The notes under the pieces are model-generated. The model had not been told where the DNA came from and ran no database searches. It worked only from the letters and a program-made list of their open reading frames with translations. This document shows, in pieces, positions 1-41,647 of a DNA stretch of 41,647 nt (position 1 is the first letter of the stretch; the number at the start of each line of letters is the position of its first letter). The stretch covers positions 1 to 41,647 of the forward strand of contig JAUYKQ010000029.1 of the NCBI GenBank assembly GCA_030699905.1. The letters run 5' to 3'. The translations under genes and the position numbers were made by a program. The DNA comes from a bacterium. GTDB lineage: Bacteria; Patescibacteriota; Minisyncoccia; Phycocordibacterales; GCA-002787175.

Positions 1-3
1 ATG

Positions 4-399
4 TGGAGATGGGCGGAATCGAACCGCCGTGCAAAAAGAATCCATTGAAACGTCTACAAGGTCTAGTTCGTTTTGATTTTTAGGTCTCGGCGCTTTAAAC
101 GGACAAAATACGCCAAAACCTTAGCTCCTTTTATTTCAAGACGCAGACGAAGCGGTAAGCGTCTTTAAGCTTCATTGATTACACCGCTTTCGGGCTATGA
201 AGCCTTACCTGAAGCGATGCCGCTTAGGCTAAAGCGTAAGCGGGAGCAAATTCCGCTCCTCCGAAATACGGAGAAGCGATTGATTTTGCTTTTGCAACAA
301 CTGATTTGGCAGTTATCGTGTTGCGGACTTTTAAAGCGTTTCCGCAGCGCTACTTTGCGATTTCAAATGGTTTTCCAATTGTCTAGGCCGATCATCCCC
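4..399 (-). ncRNA. ssrA: transfer-messenger RNA (tmRNA)
   Basis: This RNA rescues stalled ribosomes by adding a degradation tag, working with SmpB, which is encoded just upstream on the same strand. On the minus strand the 5' end GGGGATG (399-393) pairs over 7 bp (one G-U) with CATCTCC (11-5). The T arm is GGCGG-TTCGATT-CCGCC, the discriminator is A, and CCA is not encoded. An open reading frame ends in codons for AEFAPAYALA and a TAA at 226-224, the usual hydrophobic ALA ending. Upstream, AAAAGTC precedes CGC AAC ACG at 325, which resembles the usual resume region. That predicts a tag of about 32-33 residues, which is long. Confidence is high for the RNA and moderate for the resume codon. 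Confidence 0.93.
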
Positions 400-421
400 C
401 TAAAACACGCCTTCGTAGGCA

Positions 422-450
422 TGCTTTAGGCGAATGATCGTGATTGTCAA
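422..450 (-). promoter_or_regulatory. candidate ssrA promoter
   Basis: A perfect minus-strand TTGACA (450-445) overlaps the smpB stop codon. About 16 nt further is a weak -10-like TAAAGC (428-423), roughly 25 nt before the mature tmRNA 5' end. The -35 is convincing and the -10 is poor. Confidence 0.4.
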
Positions 451-884
451 CGAACTTTGATGTCCCTGGCTATTTCTCTTTCCGTATCCCGCCTTTTCAT
501 ATCTTCGCGTTTGTCGTACTTCTTTTTACCGCGGGCTATTCCTATAGCTATCTTTATCTTATTCTTCTTATTATACACCTTTAGGGGTACTATTGTCAAT
601 CCCCTTATTTTTTCAACTTCGGACAACTTAGCGATTTCTTTCTTGGTTAAAAGAAGCCGTCTGTTTCTTTCGGGGTCGTAATCCGGCGCGTTTTTCGGCT
701 GATACGGAGGGATTGTTGCGCCTACCAAAAACGCCTCGCCACCGCGAATGACAACATGCGAACCTTCAAGGACACCATGCTTTTCTCTCAGGGACTTAAC
801 CTCTTGCCCCACGAGCTCCATTCCGGCTTCAACCGTTTCAGTGATTTCATAATTAAACCGAGCTTTTTTATTTTCCAAAAGCAT
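447..884 (-). CDS. smpB: SsrA-binding protein SmpB
   Basis: SmpB binds tmRNA and carries it into the A site of stalled ribosomes. The 145-residue product has the usual length. It starts with the typical NKKARFNYEI stretch, has the central GQEVKSLREKHGVLEGSHV block and ends in a basic tail (GKKKYDKREDMKRRDTERE) that occupies the decoding site in known SmpB. The start at 884 is supported by a -10 box only 6 nt upstream. The tmRNA gene lies directly downstream on the same strand, a common arrangement. Confidence 0.97.
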   Translation of the reverse strand: MLLENKKARFNYEITETVEAGMELVGQEVKSLREKHGVLEGSHVVIRGGEAFLVGATIPPYQPKNAPDYDPERNRRLLLTKKEIAKLSEVEKIRGLTIVPLKVYNKKNKIKIAIGIARGKKKYDKREDMKRRDTEREIARDIKVR

Positions 885-890
885 TCTTTT

Positions 891-899
891 ATGATACCA
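891..899 (-). promoter_or_regulatory. extended -10 promoter of smpB (leaderless)
   Basis: On the minus strand TGG-TATCAT is followed by AAAAGA and then ATG of smpB. The 6-nt spacing puts the transcription start at or beside the start codon. No Shine-Dalgarno sequence is present. Confidence 0.6.
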
Positions 900-939
900 G
901 AGAGGACGATGTTTGGCATTAAATATTACTATTTGGTAC

Positions 940-956
940 TTTGAATTACAAAACTC
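940..956. repeat. solo end of GAATTACGAAAC palindromic repeat
   Basis: TTTGAATTACAAAACTC differs by one base from the left end of the full element at 24455. It lies between the divergent smpB and ftsH genes and looks like a remnant. Confidence 0.5.
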
Positions 957-1013
957 CCATTTTCATAAAGTCCTGTATTTTTTCATAATATTCTGATATT
1001 ATCTCCAAGAAGC

Positions 1014-2906
1014 ATGTCAGCCAAAAACAACAGAAAAGCTCCCAAGAACTCAAAATTCACCAACCAGCTCATAACCGGTTTTTTGGTTCTGCTTGTTGTA
1101 ATGACCTTGTACTCTTTCATCGCGGAGAGAAACAAGGGTCTTGAGGAAATTCCTCTTTCACAGCTTGCCGGCGATATTTCTCTCGGGCAAGTGGAGAAAA
1201 TTTCCGTTGATGGCGAGAACCTGAATATAGAATACAAAGACGGCTCCACGAAAGAGTCCCAAAAAGAAGTTCAAAGTTCTCTCACGGAAACACTTAAAAA
1301 CTACGGCATAGAGTCAGAGGTGTTGTCTGCCGTCACCATTGAAGTCAAAAGGCCCGGAGGTTTGGGTTTCTGGTTTTTTCAGTTGGCTCCGTTTCTCATT
1401 CCTTTGATTTTTATCATTTTGTTTATTTGGTTTTTGACAAGGCAAGTCAAGGGGGCGGGTATGCAGGCCTTTTCTTTCGGCCAGTCCAAGGCGCGCATTA
1501 CTTTTCCGCATGACAAAAAACAGCAGATTAAATTCAAAGACATCGCCGGTAATAAAGAGGCCAAAGAGGAACTCAAAGAAATAGTGGATTTTCTGAAAAA
1601 TCCTAAAAAGTTTTTGGAAATAGGCGCGCGTATCCCCAAGGGTGTGTTGCTTATGGGTCCCGCGGGAACCGGAAAAACGCTTTTGGCAAGAGGCGTGGCG
1701 GGCGAGGCGGGCGTGGCTTTTTTCTCAATTTCCGGTTCGGAATTTGTGGAGATGTTTGTGGGTGTCGGCGCTTCGCGGGTCCGGGATTTATTCCAGATGG
1801 CCAAGAAGGCGGCCCCAGCCATTATATTCATAGACGAAATAGATGCGGTGGGGCGCGTCCGTGGCACGGGAGTGGGCGGAGGCAACGATGAAAGGGAGCA
1901 GACCCTCAATCAGATACTTGTTGAAATGGACGGTTTTGAGCCGAATGAAAAAATTATCATAATGGCAGCAACTAATCGCCCGGATGTTTTAGACCCTGCT
2001 CTCGTACGCCCGGGACGATTTGACAGGCGAGTGGTTTTGGATTTGCCGGACAGAAACGATAGGGGAGAGATTTTAAAAATCCACTCGGTGGGCAAACCGT
2101 TTGCCGAAGACGTTGATTTAAAGGTTATCGCGGAGCGTACCCCGGGCTTTTCCGGCGCCGATTTGTATTCTTTAATGAACGAAGCGGCAATTTTGGCGGC
2201 GCGAGAAAATCGCAACAAAATTTCCCAGTACGACCTTATTCGCTCCATTGAAAAAGTAATGCTCGGTCCGGAGCGCAAGAGCCACGTGCTTTCCAAAAAA
2301 GAAAAAGAGATTACGGCATATCACGAAGCGGGACACGCTCTGGTGGCTTCCGTTTTGCCTTACGCCGACCCTGTGCATAAAATTTCAATAATTTCACGTG
2401 GGCGAGCCGCCGGCTACACTTTGAAATTGCCTTTTGAAGACAGGCGGTTGCAATCGCGCAAAGAATTTTTGGACGATATTGCCATGTCTCTCGGAGGGTA
2501 TGTTACGGAACAAATGGTTTTTGACGACCTAACGACCGGCGCCTCAAATGATTTGCAGGTTTCAACCGCCTTGGCTCGCGATATGGTTACAAAATACGGC
2601 ATGTCGGAAAAGATAGGGCCGGTGGCTTTGGAGGGCGCGGGAGGGCTTTCCCCATTTGGTGGCAGAATGAACTCGCATGAATATTCGGAAAAAGTCGGAG
2701 GCGACATAGACGCGGAGGTTTCCCGTATCATGAACGAGGCGCGCCAAAAAGCCATAGATATCATCACAAAACACAAAGCGGCCCTTGATGCCATTTCAGA
2801 GCGACTTATAGAGACGGAGACGATAGAAAGAGAAGAGTACGAAAAGATAATAATAGCGCACGGAATAATGCCTAAAAGGAAACAGGATATTGAGCATCAA
2901 GAATAA
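1014..2906 (+). CDS. ftsH: ATP-dependent zinc metalloprotease FtsH
   Basis: This membrane-anchored AAA+ protease degrades misfolded membrane proteins and short-lived regulators. Two N-terminal membrane segments (about residues 19-39 and 114-140) flank an extracytoplasmic domain. The AAA module has Walker A GPAGTGKT (about residue 214), Walker B IIFIDEID and the second region of homology ending [18 protein letters not shown]. The M41 protease domain has the zinc site HEAGH near residue 437 and a downstream acidic ligand region ([12 protein letters not shown]). The 630-aa length is typical. The gene is divergent from smpB, and a TATTAT at 997-1002 lies 11 nt before the ATG. A palindromic element follows its end and may terminate transcription. 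Confidence 0.97.
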
Positions 2907-2985
2907 GCTCTGCTTATTCTTGGAATTTCTAATTTCTTCCTCTACATGCTCAAAATGGCGAGCGGAGTCGAGCCGTAATTCACTG

Positions 2986-3122
2986 TGAATTATGAAACAC
3001 CTGCCCCCCCACGAGGGAAAGCTCCCAAAAAAGTGACCGCTCCAAGGGCGCTTGCCCTGGGCTTAGGTCACTTTTTTGTGACTTTCCTCGTGGGGGGGTC
3101 GCCTACTGTATTTCGTAATTCA
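2986..3122. repeat. nested palindromic element, GAATTACGAAAC family (copy 1)
   Basis: The ends TGAATTATGAAAC and TTTCGTAATTCA are inverted. Inside, CACGAGGGAAAG and CAAAAAAGTGACC pair with GGTCACTTTTTTG and CTTTCCTCGTG around a CCAAGGGCGCTTGCCCTGG core. It can form one very long hairpin just after ftsH. A second, longer copy lies at 37644-37814. It has no coding capacity; it could act as a terminator or be a small non-autonomous mobile element. Confidence 0.8.
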
Positions 3123-3216
3123 AGATAATTCACCTAATTTCTGATAAAATTCCTAATTCCCGACTCTCAAAATTAACCTAAGATGTCTTTCTTAATTATC
3201 TGGCGCAACCACGAAG

Positions 3217-4341
3217 TCAATTATCAATCCTAAACTGATATAAACCAGTTCCGTCAAACAGTTTTGCAATTAAAGCTTCTATTTCTTGTCGTCGCTGTTC
3301 GTATAGAGTCGCATTCTGAGGTTGTTTTTTAATATCGGAATCAAGATAACGCAATTGTTCTTTCCATTTCTTATACATTTTGTCCTCGCAGATATGCTTT
3401 GACATCGGATTTTGAGCCCACAAATTTGTAGTGTATTTTCGCCACTCGCTCAAGGTAGAGTCATGACGGGAGCCACCGTCTAAGTATTGGCACAATTCAG
3501 CATTATCTGTCTCATAAGCGAGTTCAACCACACAATCATCCATTTTCATGGAATGAGCCATTGCGCCATCCAAACAGAAAGAAACATCGTTCTTTTGCTG
3601 AGCGAGATCATTAAAACATTCATACTGTGATAATGAACATTCATAAGTGTAGGTATATGTTCTGCCGTCACTTAAAAAGTTACACATATTGGAACACACT
3701 GCTACAATTTCGTTGGTATCGGTTAATTCTTGTCGAACATCTTTATAACATTGGACTTTCCTTTCTTTACTGAAAACTTGAGAAGTTGCAGACGAGAAAA
3801 GATGACCGCAGTACTCATATTGGACTTTGTTCACTGCGAGGGAATAGGTCACTTCACCGGCGTATGCAATTCCCCAAAAAACAATAGTTATACCGATAAC
3901 CGGCATAATCCTTTTCCACAGTCGGTCTCTACGAGCGCTTGCATCGGTAGAGTTTGGATCATGCTGTATCATAGTCATTCTTTTTTTGATAATAAGACGA
4001 TTTTTCCAAAAGGCAAATAAAAAAGCCACCAATCCCATAATTGCAATTGACATGTAAATAAGACCACCAACATCAAAGAAACTGTCGCGAAAACGGTATT
4101 TTTCTAATAAAAACCACATACCGTAAAATACGCTGAAAACCAAACCTGAAAGAATACCTATGTATGAATTTACAAACATAGGATTTTCTGAAGGGATAGC
4201 AACTGTCTTTGCTTCGCGGTAGATAACGGCTTGTGCAATAAAGATATAGACAATTAAGCCCACGATCCCCAATGTCCCAGAAAACAGAAGAGATAATATA
4301 GCGAGAGAATACAAACCAAGTGTTAAAAAAACAAGTTTCAT
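3217..4341 (-). CDS. membrane protein with Cys-rich extracytoplasmic domain
   Basis: I do not recognise this 374-aa protein. It begins with a hydrophobic segment that could be a membrane span or signal (residues 3-35), followed by spans near 55-80, 90-112 and 145-168. The remaining 200 residues are soluble and carry ten cysteines (YCGHLF, QCYKD, CSNMC, ECSLSQYEC, FCLDG, DDCVV, LCQY, HICED), suggesting several disulfide bonds outside the cytoplasm. The last 60 residues are charged and helical. It is followed 20 nt further upstream by the leucine-rich-repeat membrane protein on the same strand, so the two are probably co-transcribed. Confidence 0.75.
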   Translation of the reverse strand: MKLVFLTLGLYSLAILSLLFSGTLGIVGLIVYIFIAQAVIYREAKTVAIPSENPMFVNSYIGILSGLVFSVFYGMWFLLEKYRFRDSFFDVGGLIYMSIAIMGLVAFLFAFWKNRLIIKKRMTMIQHDPNSTDASARRDRLWKRIMPVIGITIVFWGIAYAGEVTYSLAVNKVQYEYCGHLFSSATSQVFSKERKVQCYKDVRQELTDTNEIVAVCSNMCNFLSDGRTYTYTYECSLSQYECFNDLAQQKNDVSFCLDGAMAHSMKMDDCVVELAYETDNAELCQYLDGGSRHDSTLSEWRKYTTNLWAQNPMSKHICEDKMYKKWKEQLRYLDSDIKKQPQNATLYEQRRQEIEALIAKLFDGTGLYQFRIDN

Positions 4342-4360
4342 AAGTTGAAAGAAACCCTAG

Positions 4361-5239
4361 TTAATAAATAACTTCGGTATGAGGAAGCATTTGTTGAATT
4401 TGCATAATTTCCGCGTTGGATAAGGGGTTGTCGGTGATAACAATCGTTTTCAGATTTTCCAGTTTTCCTATCTCATTTGGCACCGAGGTTATTTGATTAC
4501 CGGCAATATTTAATGTTTCCAAGCTACTAAGTTCGCCAATACCTACGGGAAAAGAAGTCAGCTTAAGTCCGCCGATGTTTAACTCCCGTAAATTGTTGAA
4601 TTTGGAAATCCTTTCAAAAAACAGATTTCTAATTCGCGGACTCGATATGCTCTTGCCGGTACCATCTAAATAAAGGACTGTGATTCCTTCGGGATTCTTT
4701 CGTATGTTACGTTCTATTTCCGCATATATTTTGTAATCCGCGTAATCGTGTCGTATATATTCATGTATATATGGATTTAACACAGTAGAAAGAACTATTA
4801 ACCCGATACCGATTAGGGATAATACAAATAAACCAATCTTTGGAGTGTGTGATTGAATGAATTCTGGCTGTCGGTTCAGCAATCGCAGAGAAAGCCACAG
4901 CAAGACGATTTCAGCTGAAAATGAAATAATAACTAACCACTGGAAAACAGAGATACCGTGATATACAGGAAGATGCATTCCTAACCTAAATTCAATATAC
5001 GATTGCGTCAATAACAGCAAAAACAAGATAAGAAAGATCGCTAACCCCAAAGAAGTAATATGCTTATTGCCTTTTTTTATAAAAAAAGAAAGAAAAAAAC
5101 CAAATAGCCCCAACAAAGGGACGAAAAGAACTCCCCAAAACACAAGCGGTATAGAAGCGACGAACAAGAGAAGGAAAATGATTGCAAACATAGTGCCTGC
5201 CGCTCGTATGATAAAAGGACTCTCTTGGTACCCTGTCAT
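4361..5239 (-). CDS. membrane protein with C-terminal leucine-rich repeats
   Basis: The 292-aa product has about five membrane segments in its first 160 residues, then a soluble tail with leucine-rich repeats. Repeat units can be read as LRELNIGGLKLTSFPVGIG, LETLNIAGNQITSVPNEIG and LKTIVITDNPLSNAEI, matching the LxxLxIxxNxLxxxPxxIxxL pattern. Such repeats usually bind proteins, and the partner is unknown. It is the upstream gene of a likely two-gene minus-strand unit with the Cys-rich membrane protein. A possible extended -10 (TGGTATACA on the minus strand) lies about 13 nt before the ATG. Confidence 0.75.
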   Translation of the reverse strand: MTGYQESPFIIRAAGTMFAIIFLLLFVASIPLVFWGVLFVPLLGLFGFFLSFFIKKGNKHITSLGLAIFLILFLLLLTQSYIEFRLGMHLPVYHGISVFQWLVIISFSAEIVLLWLSLRLLNRQPEFIQSHTPKIGLFVLSLIGIGLIVLSTVLNPYIHEYIRHDYADYKIYAEIERNIRKNPEGITVLYLDGTGKSISSPRIRNLFFERISKFNNLRELNIGGLKLTSFPVGIGELSSLETLNIAGNQITSVPNEIGKLENLKTIVITDNPLSNAEIMQIQQMLPHTEVIY

Positions 5240-5493
5240 ATAACTATTAAGTGTATACCATGTATTTGGTTTTGTACATTAGTTTTTTATTGGCAAAAGT
5301 TTTTTTTGTTTGCCATTAATCTGCATTCTTCCGGCAGAAACATCGTGCAAAGCGATTCTTGTCCAAGTTGAAACGTAAGGACTGCCGGTTGTTAAGGATT
5401 TAGTGGCTACGCTTTTTTACGGCCGATTCGCTTTAGGCGAGCCGACTTTTCTTTTATAATTTTTTGTTTTGGTATATGATAATGCTGTAAAAC
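5240..5493. other. intergenic region before tRNA-Ile
   Basis: This AT-rich stretch has no open frame of note. It holds small hairpin-capable words (TTGGCAAA with TTTGCCA; GGCCGATTCG with CGAGCC) and -10-like boxes TATAAT (5455-5460) and GATAAT (5478-5483), either of which could serve the tRNA. Confidence 0.35.
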
Positions 5494-5570
5494 GCGCCTG
5501 TAGCTCAGTTGGTTAGAGCACGGAGCTTATACCTCCGGGGTCCTTGGTTCGAGTCCAAGCAGGCGCACCA
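5494..5570 (+). tRNA. tRNA-Ile (anticodon UAU)
   Basis: A 7-bp acceptor stem GCGCCTG/CAGGCGC, D arm GCTC..GAGC, anticodon stem CGGAG/CTCCG with loop CTTATAC, T arm CTTGG-TTCGAGT-CCAAG and an encoded ACCA end form a complete 77-nt cloverleaf. The anticodon at 5528-5530 is TAT, reading AUA. Most bacteria read AUA with a CAU anticodon modified to lysidine, so a UAU isoleucine tRNA is unusual. The body (TGTAGCTCAGTTGGTTAGAGC, discriminator A) fits isoleucine tRNAs. Confidence 0.93.
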
Positions 5571-5629
5571 AAATGGAAAAGTCCATACCTCGCCTTAAAA
5601 AAGAGGCCATGTTGGCGAATAAAATATTG

Positions 5630-5638
5630 TGGTATAAT
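5630..5638 (+). promoter_or_regulatory. extended -10 promoter (leaderless)
   Basis: TGG-TATAAT is followed by AAAAAT and ATG at 5645. The expected transcription start coincides with the ATG, which favours this start over the in-frame ATG at 5573 next to the tRNA. Confidence 0.65.
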
Positions 5639-5644
5639 AAAAAT

Positions 5645-6250
5645 ATGAAAGAATTTTTAAAGAAAAATTTTGCCATAGTGTTGGCTTTCACCTTGCCTGT
5701 CGCGCTAATAGTCGTCTTGGCTTTAAGCGTTTATTTGCCCTCTGTCTTTCTTTCCACCGACTACAACTTTATATATTCCACTTGCGAATTCGGAGCGAAT
5801 CGCTACCCTTATAACTGTGATGATTATCTGCAGAAACGTTACTCTGTTGTTCAAGGAAAACTTGTCACGAATGCCGTTGACCCCGTTGTAGTTAATTCTA
5901 ACCCACTCAAAGACACGGATGGAGACGGGATTGCTGATGTTGTAAATTACACTTCCCGCATTTTTTTGCATGACACAGAAAAAAACGAAAGCCGAGAAAT
6001 TACATTAGAAGAAGCAGAGACGCTGTCGTTAAGCGGACTTTTGACTTCTCCTGATGGAGTTACGGTTTCAAGTTATTATAATAACGGGGGCGATTTCTTC
6101 TTTCCTTTTGGCGGAGGTTCTTCCTCGTATGGTTATTACCTTACAAAAGGAAGAAGCAGGAGCAAACTCAATCTTATAAATCGCGGTGATCGGTATTATT
6201 ACCAAGACAATTTCCAATTTATCGGGTGGATTTTGCCCGGTAGAAATTAA
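5645..6250 (+). CDS. exported or membrane-anchored hypothetical protein
   Basis: I do not recognise this 201-aa protein. It has a basic N-terminus (MKEFLKKNF) and one hydrophobic segment of about 25 residues that acts as a signal or anchor, then an extracytoplasmic part. This contains a DTDGDGIAD motif like the calcium-binding thrombospondin type 3 or dockerin loop, and a Gly/Ser/Tyr-rich tail (FPFGGGSSSYGYY). The frame is open from 5573, but the extended -10 at 5630-5638 supports the start at 5645. It is followed 12 nt later by a multi-span membrane protein and is probably co-transcribed with it. Confidence 0.7.
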   Translation: MKEFLKKNFAIVLAFTLPVALIVVLALSVYLPSVFLSTDYNFIYSTCEFGANRYPYNCDDYLQKRYSVVQGKLVTNAVDPVVVNSNPLKDTDGDGIADVVNYTSRIFLHDTEKNESREITLEEAETLSLSGLLTSPDGVTVSSYYNNGGDFFFPFGGGSSSYGYYLTKGRSRSKLNLINRGDRYYYQDNFQFIGWILPGRN

Positions 6251-6262
6251 CCGGATACAAAT

Positions 6263-7240
6263 ATGAACAAAGAAGAACTATTACAAGAACTTTCAGCCAA
6301 AGTAAGAAGCGGGGAAATCAGTGGCGATGAAATAATCAGCCGACTTAACTTGGCGCCCGCGACACGAGAGGCAAGTGGAGAAGGAACGAAAAAACTGTCT
6401 ACTTTTTCCGTAACGAAAATGTTGTATGTTTTGGGCGCGGCGATAGTAATAATCGGCATTGTCATTTTTGTCGCTCAAATTTGGGAAGATGTCGGTTCAT
6501 TTGGCAGAATAGCGGTAACTTTGGGTCTCGGTTTGCTGTTTACCGCAATAGGTTCAGTACTGTTGAATCAAAAACCGGATGACAATATAGGCCCGATTTT
6601 CCATTTTATCGGCGGTATGCTCATTCCGAGCGGTGTTCTTGTTACGCTCCACGAACTTGGAATAGGTTTCGTATCTTTGTGGCCTGTCACTATTACATTT
6701 GGAGTTATTTTTGCGTTCTATTTATTGCTAAACTCGGTTCATAAACACCCGGTTCTAACTTTTTTCGCTATTGCAAACGGCACGGCATTTATTTATCTCA
6801 TTGTTGAGGCAATCGTTGAAGGTCCTTCCTATATGCATGAAGATTTATATGCTTACTTGACGATGGTGGTGGGCGCGAGCTATCTATTGCTCGCTCACTC
6901 TTTCCGTGAAAGTTGGAACAAAAATCTTATCGGAGTTCTCTGTTTCTTTGGTAGCGGTGGATTTCTCGCCGCCGCGTTCTCGCAAGTTTTCAATTCTTTG
7001 CCGTGGCAATTGCTCTATTTCTTGATTGTGCTTTGCGGTCTGTTTCTGTCGGTGTATATGAAAAGCCGTATCGTTCTCATCATGAGCACTCTTTTTCTCA
7101 TCGCGCACGTTTCGTATATCACGGGTGAGTATTTTGCGGACTCTTTAGGATGGCCGATTTCTCTCGTGATGCTTGGTTTCGTGTTCATTGGACTCGGATA
7201 CGCTTCGGTTGCTATCAACAAGAGGTATATCAATACTTAA
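6263..7240 (+). CDS. multi-span membrane protein (DUF2157-like)
   Basis: The 325-aa product has a soluble N-terminus of about 50 residues (KEELLQELSAKVRSGEISGDEI) and then about ten hydrophobic segments. The pattern of a short helical head followed by paired spans (YVLGAAIVIIGIVIFVAQIW) resembles the DUF2157 family of predicted membrane proteins. The assignment is by overall look only. It converges on recG, leaving about 20 nt. Confidence 0.6.
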   Translation: MNKEELLQELSAKVRSGEISGDEIISRLNLAPATREASGEGTKKLSTFSVTKMLYVLGAAIVIIGIVIFVAQIWEDVGSFGRIAVTLGLGLLFTAIGSVLLNQKPDDNIGPIFHFIGGMLIPSGVLVTLHELGIGFVSLWPVTITFGVIFAFYLLLNSVHKHPVLTFFAIANGTAFIYLIVEAIVEGPSYMHEDLYAYLTMVVGASYLLLAHSFRESWNKNLIGVLCFFGSGGFLAAAFSQVFNSLPWQLLYFLIVLCGLFLSVYMKSRIVLIMSTLFLIAHVSYITGEYFADSLGWPISLVMLGFVFIGLGYASVAINKRYINT

Positions 7241-7261
7241 ATTTCGTTACTGCTATCCGCC

Positions 7262-9925
7262 CTACTCAAAATGAATTTCCGATTTTTCGCGGGAGGCAAG
7301 GTGTGATTTAAGCAGTGGGTAGCTTGAGAGCGTCTCATCGTCATCAAGAAGTCGCGCCGCCTCGGCGCGCGCCGCTTCCACCATTTTGATATTTTTAAGA
7401 GCTTCCATGCCGATATCCGTAATGCCCCACTGTTTTACGCCGGAGAGCTCGCCGGGACCGCGAATTTTCAAATCCTCCTCGGCCAGTTCAAAGCCGTTTT
7501 TAGCTGTTTTCAAGGCCCGAAGCCGAGCCAAGGTTTTAGAACTTGAGCTTTCCGTAAACACAAAACAGCGCGCTTGATGGTTGCTTCTTATGACTCGTCC
7601 GCGTAACTGATGCAATTGGGCGAGACCGAAACGTTCCGCCCCTTCAATAACAATGACGGTGGCGTTTGGAACATTCACTCCCACCTCCACCACGGATGTC
7701 GCCACTAAAATATGCGTTTTACCTTCGGCAAAATCTTTCATAACTTCCTCTTTTTCTTTCGGTAGCATCTTGCTGTGGAGTACGCCGACTTCATATTCTT
7801 TAAAAACTTTTTCCTTGAGCCGTTTGGCTTCCGCTTTTGCTGATTTAGCTTGCACAGCCATCTCTTTTGTCGGGTCGGGTTCGTCAATCCGAGGACATAT
7901 TACATAAACCTGCCTTCCGTTTTTCAATTCTTCGCGAATTTTTTCGTAAGTTTTATCGCGTCCGCTCGGCAAAACCATCTCGGTCATAATCGGTTTTCGG
8001 CCCAGTGGCATCTGGTCAATTAAAGTCAGGTCAAGGTCGCCGAAAATAGTTAAGGCCAACGTGCGCGGGATAGGGGTGGCCGTCATCGTCAGCAAATGCG
8101 GATGGCACGCAGATTCTCGCGGATGAAACGCAGATTTTCTTGCAGATTCATATATAATTCTCTGAATATCTACTTTTTTCGGGCTAAAGTTTACCAATAA
8201 AGCTAATCTGTATTCAGATCCCTTCAGGTATCCCCATAATTGTTTCTTTTCCGTATTACCGACAAATGGAAGTGCCTTGAGTTCTAAGATTATTTTATCT
8301 TCAATAACAAAGTCGGGTCGATAAACCCCCATTTTTTTGTTTCTGTAGTAAATTGGAATTTGCTTTTCTCTTGAGTAGGACAGTCCGCATTCGGCAAATT
8401 CTTCTACCAACGCTTTTTGATAGATAATTTCTTTATGGCCAAGTCCTAGTCCATTAGCTACTTTAAAAATAGCATTTCTGATTCTATATGTTAGATCTTT
8501 ATATAATAAATCACCGTTGGAGTGAATATCTGCTTCTCTTACACCTGCGTTGATCCGCGTTTCATCCGCATTAGATCTGCGAACCAACGCTTTGCGCTGG
8601 TTGATTCCAAACCTGTGTTGCTCGTCTATGATGACATAGGAGAGGTGTTTGAAACGAACGGTTTTTTGAATAAGAGCGTGAGTGCCGATAAGGACGGCTA
8701 TTTCGCCACTCTCTACCCATTTTAAAAGTTGCGCTCTTGAAATATCCGTCCATCCTTTGGGGTTCACTTTAGAAGGGAATTTTCGGCATTTTTCGCCTGT
8801 TATGAGCCCTATGTTTACGCCAAGATAAGCGAAATATTGAATAAAGTTTTCAAACTGCTGTTTTGCCAGTATTTCGGTGGGACACATATATGCCACTTGC
8901 AATGTTCCAAAGTCCTGGGATTTGGGTCGGGTGGTAACGGCGGCAAAAGCGGTCGTAGCCGCCACGGCCGTTTTACCGCTTCCGACATCTCCTTCCAAAA
9001 GACGAGACATCGCGTGGCCTTTTTTAAAATCGTCCAGAATTGTTTTAATGGCGCCTCTTTGGGCTTCTGTCGCTTCAAAAGAAAAACGTTTTATAAACTC
9101 TTCCACGTGTCGTTCCTCCGGTTCAATAACGAATGCCGGATTTTTCCGATACTCTTTTTTAACTTTCTGCCTTTCAAGCTGTATCAAAAAAACTTCTTCA
9201 AAAGCAAATCGTTTTCTGGCGGCCAACGCGTCATTTTGGTTTTTCGGGGCATGTATCCAGAGGAGAGATGTTTTAAATGAGGGCAAATTGTATTTTTTCA
9301 AAATCTCCTCGGGCAAAGGGTCGGAAAGTTTATCTAAAATTCCTGATTTAAACACTTTGGAGATGGCGTGATAAAACCAATTTGAAGTGATGCCTCGTGA
9401 TTCCGGATAAACCGGATACAAGGTGTGCTCGTCTTTCGCACTTTTACCAAAAAGAGAATCCCCCACGCCTGTCGGTATTTTGTCCACCTTTTCAATCTTT
9501 GGATTGCTAAAATACAAAATGGGTGTAGCGCTCGGTGTATAGTTCGCTGAATGGGGAGAAGGACGTCTTTGCGAGATTTTACCCTCTATGCGAACAAGCG
9601 AGCCCTCAAGAATCATTTTGGCAATATATGGCTGGTTAAACCAAATCACTTTTATATTTCCCGTTTCGTCTTCAACTCGGGCCTCGGCCATCGGGATTTT
9701 TTTACGGTAGGCCTTGCTAGTTTTCAAGTTTCCAATTCGCCCGAAAACCACCGCCGTTTCTCCGGCGGAAAGAGAACCGATATTTTTCATTTCCGACACG
9801 TCTCCGTACCGGACGGGGAAGTGGTAAAGCAAATCACGGATGGTCGTGAGGCCGAGTTTTTTCAATGCTTTTTTCTGCGGTTCCAGAAGGCGAAATGTTT
9901 CTTCTATGAGGTGGTTACTATCCAT
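7262..9925 (-). CDS. recG: ATP-dependent DNA helicase RecG with GxxExxY insertion
   Basis: RecG remodels stalled replication forks and branched DNA. The wedge (OB) domain occupies about residues 50-150. Walker A GDVGSGKT is near 314, motif II DEQHRFG near 434, motif III TMTATPIPRT near 613, then VLHSKM, VATSVVEVGVNVP and the motif VI region RGRVIRSNHQ near 777. The 887-aa length exceeds the usual 680-730. The excess is an insertion at about residues 447-608, exactly between motifs II and III, which reads as a GxxExxY protein. The frame stays open through both junctions. In motif VI the usual glycine in RGRVGR is isoleucine. The ATG is preceded by TACAAT and 7 nt, so it is probably leaderless. 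Confidence 0.93.
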   Translation of the reverse strand: MDSNHLIEETFRLLEPQKKALKKLGLTTIRDLLYHFPVRYGDVSEMKNIGSLSAGETAVVFGRIGNLKTSKAYRKKIPMAEARVEDETGNIKVIWFNQPYIAKMILEGSLVRIEGKISQRRPSPHSANYTPSATPILYFSNPKIEKVDKIPTGVGDSLFGKSAKDEHTLYPVYPESRGITSNWFYHAISKVFKSGILDKLSDPLPEEILKKYNLPSFKTSLLWIHAPKNQNDALAARKRFAFEEVFLIQLERQKVKKEYRKNPAFVIEPEERHVEEFIKRFSFEATEAQRGAIKTILDDFKKGHAMSRLLEGDVGSGKTAVAATTAFAAVTTRPKSQDFGTLQVAYMCPTEILAKQQFENFIQYFAYLGVNIGLITGEKCRKFPSKVNPKGWTDISRAQLLKWVESGEIAVLIGTHALIQKTVRFKHLSYVIIDEQHRFGINQRKALVRRSNADETRINAGVREADIHSNGDLLYKDLTYRIRNAIFKVANGLGLGHKEIIYQKALVEEFAECGLSYSREKQIPIYYRNKKMGVYRPDFVIEDKIILELKALPFVGNTEKKQLWGYLKGSEYRLALLVNFSPKKVDIQRIIYESARKSAFHPRESACHPHLLTMTATPIPRTLALTIFGDLDLTLIDQMPLGRKPIMTEMVLPSGRDKTYEKIREELKNGRQVYVICPRIDEPDPTKEMAVQAKSAKAEAKRLKEKVFKEYEVGVLHSKMLPKEKEEVMKDFAEGKTHILVATSVVEVGVNVPNATVIVIEGAERFGLAQLHQLRGRVIRSNHQARCFVFTESSSSKTLARLRALKTAKNGFELAEEDLKIRGPGELSGVKQWGITDIGMEALKNIKMVEAARAEAARLLDDDETLSSYPLLKSHLASREKSEIHFE
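8095..8590 (-). mobile_element. GxxExxY PD-(D/E)XK-like element inserted in recG
   Basis: This part of the recG frame encodes a complete GxxExxY-type domain. It starts near LLYKDLTYRIRNAIFKV and contains GLGHKEIIYQKAL (the G-x-x-E-x-x-Y signature) and RPDFVIEDKIILELKA (the D...ExK pattern of PD-(D/E)XK nucleases). Both edges are built from repeated ATCTGCG/ATCCGCG words in opposite orientation. The 8100s edge reads GCGGATGAAACGCAGATT on the plus strand, and the 8560s edge reads GTTGATCCGCGTTTCATCCG. This looks like an element with inverted ends that moved into recG without breaking the frame. Whether the domain is active or tolerated is not known. Confidence 0.75.
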
Positions 9926-9932
9926 GCGGTCT

Positions 9933-9938
9933 ATTGTA
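9933..9938 (-). promoter_or_regulatory. -10 box of recG (near-leaderless)
   Basis: On the minus strand TACAAT is followed by AGACCGC and the recG ATG, a 7-nt spacing that implies no or almost no leader. Confidence 0.5.
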
Positions 9939-9978
9939 TGTGAGATTTCCGGAACTCACAAATGAGCCGAACTAAACC

Positions 9979-10021
9979 AAAAAACGCCAAAGACAATGCC
10001 TCCGGCCTTTTTATACGGCGT
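9979..10021 (-). terminator. possible terminator of the doxX-like gene
   Basis: On the minus strand ACGCC and GGCGT enclose an inner GGCC/GGAGGC region and are followed by TTTTTT. The loop is large, so this is tentative. Confidence 0.35.
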
Positions 10022-10055
10022 CTGCCAAAATTCGTAAATTTCAAATCTCCGCCTA

Positions 10056-10412
10056 CTATTTCCTGTAACTAAAAACAACCAAAGCCAAAGTCGTCATTAA
10101 AATGGTAACATCGCGGAATATGATGTCTAGCGCTCCCCAGTTCCAAAATATAAGACCGGCAAGAGAGAGCGAAGCGATAACCGAAGGAATGAAAATTTTC
10201 CTGCCAAAAAGTATCCAAATCGCCAAAATAATTTCAATAACACCCCAGATTATGAGAAGTGTGGGGCCGGGGATATAGTCCAGCATAAAGGCGGGAAAAA
10301 AACCGACCCAATCGATAGGATTCAGAAAACCTGAAATTGCCGCGTATGTAAAAGAAAAAGCAACGCCTAAGCGAAGAAAAAGCATAGCGATTTTTTCTCT
10401 TTTTAAATCCAT
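10056..10412 (-). CDS. DoxX-like small membrane protein
   Basis: The 118-aa protein has four hydrophobic segments (residues 8-28, 45-64, 70-88, 95-115). The first reads FLRLGVAFSFTYAAISGFLNP, the pattern seen at the start of DoxX/SURF4-type proteins, and GVIEIILAIWILFG matches their third helix. The function of this superfamily is varied (quinone-linked or thiol-redox roles are proposed), so none is assigned. It follows the cupredoxin gene on the same strand with about 100 nt between. Confidence 0.6.
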   Translation of the reverse strand: MDLKREKIAMLFLRLGVAFSFTYAAISGFLNPIDWVGFFPAFMLDYIPGPTLLIIWGVIEIILAIWILFGRKIFIPSVIASLSLAGLIFWNWGALDIIFRDVTILMTTLALVVFSYRK

Positions 10413-10509
10413 GGATAGTTGTCTTATTTATCTCTAATTGGAAATTTTTAATTTAGAATTTTATTAGGTTAATTAGGCAATTAGGTGAATTAGGAATTCC
10501 GTTCAATTC

Positions 10510-11082
10510 CTATTGAACGGTAATAGTCCCCGTATGTCCCGGCGCTACGTGATTGTGATATCCCCATACGCCCGTTCTTTCAAAAGTAAATTCATATTCG
10601 GTGCCGCGTCCGCCGGAACCGCATTGGTCAAACGAACTTCCAAGACAGTCGGAGTCGGATTTTTCAGGGTAAAGCGAATGTGTCGGGTGAATATCAGAAC
10701 CCACCCACATCGGCCTGTCGCTGTCGTTTATAAATAGAACGGTCTGACCTTGTTTTATTGTGACTGTTTTTGGCGAAAACTGACTGCCTGTGTATCGGAC
10801 TGTGATCGCGTCGGTCATTTCTTCAGACGACTGGTTATCGCCACTTTCGGTGGAATCAGGTTCTATAATGGTGGATCCGGTGGGGCATGACGCGAATTGA
10901 CAGCTGGGCGCCACACGCGATACAAACGAGCCGTCTGAACACTCTCGGACATCGGCGGCGCAAGCCACCGGCTCGTTATCCACGTCCGTTTCCGAACCGT
11001 CGTCAGTGTTGTTGAAAAGTAAAATCCCGCCGACGACAATGACAATAAGTACGATTATTATAATGTAGTATCTTGGGTTCAT
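10510..11082 (-). CDS. membrane-anchored cupredoxin-like protein
   Basis: An N-terminal membrane anchor (residues 5-24) leads to a small Cys-rich segment (CAADVRECSDGSFVSRVAP then CQFASC) and a linker. The C-terminal 100 residues have the cupredoxin fold pattern: ITVRYTGSQFSPKTVTIKQGQTVLFIN, an upstream His (DIHPTH), a Cys region (DCLGSSFDQC) and the C-terminal GVWGYHNHVAPGHTGTITV, with His ligands typical of blue-copper domains. The exact ligand set is unclear because a cysteine does not sit just before HNH as in plastocyanin. It probably works outside the cytoplasm as a copper or electron carrier. Length is 190 aa. Confidence 0.72.
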   Translation of the reverse strand: MNPRYYIIIIVLIVIVVGGILLFNNTDDGSETDVDNEPVACAADVRECSDGSFVSRVAPSCQFASCPTGSTIIEPDSTESGDNQSSEEMTDAITVRYTGSQFSPKTVTIKQGQTVLFINDSDRPMWVGSDIHPTHSLYPEKSDSDCLGSSFDQCGSGGRGTEYEFTFERTGVWGYHNHVAPGHTGTITVQ

Positions 11083-11617
11083 TGGTGTTTGTGGGGTGTG
11101 TGAAGCTAAACCTCTAACGTGGTGAATAATAATATCGCGGAATGTTCAACATTACTTATTATATCCTTTGTTACTATGTTCTATTATATATCAATTTACT
11201 CAACACACAATGGGGAATTGATGAAGGGTGTTTGTAACCCCTTACACCTATCAGAAAGTGGCTTTATTCCTCCTTTTTAAAGGAGGTGGCACATTCTTAT
11301 GTGACGGAGGATTTGGGGAAATGGTGAGGGAATTTTCAATTTTGCAATTTTCCCCGTAAAATCGCTTCGCTCTCACGGGGCAGGCAATTTTCAATCAATT
11401 TTCAATAAATCAATTTTCAAACAAAGAAACAATCAAGGTGGGACGAATATTGGCTACGAATTTGATGCAGTGAAAATTTTCTTACCTATTCTTATGTGAC
11501 GGAGGATTTAAAAATCCCGTGGCTCTTCGGAATAAGAGTGTGAGGGGTTACGAATGTTTCTATCGCCTAAAGGCCTTTAATATGGTAGAATTTTTTGGAT
11601 TAACTGTTAGTAGTTAG
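11083..11617. repeat. gene-free repeat-rich stretch
   Basis: No supported gene was found. It holds a perfect palindrome CCTCCTTT-TT-AAAGGAGG (11269-11286), a 22-bp direct repeat ATTCTTATGTGACGGAGGATTT without its first base change (11293-11314 and 11488-11509), a CCCCGT..ACGGGG hairpin (about 11352-11380) and several CAATTTTC words. It looks like degraded intergenic repeats next to the island edge. Confidence 0.5.
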
Positions 11618-11702
11618 GGTGGGATGCGTGAGCGGTTTAAACGAGCGGTCTTGAAAACCGCCAGGTCGAAAGGCCTCGTGAGTTCGAATCTCACTCCCAC
11701 CG
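11618..11702 (+). tRNA. tRNA-Ser (anticodon UGA)
   Basis: The acceptor GGTGGGA/TCCCACC, anticodon stem GCGGT/ACCGC with loop CTTGAAA (anticodon TGA), a long variable arm GGTC-GAAA-GGCC and T arm GTGAG-TTCGAAT-CTCAC make a class II serine tRNA of 85 nt. The discriminator is G and CCA is not encoded. It marks the left border of the accessory island, and tRNA genes are common integration neighbourhoods. No second copy of its 3' end was found at the right border. Confidence 0.93.
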
Positions 11703-11780
11703 CATTGACAACCTGTTAGTTTTGTGTCCCGCAAGCTCGACGCCGAGATGTGACCCACAAAGCTACTTACGGGTTTAAAT

Positions 11781-12338
11781 TTAATAGTATTTTTGAACAA
11801 TAGCGAGAAACAGCTCGGCGTTTTTTCGCATCAAATCTTTCATCTCAGGAGTTAGATCAATCTCTCCATGATAATCCGCTAGCTCACCCCTATTGGTCAC
11901 CTCGAAATACGACTCCGCATTTGTTATGAATGAATGCACAAGCGGATCATCCTTCAGTGCGATACGAATGTTGTCTATCTGCCTGCCTGAGTAGTTTCGC
12001 GTGGGATCGGGTAAAAAGAGAATCCTTGTGATACCTGGCATTTCTTTAGGGGTCACATCGTGCAAATTCCCATCAGTATCTTTCCACACCGCATGGAATT
12101 CTGCTTCTGCCATAACGTCTGGCATCGTCTCCCATATCTGCCAACCGTATTGAATGGAACCACCAGATTTATGGATAGCCTTATCTACATTGCCATAGCA
12201 CTCATTCACGATAGCTTCCTCGACAGGTTCGATCTCCAAGTACACAGCTTTCTGTCCGGGTGCAACTTTCTGACAGAGTGCAATGATCTCCGGCAACGTA
12301 CCATCCGCAGTTTTGGGTAATGGAAGATTTGGTGGCAT
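11781..12338 (-). CDS. conserved hypothetical protein
   Basis: This 185-aa soluble protein has no motif I can name with certainty. It contains a stretch of conserved look, VNECYGNVDKAI with GGSIQYGWQIWE and AEFHAVWKDTDGNLHDVTPK, that resembles small hypothetical proteins found in many bacteria. The ATG at 12338 is chosen over the in-frame TTG at 12347 because TATAAT (12353-12348 on the minus strand) lies 9 nt before it. It sits between tRNA-Ser and the serine recombinase and is probably part of the island. Confidence 0.65.
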   Translation of the reverse strand: MPPNLPLPKTADGTLPEIIALCQKVAPGQKAVYLEIEPVEEAIVNECYGNVDKAIHKSGGSIQYGWQIWETMPDVMAEAEFHAVWKDTDGNLHDVTPKEMPGITRILFLPDPTRNYSGRQIDNIRIALKDDPLVHSFITNAESYFEVTNRGELADYHGEIDLTPEMKDLMRKNAELFLAIVQKYY

Positions 12339-12347
12339 ATCGTGCAA

Positions 12348-12382
12348 ATTATAACAAAAACCACCGGTTAAGGTGGTTTGCG
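12348..12382 (-). terminator. terminator of recombinase gene with promoter of the next gene
   Basis: On the minus strand AAACCACC-TTAACC-GGTGGTTT followed by TTTG is a compact 8-bp hairpin with a T tract, 20 nt after the recombinase stop. Directly after it lies TATAAT, the -10 box of the 185-aa gene. Confidence 0.65.
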
Positions 12383-12401
12383 ATTTCTATCCGAAAGACC
12401 T

Positions 12402-13736
12402 CTATTCGTTCAGTAGCGTAATCTTCTTGTCGTTCAGCACGAGTCTCGATCGCAGATGTCCCATCAGCTCACGCTTCTCCAGTGGCGTGCCCTCGCGCAG
12501 AACATACTTCGCATATTCGCGCGTAGCAATATCATCCTCGTCAATCTGCATCTTAGGTTTTCCTTTGACCGCTAGTCGTTGCAGTCGGTTGAACCGCTTG
12601 ATCTCTTCCTCAAGCTTCATCCGCATACCCAGCTCGTTGATACTCACTTTGTCGATGACCTTGAACAGCTCCTCAATCAGTTCTTCCTCGCGGATGTACT
12701 TGTTCTTGCAGTTGCGATCCCTCGCCTTCGAGCAGGAGTAGTAGACGTACTTTGCGTTCGTACCGTCTTTGAGATCTTTGTATTTCTCTTGTGCTGTGAT
12801 GCCCGATCCACACATACCGCAGGTGAAGAGTTTGGTGAAGGCGAACTCTCGGTTTTCTCTGACTATCTTGTCGCGCTTCAGTTGTTCCTGCACTTTCTTA
12901 AAGAGTTCTTCGGTGATGATTGGTTCGTGTGCTCCTTGATACCACTGTCCTGATTTTTTCGGATACTCGAAAGGTCCATAGTAGATTGGCATTTGAAGCA
13001 TCCGGTATACGCCAGAGAGTGTCAAAGGTCTGTTACCGCGTGTATGGAAGTTGAGGTCGAAGCGCAACCAGTTGTATACTTTGCGACCACTCCAGTGTTC
13101 GTATGCGACTTTCTCGAACATTTGCTTCACGACCGGCGCACGTTCTGGGTCTATAGCAATCCGGCATTTGCGATCCATCAGTTTCTGATTGAGGTACCCA
13201 AGTGGTGCCATTCCCGGCCACAGTCCCATCTCAACTCTTGTCCGTAGTCCTCGCTTAACATTGATCCCTCGGTTGTCGTTCTCAAGTTTTGCCTGACTTC
13301 CGAGAATCATCAGCAAGAACTTCTCGTTTGGATTATTCCTAAAACTCTGTCCATAGGTGCGTATTTCATGAAGCTTTCCTGCATCCATTAAGTCCACTAT
13401 CTTACCAAGGTCGCCAGCGTTTCTTGATATGCGGTCGGGTGCCCATGTCAGGATGCCGTTGAACTTTCCATCTCCCAGTTCCTCAACTATCTCGTTGAAC
13501 ACCGGCCGTTGTCCGGTCTCCTTAGCCGAGTGACTCTCTCGCTTCATAGTCACTACTTCCAGACCCTCTCGTTCAGCGAGCTGGAGCATCTCTTTAATTT
13601 GGCTGTCTATAGACAGCACCTGCCGTTCCTCTGACTCAGTACTTTTTCTCGCATAAAGGCAGTATCGAACCCTTATGGGGATTGCTTCTTGTTTGGCCAC
13701 CATCCCTTGTGGCGCTTGTATTGTTGCGTTTTTCAT
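12402..13736 (-). CDS. large serine recombinase / integrase
   Basis: This enzyme catalyses site-specific integration and excision through a serine-DNA link. The N-terminal resolvase domain has the active-site region YCLYARKSTE (Ser about residue 32 from the ATG at 13736) and WAPDRISRNAGDLGKIV. The recombinase domain follows (GLWPGMAPLGYLN). A zinc ribbon reads CGMCGSGITAQEK with CSKARDRNC downstream, followed by a coiled-coil-like charged tail. At 444 aa it is close to the usual 450-550. The frame extends upstream to a TTG at 13757, but the ATG is likelier. It is the probable mover of the 11.7-21.5 kb island. Confidence 0.95.
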   Translation of the reverse strand: MKNATIQAPQGMVAKQEAIPIRVRYCLYARKSTESEERQVLSIDSQIKEMLQLAEREGLEVVTMKRESHSAKETGQRPVFNEIVEELGDGKFNGILTWAPDRISRNAGDLGKIVDLMDAGKLHEIRTYGQSFRNNPNEKFLLMILGSQAKLENDNRGINVKRGLRTRVEMGLWPGMAPLGYLNQKLMDRKCRIAIDPERAPVVKQMFEKVAYEHWSGRKVYNWLRFDLNFHTRGNRPLTLSGVYRMLQMPIYYGPFEYPKKSGQWYQGAHEPIITEELFKKVQEQLKRDKIVRENREFAFTKLFTCGMCGSGITAQEKYKDLKDGTNAKYVYYSCSKARDRNCKNKYIREEELIEELFKVIDKVSINELGMRMKLEEEIKRFNRLQRLAVKGKPKMQIDEDDIATREYAKYVLREGTPLEKRELMGHLRSRLVLNDKKITLLNE

Positions 13737-13916
13737 ACAGCCCAATGAATGACGCAACTCGCTCTAGGAGTCTAGAGCGTCCCGAGTAGGTAAGAAGTTG
13801 GTAACTTTTTTGTTGAAATTGATTAATCTAGCCGGTAATACTGATCTGTGTTGAAGTAACGAATATCCTATGCAAGCACTTGTATCCCTTACAAGGGTAT
13901 GATATATATTAAAAAT
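13737..13916. promoter_or_regulatory. divergent region between recombinase and ATPase operon
   Basis: It holds a perfect hairpin GCTCTAG-GAGT-CTAGAGC (about 13761-13778), a CCCTT-AC-AAGGG inverted repeat that may be an operator (13886-13897), TTGTAT (13880-13885) and TATATT (13905-13910). TATATT is followed by AAAAAT and the ATG at 13917, so the small gene is probably leaderless. An attachment site could also lie here; none is proven. Confidence 0.5.
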
Positions 13917-14150
13917 ATGAGTAAAGGAACAGAAAAAGGAGAGACCCCTAGAGACCGATTCAAACGCTTAGCAACACTCCGAACAAATGGAGTCCTTCAA
14001 CGACTCAAGGTCTTGGGTAATTGTTCTAATCGACAAGCATACGAGTATGACGAAGAAGATGTCGATAAAATTTTCTCAGAGATTGACAGGAGGGTGAAGG
14101 AGATCAAGGCAAAATTCCACTTCCCTAAGAAGCGAGAATTTAAACTTTAA
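13917..14150 (+). CDS. 77-aa conserved-looking small protein of the ATPase operon
   Basis: The protein is basic and helical (RDRFKRLATLRTNGVLQRLK then LGNCSNRQAYEYDEEDVDKI), ending KREFKL. The start at 13917 is preferred over the ATG at 13899 because TATATT lies 6 nt upstream. The next gene, the GHKL ATPase, starts 4 nt after its stop, so the two are translationally linked. I do not recognise its family; its size and position suggest a partner or regulator of the ATPase. Confidence 0.7.
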   Translation: MSKGTEKGETPRDRFKRLATLRTNGVLQRLKVLGNCSNRQAYEYDEEDVDKIFSEIDRRVKEIKAKFHFPKKREFKL

Positions 14151-14154
14151 ACCC

Positions 14155-16719
14155 ATGAACCACAAGAAAAATAAACAAATCTTCCTGGATATTCTGAAAT
14201 GTCAGACCTCAGAAGAGATTGAGAAGATAATCAAGGCGGAAAAACTTGATGAGGAGGGGTGGTTATTTTATGGTGGACGATCGAACAATGTTGGTACCGT
14301 AGATGGGCAGATGCATGATGCAGACAACGCCCTGATGGAAAAGGTTACGAATTCCATCGACGCGATATTAATGCGCCGATGCTACGAAGAAGGTATAGAC
14401 CCCCGTGACCGGGATACTGCACCAAAAAATATGGCCGAGGCTATAGAACGGTTTTTCGGTGGCAAGGATAAACTTCGTGAAAAGCGCTCGGAGTTTGCAA
14501 AGGAATGGCTACGCGTAACTGCAGAAGGTAAGAAAGATCGCCCGACAATCACCATCATTGATAAGGGTGAGGGGCAACAACCCAATAACATAAAAAGTAC
14601 CGTCGTTAGCTTGAACCAAAACATTAAGGAAAAAATTCCGTTTGTTTACGGAACTTACAACCAGGGAGGTTCCAGTCCTTTAGGCTTCGCCGGCAACCCA
14701 AATACATACGATTTTAATTATGTGCAGCTTATTTTGTGTAGGAGACCTCCGTCTATTGAAGATAAAGTTAGAGACGCGAACTATGACCATTTCGGCTTTA
14801 CTGTAGTTAGAAAGCGATTCGACTATCCTTCTGAAAAATTCATATACGAATATTTGGTTGAGAAGTCGACCGAAGACATATTCTCTTTCCCTGCAGATGA
14901 ACCCATCAAGGTCGACAATTTCGATTTCGAAGAAGGGTGTCTTGTCCGGCTGTACGACTACCAACTTCCACAACGCGGCAACATTGTGTTTAGGGGACTC
15001 AACGAATTTATGGAGAAAAAACTCCCCGATGCACCACTACCAATTTATCTAAAAGAATTACGCGAATATAAGGGCGGAATTGATTACACAATTTTCGGCT
15101 TGCACGAAAAACTTCTAAGAAAAGAAGAGATACTCAGAGATGCATACCCGCAAAAGCTGCCCGTAGATCTTGGTGAGATTGGTAAAAAAGAAATTGAAGT
15201 TTTTGTAATTAAGCATAAAACGGAGGTCGAGTCGGATCTCAGTTCATACCTCGATACCACCGAGAAAATCTTTTTTATTAAAGATGGACTCGTCTTGCAT
15301 ACAGAAAGTCTTTCGTGGCTGAGGAACGAATGCGAACTCGTCGACCTATCCCCCTATCTTTTTGCGTTTATTGATATTTCTAATATCAATCCACCCATTG
15401 CACAGATGCTCCACTCTGGTCGCGAAAAGTTCAAGAATAATGCAACCACAAGACTCGCACTCGAACGATTGAAGATATTTTTTGCCAACGAGACATTCAA
15501 GGAGTTGGACAAAGAATATGCACGACTAGCATTCACTTCAGAGGACTCGTTTAAGGATGAAGCATTACGCAAGGAACTGATGAAAGAAATCGAGAGTCAG
15601 CCTGAATTACGAGAGCTGTTCGACCTCGGAGACGACTTCCCAGTTAAAGAAGACGAGGGAGACGAACCGCCCGTTGATCCTGAATATGAGGGCACATATC
15701 TACCCGAGAAATTTGATCTAGTGGGTTCTGACCCGCGTGAAGTTGAAGAGGGTTCTTATTGCAAAATATCCTTTGACACTGGGGCAGACTCTAAGCTTTT
15801 TGAACGTCGAGACGATCGCGGAGAGTATGATTGGGGTAAATCAGAGAGTTTTCAGATCGCCTTTGCTTCGTACAAAAATGGAAAGGTGACTTTCCGCGTC
15901 GATCCAAATCCTGATGCTAAGGCACCGAAAGAGGAGGCGCTGATTTTTCATCTAAGAGTGCCGTCAAAATCCATCGAAATGAACGGAACGGTCACACTCT
16001 CGCTCAAGGAAAGAGTGCCTTATATAGGTAAAGAGTTTCCAACTTTTTTCAATCCAACAAAAAAATCACTTCGCATCCCCATCGGAGAATCAATCCGGTT
16101 GAGGATCAACACCGACGCGACTGATGACTATTTCACAAGAGTCATTGATGCAGGGTCAATAATAATACAGCCACATGAAGATATTGATTTTGGAAAACCA
16201 AAACTACGGGAAGGCGATCTTTCTATTAAGTTGCGTTACAAAAACGACAATGTTCGCAAAGTTGAAGACGTTGTAATTGCCATCAAAGACAAAAAGAATG
16301 TTTTTGAAATTTCAATCCCGATTGAAATCATTCCTCCCGATACGGACCCTCAAGTAGATTTGCCTAAACCAGAGAGAGTTGAGCGGGCAAATTGGGAAAA
16401 CGATACCCCTGTCTGGGATGAACACTGTGTAGCAAGAATTCCTTCCTGGAAAGACTTGAAGCGTATTAAAATAAACGTGGATTCCAAACCTTTCGAAGAT
16501 CTACGAAAAATATCGGTTAACGACAGAGAGGTAGCAAAGGACGTGCTTCTTAAGCAAATCTATATAAATTCAGTATGGATGTTTTTGGAGTTCAAGGATC
16601 TGACACTTAATAACAACGGGGGCACCAGCACCACGGACCCGCGTGAAGAGGTGTTTGAGAAGGCAATCCGTGCCGCCTCAAAAATGACTATCCAAAATAT
16701 CAAGAAGTTACTTCGCTAG
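14155..16719 (+). CDS. GHKL (MutL/MORC-type) ATPase, large
   Basis: The N-terminal third has the Bergerat ATP-binding fold. The N box is ADNALMEKVTNSIDAI (E62, N66, D69), the G1 box is TIIDKGEGQQ near residue 136, and the G2-like region is YNQGGSSPLGFAG near 170. A transducer-like domain follows (to about 430), then a helical part with SGREKFKNNATTRLALERL. The C-terminal 350 residues are beta-rich, possibly Ig-like (VTLSLKERVPYIGKEFPTFF, VVIAIKDKKNVFEISIPIEI). At 854 aa it is far longer than histidine kinases and lacks their phosphoacceptor helix. GHKL ATPases of this type are known beside restriction-modification genes. It ends abutting a convergent DNA methyltransferase. Confidence 0.85.
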   Translation: MNHKKNKQIFLDILKCQTSEEIEKIIKAEKLDEEGWLFYGGRSNNVGTVDGQMHDADNALMEKVTNSIDAILMRRCYEEGIDPRDRDTAPKNMAEAIERFFGGKDKLREKRSEFAKEWLRVTAEGKKDRPTITIIDKGEGQQPNNIKSTVVSLNQNIKEKIPFVYGTYNQGGSSPLGFAGNPNTYDFNYVQLILCRRPPSIEDKVRDANYDHFGFTVVRKRFDYPSEKFIYEYLVEKSTEDIFSFPADEPIKVDNFDFEEGCLVRLYDYQLPQRGNIVFRGLNEFMEKKLPDAPLPIYLKELREYKGGIDYTIFGLHEKLLRKEEILRDAYPQKLPVDLGEIGKKEIEVFVIKHKTEVESDLSSYLDTTEKIFFIKDGLVLHTESLSWLRNECELVDLSPYLFAFIDISNINPPIAQMLHSGREKFKNNATTRLALERLKIFFANETFKELDKEYARLAFTSEDSFKDEALRKELMKEIESQPELRELFDLGDDFPVKEDEGDEPPVDPEYEGTYLPEKFDLVGSDPREVEEGSYCKISFDTGADSKLFERRDDRGEYDWGKSESFQIAFASYKNGKVTFRVDPNPDAKAPKEEALIFHLRVPSKSIEMNGTVTLSLKERVPYIGKEFPTFFNPTKKSLRIPIGESIRLRINTDATDDYFTRVIDAGSIIIQPHEDIDFGKPKLREGDLSIKLRYKNDNVRKVEDVVIAIKDKKNVFEISIPIEIIPPDTDPQVDLPKPERVERANWENDTPVWDEHCVARIPSWKDLKRIKINVDSKPFEDLRKISVNDREVAKDVLLKQIYINSVWMFLEFKDLTLNNNGGTSTTDPREEVFEKAIRAASKMTIQNIKKLLR

Positions 16720-18036
16720 TTACTTCTCCATCACAACCACGTACTCAAATTCGTAAGCGCGCGTCTTGGACGGATTGTCCATCCCTGTAAATTTTCCGCT
16801 CTCTATGTCGCGCCAAGGTGTGATCATCTTGTTGGGTATTTCCCGTTTGATGAAATCCACCTTTGTAAAACCAGCCGCTTGCATTTGCTCAGCTGCAACT
16901 TGGGCGTTCAATATCTCGACACCCCGGAGACTAGTATTGCCAATGATGACGCAAGCCTTTCCTCCTTTTTTGAGGATACGGTGTGTTTCAGCAAAGACCT
17001 TCTGCATATCGAGAAAATAATTGGCAACATCAATTGCGAGAGGCCTCTCTACAAGCATGAGATCATCCACAATCTGTTTGCCTATAACGCTATTGAAATC
17101 ACCTGTCTTTTTTGCCTTGGAGCTTGTACCTATGAAAGTGCGTCGGAAATCAATAAAATCATTACTGAAATGATGCCATTTCTTGAAGTGTTTCGGATCG
17201 TCTCCGAACCAAAGAAGTGAGAGCTGGTGGAGGTCAGCATATTCGTACGAAGTGACATAGGGTGGCGAGGTAACAATAAGATCGACGGATTCTGAATTGA
17301 TTGGGAATTTCTTTGTGGAATCCCTTCGATACATTTTAGCTGGCACAGTAATACGTCCTGATTCCGCAAGTCTTGCATAAAATAAATCGTTCTTTCTGAT
17401 CATCGAATCAAGGTGCCGGAGAAAGGATTGCTTCGGGACAGGAATTATCTTCTCCTTGTCGATTGTTGGCTTGATACTTTTCATCAACCAACGTGAGCAA
17501 TTTTTTAGATTGTGTGAAAAAGCGCAGAGGAAAAATCTTCGAACATTGTGGTTTTTAATCTTCTTAATCGCATAATAGATTTTATCGAGTTCGGCAATAG
17601 TCTCTTCATCGAACCAGTAGTTAATGCGGGGATGGTGCTGGTAAGAAACGTGTGGTGCGACATCGTAGTACCCCAGGAATCTTTGCCTGTGGTTTGCGAG
17701 AGTGCGAGGATTTATTGCAGTAGTCTTTGTTTGAGTGATGAGCTTTGCAACCGGATTAATATCGAAACCAATGCTGTGATGCCCTAAGAGTTTTGCTTCC
17801 ACTAGAGTGGTGCCACAACCTCCAAATGGATCGCAGACAACTTGTGCGTTGCCCGGTGCATAGTCTTCAATCAATTTACGAACAATCTGTGGAATGAATT
17901 TTGCTGGATACCGATGATAGTCATGCGTGAAAGCTGTAGTCTGCGAGCGACCTGCGTCACGAAAAGACCAATCCTCTCGTGGTTTAAGTGTTGAAAATAA
18001 TTTCTGTATCTCTTGTGTTGTAGCGACGGCCATCAT
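16720..18036 (-). CDS. DNA methyltransferase (N4/N6, DPFGG..SPPY order)
   Basis: The enzyme transfers a methyl group from SAM to an exocyclic amino group of DNA. RYPAKFIPQIVRKLI leads into the SAM-binding motif DPFGGCGTTLVEA (about residue 69), followed by GFDINPVA. The catalytic motif TSPPYVTSYEY is near residue 257, and the C-terminal KGGKACVIIGNTS is typical of this fold. Motif I before the catalytic motif fits a gamma-like order. The start at 18036 is chosen because GGAGAGGAG lies just upstream; the frame extends to 18069. Its stop abuts that of the ATPase with no gap, so the two genes converge. No restriction nuclease was recognised nearby. Confidence 0.9.
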   Translation of the reverse strand: MMAVATTQEIQKLFSTLKPREDWSFRDAGRSQTTAFTHDYHRYPAKFIPQIVRKLIEDYAPGNAQVVCDPFGGCGTTLVEAKLLGHHSIGFDINPVAKLITQTKTTAINPRTLANHRQRFLGYYDVAPHVSYQHHPRINYWFDEETIAELDKIYYAIKKIKNHNVRRFFLCAFSHNLKNCSRWLMKSIKPTIDKEKIIPVPKQSFLRHLDSMIRKNDLFYARLAESGRITVPAKMYRRDSTKKFPINSESVDLIVTSPPYVTSYEYADLHQLSLLWFGDDPKHFKKWHHFSNDFIDFRRTFIGTSSKAKKTGDFNSVIGKQIVDDLMLVERPLAIDVANYFLDMQKVFAETHRILKKGGKACVIIGNTSLRGVEILNAQVAAEQMQAAGFTKVDFIKREIPNKMITPWRDIESGKFTGMDNPSKTRAYEFEYVVVMEK

Positions 18037-18151
18037 TTCAATTATATCTCCTCTCCGGATGCAATACAAAGAATAAGAGCTCTGGGCGGTATATTATCGG
18101 AGTTGATAACCCCTCTTCGCAACCTCTCGAATCCGAGCTAAGGTTCCAAGT

Positions 18152-18170
18152 GATAGCAAAAATTGCTATC
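18152..18170. promoter_or_regulatory. palindromic operator-like site
   Basis: GATAGCAA-AAA-TTGCTATC is a perfect 8-bp inverted repeat in the divergent space between the methyltransferase and the thermonuclease, just before TACAAT (18180-18185), a possible -10 box. Confidence 0.5.
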
Positions 18171-18194
18171 ATGTACTTGTACAATTGAATATGT

Positions 18195-18392
18195 GCCCCG
18201 AAAGGGGCTAGGGCCTAAACCGGCAGCTTCGGCTCCGGCATGGCCTCAAAGCGCGATCAACGTAAAAACCCCGGCATCAGGGGCGTTGATCGCGTTATCA
18301 GGGGAAACTCTGGTAGGGGCCGCAAGGCTCACCTTGGTGTCCGGGTTTTTGTGTACCTGAACATCGAGTTTTAGCAACAAATCGCGATCAAC
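18195..18392 (+). ncRNA. candidate structured RNA / leader of the thermonuclease gene
   Basis: Several hairpins lie in close sequence with stable tetraloops: GCCCC-GAAA-GGGGC (18195-18208); GGGCC..CCGG-C-AGC-TTCG-GCT-CCGG..GGCCT (18211-18246); an 11-bp stem CGCGATCAACG/CGTTGATCGCG (18252-18294) enclosing CCCC/GGGG; and GCC-GCAA-GGC (18319-18328). Two alternative pairings exist. AAAAACCCcGG (18264-18274) can pair with CCGGGTTTTT (18341-18350). GTTGATCGCG (18285-18294) can also pair with a second CGCGATCAAC (18383-18392) 2 nt before the ATG. This suggests a regulatory leader or a free-standing structured RNA. The class is unknown. Confidence 0.6.
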
Positions 18393-18394
18393 AT

Positions 18395-19264
18395 ATGGTT
18401 AAAAAAATCCTCTACGGCGTAGGGGGTGTCATCGGGCTATTTATCCTTATCGGGATCTTTGCTCCATCACCTGAACCTACTCCAATACAACAAACACCCA
18501 TCGTAGCGCAAGAAGAAACAACAGCAGAGGTTGAGGTAAACGAACCTATAGCTTCAACACCGGAACCTGAACAGAAAACTACAGAAGTTCATCAACCGGC
18601 TGTCGAGCAAACACAGAAACCTCCTTCTGTTCCGGTTCAGACTCAGCCCCAATTTCAATACTATGCAGTCACTGATGTTGTTGACGGTGACACGCTCAAG
18701 ATAAATATGAATGGCACAGTGGAAACGCTCCGGCTTATCGGCATCGATACTCCAGAGACCGTTGATCCACGGAAGCCCGTACAATGTTTCGGCACCGAAG
18801 CATCTAACCGTGCAAAAGCATTACTCTCCGGTCAGAAGGTTCGCATTGAAGCCGACCCGACCCAGGACACACGCGACAGGTACGGACGGCTTCTCGTCTA
18901 CATCTATCGCGATGACGGCTTGTTCTTCAACAAAGCCATGGTCGCCGATGGGTATGCCTACGAGTACACATACGACAAAGCGTATAAGTATCAGGCAGAG
19001 TTCAAGGTGGCCCAACTCGCCGCGCAAAATGTCGGAAAGGGATTATGGTCACCGAACACCTGCAACGGCGTGGCCGACCCCGTATCCTCTGATACAGATA
19101 CTCAAACAACCGGCAAATACCACACCTCCTCATATGGTACGTCCAAGTACTACTACCTCGATTCTTGTGATGGCTGGCAAGATCTGAAGTATCTTGAGTC
19201 GTTCAACACGCTGGAAGAATTGCTCGCTAAGTATGATCGGGATTTGAGTCCTCAGTGCCAATAA
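18395..19264 (+). CDS. membrane-anchored thermonuclease (SNase family)
   Basis: The protein cleaves DNA or RNA with calcium outside the cytoplasm, if active. A single N-terminal membrane segment (residues 5-23) is followed by a 65-residue Pro/Glu/Thr-rich linker. The SNase domain at about 88-215 keeps the catalytic set: D97 and D99 in VVDGDT, R113 in LRLIGIDTPE with D118 and E121, and R165 in RYGRLLVYI. The C-terminal 70 residues (Ser/Thr/Tyr-rich, then CDGWQDLKYL) are of unknown role. No Shine-Dalgarno is visible; the start lies behind the structured leader. In CPR such nucleases are often linked to nucleotide scavenging, which is inference here. Confidence 0.9.
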   Translation: MVKKILYGVGGVIGLFILIGIFAPSPEPTPIQQTPIVAQEETTAEVEVNEPIASTPEPEQKTTEVHQPAVEQTQKPPSVPVQTQPQFQYYAVTDVVDGDTLKINMNGTVETLRLIGIDTPETVDPRKPVQCFGTEASNRAKALLSGQKVRIEADPTQDTRDRYGRLLVYIYRDDGLFFNKAMVADGYAYEYTYDKAYKYQAEFKVAQLAAQNVGKGLWSPNTCNGVADPVSSDTDTQTTGKYHTSSYGTSKYYYLDSCDGWQDLKYLESFNTLEELLAKYDRDLSPQCQ

Positions 19265-19283
19265 CGTCTTTGTTTTCCTAATT

Positions 19284-19964
19284 TTACTCGTCGTCATCTC
19301 CGGGTAGATCGAGGACAATCTTATTCACCACCTGACCGCCTGATTCAGCCTCGTCTTTGGGTGGCGGAAGATTTTGTTTAACAGTCTTTTCTTCGTCATC
19401 GAGGACTTCTCCGTTCCTTTTGGCATAGTGTCTTTTTGCTTCTTCCATAAGATTGTCGTCTGGGACTTCAGCTTTTCCGCTACGAACGTCCTCAAGTCTA
19501 TCCACAACCTCTTCTTCAGTAGATGGGTGTTTCTCTTTCTCATACACATCTCGTTCGTTTTCCATAAACTCTTTCATGGCGTCTGTATACCCAGTGGTAT
19601 ATGAGCGGATATCCTCTTTCTTTTTTGCGCTAATTGCTTTGTCACTGGTTTTGGTGTTTGAGTGAACGAGAAATACTTTCCTGTCTTTAGGTCTGTATAT
19701 CTTAGACTGATGGCTCAAGACATATTTAATTGCATCCATTTTCTTTTCTTTGACGTTCAACATCAGAGCGTGCTCAGCGAGTTCACAATTGTTTTCTCTT
19801 CCTCTCTTTATTGCTTCGGTGGCTTTCTTGTTGAATTGTTTATCATCTTTTTTCCAGCGGTAAAATGTTGCCTTATCAATGCCAGTTTTCATGCACGATA
19901 AATACACGTTACCGCTTTTCTCGATCTCCTTGAGAAGCTTTTCTTTTGTCTCAAGGTCTATCAT
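19284..19964 (-). CDS. HTH protein, phage terminase small subunit-like
   Basis: The N-terminal 60 residues form a helix-turn-helix pattern (EKSGNVYLSCMKTGIDKATF then YRWKKDDKQF), followed by EHALMLNVKEKKMDAIKYVL and SHQSKIYRPK, an arrangement like terminase small subunits and the phBC6A51-type HTH family. The C-terminal half is highly charged and probably disordered (GQVVNKIVLDLPGDDDE end). It begins 1 nt after the stop of the ParB-methyltransferase gene, so the two form one operon. It probably binds DNA; a terminase large subunit is not present, so a packaging role is not supported here. Confidence 0.65.
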   Translation of the reverse strand: MIDLETKEKLLKEIEKSGNVYLSCMKTGIDKATFYRWKKDDKQFNKKATEAIKRGRENNCELAEHALMLNVKEKKMDAIKYVLSHQSKIYRPKDRKVFLVHSNTKTSDKAISAKKKEDIRSYTTGYTDAMKEFMENERDVYEKEKHPSTEEEVVDRLEDVRSGKAEVPDDNLMEEAKRHYAKRNGEVLDDEEKTVKQNLPPPKDEAESGGQVVNKIVLDLPGDDDE

Positions 19965-19965
19965 G

Positions 19966-21291
19966 CTAGTTGATCTTTAGTGGCTTCTTGCCGGTTTCTT
20001 TTTCCCAGCGATGCAGGATGACCTGAGCGTACGTAGGGCTTTTCTCTATCAGGAAGCACCTGCGGTTCATTTTTACGGCGGCGATAAGCGTCGATCCACT
20101 TCCGCCGAATGGCTCCACGATCAAGTCATCGCGCTTGGTGAGCACCTTGATGTACGGGATGAGAATCTCAAGCGGCTTAGTACCGAAGATAATTCCTTGG
20201 CCTGATGACTTTTCGTCTGCCGATTTGTAGTCGATGAAGTCGGTTGGGCAGATTTTCTTTCCCTGTCCGTATGATTCCCAATGCGGTTTGCCGGATATCG
20301 CATAGAGGGCGGTTTCGTACTCGTTTTCAAGCAATTCGTCCTCATCGATACTTTGAACAGACACATCATCGGTAGCACCGACCATAGCGATGTCATGCTT
20401 TGAGAAGAATTTATTCTTCGCCGCGAATCCCTGATTCCGATTCGGCACATGCCAAACAATCATGTTCTTTACCTTCCAATACTTTTCCATCTCACTCCAA
20501 ATCGTGCGAATGTTTTTCCAGTTCTCGTACACGATTATCGAGAAACTTTCTTTTGCGATCTTGTGGACATTTCCCATCCATAGTTCAGTGAAATTATCCG
20601 GCAGAACATCCGTTTCCAGATACCTCCGATTTTTCTTGGCACCAAAGCCCGTTGTTACGCCGTCCTTCTGCTTCGTTTTTCCTTTAAGGTAGTCGAGGAT
20701 GTATGGCGGATCGGTAAAGCACATGTCGGCTTTGTGTTCGTCCATAAGCTTAAGCATGTCTGCCTCGATGGTTGAGTCACCACATAGCAATCGTGATCCA
20801 TCGAGTTCGTAGATATCTCCCTTTTGAACGGTGATGGTTTGGATATCCAATTTTTCAAGCTCTTTCTTGAGATCGAATTGCTCGATGTTTTCTTCTGTGG
20901 GAAATATGTTGTCTATCTCCTCGCTGTTGAAACCAACATCTTTGAGAAACTCTTCGTCAAATTCTGCGAGAAGTTCTAGATCAAACTCTCCAGTGTTTTT
21001 GTTAAGACGAACGTTTAATTCCTTTTCTTTGTCGAGGTCAGGAATGTTTACGTACACGACTGGTACTGTTTCGAATCCCAGCTCTTTAGAAACTTCCAAC
21101 CGAAAGTGTCCGCCGATGACAACACTCTTTCGTTCGATTGCGGAGTTAGCGATGATCGGATCGACTAGACCGAATCTGCGGATCGATTCTTTTAGCTGAT
21201 CCGCTTGCTCCTTGGAGTGCTTTCTTGGGTTGTACTCTGAACCCCGAAGTTCATTGATCGGAACTTCCACGATATGAATTTTGTCGTTCAT
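19966..21291 (-). CDS. ParB-domain DNA methyltransferase
   Basis: The first 115 residues form a ParB/Srx-like domain (VPINELRGSEYNPRKHSKEQ; IGGHFRLEVSKELG). The rest is an N6/N4 DNA methyltransferase with catalytic CFTDPPYILDY (about residue 196) before the SAM-binding VEPFGGSGSTLIAA (about 399), the beta-type order. This ParB-methylase fusion is common in phages and integrative elements. The start ATG at 21291 is chosen; the frame extends to a TTG at 21330. Two tandem hairpin repeats lie in front. It is in one operon with the HTH protein. Confidence 0.9.
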   Translation of the reverse strand: MNDKIHIVEVPINELRGSEYNPRKHSKEQADQLKESIRRFGLVDPIIANSAIERKSVVIGGHFRLEVSKELGFETVPVVYVNIPDLDKEKELNVRLNKNTGEFDLELLAEFDEEFLKDVGFNSEEIDNIFPTEENIEQFDLKKELEKLDIQTITVQKGDIYELDGSRLLCGDSTIEADMLKLMDEHKADMCFTDPPYILDYLKGKTKQKDGVTTGFGAKKNRRYLETDVLPDNFTELWMGNVHKIAKESFSIIVYENWKNIRTIWSEMEKYWKVKNMIVWHVPNRNQGFAAKNKFFSKHDIAMVGATDDVSVQSIDEDELLENEYETALYAISGKPHWESYGQGKKICPTDFIDYKSADEKSSGQGIIFGTKPLEILIPYIKVLTKRDDLIVEPFGGSGSTLIAAVKMNRRCFLIEKSPTYAQVILHRWEKETGKKPLKIN

Positions 21292-21343
21292 ATTTTTACG
21301 GTTAACCTGCTTATAAAGCAAAAGAGACAAGCCTTTCTTGTGG

Positions 21344-21424
21344 CTTGCCCCGCGGTTCTTCCGTAAGGACAGAGAGTACGCAGACCAAGCCGTTAGACTT
21401 GTCCCTCGGTACTCCCGTAAGGAC
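21344..21424 (-). repeat. tandem 54-nt hairpin repeats upstream of ParB-methyltransferase
   Basis: Two 27-bp copies with plus-strand form CTTG.CCC.CGGT.CT.CCGTAAGGAC lie at 21344-21370 and 21398-21424. On the minus strand each copy is followed by a CAAG..CTTG hairpin (CAAGTC..GGCTTG; CAAGCC..GGCTTG). The tandem lies in the probable leader of the methyltransferase gene. Its role is unknown; it could be RNA regulation or a protein-binding site. Confidence 0.55.
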
Positions 21425-21770
21425 GACTTATTCTTTTGTATCTAAATCATAGCGGACCCGGGTAAAAGAGCGCAAGGGGCCGGCTCGTGGATAAGCCACC
21501 TCAAGATGGATTTCGGGATACTCAAAGGACTGTCGCATTTGTCGCATTTTGGAAAATGGACTAGCGACCCACAAACCTTTTTCTTCTCATCCCAAATGCG
21601 CTAAAATAGCCTTACAAGGCTTGGAGTGTGGGGTACCATACCCGAGTACACCGCCAATTGGACGAAGTTCGCAAGGAGGGAAGTCAGAGTTGTCCCACGC
21701 TTTAATGATTTCGATAAGTAATACTGGGGGTTTTAAAGATTTTCGGTTAGGAAAATCGGAAGCAAAATTC
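21425..21770. other. gene-free stretch at the right island edge
   Basis: No supported gene was found. It contains GACCCACAAA (21566-21575), which also occurs beside tRNA-Ser (11752-11761), and TGTCGCATTTGTCGCATTTTGG with two CGCATTT words. It could contain the right island boundary, but no long repeat matches the left side. Confidence 0.35.
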
Positions 21771-21773
21771 CTA

Positions 21774-21802
21774 TTGACAGACATCTGTCATTGTGCTAAA
21801 AT
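21774..21802 (+). promoter_or_regulatory. strong sigma70-type promoter
   Basis: TTGACA (21774-21779), 17 nt, TAAAAT (21797-21802) with an extended TGC directly before the -10. It drives the 99-aa unit through a leader of about 100 nt. Confidence 0.8.
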
Positions 21803-21808
21803 AATAAG

Positions 21809-21911
21809 AGATTCTTAGTCGTATGACTAAGTCGTCTCTTGCACCGAAAGGTGGGAGATAAGGGAGTATGTGGGTTCTCCATCTAACCTACTGTTCAAAG
21901 AAAGGTGTCGT
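21809..21911 (+). promoter_or_regulatory. structured leader with 15-codon upstream ORF
   Basis: Hairpins CTTAGTC-GTAT-GACTAAG and CACC-GAAA-GGTG within TCTC..GAGA are followed by GGGAG and an ORF ATG at 21868 encoding MWVLHLTYCSKKGVV. Its TGA at 21913 overlaps the ATG of the 99-aa gene as ATGA, so translation may be coupled. Confidence 0.5.
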
Positions 21912-22211
21912 ATGACACACAACATTATAATAAACGCCCCGTCCAAATGCGACCTCATAGTGGCTTTTTTCCTTAAGCCAAACCCTGGTCGGCAGTCGGT
22001 GAATTTCACCATCCAAGACCCCGGTGGCTCCAGAAAACAGGTCGAGGTCGTCATCAACAGCATCTCCTGGGAAGACGGCTCCGGAGATAGCTGGTGCTTC
22101 GAGGGATACTGCGTCGGCCGTCCTCTGACTGCCAAGGTCAAGGGCTGGTTCCGGACTTCGGACCGGAAGGGGTGGATCAGTATTGACGCTCCTACCGCAC
22201 AACGAAAGTAA
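21912..22211 (+). CDS. 99-aa hypothetical protein
   Basis: I do not recognise this protein. It starts MTHNIIINAPSKCDLIV, has a beta-rich look (SVNFTIQDPGG, KQVEVVINSISW, KVKGWFRTSDRKGW) and no signal or membrane segment. The start at 21912 follows AAAGGTG; the frame is also open further upstream from a GTG at 21870. It stands alone between a strong TTGACA promoter with structured leader and a clean terminator, the same layout as the 180-aa gene at 40193. Confidence 0.65.
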   Translation: MTHNIIINAPSKCDLIVAFFLKPNPGRQSVNFTIQDPGGSRKQVEVVINSISWEDGSGDSWCFEGYCVGRPLTAKVKGWFRTSDRKGWISIDAPTAQRK

Positions 22212-22233
22212 TCGGGAAGCGTTGAGAAATTTC

Positions 22234-22275
22234 AGGGCGACCAAGGCAATAGCCAAGGTCGCCCTTTCTCTTTAC
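22234..22275 (+). terminator. Rho-independent terminator
   Basis: AGGGCGACC pairs with GGTCGCCCT around AAGGCAATAGCCAA, followed by TTCTCTTT. It ends the 99-aa unit. Confidence 0.8.
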
Positions 22276-22368
22276 AAAATTATCAAAGTGAATTTTCGGG
22301 TCGTTTCGCCGTTATTATCAGCACTCACCCTTGCTTTTGAAAGTTTAGTGGATATAATTAGAAGTAAT

Positions 22369-22752
22369 ATGACCGGTAAAACAAAAACTTTGGCCCTTTG
22401 GGGAGTAGTAGTGGTTGCCGTCGCCGGCGGATTTTTTCTTCTGACTATGGCGGCAAAGAGGCCCGCGCCTCTTGATGCGTTTGCCCAATGCCTTGGCGAT
22501 AAGGGCGCGACTTTTTACGGAGCTTTTTGGTGTCCACACTGTCAAAATCAAAAAATGATGTTTGGTCGTTCGCAAAAGCGTCTGCCTTATGTTGAATGTT
22601 CAACACCTGATGGCAAAAACCAACTGCAAGTTTGTATTGATAAGGAAATCACCGGCTATCCGACATGGGAATTTGAGGACGGGTCGCGTCTTTCCGGTGA
22701 AGTACCTCTCTCAACTTTGGCGGAAAAAACCGGCTGTGAACTTCCTGCATAA
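22369..22752 (+). CDS. thioredoxin-like protein, membrane-anchored
   Basis: This extracytoplasmic thiol-disulfide protein has a single N-terminal membrane anchor (residues 8-28) and a thioredoxin-like domain with active site FWCPHC (C55, C58) and a cis-proline region ITGYPTWEF. It has two further cysteine regions (VECSTPDG, QVCIDKE). The ATG at 22369 is chosen over the long upstream extension of the frame because TATAAT lies 10 nt before it. The DsbB-like gene begins 2 nt after its stop, so the two form an oxidation pair: DsbB oxidises this protein, which in turn oxidises exported proteins. Confidence 0.88.
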   Translation: MTGKTKTLALWGVVVVAVAGGFFLLTMAAKRPAPLDAFAQCLGDKGATFYGAFWCPHCQNQKMMFGRSQKRLPYVECSTPDGKNQLQVCIDKEITGYPTWEFEDGSRLSGEVPLSTLAEKTGCELPA

Positions 22753-22754
22753 AA

Positions 22755-23306
22755 ATGATTCTTTTTGTAAACAATTCTTTTTCGTTTTTGACCGTTGTCG
22801 CGCAGATACTTGTGGCGCTTGCCGTAATTTCTCTTTTTTTCAAAAGGAAAGAAAATCGTCTGACCGGCTTTTTCCAAAAATACGGACTGGTCTTAGCTTT
22901 TGCCGCCGCTTTTTTGGCCACCGTCGGAAGTTTGATATATTCTGAAATTATAGGGTACGAGCCGTGCAAACTCTGCTGGTTTCAGCGCATTTTTATGTAT
23001 CCGCAGGTTGTGATTTTGGGTCTCGCTCTTTTTGCGTCCGAGAAAAAAGAACTCATCAAATCAGCGATTATTTTAAGTATTATTGGCGCTTTTATCGCTT
23101 TTTCTCACTATATTTTGCAAACAACAGGAATATCTATTTTCCCCTGCACCGCCGTTGGATATTCGGCCTCTTGTTCACAGCGTTTTGTCATGAATTTCGG
23201 TTATATTACAATACCAATGATGGCCTTGTCGGCATTTCTTCTTATAGTCCTCGGCGCTGTCATGTTTAAAAAGAAGCAAAACGACAATCGGCCGATTTCC
23301 ATGTAG
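22755..23306 (+). CDS. disulfide bond formation protein DsbB/BdbC-like
   Basis: This four-span membrane protein passes electrons from the thiol oxidase partner to quinones. The first cysteine pair reads EPCKLCWFQR (C71, C74), the typical CxxC beside a W-F-Q-R motif. The second pair is C131 and C140 in FPCTAVGYSASC. The length of 183 aa fits. It lies in an operon with the upstream CPHC thioredoxin-like gene and the downstream YibE/F gene. Pilins and pseudopilins in the window contain cysteines and are possible substrates (inference). Confidence 0.93.
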   Translation: MILFVNNSFSFLTVVAQILVALAVISLFFKRKENRLTGFFQKYGLVLAFAAAFLATVGSLIYSEIIGYEPCKLCWFQRIFMYPQVVILGLALFASEKKELIKSAIILSIIGAFIAFSHYILQTTGISIFPCTAVGYSASCSQRFVMNFGYITIPMMALSAFLLIVLGAVMFKKKQNDNRPISM

Positions 23307-23308
23307 AG

Positions 23309-24445
23309 ATGAAAAAGAACATCGCGCTTTATGTTTTTCTGTCTTCTGTCGTCGCGATTTTTTTGTCGCCGGTTTTCGCCATGGCGGTAGACGTGGAATA
23401 TGAATCGCCTCAAGAACCGCAGAGAGCGAGGATATTGGAAATAGTAAGCGAAGAAGTAAAAGAAATCCCCGGTACGGGGACGATGCATTTGTATCAGGTG
23501 ATAAAAGCCGAAATTTTAGACGGAGAGGGACGCAAAACGGAGGTAAATATTTTGAATGATTATGTAAAACTTGATAAAGGTGACGTTTTTTATTTTAAAA
23601 AAATCCCCGGTTTGGACGGACCTGAAAGTTACACTGTAACCGGAATTGACAGAAGAGCCGCGCTTTTTGTTCTCGTGGCTCTTTTTGTCGGAGTGGTCTT
23701 GGTTTTTGGCCGTATGCAGGGACTGCGTTCCCTGCTCGCGCTTTTGGGCAGTTTTTTAATAATATTTTATCTCCTCATACCCGGACTTTTGAACGGATGG
23801 AATCCGTTTTTCGCGAGCTTTGTCGTGGCGTCCGGTATTCTTTTCGCGGCAATATTTTTCACTCACGGATTTAACAGGGTATCGTCGGTCGCTTTCGGCG
23901 GAACTGTTTTTGCCGTAGCGCTTACCGGATTCTTTGCCGTTTTAGCCGTGAAAGCCACGAACCTTTCAGGGTTCGCGGCCGAGGAGTCCGTCTATTTGAA
24001 TTTTAACACCGATGGCGGATTAAATTTCACCGCTCTGCTTTTGGGGGCTATAATTATCGGAGCTTTAGGCGTCTTGGACGATATTGCCATAACTCAATCG
24101 GCGGTCGTTGACGAGCTTTACGACAGCAAACCGGATATGAGAAGGGCGGAAGCATACCAAAGAGCTTTGCGCGTGGGACGCGAGCATGTCGGAGCTCTTG
24201 TGAACACTTTGGTTCTGGCTTATACCGGAGCGGCGTTGCCTCTTCTTATGCTTCTTTACGTTTCATCTCCCGATTTCAGTTCTCTTATAAACATGGAAGT
24301 TATCGCCACTGAAATTGTGCGTGTAATAGCGGGGAGCATAGGACTCATACTGACCGTGCCGATAGTAACCGCCTTCGCCGTCTATTTTCTAAAAGACCAT
24401 GCCGGCAAATCCGATATACATCACGGACACTCGCATGGGGCTTAG
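23309..24445 (+). CDS. YibE/F family membrane protein
   Basis: A signal or first membrane segment (residues 5-25) is followed by a soluble extracytoplasmic domain of about 100 residues (EYESPQEPQRARILEIVSEE). About eight spans follow, with the family features DRRAALFVLVALFVGVVLVF, the conserved GALGVLDDIAITQSAVVDEL stretch and SIGLILTVPIVTAF. The C-terminus is His-rich (DIHHGHSHGA). The molecular function of the family is not established. It starts 2 nt after dsbB, in the same operon. Confidence 0.85.
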   Translation: MKKNIALYVFLSSVVAIFLSPVFAMAVDVEYESPQEPQRARILEIVSEEVKEIPGTGTMHLYQVIKAEILDGEGRKTEVNILNDYVKLDKGDVFYFKKIPGLDGPESYTVTGIDRRAALFVLVALFVGVVLVFGRMQGLRSLLALLGSFLIIFYLLIPGLLNGWNPFFASFVVASGILFAAIFFTHGFNRVSSVAFGGTVFAVALTGFFAVLAVKATNLSGFAAEESVYLNFNTDGGLNFTALLLGAIIIGALGVLDDIAITQSAVVDELYDSKPDMRRAEAYQRALRVGREHVGALVNTLVLAYTGAALPLLMLLYVSSPDFSSLINMEVIATEIVRVIAGSIGLILTVPIVTAFAVYFLKDHAGKSDIHHGHSHGA

Positions 24446-24454
24446 CTTGAATCT

Positions 24455-24611
24455 TTGAATTACGAAACTCCAAATCCGCGTCTTTCTTTTCAATTTCGGC
24501 TACGGCTTCGCAAAAATTATTCAACAGATACTCTGTATATGCCTCATAATTTTTGCTTCGCCTCGCTCGAAATTGAAAAGAAATCCATCGGAAGCGAGTT
24601 TCGTAACTCAA
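24455..24611. repeat. nested palindromic element, GAATTACGAAAC family (copy 2)
   Basis: TTGAATTACGAAACTC and GAGTTTCGTAACTCAA are the ends. TTTCTTTTCAATTTCG pairs with CGAAATTGAAAAGAAA, and CAAAAATTAT with ATAATTTTTG, around CAGATACTCTGTAT. Internal words GGCTACGGCTTCG and CTTCGCCTCGC recur in other elements here. It fills the space between the convergent yibE/F and comF genes. Confidence 0.75.
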
Positions 24612-24655
24612 AGAAAATCACCCTCTTGCGTTTCGGTGTTTTGTTTTGTCAGCCG

Positions 24656-25303
24656 TCAATGGGCCAAAGCCAAAGCGATAATTTTTCTCGCGCCGGCTTT
24701 TTTAAGTGTTTCAACCGCCTCTTTTAAGGTTGCGCCCGTCGTTGTCACGTCATCAAACAGAATAATATTTTTATCTTTCACGCTCAAACCCTCTGCGACG
24801 GCAAAACATCCATGCAAGTTTTTTTCACGGTCTTTTTTGGAGGCCCCCGTTTGTTTTTCCGTGTGCCTGGTTCTTACCAGAAAAAGGTCAAGTGAGAAAA
24901 AGGCTCCTGTATCAAGAGTCGCCAGTTCTTTGCATATTTCTTCGCATTGATTGAAACCGCGTTCTCTGAACCTTTTCTTTGAAAGTGGAATCGGGACCAG
25001 CGAGGGATTTTTGAAATTTCGCCACGTTTTCTCCTCCGCCAAAATGTCCACCAGCTCGTCGTAAAAAAGCGCGGCTGCTTTTTTTATAAACTGCCGATTT
25101 CCTCTGTACTTTATTTCCCAAATCAAGCGTTTCATCAGAGGATCGCGGTAGTCAAATATCGCTTGTATGCCGACGTTTTCCACAGGCGGGCTTTTCTTTA
25201 TTCTTTCGCCAAGTTCAGACACGGAAAGGGTTTGCAACTGCCGAACTTGAGGCGGTTCGGGAAGTAAAAGGTCAAACAACAAAATAATGGCCTTTCGGAA
25301 CAT
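24656..25303 (-). CDS. comF: ComF family phosphoribosyltransferase-like protein
   Basis: ComF-type proteins are needed for uptake of transforming DNA in other bacteria. The C-terminal half has the phosphoribosyltransferase signature IILFDDVTTTGATLKEA, preceded by VPIPLSKKRFRERGFNQCEEI, typical of ComF. The N-terminal zinc-finger cysteines found in many ComF proteins are absent. The start at 25303 is supported by a -10 box 6 nt upstream; the frame runs to 25318. It is divergent from the pilus cluster, which fits a DNA-uptake role. Confidence 0.9.
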   Translation of the reverse strand: MFRKAIILLFDLLLPEPPQVRQLQTLSVSELGERIKKSPPVENVGIQAIFDYRDPLMKRLIWEIKYRGNRQFIKKAAALFYDELVDILAEEKTWRNFKNPSLVPIPLSKKRFRERGFNQCEEICKELATLDTGAFFSLDLFLVRTRHTEKQTGASKKDREKNLHGCFAVAEGLSVKDKNIILFDDVTTTGATLKEAVETLKKAGARKIIALALAH

Positions 25304-25309
25304 ATTTAT

Positions 25310-25319
25310 ATGATACAAT
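25310..25319. promoter_or_regulatory. overlapping divergent -10 boxes for comF and pilus operon
   Basis: On the minus strand TATCAT (25315-25310) then ATAAAT precede the comF ATG. On the plus strand TGA-TACAAT (25311-25319) points to the pilus genes. The two overlap, so expression of the two sides may compete. Confidence 0.55.
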
Positions 25320-25347
25320 TTACATTACGAACTACAAACGATAGCAA

Positions 25348-25404
25348 ATGGAAAAAACGAAAGTCAAACAAATCGTTTTAAGGCGTTTAGGTTTGGATTT
25401 TTAA
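25348..25404 (+). CDS. possible 18-aa leader peptide before pilM
   Basis: An ATG at 25348 opens an 18-codon frame (MEKTKVKQIVLRRLGLDF) that ends 3 nt before the pilM ATG. Its position just after the likely transcription start and before pilM suggests translational coupling. It could be chance. Confidence 0.3.
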   Translation: MEKTKVKQIVLRRLGLDF

Positions 25405-25407
25405 TAT

Positions 25408-26556
25408 ATGGCTATTTTTAAAAAACTCACCGGTCTGTTTTCTTCAGGTGGCGAAAGCGTTTTAGGCATTGATGTCGGATCTTCCGCCATTAAAATCGTT
25501 CAACTTAAGAAAAAAGGGGGCCGAGCTATTTTGGAAACTTACGGAGAACTGGCTTTAGGTCCTTACGCCGGACACGAAGTTGGTCGCGCCGCCAGTTTGC
25601 CCGACGTCAGGTTAAGCGAGGCGTTGATTGATGTTTTGCGAGAGTCCCATGTTACGACGAAAAAATGCGGAATAGCCATTCCTTTGCGGTCCAGTTTGCT
25701 TTCCATAATGCCGATGCCTGACTTGCCGGAAGATAAATTGGCTTCAATGATACCCATAGAAGCTCGCAAGTATATCCCCGTGCCTATATCAGAAGTGATG
25801 CTTGATTGGTCTGTTATCCCCGAAAATTCAGCCGGCAACTCTCCGCCACCCGGCTCTTTTCAAGGTCAGTCGGATACTTCTGTAAAACCAGCCGGAGGAA
25901 CGCCCTTTAAGACCGTTGAAATACTTATAGCCGCCATTCATAACGACGCTATGAACAAATACCAGTATATTTCCAAAAATGCCGGATTGGAAGTCAGTTT
26001 TTATGAAATAGAAATATGGAGCACGTTAAGGTCTTCGCTTGATAACGAAAAAGAGCCGGTTTTGATTTTTGATATGGGAGCGGCGGCCACCAAACTTTAT
26101 ATAATAGAACAAGGCATAGTAAGAAATTCCCACACCGTAAACCGAGGTTCGCAGGAAATAACAATGGCTATTTCAAGGTCCTTAAACATTTCCGCCAAGG
26201 AAGCGGAAGTTTTAAAAAGAGAAAAAGGGCTGGGTTCAATACAAGATTCCCGCGCCGCGGCAGGACTTATTGCCGGTACCGTCCAATATATATTCGCCGA
26301 GGCAAACAGGGTAATAAGCAATTACGAGCGCAAGTACAACAAGGCGGTTGGCAAGGTTGTTTTGTCCGGAGGTGGAGTAAACTTGAAAAATTTTGAAAAA
26401 CTTGCCGCCGAAAAGACCAAACTGCCTGTTCTTAGAGCGGACCCGTTTTCAAAAGTGGAAGCGCCGGCTTTTTTTGAAGATATGTTGAAAGGGGCGGGGC
26501 CGGAATTTGCCGTGTCGCTTGGAGTCGCTTTGAGGAAACTCCAAGAAACTCAATAA
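25408..26556 (+). CDS. pilM: type IV pilus assembly ATPase-like protein PilM
   Basis: PilM is an actin-like cytoplasmic protein that links the pilus motor to the inner-membrane PilN-PilO pair. The fold shows VLGIDVGSSAIKIVQLKKKG, LSIMPMPDLPEDKLASMI then PIEARKYIPVPISEVMLDW, PVLIFDMGAAATKLYIIEQG and VVLSGGGVNLKNFEKLA, all typical. At 382 aa it is slightly long because of a Pro/Gly/Ser-rich loop near residues 140-165 (NSPPPGSFQGQSDTS). It is the first gene of the pilus cluster. Confidence 0.94.
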   Translation: MAIFKKLTGLFSSGGESVLGIDVGSSAIKIVQLKKKGGRAILETYGELALGPYAGHEVGRAASLPDVRLSEALIDVLRESHVTTKKCGIAIPLRSSLLSIMPMPDLPEDKLASMIPIEARKYIPVPISEVMLDWSVIPENSAGNSPPPGSFQGQSDTSVKPAGGTPFKTVEILIAAIHNDAMNKYQYISKNAGLEVSFYEIEIWSTLRSSLDNEKEPVLIFDMGAAATKLYIIEQGIVRNSHTVNRGSQEITMAISRSLNISAKEAEVLKREKGLGSIQDSRAAAGLIAGTVQYIFAEANRVISNYERKYNKAVGKVVLSGGGVNLKNFEKLAAEKTKLPVLRADPFSKVEAPAFFEDMLKGAGPEFAVSLGVALRKLQETQ

Positions 26557-26560
26557 CTTG

Positions 26561-26647
26561 GAGTTTCGTAACTCAAAGTTAATAAGGGACTGTTGCCGAA
26601 TAGGATTTTGTGAAAATCAGCCAAAATGGATATTCGGCAACAGTCCC
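26561..26647. repeat. solo GAATTACGAAAC end plus GGGACTGTTGCCGAAT palindrome (copy A)
   Basis: GAGTTTCGTAACTCAAAG (26561-26578) matches the right end of the element at 24455-24611. Next to it, GGGACTGTTGCCGAATA and TATTCGGCAACAGTCCC (26586-26647) form a perfect 17-bp inverted repeat with a short centre. Both lie between pilM and pilN. Confidence 0.75.
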
Positions 26648-26874
26648 TGCAAATAAGAATTCGGCTATGCACATGTTGCGGGTGTTAATGACGGCGGTTT
26701 GGCTGTATAATTTAAAAGCGAAATACGAATATCGCCAACAAATGCAAATTGAATGGCGAGAAACTTTAGGCAGAAGTTGTGAGTAAAAAATGTCGTAGAT
26801 TTGCAACGTCAGGATATTGTTCGCGCGCTTGTTCGTATAAATAGCTATCTGGCGTTCGGGTTAAACTTTTTGTC
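26648..26874. other. gap between pilM and pilN
   Basis: No supported gene was found. A TATAAT at about 26705 after TTTGGCTG is a possible promoter for the pilN side. A 39-codon frame (26667-26786) is probably chance. Confidence 0.3.
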
Positions 26875-27465
26875 ATGGAACCGCGTTTTAAAACTTCGTT
26901 TATTCCTCAAAGGGCGCCAGTCGCTCCGGTGTCCGGTTTTCGCAAACCGACCATGAGCATTTTTTCCTTGCTTGCCACTATTGTTTTCATAGTATCTTTG
27001 GCTGCTTCCGCCGGCGCATTCTTTTACCACAAAGCGCTCGTCGGAGAACTTCAAGAAATGAACGACCAACTGGTTCGCGCCAAAAAAGAGTTTGAACCCC
27101 AAACCATAGAGGAGATAAGCCGTTTCAGCAAGCGCGTCGGCGAGTCCATAAAAATTTTGGACTCTCATACGGCAATGTCAAACATCTTCAAAATTTTTGA
27201 AGAAGGCACTTTGAAAACTGTGCGTTTTTCTTCTTTCACCTATTCTTTTTCCGGAGGAAGCGAAGCGTCAGTGTCTCTTTCCGGCGAAGCTGTAGATTTC
27301 AATGCCGTGGCTCTGCAGTCGGATGAATTCGGTAACAACAAGCTCGTAAAAAATCCGGTTTTTTCCAATTTCCAGTTTACGGAAACGGGCACGGTTTCTT
27401 TCGGCTTTACCGCTTCAATTCCTCTTTCCGTGATATCTTTTAAAGAATCAATCAATGAAGAGTAA
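26875..27465 (+). CDS. pilN: PilN-like inner-membrane pilus protein
   Basis: This bitopic protein binds PilM with its cytoplasmic N-terminus and pairs with PilO outside. A cytoplasmic head of about 28 residues (MEPRFKTSFIPQRAP) precedes one membrane segment (residues 30-50), then a coiled coil (HKALVGELQEMNDQLVRAKK) and a ferredoxin-like beta-rich domain. The length is 196 aa. Its end overlaps the pilO start. Assignment comes from gene order and topology rather than sequence identity. Confidence 0.75.
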   Translation: MEPRFKTSFIPQRAPVAPVSGFRKPTMSIFSLLATIVFIVSLAASAGAFFYHKALVGELQEMNDQLVRAKKEFEPQTIEEISRFSKRVGESIKILDSHTAMSNIFKIFEEGTLKTVRFSSFTYSFSGGSEASVSLSGEAVDFNAVALQSDEFGNNKLVKNPVFSNFQFTETGTVSFGFTASIPLSVISFKESINEE

Positions 27466-28096
27466 CATCATAATACCCGCAATTTTAATATTGGCTTCTG
27501 TCGGACTTTTCTTTATGTATGTAAACCCGAAATACTCGGGGGCGACTTTCGGGGCGGAATTCAAAGACAAAAGCATAAAAGAACTTCAAGCGGAAAAAGA
27601 GCAATACGCTCAAGCATTAGACAAAACAGCGGAAATAGAAAAACGAAGGAAAGAGTTGTGGGAGGAATTTAACGGCATTTCGCAAGAGGACAGGGACAAA
27701 GTAAAACAGCTTTTGCCTGACCATGTTGATTCTGTGCGACTTGCCATAGATTTAAGCGCCGCCGCCTTCTCCCACTCTCTTTCTGTAAGGGATATTGCCA
27801 TTTCCAACAGTTCTTTGGCGGGCAACGGCACGGGGGAAAACAACTCTCCGTCATCGGCCTCCGCGGGAGGACCGGCTGGGGAAACGCAAACATACGGAAA
27901 TGTCGGGGGTCAAACAGGGGTCGGTTCGGTAAACTTGGGCTTTACCGTTTCCGGTTCGTACGACAATTTTAAAAATTTCATGATGGCTCTGGAGAGAAGC
28001 TTGCGCGTTTTGAATATCGTTTCTCTTTCTTTTTCGGCTGACAGCGAAGCCGACTATGAGTACAAAGTTGACATAGAAACGTATTTTTTGAAGTAA
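27455..28096 (+). CDS. pilO: PilO-like inner-membrane pilus protein
   Basis: One N-terminal membrane segment (residues 5-22) is followed by a coiled coil (DKSIKELQAEKEQYAQALDK to about residue 75) and an alpha/beta domain ending in LGFTVSGSYDNFKNFMMALE and SLRVLNIVSLSFS, the usual PilO pattern. A Gly/Ser/Asn-rich loop sits near residue 125-155. It overlaps pilN by 11 nt, pointing to coupled translation. Confidence 0.82.
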   Translation: MKSNIIIPAILILASVGLFFMYVNPKYSGATFGAEFKDKSIKELQAEKEQYAQALDKTAEIEKRRKELWEEFNGISQEDRDKVKQLLPDHVDSVRLAIDLSAAAFSHSLSVRDIAISNSSLAGNGTGENNSPSSASAGGPAGETQTYGNVGGQTGVGSVNLGFTVSGSYDNFKNFMMALERSLRVLNIVSLSFSADSEADYEYKVDIETYFLK

Positions 28097-28109
28097 AATT
28101 TTAAAATTT

Positions 28110-28484
28110 ATGCAAATTATAAAAAACAAAAAGGTTCAGCTTGGATTTGTGATAGCGGCACTTCTCTTCACTGTATATTTTTTGTTTTTCAGGGGAGGGT
28201 CCGATTCACCTCAACTGTCCCCCGGGACTTCTTTTGTCACTGAAACGGTTTTTAATCCTGTGGACATAATAGTCGGCAGAGAGCTTCTTGCTCTTCTTGC
28301 CGAAATGAAGGCCATAAGAATAGACAAAAGTATTTTTGATTCTCCTTTGTTTGACGGTTTAAACGACCTTAGCGTGCCTATAGACCCGCAGCCCTTAGGA
28401 AGAAACAACCCGTTCGCGCCCTTTGGGAGCGATGTCAATGCTACAAGTACGGAAAGCGCTACTGCCGGCGGTTTGGAGATATAG
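28110..28484 (+). CDS. small pilus-cluster membrane protein (PilP position)
   Basis: A single N-terminal membrane anchor (residues 10-28) is followed by a short extracytoplasmic tail with PQPLGRNNPFAPFG near the C-terminus. The (G/R)xNPFxPF motif recalls PilP-type lipoproteins, but the protein is only 124 aa, has no lipobox and lacks the PilP beta domain. Its place after pilO suggests a reduced counterpart. Function is inferred from position. Confidence 0.65.
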   Translation: MQIIKNKKVQLGFVIAALLFTVYFLFFRGGSDSPQLSPGTSFVTETVFNPVDIIVGRELLALLAEMKAIRIDKSIFDSPLFDGLNDLSVPIDPQPLGRNNPFAPFGSDVNATSTESATAGGLEI

Positions 28485-28580
28485 GCGACAAAAGTTACGA
28501 GACGACAAAATTCGGCGCGAACGTTTCTTCTTTTATCTTTGTGGTAGGAAAGTTTATGGGCTCTAAGTTGCATTTCATTC

Positions 28581-30290
28581 ATGACTTTTTTAGAAAACCT
28601 GATAGAAAAAAAAATATTAGAGAAAAAAGATATTGCCGCCATTAAAAGCGAAATTCAGAAAAGTGGCAAAGATCTTGACGACGCGCTAATAAAACGCGGA
28701 GTTTCAGAGGCGGTTTTGTTAGAGGCCAAGTCCTCCTATTTTGATATTCCAAAAAGGGTTTTAAACAGCCAAAACATTCCTTTTGAGACCCTGAAATACG
28801 TGCCGGAAGAGTCGGCTCTTTACTACCGATTTGTTCCTATCGGACTTGCCGACGGTGTTTTGGAGGTGGGCATCGTGGACCCTGACAATATAGAAGCTCG
28901 GGACGCTTTGAATTTTATATCGGCCAAAGTAAACCTGCCTTTCAAAATATTTTTGATAACAAAAACGGACTTTGACAAAGTCATGCAGACGTACAAAGGA
29001 CTTTCAAGCGAGGTTACGAGGGCTCTTACCGAGCTGGAGTCGGAACTGTCAGAAGAAGAAGTCGTGCAAGCGTCGGTTCAAAAGACCGCCGATGGCGAAA
29101 CCAGAATAATAGAAGAAGCGCCCGTTACTAAAATAGTCGCCACCATGCTTCACTACGCCACCGAAGGACAGGCCTCGGATATTCATGTGGAACATGTGGG
29201 AGACAAAGTCCGCGTTCGTTTTAGGGTTGACGGTATTTTAAATACCAGTTTGATATTGCCGGTCAAGGTGCACGCGGCTGTAATCGCCCGCATAAAAATA
29301 CTCTCCAATATGCGTCTTGACGAGAAAAGAAAACCGCAGGACGGCAGATTTTCGGCCAAAATCGCCGGAAGAAAAATTGACTTTCGCGTTTCCACTTTTC
29401 CTTCTTATTACGGCGAGAAAATAGTCATGCGTATTTTGGATACGGAAAAAGGCGTCTTGCCCACGGATAAAATGGGTATTTCAGAGAGAAATTTGAAAAT
29501 GATAAAAGAAGCGATTAACAGACCGTACGGCATGATACTCATATCGGGACCTACCGGTTCGGGAAAATCAACCACTCTTTACTCCATGATTAACGAGCTG
29601 GACAAGGAAAAAAAGAACGTTCTTTCTCTTGAAGATCCGGTGGAATACAACATCCCCGGCATGAGTCAGTCCCAAGTTCGTCCGGAAATCGGCTACACGT
29701 TTGCCTCCGGACTCAGAAGCACTCTCCGTCAAGACCCTGACGTGATAATGGTTGGCGAGATAAGAGACAAAGAAACCGCACAACTGGCCGTTCAAGCGGC
29801 TCTGACCGGTCACTTGGTTCTTTCCACCATACACACCAACAACTCTGTAGGTGTAATTCCTCGTCTTATAGACATGGGTGTTGACCCGTACCTTATCGCG
29901 CCGACTCTTATATTGGCAATCGCCCAGCGTCTGGTAAAACAAATATGTCCCCAAACAGGCAAGCCGATTCCGGTGGAAGGAAGCATTAAGGCCACTATAG
30001 ACAAACAGTTTGCCGATGTGCCTGAAGAGTTTAAAAAAGACATTGTTTTTGAAAAAGAGGTCTTGGAGGCGGTTCCGAGCGAAGAGTGTCCAAAAGGCAC
30101 GCGGGGACGTTTGGCGGTGTTTGAAATATTGGCAATGGATCGCGCGGTTGAAAAAGTCATTTTGGAAAATCCGACAGAAGCGGCTCTTATGGAAGTGGCT
30201 CGCGCGCAGGGCATGCTTACCATGAAAGAAGATGCCATAATAAAATCGTTTGAGAAGAAAATACCATGGGAGGAAGTCAACAAATTGTAA
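28581..30290 (+). CDS. pilB: type IV pilus extension ATPase PilB
   Basis: This hexameric cytoplasmic motor drives pilus assembly. An N-terminal MshEN/GspE-N domain occupies about residues 1-140. The ATPase core has DIHVEHVGDKVRVRFRVDG, Walker A GPTGSGKST near 325, the Asp box (SLEDPVEYNIPGMSQ), Walker B DPDVIMVGEIRD and the His box TGHLVLSTIHTN. The C-terminal zinc site of typical PilB is incomplete: CPQTG and ECPKGTRG keep one cysteine each where two pairs are usual. Length is 569 aa. Confidence 0.95.
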   Translation: MTFLENLIEKKILEKKDIAAIKSEIQKSGKDLDDALIKRGVSEAVLLEAKSSYFDIPKRVLNSQNIPFETLKYVPEESALYYRFVPIGLADGVLEVGIVDPDNIEARDALNFISAKVNLPFKIFLITKTDFDKVMQTYKGLSSEVTRALTELESELSEEEVVQASVQKTADGETRIIEEAPVTKIVATMLHYATEGQASDIHVEHVGDKVRVRFRVDGILNTSLILPVKVHAAVIARIKILSNMRLDEKRKPQDGRFSAKIAGRKIDFRVSTFPSYYGEKIVMRILDTEKGVLPTDKMGISERNLKMIKEAINRPYGMILISGPTGSGKSTTLYSMINELDKEKKNVLSLEDPVEYNIPGMSQSQVRPEIGYTFASGLRSTLRQDPDVIMVGEIRDKETAQLAVQAALTGHLVLSTIHTNNSVGVIPRLIDMGVDPYLIAPTLILAIAQRLVKQICPQTGKPIPVEGSIKATIDKQFADVPEEFKKDIVFEKEVLEAVPSEECPKGTRGRLAVFEILAMDRAVEKVILENPTEAALMEVARAQGMLTMKEDAIIKSFEKKIPWEEVNKL

Positions 30291-30357
30291 ATTTCTGTTT
30301 GAAAGTCAGAAAAAGTCCATTGAAAATCCGAGCTGTGGATACAAACTTTATTTACTT

Positions 30358-30366
30358 TGCTACAAT
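30358..30366 (+). promoter_or_regulatory. extended -10 of response regulator (leaderless)
   Basis: TGC-TACAAT is followed by ATATCT and ATG at 30373, the same 6-nt spacing seen at other leaderless genes here. Confidence 0.55.
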
Positions 30367-30372
30367 ATATCT

Positions 30373-30762
30373 ATGAAGGATTCGCAAACTGGAAAAAAAC
30401 TACTAATAGTGGATGACGATAAGTTTCTGGTGAATATGTATTCGGCCAAATTCAAATCCGAAGGGTTTGAAGTGGAAACGGCGAATAACGGCCAAGAGGC
30501 CTTGGGTAAAATAAGGAATGGTCTGCAGGCCGACGGGGTGGTCTTTGATATAGTCATGCCTTCTATGGATGGGCTGGAATTTTTGAGAGTGATGAAAAAA
30601 GAAAACCTTTTGCCGAATGCCGCTTCTATAGCCCTGACAAACCAAAGCCAGCCCACTGATATGGAAGAGGCGGAAAAGCTCGGTGTTAAAGGATATATAG
30701 TCAAGGCCTCCACTATCCCTTCGGAAGTGGTAGAGGAGGTAAGAAAAATTTTAAAAAAATAA
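30373..30762 (+). CDS. single-domain response regulator (CheY-like)
   Basis: The 129-aa product is one receiver domain: acidic pocket LLIVDDDKFLV, phosphoacceptor Asp in VVFDIVMPSMDGLEF, the conserved Thr in ALTNQS and Lys in GYIVKAS. There is no output domain. It lies between pilB and pilT and may control pilus extension and retraction, as PilG/PilH-type regulators do elsewhere; that is inference. No histidine kinase is present in the window. The start is set by the -10 box 6 nt upstream; the open frame extends further upstream. Confidence 0.93.
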   Translation: MKDSQTGKKLLIVDDDKFLVNMYSAKFKSEGFEVETANNGQEALGKIRNGLQADGVVFDIVMPSMDGLEFLRVMKKENLLPNAASIALTNQSQPTDMEEAEKLGVKGYIVKASTIPSEVVEEVRKILKK

Positions 30763-30855
30763 AATACGATTCCAATCTGCAAATGACACCGGCGCGACGC
30801 GAGAGCGTGTCTCGCCAATTTAAAACGGCTTCTCGTTTGTTTGCGGTATTGGGGT

Positions 30856-30861
30856 TACGAT
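30856..30861 (+). promoter_or_regulatory. -10 box of pilT (leaderless)
   Basis: TACGAT, TTGAAC, then ATG at 30868. The 6-nt spacing matches the other leaderless starts and supports ATG over the TTG at 30841. Confidence 0.45.
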
Positions 30862-30867
30862 TTGAAC

Positions 30868-31929
30868 ATGGACTATAAAAAAGAATTATTCAATCTGATA
30901 GAAGACGTCATTAAAGAAGGAGGGTCGGATCTGCACATATCGGAAAACAAGAATCCCACCATCAGAGTGTCCGGTTTTCTCGTGCCCCTTGTAAGCAAGG
31001 CGGTTTTGACCCATAAAGACACTATGGGTTTTCTTGACGAGCTTTTGGCTCCGGCAAACAAAGAACTTTTTATGCGAGAACAGGTGGTTGATTTTTCTTA
31101 CGGCTATAAGGACAAAGTCCGTTTCAGAGGAAATGCCTTTTTCCAGCAAGGGGCGGTAAGTATCGTTTTACGTCTTATACCCAAGGAGATTAAAACAATT
31201 TCCGAGCTGAACTTGCCTCCGATACTGGAGACATTCACCCAGAAGCAACAAGGGTTTTTTCTGGTTGTCGGTCCGATAGGACACGGAAAAACCACCACTT
31301 TGGCTTCAATGATAGAGCTTGTAAATCAGACACGGCCGGAACACATAATGACAATTGAAGATCCGATAGAATTCGTTTATGAACAGAAACAGTCAATCGT
31401 GGACCAGAGAGAAGTCAGGATAGACGCAAAGGACTTTCATTCCGCTTTAAGCAGTATGTTCAGGCAGGATGTTGACGTTCTGCTTATCGGAGAAATGAGA
31501 GATACCGAAACGATTTCAGCGGCAGTTACGGCGGCTGAAACGGGACACCTTGTTTTTTCAACTCTTCACACCAACAACGCCGCTCAGACAATAGACCGTA
31601 TAATAGATTCTTTCCCCGCCGCCCAACAAGACCAGATACGGGTACAGCTGGCATCCAGTTTGTCCGGCATTTTTTCACAGCGTCTTTTGCCACGTATCTC
31701 CGGCGGACTTATTCCGGCTTACGAGTTGCTTATAGCAAACAACGCGGTTTCCAACCTTATTCGTGAAAAGAGAAGCCACGAGATAAACACTGTTATAGAA
31801 ACAGGTCTTGACGAGGGCATGATATCATTAAACCGTACTCTGGCCGATCTGGTGCGAAGCGGAGAAATAACTGCCGAAAATGCCATGCTTTATTCTACGA
31901 ATCCGAAAATACTGGAGAGGATGATGTAA
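30868..31929 (+). CDS. pilT: type IV pilus retraction ATPase PilT
   Basis: PilT powers pilus retraction, twitching and DNA uptake. The 353-aa protein has the N-terminal PAS-like part (GGSDLHISENKNPTIRVSG), a Walker A variant GPIGHGKTTT, Asp box TIEDPIEFVYEQK, Walker B DVDVLLIGEMRD (acidic pair kept), His box TGHLVFSTLHTN and the C-terminal AYELLIANNAVSNLIRE pattern near the usual AIRNLIRE motif. The P-loop reads G-P-I-G-H-G-K-T rather than the usual GPTGSGKS, which still fits GxxxxGKT. Confidence 0.95.
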   Translation: MDYKKELFNLIEDVIKEGGSDLHISENKNPTIRVSGFLVPLVSKAVLTHKDTMGFLDELLAPANKELFMREQVVDFSYGYKDKVRFRGNAFFQQGAVSIVLRLIPKEIKTISELNLPPILETFTQKQQGFFLVVGPIGHGKTTTLASMIELVNQTRPEHIMTIEDPIEFVYEQKQSIVDQREVRIDAKDFHSALSSMFRQDVDVLLIGEMRDTETISAAVTAAETGHLVFSTLHTNNAAQTIDRIIDSFPAAQQDQIRVQLASSLSGIFSQRLLPRISGGLIPAYELLIANNAVSNLIREKRSHEINTVIETGLDEGMISLNRTLADLVRSGEITAENAMLYSTNPKILERMM

Positions 31930-32092
31930 TCACGAAACATGTAACGCCATAATATGAAACGTGTAACTTGTAACGTGTAACGCCGGAAAAGAAATACTCT
32001 GACGCTACACGTTATACGCTTCGCGCTATACGCTTCACGCTACACGATTTTGACGCTACACGCTACACGCTACACGTTATACTTTATACTCT
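31930..32092. repeat. CGCTACACG / CGTGTAACG repeat tract before pilC
   Basis: The left part has CGTGTAAC words (GTGTAACTTGTAACGTGTAA). The right part has CGCTACACG at 32003, 32038 and a perfect 7-bp tandem CGCTACA x3 at about 32054-32074. The two halves are near reverse complements, so the tract can fold into a long imperfect hairpin. Two TATACT boxes just before the pilC ATG (32093) may be its promoter. Confidence 0.65.
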
Positions 32093-33298
32093 ATGCTTTT
32101 CAAATACACTTCTATAGACAGCACCGGCAAAGAGGCGCCGGGAAGCATTGAAGCCATAAACGAAGATGTCGCCATTTCCTCACTGCAAAGGCGGGGAATG
32201 GTCGTGGCTTCAATAGTGTCCGCAGAAAAGAGCGGGATTTTTGACATGCGCATCTCCTTTTTTGAGAGAGTGGGCTCAAAAAATATCGTTCTATTGTCTC
32301 GGCAAATTTCCACGCTGTTTGAGGCCCAAGTATCGGCTTTGCGTATTTTTCGGCTTTTGGCGGCGGAGAGCGAAAAGCCGGTCATAGGAAGGATACTGAC
32401 CGAAGTGGCGGATGACTTGCAAGGTGGCAGTTCCATTTCCAAAGCGCTTTCAAAACATCCAAAAATTTTTTCAAAGTTCTATATAAGCATGGTAAAGGCG
32501 GGAGAAGAGTCGGGCAAATTGGACGAAACGTTTCTTTATCTCGCCGACCACATGGAAAGGACGCACGAACTTACTTCCAAAGCTAAAAACGCTTTTATAT
32601 ATCCCGTTTTTGTCATAATCGCTTTTGTTGGCGTTATGGTGCTTATGCTTACAACCGTAATTCCGAATCTTTCCAGAATTCTGATAGAAAGCGGACAAGA
32701 ATTGCCTATTTATACGAGAATAGTCATGGGAATCAGCGATTTGTTTGTCAATTACGGTTTGTACATGCTGGTAGCTTTAATAATAGGAGGATTTTTCTTT
32801 GTTAGATGGGCTCGGACACAAAATGGTAAAAGAGGATTGGCCAGAAGCAAGATTTCCATTCCTTATGTGGGTACACTTTACACAAAACTTTATCTGTCTC
32901 GCATTGCTGACAACCTGAATACCATGCTTGCTTCCGCCATTCCGATTGTTAAGGCGCTTGAAATAACGGCCGAAGTGGTGGACAACGCCGTCTACGAGAA
33001 AATTCTCTTGGATGCCGTTGAGGCGGTCAAGGCAGGCAGTCCCGTTTCAACTTCTCTGTCAAGAAACCCCGAAATCCCCGGCATCATGATACAAATGATG
33101 AAAGTGGGGGAAGAAACAGGAAGTATCGGAGATATTTTGAAAACACTCGCAAGATTCTACAGGCGGGAAGTTTTAACCGCCGTTGATACTCTAATAGGGC
33201 TTATAGAGCCGGTTCTTGTCATTCTTTTGGGTCTCGGCGTGGCGTTTCTTTTGACTTCCGTTCTTTTGCCCATATACAACATTTCCGCCGGTTTTTAA
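32093..33298 (+). CDS. pilC: type IV pilus inner-membrane platform protein PilC
   Basis: PilC is the membrane platform on which the motor ATPases act. The 401-aa protein has two T2SF domains. The first (residues about 60-180) contains LSRQISTLFEAQVSALRIFR and MVKAGEESGKLDETFLYLAD; the second (about 260-385) contains YLSRIADNLNTMLASAIPIV and MMKVGEETGSIGDILKTLAR. Three or four membrane segments lie at about 165-195, 215-240 and 365-392. The length is typical. Confidence 0.95.
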   Translation: MLFKYTSIDSTGKEAPGSIEAINEDVAISSLQRRGMVVASIVSAEKSGIFDMRISFFERVGSKNIVLLSRQISTLFEAQVSALRIFRLLAAESEKPVIGRILTEVADDLQGGSSISKALSKHPKIFSKFYISMVKAGEESGKLDETFLYLADHMERTHELTSKAKNAFIYPVFVIIAFVGVMVLMLTTVIPNLSRILIESGQELPIYTRIVMGISDLFVNYGLYMLVALIIGGFFFVRWARTQNGKRGLARSKISIPYVGTLYTKLYLSRIADNLNTMLASAIPIVKALEITAEVVDNAVYEKILLDAVEAVKAGSPVSTSLSRNPEIPGIMIQMMKVGEETGSIGDILKTLARFYRREVLTAVDTLIGLIEPVLVILLGLGVAFLLTSVLLPIYNISAGF

Positions 33299-33317
33299 GA
33301 AATCTGCCGACTCTGGT

Positions 33318-33363
33318 TTATCCACAAGGTATTCACGCGCGGTGTGAGAAAAACCTGTATAAT
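33318..33363 (+). promoter_or_regulatory. pilin upstream region: TTATCCACA and TATAAT
   Basis: TTATCCACA (33318-33326) equals the DnaA-box consensus, and TATAAT (33358-33363) is a likely -10 about 67 nt before the pilin ATG. A single box gives no evidence of an origin; DnaA or chance are both possible. Confidence 0.4.
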
Positions 33364-33430
33364 AATTTAGCAGCGTGGACGGGGTTTATTTGAGATTTGA
33401 TTAAAATTAAGAAAATTGCAACTCATGATT

Positions 33431-33856
33431 ATGAAAAATAAAGGTTTTACGCTCATTGAGCTTTTGGTTGTTATCGCCATAATCGGTATTTTATCTTCAA
33501 TTGTCTTGACCTCTCTCGGCGCCGCCCGCGAAAAAGCGCGTGATGTCAAAAGAATTGCCGAAATCGGGCAAATCCAGCTTGCTCTGGCGCAATATGTTGA
33601 CTCTTGTGGTGAATATCCGGACTTGTTGGACCCATTGGCTGATAATGGTTGCTCCGGTGTGACATTGGGTACTTATATGGACCCGATTCCAACCGCTCCG
33701 GTCGGAGGAGAAGCCGAAGAATACACTTACGATGTTTCATTGGACAACAGCTCGTATTGTCTGGGGGTTGGACTTGAAGCAAGCAACAGTTTCGCTAAGA
33801 CCCAATGCACGAGCACCAACGTAACATCGGATTTTGAATACAGAGTACAGCCCTAA
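33431..33856 (+). CDS. type IV pilin (major pilin candidate)
   Basis: The precursor has a very short leader, MKNKG, then FTLIELLVVIAIIGILSSIV, the standard prepilin peptidase site and assembly helix. The globular domain carries four cysteines (SCGEYPD, GCSG, SYCLG, QCTS) that may form disulfides. The 141-aa size fits a PilA/GspG-like pilin. Upstream in-frame ATG and TTG starts (33425, 33416) exist, but the one giving MKNKGF is canonical. It has its own probable promoter and a strong terminator, consistent with high expression as the main subunit. Confidence 0.93.
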   Translation: MKNKGFTLIELLVVIAIIGILSSIVLTSLGAAREKARDVKRIAEIGQIQLALAQYVDSCGEYPDLLDPLADNGCSGVTLGTYMDPIPTAPVGGEAEEYTYDVSLDNSSYCLGVGLEASNSFAKTQCTSTNVTSDFEYRVQP

Positions 33857-33873
33857 CCTTCGGACTATATTAA

Positions 33874-33902
33874 ACTCTCCGCGTCTCGCGGGGAGTTTTT
33901 CC
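33874..33902 (+). terminator. Rho-independent terminator after pilin
   Basis: ACTCTCCGCG-TCT-CGCGGGGAGT (one G-T pair) followed by TTTTT. It is a textbook terminator 18 nt after the pilin stop. Confidence 0.9.
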
Positions 33903-33921
33903 TGTTTTTGGTGGTCTTTAG

Positions 33922-34084
33922 GGGACTGTTGCCGAATATCCATTTTGGCTGATTTCCCCAAAATTCGGCTACGGCTTGTTTCAAATTTTTGGCCAATACT
34001 TCCAGTATTAAGCCAAAAATTTGAAACTTCGCCTCGCACGAATTTTGAAAAAATCACCTCAAAAGCCTATTCGGCAAAAGTCCC
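33922..34084. repeat. GGGACTGTTGCCGAAT palindromic element (copy B, longest)
   Basis: GGGACTGTTGCCGAATA and TATTCGGCAAAAGTCCC are the inverted ends (one mismatch). Inside are CAAATTTTTGG/CCAAAAATTTG arms around AATACTTCCAGTATT, with GGCTACGGCTTG and CTTCGCCTCGC words as in the 24455 element. Copies A and C look like internal deletions of this form. Confidence 0.75.
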
Positions 34085-34090
34085 TTTAAG

Positions 34091-34099
34091 TGCTAAAAT
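34091..34099 (+). promoter_or_regulatory. extended -10 of pilD (leaderless)
   Basis: TGC-TAAAAT is followed by TTAAAA and ATG at 34106. Confidence 0.55.
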
Positions 34100-34105
34100 T
34101 TAAAA

Positions 34106-35005
34106 ATGGATTTCATTTCACTTTTTTTTGTCTTTGCGTTGGGCGCGGTCATCGGCAGTTTTTTGAACGTCGTGGTGCTTCGGTATAATACGGGCAAGAT
34201 ATCGGACGGACGCTCCATGTGTTTTTCCTGCGGGAAAACTTTAGCTTGGAGTGAACTCGTTCCAATCCTCAGTTTTTTCCTTCAAAAGGGCAAATGCGCT
34301 TCTTGCAATTCAAAAATTTCCTGGCAATACCCCGCTGTAGAGTTTTTAACCGGTATTGTTTTTATTTTTGTCTTTGCTCAAGAGTTTTCCGGTTCCTTTT
34401 CTTTTTTTGACGTTTTGAACCTGCTTGCTTCCTTGGCTATCTGGTCTTTGCTTATCGCCATTGTTGTTTACGACATGCGTCATAAAATAATTCCCGACGG
34501 TCTGGTCTGGTCGTTTGTGGGGCTGTCTTTTTTTCAGGGACTTTTTTTGTTTTTAAGCGCAAACGGCTGGAGCTTCTCTGAGGTCTGGAATTTACCCGCG
34601 AGCCATTTTTCTTTTTTTGAGACATTTATCGGTGGGGAGTTCTCAACGTGGCTTTTGTCCGGTCCTGTTCTCGCCACTCCTTTTGCTCTGATATGGCTTG
34701 CATCGGGTGGCAGATGGATGGGACTGGGGGACGCAAAAATCGCCTTGGGTTTGGGTTTTTATCTCGGGCTCTGGCCTGCTTTTTCGGCCATTTTGCTGGC
34801 TTTCTGGATCGGCGCCATTTGGGGTATTGCCGTCGTTTCTTTAGGCAGGATAAGCGAGTTTTATGCTTTGTCTTATGGCGACAAACATCATACAATGAAG
34901 AGTGAGATTCCTTTCGCTCCTTTTCTGATTATCGGAATGTTTCTTGTTTATATATGGGGAATAGATATTACCGTTCTGGTGTCAAAACTTCTGTTGGTGA
35001 CGTAG
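34106..35005 (+). CDS. pilD: prepilin peptidase PilD
   Basis: This membrane aspartyl protease cleaves the leaders of the pilin and pseudopilins and usually methylates their new N-termini. The N-terminal domain has GSFLNVVVLRYNTGK and two zinc-type pairs, CFSC and CASC, with the conserved WSELVPILSF and ISWQYPAVEFLTG. The peptidase aspartates lie in VVYDMRHKIIPDG and GLGDAKIALGL. About eight membrane segments are present. The length of 299 aa is slightly above usual because of a 30-residue loop after residue 150. Confidence 0.95.
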   Translation: MDFISLFFVFALGAVIGSFLNVVVLRYNTGKISDGRSMCFSCGKTLAWSELVPILSFFLQKGKCASCNSKISWQYPAVEFLTGIVFIFVFAQEFSGSFSFFDVLNLLASLAIWSLLIAIVVYDMRHKIIPDGLVWSFVGLSFFQGLFLFLSANGWSFSEVWNLPASHFSFFETFIGGEFSTWLLSGPVLATPFALIWLASGGRWMGLGDAKIALGLGFYLGLWPAFSAILLAFWIGAIWGIAVVSLGRISEFYALSYGDKHHTMKSEIPFAPFLIIGMFLVYIWGIDITVLVSKLLLVT

Positions 35006-35032
35006 CGCTTTTACTCGTTTAAAGGACAGCTT

Positions 35033-35190
35033 ATACCATCTCCAATTAACCATTTCACACAAATCCATGAATTTTGGCTGCAAAACTTCGCTTCGCGCTC
35101 GCCATATCTCAATATGGCTCGCGCTCCAGCTCGTTTTTCGCCGGAAATTCAAGAATTTGTTAATGTGAAAGCGTTAATTGGAGATGGTAT
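35033..35190. repeat. palindromic element with ATACCATCTCCAATTAAC ends
   Basis: The ends ATACCATCTCCAATTAAC (35033-35050) and GTTAATTGGAGATGGTAT (35173-35190) are perfect 18-bp inverted repeats. Inside, CACATTAAC-like and GAATTT arms surround CGCCATATCTCAATATGGC. Its right end supplies TGGTAT of the -10 box (TGG-TATTAA, 35185-35193) of the next gene, which starts 7 nt later. Confidence 0.75.
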
Positions 35191-35200
35191 TAAATATTAA

Positions 35201-35848
35201 ATGTTCGCGCCTTTGAAATACCAAAGAAAAAATACCGGAGGTTTTTCCATTATAGAACTTCTGATTGTCATTGCCATCACGATACTTATCATTACCATCG
35301 TGATTATAAGTCATAGCCGTTTTCGCGGTTCGGTGCTTGTGACCAATGCCGCTTACGATACGGCGCTTTCCATAAGACAAGCCCAAAGTTACGGCATAAG
35401 TTCCAGACAGTTTGGTACGGGGCAGTTTGAGTATGCCTACGGAATCCACTTTAACGCCAGTTCAAAAAGCTCTTTTGTCTTGTTTGCCGATGTAAATGGC
35501 AATGGAAAATACGATGGCAGTGTCGGTTCAAGCTGTAGCGGTTCAAGTGAATGCGTAAAGGTATTTTCCTTGATTGGCGACAATACGCTCTCTGTTTGCG
35601 GGGTGGACGTCATCGCTTCACTGCCCACGAGGATAAATGAATGTGACATCAGTTACCTTGATATAATGTTTAAGCGTCCGGAGCCGGACGCTTGCATCCG
35701 CTCAAACAGAAGCAGTGATCTGCCCGGAAGCGGAGTCACGTGTCCGCTGAATTCCAGATACAGGCAGGCGACTGTAGAAGTATCTTCTACGCAAGGCATG
35801 AAAAAAACGGTAGAAATTTTCGTAACCGGTCAGATTTCGGTAAAATGA
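35201..35848 (+). CDS. pseudopilin-like protein (GspH/FimT type)
   Basis: A prepilin leader MFAPLKYQRKNTGG precedes FSIIELLIVIAITILIITIV, the pilin assembly helix. ALSIRQAQSYGISSRQF after the helix is typical of GspH/FimT-like minor pilins. The C-terminal domain holds several cysteines (SSCSGSSEC, SVCGVD, NECDI, DACIRS, VTCPL). Length is 215 aa. The start is next to a repeat-derived -10 box. It is the first of four minor pilin genes. Confidence 0.85.
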   Translation: MFAPLKYQRKNTGGFSIIELLIVIAITILIITIVIISHSRFRGSVLVTNAAYDTALSIRQAQSYGISSRQFGTGQFEYAYGIHFNASSKSSFVLFADVNGNGKYDGSVGSSCSGSSECVKVFSLIGDNTLSVCGVDVIASLPTRINECDISYLDIMFKRPEPDACIRSNRSSDLPGSGVTCPLNSRYRQATVEVSSTQGMKKTVEIFVTGQISVK

Positions 35849-35849
35849 A

Positions 35850-35906
35850 GGGACTGTTGCCGAATTTTGGGGAAATCAGCCAAAATGGATATTCGGCAAC
35901 ATTCCC
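35850..35906. repeat. GGGACTGTTGCCGAAT palindrome (copy C)
   Basis: GGGACTGTTGCCGAAT and ATTCGGCAACATTCCC form an inverted repeat 1 nt after the preceding stop. TATAAT (35910-35915) follows, 8 nt before the next ATG. Confidence 0.75.
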
Positions 35907-35923
35907 ATATATAATTTTGTAAC

Positions 35924-36565
35924 ATGGGACAGATGACACCGAACATAAAAAATAAAGAAGGAGACAGGAAAAACAAGCATTTTCAGGGAAGGGTATTAAA
36001 CATTCCCGCTCGGGCATGCGCGGGGCGTTTAAATTGTAGAGGTTTTACTCTTGTGGAACTCATTGTATCGGTGGCGATTTTTTCAATTGTCATGGTGGTG
36101 TCCGTCGGCGCCATACTTTATATCATAAGCGCCAACAGACAAGCCCAAGCCATGAAAGCCGTCATGAACAATTTGAATTTCACTCTTGAAAGCATGGCGA
36201 GAAATTTACGCATGGGCAGTAACTACCATTGCGGATTGTCCGGCAACCTGTCTTTGCCAGCCAACTGCGAGACCCAAAGCCAGCCGGCGGTGGTATTCAG
36301 GTCTTCTTCGGGAGGTATTGTTTCTTATGAACTCTCCGGAACCGAAATTGTGAGAGGTGATTCAAACGGACGCCTGTCTTTAACTTCAGAAGACATAACC
36401 GTTGAGACCTTGAGTTTTTTTGTTGAAGGGGCCGCCTCCGATGACAACAACCCCGCCAGAATATTGGTGACAGTCGGAGGCAAAGCCAAAGTCGGACCCA
36501 GAGCGGAAACAAGATTTAACCTCCAAACCTATGTTGTTCAGAGGTATAGAGATGAAACCGATTAA
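35924..36565 (+). CDS. pseudopilin-like protein (GspJ/PilW type)
   Basis: The precursor has an unusually long leader of about 40 residues before CRGFTLVELIVSVAIFSIVM, the prepilin site and helix. AMKAVMNNLNFTLESMARNL right after the helix is the typical GspJ/PilW pattern. The C-terminal part is beta-rich. An internal start nearer the helix cannot be excluded; the ATG at 35924 is supported by TATAAT 8 nt upstream. Length is 213 aa. Confidence 0.83.
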   Translation: MGQMTPNIKNKEGDRKNKHFQGRVLNIPARACAGRLNCRGFTLVELIVSVAIFSIVMVVSVGAILYIISANRQAQAMKAVMNNLNFTLESMARNLRMGSNYHCGLSGNLSLPANCETQSQPAVVFRSSSGGIVSYELSGTEIVRGDSNGRLSLTSEDITVETLSFFVEGAASDDNNPARILVTVGGKAKVGPRAETRFNLQTYVVQRYRDETD

Positions 36566-36573
36566 ATTTAAAT

Positions 36574-37107
36574 ATGTTTTATAAATCTAAAAAAAGAGGA
36601 TTTTCTCTTATAGAAACCATAGTGGCGGTGGCAGTATTGGCGCTTTCTGTCACGGGGCCTCTGGTGGTGGCGGAGAAAGGGCTTACCGGAGCCAGAGAAG
36701 CCAAAAATCAAATGATTTCCTCGTATCTCGCCCAAGATGCTTTGGAATTTGTCAAAGCCGTACGCAATGAAAATATTTTCAGGGGCAGGAACTGGCTTGT
36801 GGGTTTGCAGAATTGCGCGTCAAGCGACGGCAGTAAAAAATGCACCTTAGACACTGTAGAAAAGACAAGCAAGACATGCCCGTCCGCCTCTTGCGACAGC
36901 CGTCTGCGTTTTGAAGGATGGTATTCAGACAACGCGCGTTACGGATACAGTTCCTCTCTTCCGGAAGTTACCAACTTTTGGCGTGAAGTATACATTACAA
37001 GCATCACCGGCGGGGAGGTTAAGGTTTCCGTGGTTGTAAAATGGGTAACCCCTCCTTTTCCTCAAAAATCGTTTACGGTTGAAAGCAACATGACGAACTG
37101 GGATTAA
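36574..37107 (+). CDS. pseudopilin-like protein (GspI/PilV type)
   Basis: MFYKSKKRG is the leader and FSLIETIVAVAVLALSVTGP the assembly helix with the conserved Glu5. SYLAQDALEFVKAVRNENIF is typical of PilV/GspI-like minor pilins. Cysteines occur in pairs (NCASSDGSKKC, TCPSASC). It starts 8 nt after the previous gene, within the minor-pilin operon. Confidence 0.85.
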   Translation: MFYKSKKRGFSLIETIVAVAVLALSVTGPLVVAEKGLTGAREAKNQMISSYLAQDALEFVKAVRNENIFRGRNWLVGLQNCASSDGSKKCTLDTVEKTSKTCPSASCDSRLRFEGWYSDNARYGYSSSLPEVTNFWREVYITSITGGEVKVSVVVKWVTPPFPQKSFTVESNMTNWD

Positions 37108-37108
37108 T

Positions 37109-37636
37109 ATGAAAAAATTACAATCTCCATTGAATTTTCAAAGCGACGACTTAAGAGACAGAGGATTCACCTTACTCGTCGCTCTTATGACCGGCGTGTT
37201 GCTTTTGTCAATCGGACTGGCGATTATGGGTATTTCTTTGAAAGAAGTCCAATTGTCGGCTTCGGGTCGTGATTCGCAATTCGCCTTTTACGCCGCCGAC
37301 TCCGGTATGGAATGCGCTCTTTTGTGGGACCGTGTTCCTCCGGACCCCGATATGGAAGAAAGTCCCTTCATGAGTCCGGCTGCTTATAACAATCAGTTGG
37401 TATGCAACGGCTCGGCTGTACCTTGGACAAATTACAACGAAGGGTTTCCTGTTCCGGGAGGATACGCGACTTCAACGGAATTCGTCGTGAACTACGGAAA
37501 AGAATGCGCGGTAATAAGTGTGGTTAAAAACTTTGGAGGACAAGGCAAAACGGTTATACATTCAAGGGGACGCACATATTGTTCTCAGCCGGGGAGAAGC
37601 GACAGGGTAGAGAGGGGAATAAAAGCGGAATATTAA
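37109..37636 (+). CDS. PilX-like minor pilin
   Basis: A leader of about 18 residues ends at RG, followed by FTLLVALMTGVLLLSIGLAI. The usual Glu at position 5 is Val, as in PilX/GspK-like tip proteins. SQFAFYAADSGMECALLWD is the typical PilX continuation. It starts 1 nt after the preceding stop and is the last gene of the pilus cluster; a palindromic element follows. Confidence 0.83.
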   Translation: MKKLQSPLNFQSDDLRDRGFTLLVALMTGVLLLSIGLAIMGISLKEVQLSASGRDSQFAFYAADSGMECALLWDRVPPDPDMEESPFMSPAAYNNQLVCNGSAVPWTNYNEGFPVPGGYATSTEFVVNYGKECAVISVVKNFGGQGKTVIHSRGRTYCSQPGRSDRVERGIKAEY

Positions 37637-37643
37637 AGAACTG

Positions 37644-37814
37644 TGAATTACGAAACACCTGCTTCCCCCCACGAGGGAAAGCTCCCAAAAAAGTGACCCA
37701 TCCTTCGCCAAGGCTACGGCATGGCGAAGCGCTCCAAGGGCGCTTGCCCTGGGCTCAGGTCACTTTTTTGTGGCTTTCCTCGTGGGGGGGCCACCTGCTG
37801 TATTTCGTAATTCA
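37644..37814. repeat. nested palindromic element, GAATTACGAAAC family (copy 3)
   Basis: TGAATTACGAAAC and TTTCGTAATTCA are the ends. The inner arms equal those of 2986-3122. Compared with that copy it has an extra hairpin of about 31 nt, CTTCGCCA-AGGCTACGGCA-TGGCGAAG, inserted in the left arm. It sits after the last pilus gene, just before the ligA promoter. Confidence 0.8.
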
Positions 37815-37825
37815 AGATATATTAA

Positions 37826-40192
<2,367 letters not shown>

Positions 40193-40735
40193 ATGAAAAA
40201 AACGGTGAAGGCGATTCTTGCGGAGGTCTTCTCTGGCAACGCCGGGTGTCTCAGGCACATTTCGACCGGCAAAAGTGTCGTAATCGTAATCGGTGCAACT
40301 AACGGCACCGAAACTCTCGTGACGGCGGACGACGTGTTCAGTTGGATCGGCCCAGATTTCAAGAATTTTGGATGCGACAAAGTTGAACAGCCGACGCCGG
40401 ACACTTCGGTTGAAGTGTACGAGCAGGTTGAGAATGCCGACTACCGAAAAATCTTCAGTAGTTTCGGCCAGAATTTGGACCGGCTCTGTCTCACGACACC
40501 GCAGATCAAAACGTTTGTCCGTGATCACGCGGACAATTATTTGCGCGAAGAAGGTTGGGCGGTGTTCCTCTTTCTCTTCAAGGTGAGAAATGTGGAAACA
40601 GGAAAGGATGAGTTCTTCGTGGCGCACGTGATCCGGCGCGAGGTTGGCGACAGCAAGGTGACTCTGAGCCCCTTGTCCTACAACAATGTCTGGTCTGCCA
40701 AGCGTCGCCACCGCGTGGTCGTCCCGAAACTGTAG
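40193..40735 (+). CDS. 180-aa hypothetical protein
   Basis: I do not recognise this soluble protein (start MKKTVKAILAEVF, internal SVVIVIGATNGTETLVTADD, REEGWAVFLFLFKVRNVETG). There is no signal or membrane segment. It has a good Shine-Dalgarno (AAAGGATGATGAC) before the ATG, which is rare in this window. With its strong promoter, long structured leader and clean terminator it mirrors the 99-aa unit at 21912, and both have a base composition more balanced than their neighbours. Confidence 0.7.
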   Translation: MKKTVKAILAEVFSGNAGCLRHISTGKSVVIVIGATNGTETLVTADDVFSWIGPDFKNFGCDKVEQPTPDTSVEVYEQVENADYRKIFSSFGQNLDRLCLTTPQIKTFVRDHADNYLREEGWAVFLFLFKVRNVETGKDEFFVAHVIRREVGDSKVTLSPLSYNNVWSAKRRHRVVVPKL

Positions 40736-40775
40736 TTCCCGGGTACTCTGTTCTTTTGATCCTTTGGATCTCAGT

Positions 40776-40820
40776 CCCTCTGACCCTTGTCAAAATTTTG
40801 GCAAGTCGGAGGGATTTTTG
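40776..40820 (+). terminator. Rho-independent terminator
   Basis: CCCTC(T)GAC(C)CTTG pairs with CAAG(T)C(G)GAGGG around TCAAAATTTTGG, followed by ATTTTTG. It ends the 180-aa unit. Confidence 0.8.
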
Positions 40821-40845
40821 TATACTAAAAAAGCAACACAAATGG

Positions 40846-40873
40846 TTGACACTAAAAATACAAAGTATATACT
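40846..40873 (+). promoter_or_regulatory. sigma70-type promoter of the toxin-antitoxin operon
   Basis: TTGACA (40846-40851), 16 nt, TATACT (40868-40873), then 7 nt to the ATG at 40881. The transcript is probably leaderless. Confidence 0.75.
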
Positions 40874-40880
40874 ATGTATT

Positions 40881-41153
40881 ATGAAAACGGTAACAAGTAT
40901 AAAATTAGATAGGGATGTAAAAAAAGAGGCCAGCAAAATCGCGTCCGAAATGGGACTCAATTTAAGTTCCGTGGTTAATGCCACTTTGAAAAATTTTGTC
41001 GCGGAACGCAGATTGGTTTTTTCTCTTGCTCCGGAATTTAACACTAAGAAGGAAAAAGTTCTACTTAAAGCGAAAAGCGACGCGATTAAAGGTAAAAACG
41101 TTATCGGTCCATTTAGCAATATTGAGGAAATAAAGGGCTCTTTGATGGGTTAA
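40881..41153 (+). CDS. RelB/DinJ family antitoxin
   Basis: The 90-aa protein starts with a ribbon-helix-helix pattern (TSIKLDRDVKKEASKIASEM then GLNLSSVVNATLKNFVAERR) that should bind its own promoter, followed by a charged toxin-binding tail. The start at 40881 is chosen because a near-consensus promoter ends 7 nt before it; the frame is open further upstream. The toxin gene follows 8 nt later. Confidence 0.9.
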   Translation: MKTVTSIKLDRDVKKEASKIASEMGLNLSSVVNATLKNFVAERRLVFSLAPEFNTKKEKVLLKAKSDAIKGKNVIGPFSNIEEIKGSLMG

Positions 41154-41161
41154 AATACTTC

Positions 41162-41416
41162 ATGCGTATCTCGTACCATAGAAACTTCAAAAAAGCTTTG
41201 CGAAAACAAAAGCAAAAAGTCCAAAACAAGTTCTGGGACAAACTGGAAGTGTTTGCTGAAGACCAGTTTCATTACTCTCTTAATAATCACGCTTTAGTCG
41301 GCAAGTTTAAGGGAACAAGAAGTATTGATATTACCGGGGATGTGAGAGTCCACTACGAGGAAGAAAGTAGCGGTATCATTCTTTTGGACATAGACACCCA
41401 TTCTCAACTTTACTAG
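41162..41416 (+). CDS. RelE/YafQ family mRNA interferase toxin
   Basis: The 84-aa protein is basic at its start (MRISYHRNFKKALRKQKQK) and ends with NNHALVGKFKGTRSIDITGD, RVHYEEE and IDTHSQLY, the layout of YafQ-like toxins (HxLxG..KGxRSxxI..D.R and a C-terminal His). One of the YafQ histidines (in the CHI position) is Asp here. Toxins of this type cut mRNA on the ribosome. It forms an operon with the RelB-like antitoxin. Confidence 0.9.
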   Translation: MRISYHRNFKKALRKQKQKVQNKFWDKLEVFAEDQFHYSLNNHALVGKFKGTRSIDITGDVRVHYEEESSGIILLDIDTHSQLY

Positions 41417-41647
41417 AACCCATCTCAAAATATGATTACATATAAGCTCCTCGGCTCGGAAAAGTGAAAATCAGAATTTTCCCCTTTCTCTCGCTCTATG
41501 TCGCTTATAAACCGTTATGAATAAAGATATAAACAAACTTGGCTACTGCGACCGTTTTTTCTCGGCTGCGACTTGTCGCTCAACCTCGCCGTATCTCGAT
41601 ACGGCTCGGTTTCCGCGACGGCGTCTCGCCAGAGAAAAAACGCTCTC
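41417..41647. repeat. palindromic element at the window end (cut off)
   Basis: CGTTTTTTCTCGGC and GAGAAAAAACG arms surround TGCGAC..GCGACGG and the core GCCGTATCTCGATACGGC. The core resembles GCCATATCTCAATATGGC in the 35033 element. The right end lies beyond the window. No gene was seen here. Confidence 0.6.

What the first reader, a model, noticed from the sequence alone, without database searches (positions are those of the whole stretch)
18195..18392. Dense structured RNA with GNRA and UUCG loops and alternative pairings before an exported nuclease
Four hairpins with GAAA, UUCG and GCAA loops lie within 200 nt, far more than chance. The 10-nt word CGCGATCAAC occurs twice, once in the 11-bp stem and again 2 nt before the start codon, so GTTGATCGCG can pair with either copy and mask or free the start. 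A second long-range pairing (AAAAACCCCGG with CCGGGTTTTT) is also possible. This could be a new riboregulator or a standalone RNA of the island.
Basis: partly seen in the sequence, partly recalled or inferred. Interest (0 to 1): 0.62.

Follow-up and report, generated by a model that had tools for sequence, protein, structure and literature searches.

The report
LOOT RNA switch before nuclease gene
The folded RNA in front of this exported nuclease gene belongs to a known but functionally orphan RNA family (LOOT), and comparing more than 100 relatives indicates that it is a two-state control switch built into the start of messages of very small parasitic or symbiotic bacteria (Patescibacteria), rather than a free-standing small RNA.

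Summary
The structures are real (MFE z = -5.7), and the RNA is not new: 18212-18331 is a full-length match to Rfam RF03000, LOOT (77.9 bits, cut-off 46.4), which Rfam types as an sRNA; I found no published function. Collecting LOOTs from Patescibacteria showed four things beyond the Rfam model. (1) A co-oriented ORF starts within 130 nt of the RNA in 114/124 loci (random points 32%), while upstream gene orientation is random, so LOOT behaves as a 5' leader. (2) A 3' tail outside the Rfam model pairs with the whole apical loop of the central hairpin. The window pairing spans 19 nt, covaries across the family and excludes the local apical hairpin. (3) The CGCGATCAAC repeat is genuine: 16/99 LOOTs carry a copy of at least 9 nt of their own stem strand (0.2 expected), nearly all ending 0-6 nt before the ATG. 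(4) The tail can also fold onto sequence just downstream. Downstream genes are enriched for exported or membrane proteins, DNA methylases and nucleases. Best reading: a bistable cis-acting leader that lets or blocks termination and start-codon access. The signal is unknown and expression was not tested.

The parts
18164..18172 (+). candidate extended -10 promoter element (TGC TATCAT) placing the RNA 5' end near 18179-18181
   Evidence: Read from the sequence. Related LOOTs often show TATAAT followed by ACAAYTGAATA. TATAAT 6/6 occurs in 23/129 upstream regions against 7% of shuffles: modest support only.
18195..18208 (+). P0, accessory hairpin with GAAA loop (GCCCC/GGGGC)
   Evidence: Sequence and fold. 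Comparable optional hairpins at the same place in L100, L115, L118, L267, L269, L273.
18212..18245 (+). P1 hairpin with internal loop CCUAAAC / GCAUGG, a likely variant of the 11-nt GAAA-tetraloop receptor; UUCG cap
   Evidence: Rfam LOOT model, 5' hairpin. Measured receptor variants of this type are described in PMC11381326.
18251..18262 (+). P2, 5' strand (GCGCGATCAACG)
   Evidence: Rfam LOOT; covaries in A1.
18263..18283 (+). apical region of P2; local hairpin CCCC-GGCAUCA-GGGG, and also the 5' partner of the tail
   Evidence: A local stem of at least 4 bp is possible in 90% of 100 LOOTs, mean 4.7 bp against 3.6 in shuffles. The window alignment uses 18263-18281.
18284..18295 (+). P2, 3' strand (CGTTGATCGCGT), which can pair with 18251-18262 or with the copy at 18383-18392
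18296..18315 (+). P3 hairpin with GAAA tetraloop
   Evidence: Rfam LOOT. P3 loop is GAAA in 98/100 LOOTs.
18316..18331 (+). P4 hairpin with GCAA loop; end of the Rfam model
   Evidence: Rfam LOOT.
18333..18351 (+). 3' tail (CTTGGTGTCCGGGTTTTTG), complementary to the apical region 18263-18281 and ending in a U-run; not in the Rfam model
   Evidence: Own against swapped tails: 32.7 vs 19.7, better than the row mean in 100/100; 39 non-redundant LOOTs 31.2 vs 19.5, 0/10000 permutations; 96.4% of cells paired and 8/12 pairs with changes on both sides in A1.
18355..18368 (+). anti-tail: can fold back on tail 18333-18346 as a local hairpin
   Evidence: Own against swapped: score of at least 20 in 43/99 vs 16 expected, 0/10000 permutations.
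18383..18392 (+). copy of the P2 5' strand (CGCGATCAAC), 2 nt before the start codon
   Evidence: 16/99 LOOTs have such a copy of at least 9 nt vs 0.2 expected, 0/5000 permutations; nearly all end 0-6 nt before ATG.
18395..19264 (+). regulated gene: exported or membrane-anchored Staphylococcal-nuclease homologue, 289 aa
   Evidence: PF00565 E = 8.7e-25. LOOT also precedes relatives of this protein in L100, L118, L120 and L159.

Best explanation
The feature is a LOOT RNA acting in cis as the 5' leader of the exported SNase gene. In the local state, P1-P4 and the apical hairpin of P2 form, the tail folds on its downstream neighbour, P2's 3' strand is occupied by P2's 5' strand, and the start codon is free (ON). 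In the alternative state, the tail pairs with the whole apical loop, giving a GC-rich helix followed by a U-run that could terminate transcription. That long helix cannot easily coexist with a closed P2. In the subset that includes this window, the released P2 3' strand can pair with the copy of P2's 5' strand placed over the start codon (OFF). P1 (tetraloop-receptor-like) and P3 (invariant GAAA loop) probably dock on each other and hold P2 closed, and the signal would act on that clamp. Shown here: family membership, leader position, covariation of the tail:apical helix, the start-codon copy, and the tail:anti-tail alternative. Inferred: the ON/OFF assignment, termination or translation block, and docking. 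Unknown: the signal.
For: Rfam RF03000 match. Same-strand ORF of at least 60 aa begins within 130 nt of the tail in 114/124 loci, against 32% at random points and 37% divergent upstream; first downstream ORF co-oriented 115/123, upstream 57 vs 74. Seven LOOTs in one genome precede seven different genes. Tail:apical covariation. P2 copy at the start codon. Tail:anti-tail. Computed duplex energies: P2 -19.6, apical:tail -22.7, P2-3':copy -15.5 kcal/mol, so the exchanges are in a comparable range. U-run of at least 4 T in the tail in 75/100. P3 loop GAAA in 98/100, and measured GAAA receptors of the CCUAAC/CAUGG and inserted-A types (PMC11381326).
Against: No expression or probing data. A terminator whose 5' arm lies about 50-70 nt upstream of its 3' arm is unusual. 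The best fold of the window is the local state by several kcal/mol or more, and pseudoknots were not modelled. About 84% of LOOTs lack the start-codon copy, so that part is not general. 25% lack a U-run of 4 or more. Downstream genes are heterogeneous, which is unlike a metabolite riboswitch.
Confidence: 0.7

Rival explanations
1. LOOT is a free-standing small RNA with its own promoter and a long-range terminator. It acts in trans (or on a protein), and the downstream gene is only expressed by read-through.
For: Rfam types LOOT as 'Gene; sRNA'. Promoter-like 5' ends and a U-run tail would give a discrete transcript.
Against: Near-constant spacing and orientation to the downstream ORF. In a subset the P2 strand is copied exactly at the start codon of the adjacent gene. 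Neither is expected for a trans-acting RNA.
Confidence: 0.15
2. LOOT is a transcription attenuator only (a narrower form of the best explanation): tail:apical is a terminator and P2/apical hairpin is the anti-terminator. The start-codon copy and anti-tail are secondary.
For: GC-rich helix directly followed by a U-run in most members.
Against: The start-codon copy is far above chance, and 25% of tails lack four or more T, including some with the copy (L227, L143, L187).
Confidence: 0.35
3. LOOT is a ligand-binding riboswitch whose aptamer is P1-P3 (compatible with the leader reading; it specifies the signal).
For: Invariant core with a variable expression platform and many loci per genome.
Against: Downstream genes do not share a metabolic pathway. 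The invariant residues are explained by a tetraloop-receptor contact.
Confidence: 0.25
4. The repeats and inverted repeats are traces of a mobile DNA element or recombination site, not RNA regulation.
For: The window region is island-like, with a serine recombinase and phage-type genes. Some LOOTs lie in phage contigs.
Against: Covariation uses many G-U pairs, which fit RNA pairing. Copies within a genome are diverged, with different flanks and genes.
Confidence: 0.05

Closest known systems
Rfam RF03000, LOOT RNA
   Same: Full-length covariance match above the gathering score; same P1, P2, P3 and P4 with the same conserved loops.
   Different: The Rfam model stops before the tail, has no tail:apical helix, anti-tail or start-codon copy, and types the RNA as an sRNA.
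Transcription/translation attenuator leaders (riboswitch expression platforms, r-leaders)
   Same: A 5' leader with mutually exclusive helices, a GC-rich helix plus U-run, and sequence able to cover the start codon.
   Different: No known ligand or protein. The terminator-like helix is long-range. The sequestering strand is a duplicated stem strand, and the same leader serves many unrelated genes.
11-nt GAAA tetraloop receptor (group I/II introns, P4-P6)
   Same: CCUAA(A/C) / (C/U)AUGG internal loop together with an invariant GAAA loop in P3. The same motif is seen in a peripheral hairpin of a group I intron, L052.
   Different: Position 5/6 is A/C or C/U instead of G/U, and docking in LOOT is untested.

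Membership tests
Rfam RF03000 LOOT | Covariance score at or above the gathering threshold, full length | tested here: met
   77.9 bits vs 46.4, model 1-121 of 121
Rfam RF03000 LOOT | Conserved P1 internal loop, P2, P3 and P4 | tested here: met
   Alignment to the model; own model R1 finds it at 75.1 bits
Free-standing trans-acting sRNA (Rfam type of LOOT) | No fixed relation to the downstream gene | tested here: not met
   114/124 followed by a co-oriented ORF within 130 nt, median 44 nt; 115/123 co-oriented
Riboswitch | Direct binding of a ligand by the leader | not testable with these tools
   Needs probing or binding assays
Riboswitch | Downstream genes linked to one metabolite or pathway | tested here: not met
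   118 downstream proteins hit 93 Pfam families; the largest are DNA methylases, zinc ribbons, NucS_C and SNase
Attenuator with intrinsic terminator | GC-rich helix followed at once by a U-run, exclusive with another helix | tested here: inconclusive
   Helix and exclusivity supported; U-run of 4 or more in 75/100; termination itself untested
11-nt GAAA tetraloop receptor | CCUAAG/UAUGG internal loop or a measured functional variant | tested here: inconclusive
   LOOT has CCUAAAC/GCAUGG or CCUAAC with U/CAUGG; related variants are measured in PMC11381326, but not this exact context
11-nt GAAA tetraloop receptor | A GAAA tetraloop partner in the same RNA | tested here: met
   P3 loop GAAA in 98/100; docking not tested

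The most novel reading that the evidence does not exclude
LOOT is a Patescibacteria-wide regulatory RNA that controls a regulon of exported, surface and DNA-acting proteins through a strand-exchange switch: a tetraloop-receptor clamp decides between P2 and a tail helix, and a duplicated stem strand at the start codon reads out the choice. This would be a regulatory architecture not described before, possibly sensing Mg2+, temperature or host attachment.
Probability: 0.35. Interest if true: 0.82.

Novelty: new variant of a known kind. Interest (0 to 1): 0.6.

Why it matters
LOOT has been an orphan family typed as an sRNA. If it is a cis-acting switch, about a fifth of the sampled Patescibacteria genomes carry a common regulatory device in front of exported, membrane and DNA-acting genes. 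How these episymbionts regulate the change between attached and free states is described as completely unknown, with translational control suspected (PMC11665869). The alternative helices give exact mutations to test, and the Rfam model could be extended by the tail.

Tried and rejected
A terminal helix between the 5' ACAA and the 3' UUGU looked good by eye but was not supported by permutation, 1411/5000 as high. The search for related loci with the nuclease in viral contigs gave no relatives. The first pattern scan of viral contigs mostly returned chance coding hits and group I introns; only L009, L060, L086 and L091 were strong LOOTs (weaker hits in L083, L073 and a second place in L060 were not followed up). 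The start-codon copy is not general: over all LOOTs the mean P2-3':downstream score is hardly above swapped pairs (16.1 vs 14.0), so the claim is limited to the 16-17 of 99 with long exact copies. P1 conservation in alignment A2 is inflated because many loci were collected with a P1 pattern; P3, P2 and the tail are not affected. Counts on the first hand-made structure strings failed for length and were redone.

Full report
Observation. An Rfam scan identified the core, 18212-18331 (+), as RF03000 LOOT RNA, 77.9 bits against a gathering score of 46.4, full model length. Rfam types LOOT as an sRNA gene. In the paper library it appears only as an example in the Rfam 14 paper, in a table of structures updated in the Rfam 15 paper, and as an extreme case of cross-covariation in the CaCoFold paper. 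No function was found. The 2017 paper that I recall as its source was not held.

Distribution. One LOOT is in this 0.8-Mb genome. It occurs in 20 of 60 relatives and 83 of 380 genomes sampled across the phylum, with up to 7 copies per genome, and in none of 14 control genomes. Named genome contigs with a LOOT are Patescibacteria lineages (Yanofsky-, Uhr-, Woese-, Nomura-, Adler-, Magasanik-, Andersenbacteria and others) or unnamed bins. The exceptions are a Bathyarchaeota contig and a Bacillota contig of metagenome bins, which I take to be mis-binned. Pattern hits in Pseudomonas, Acinetobacter and Thermococcus did not match the model. A few LOOTs are on predicted phage contigs. In L060 the RNA lies upstream of a portal-like protein, a major head protein, an amidase and a reverse transcriptase in the same contig.

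Leader, not free RNA. I built an extended covariance model (R1) from 14 LOOTs and collected 135 loci. The first downstream ORF is co-oriented in 115/123, while the upstream ORF is on either strand (57 vs 74). With a stricter definition, an ATG ORF of at least 60 aa starts within 130 nt of the tail in 114/124 loci (median 44 nt), against 32% at random points and 37% for the divergent side. In one genome seven LOOTs precede seven different genes. The promoter-like 5' ends give only modest statistical support.

A tail outside the Rfam model. After P4 every LOOT has a tail such as GCTGGCGGGGAGCTTTTTG. In all 100 aligned LOOTs the tail is complementary to that RNA's own apical region of P2. The mean pairing score is 32.7 with its own tail and 19.7 with tails of other LOOTs, and own beats the row mean in 100/100. 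With 39 LOOTs non-redundant in the apical region it is 31.2 vs 19.5, 0/10000 permutations. In R1's alignment the tail was left unpaired, so this result was not built in. On the seed alignment A1, the 12-bp tail:apical helix has 96.4% of cells paired and 8 pairs with changes on both sides, and all measures collapse when partners are slid (whole structure: covariation score 0.55 vs 0.10-0.15). In the window the helix is TAAAAACCCCGGCATCAGG (18263-18281) with CTTGGTGTCCGGGTTTTTG (18333-18351). It excludes the local apical hairpin CCCC/GGGG. A local apical stem of at least 4 bp is possible in 90% of LOOTs, so both states appear maintained. A helix of 18-19 bp cannot be accommodated in a roughly 21-nt loop closed by P2, so full pairing should open P2 (geometric inference).

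Start-codon copy. In 16 of 99 LOOTs at least 9 nt of the P2 5' strand recur downstream (0.2 expected from swapped pairs, 0/5000 permutations). With rare exceptions the copy ends 0-6 nt before the ATG. The sequences differ between LOOTs (CCCGCTACAGG, TCGCGACCAGC, ACCTCTACCAAAG, CGCGATCAAC and others), so the copies track their own stems. Nine of the 17 LOOTs with copies of 8 nt or more precede DNA methylases or nucleases, against 8 of 82 of the rest (p = 1.7e-4, post hoc). P2's 3' strand can therefore choose between P2's 5' strand and the start site.

A third pairing. The tail also pairs with sequence just beyond its U-run (score of at least 20 in 43 LOOTs vs 16 expected, 0/10000 permutations). 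In the window this is 18333-18346 with 18355-18368, and a hairpin of this kind is part of the computed best fold. It would keep the tail away from the apical loop in read-through messages.

Tertiary clamp. P3's loop is GAAA in 98/100. P1's internal loop CCUAAAC/GCAUGG resembles the 11-nt GAAA receptor. Receptor variants CCUAAC_CAUGG, CCUAAG_UACGG and CCUAAAG_UAUGG have been analysed as GAAA receptors (PMC11381326). The same hairpin motif occurs in the peripheral region of a group I intron, L052. P1-P3 docking across P2 is therefore plausible but untested.

What it controls. Pfam on 118 downstream proteins: N6_N4 methylase 7, D12 methylase 5, NucS_C 6, SNase 4, zinc ribbons 5-7, many singletons. 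Background in 31 related genomes is 57 listed methylase matches and 10 SNase matches in total, so both are well above expectation for genomes of several hundred genes. An N-terminal hydrophobic segment is present in 49% of downstream proteins against 16% of other ORFs in the same loci (odds ratio 5, p = 1e-12). The LOOT-SNase pair recurs in L100, L118, L120 and L159.

Mechanism. The duplex energies are comparable: P2 -19.6, apical:tail -22.7, P2-3':copy -15.5 kcal/mol. The simplest account is a bistable leader: local helices for ON; tail:apical (terminator-like, U-run of 4 or more in 75/100) plus P2-3':start copy for OFF. Position, covariation and the copy are shown by sequence. The direction of control, the termination or translation step, the clamp and the signal are inference or unknown.

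Verdict. The finding is real and mostly correctly read, but the core RNA is a known family. What appears not to have been described, in the sources available here, is the leader role, the tail helix, and the duplicated stem strand at the start codon.

Noticed in passing
window 11618-21330: The LOOT-nuclease unit lies in an island-like stretch: tRNA-Ser, a serine recombinase (12402-13757 -), a terminase-small-subunit-like protein (19284-19964 -), a ParB-domain DNA methylase (19966-21330 -) and another methylase directly upstream on the other strand (16720-18069 -).
   Followed up: partly
window 14155-16719: An 854-aa protein without any Pfam or PHROG match in the same island.
   Followed up: no
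window 28581-31929: Two neighbouring proteins (569 and 362 aa) both match phrog_19065/phrog_26606, unknown function, and may be a duplicated pair.
   Followed up: no
L263 501-996 (G171:C3): Two LOOTs in tandem about 240 nt apart, each followed by a related small protein (MPKFKIDFWFDQEP.. / MPKYKIDIWFDQKP..), like a duplicated leader-gene cassette.
   Followed up: partly
L052 1131-1151: A group I intron (RF00028) in a viral contig carries the same GCCTAAACC..GGCATGGC hairpin motif as LOOT P1, in a stretch inserted between its conserved helices.
   Followed up: partly
L060 565-9056: A phage contig with LOOT upstream of a portal-like gene also encodes a reverse transcriptase (phrog_1423), possibly of a diversity-generating element.
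   Followed up: no
G412 (L255-L261): A genome of about 0.7 Mb with seven LOOT leaders in front of seven different genes, mostly predicted membrane or exported proteins; a good test organism for a LOOT regulon.
   Followed up: partly
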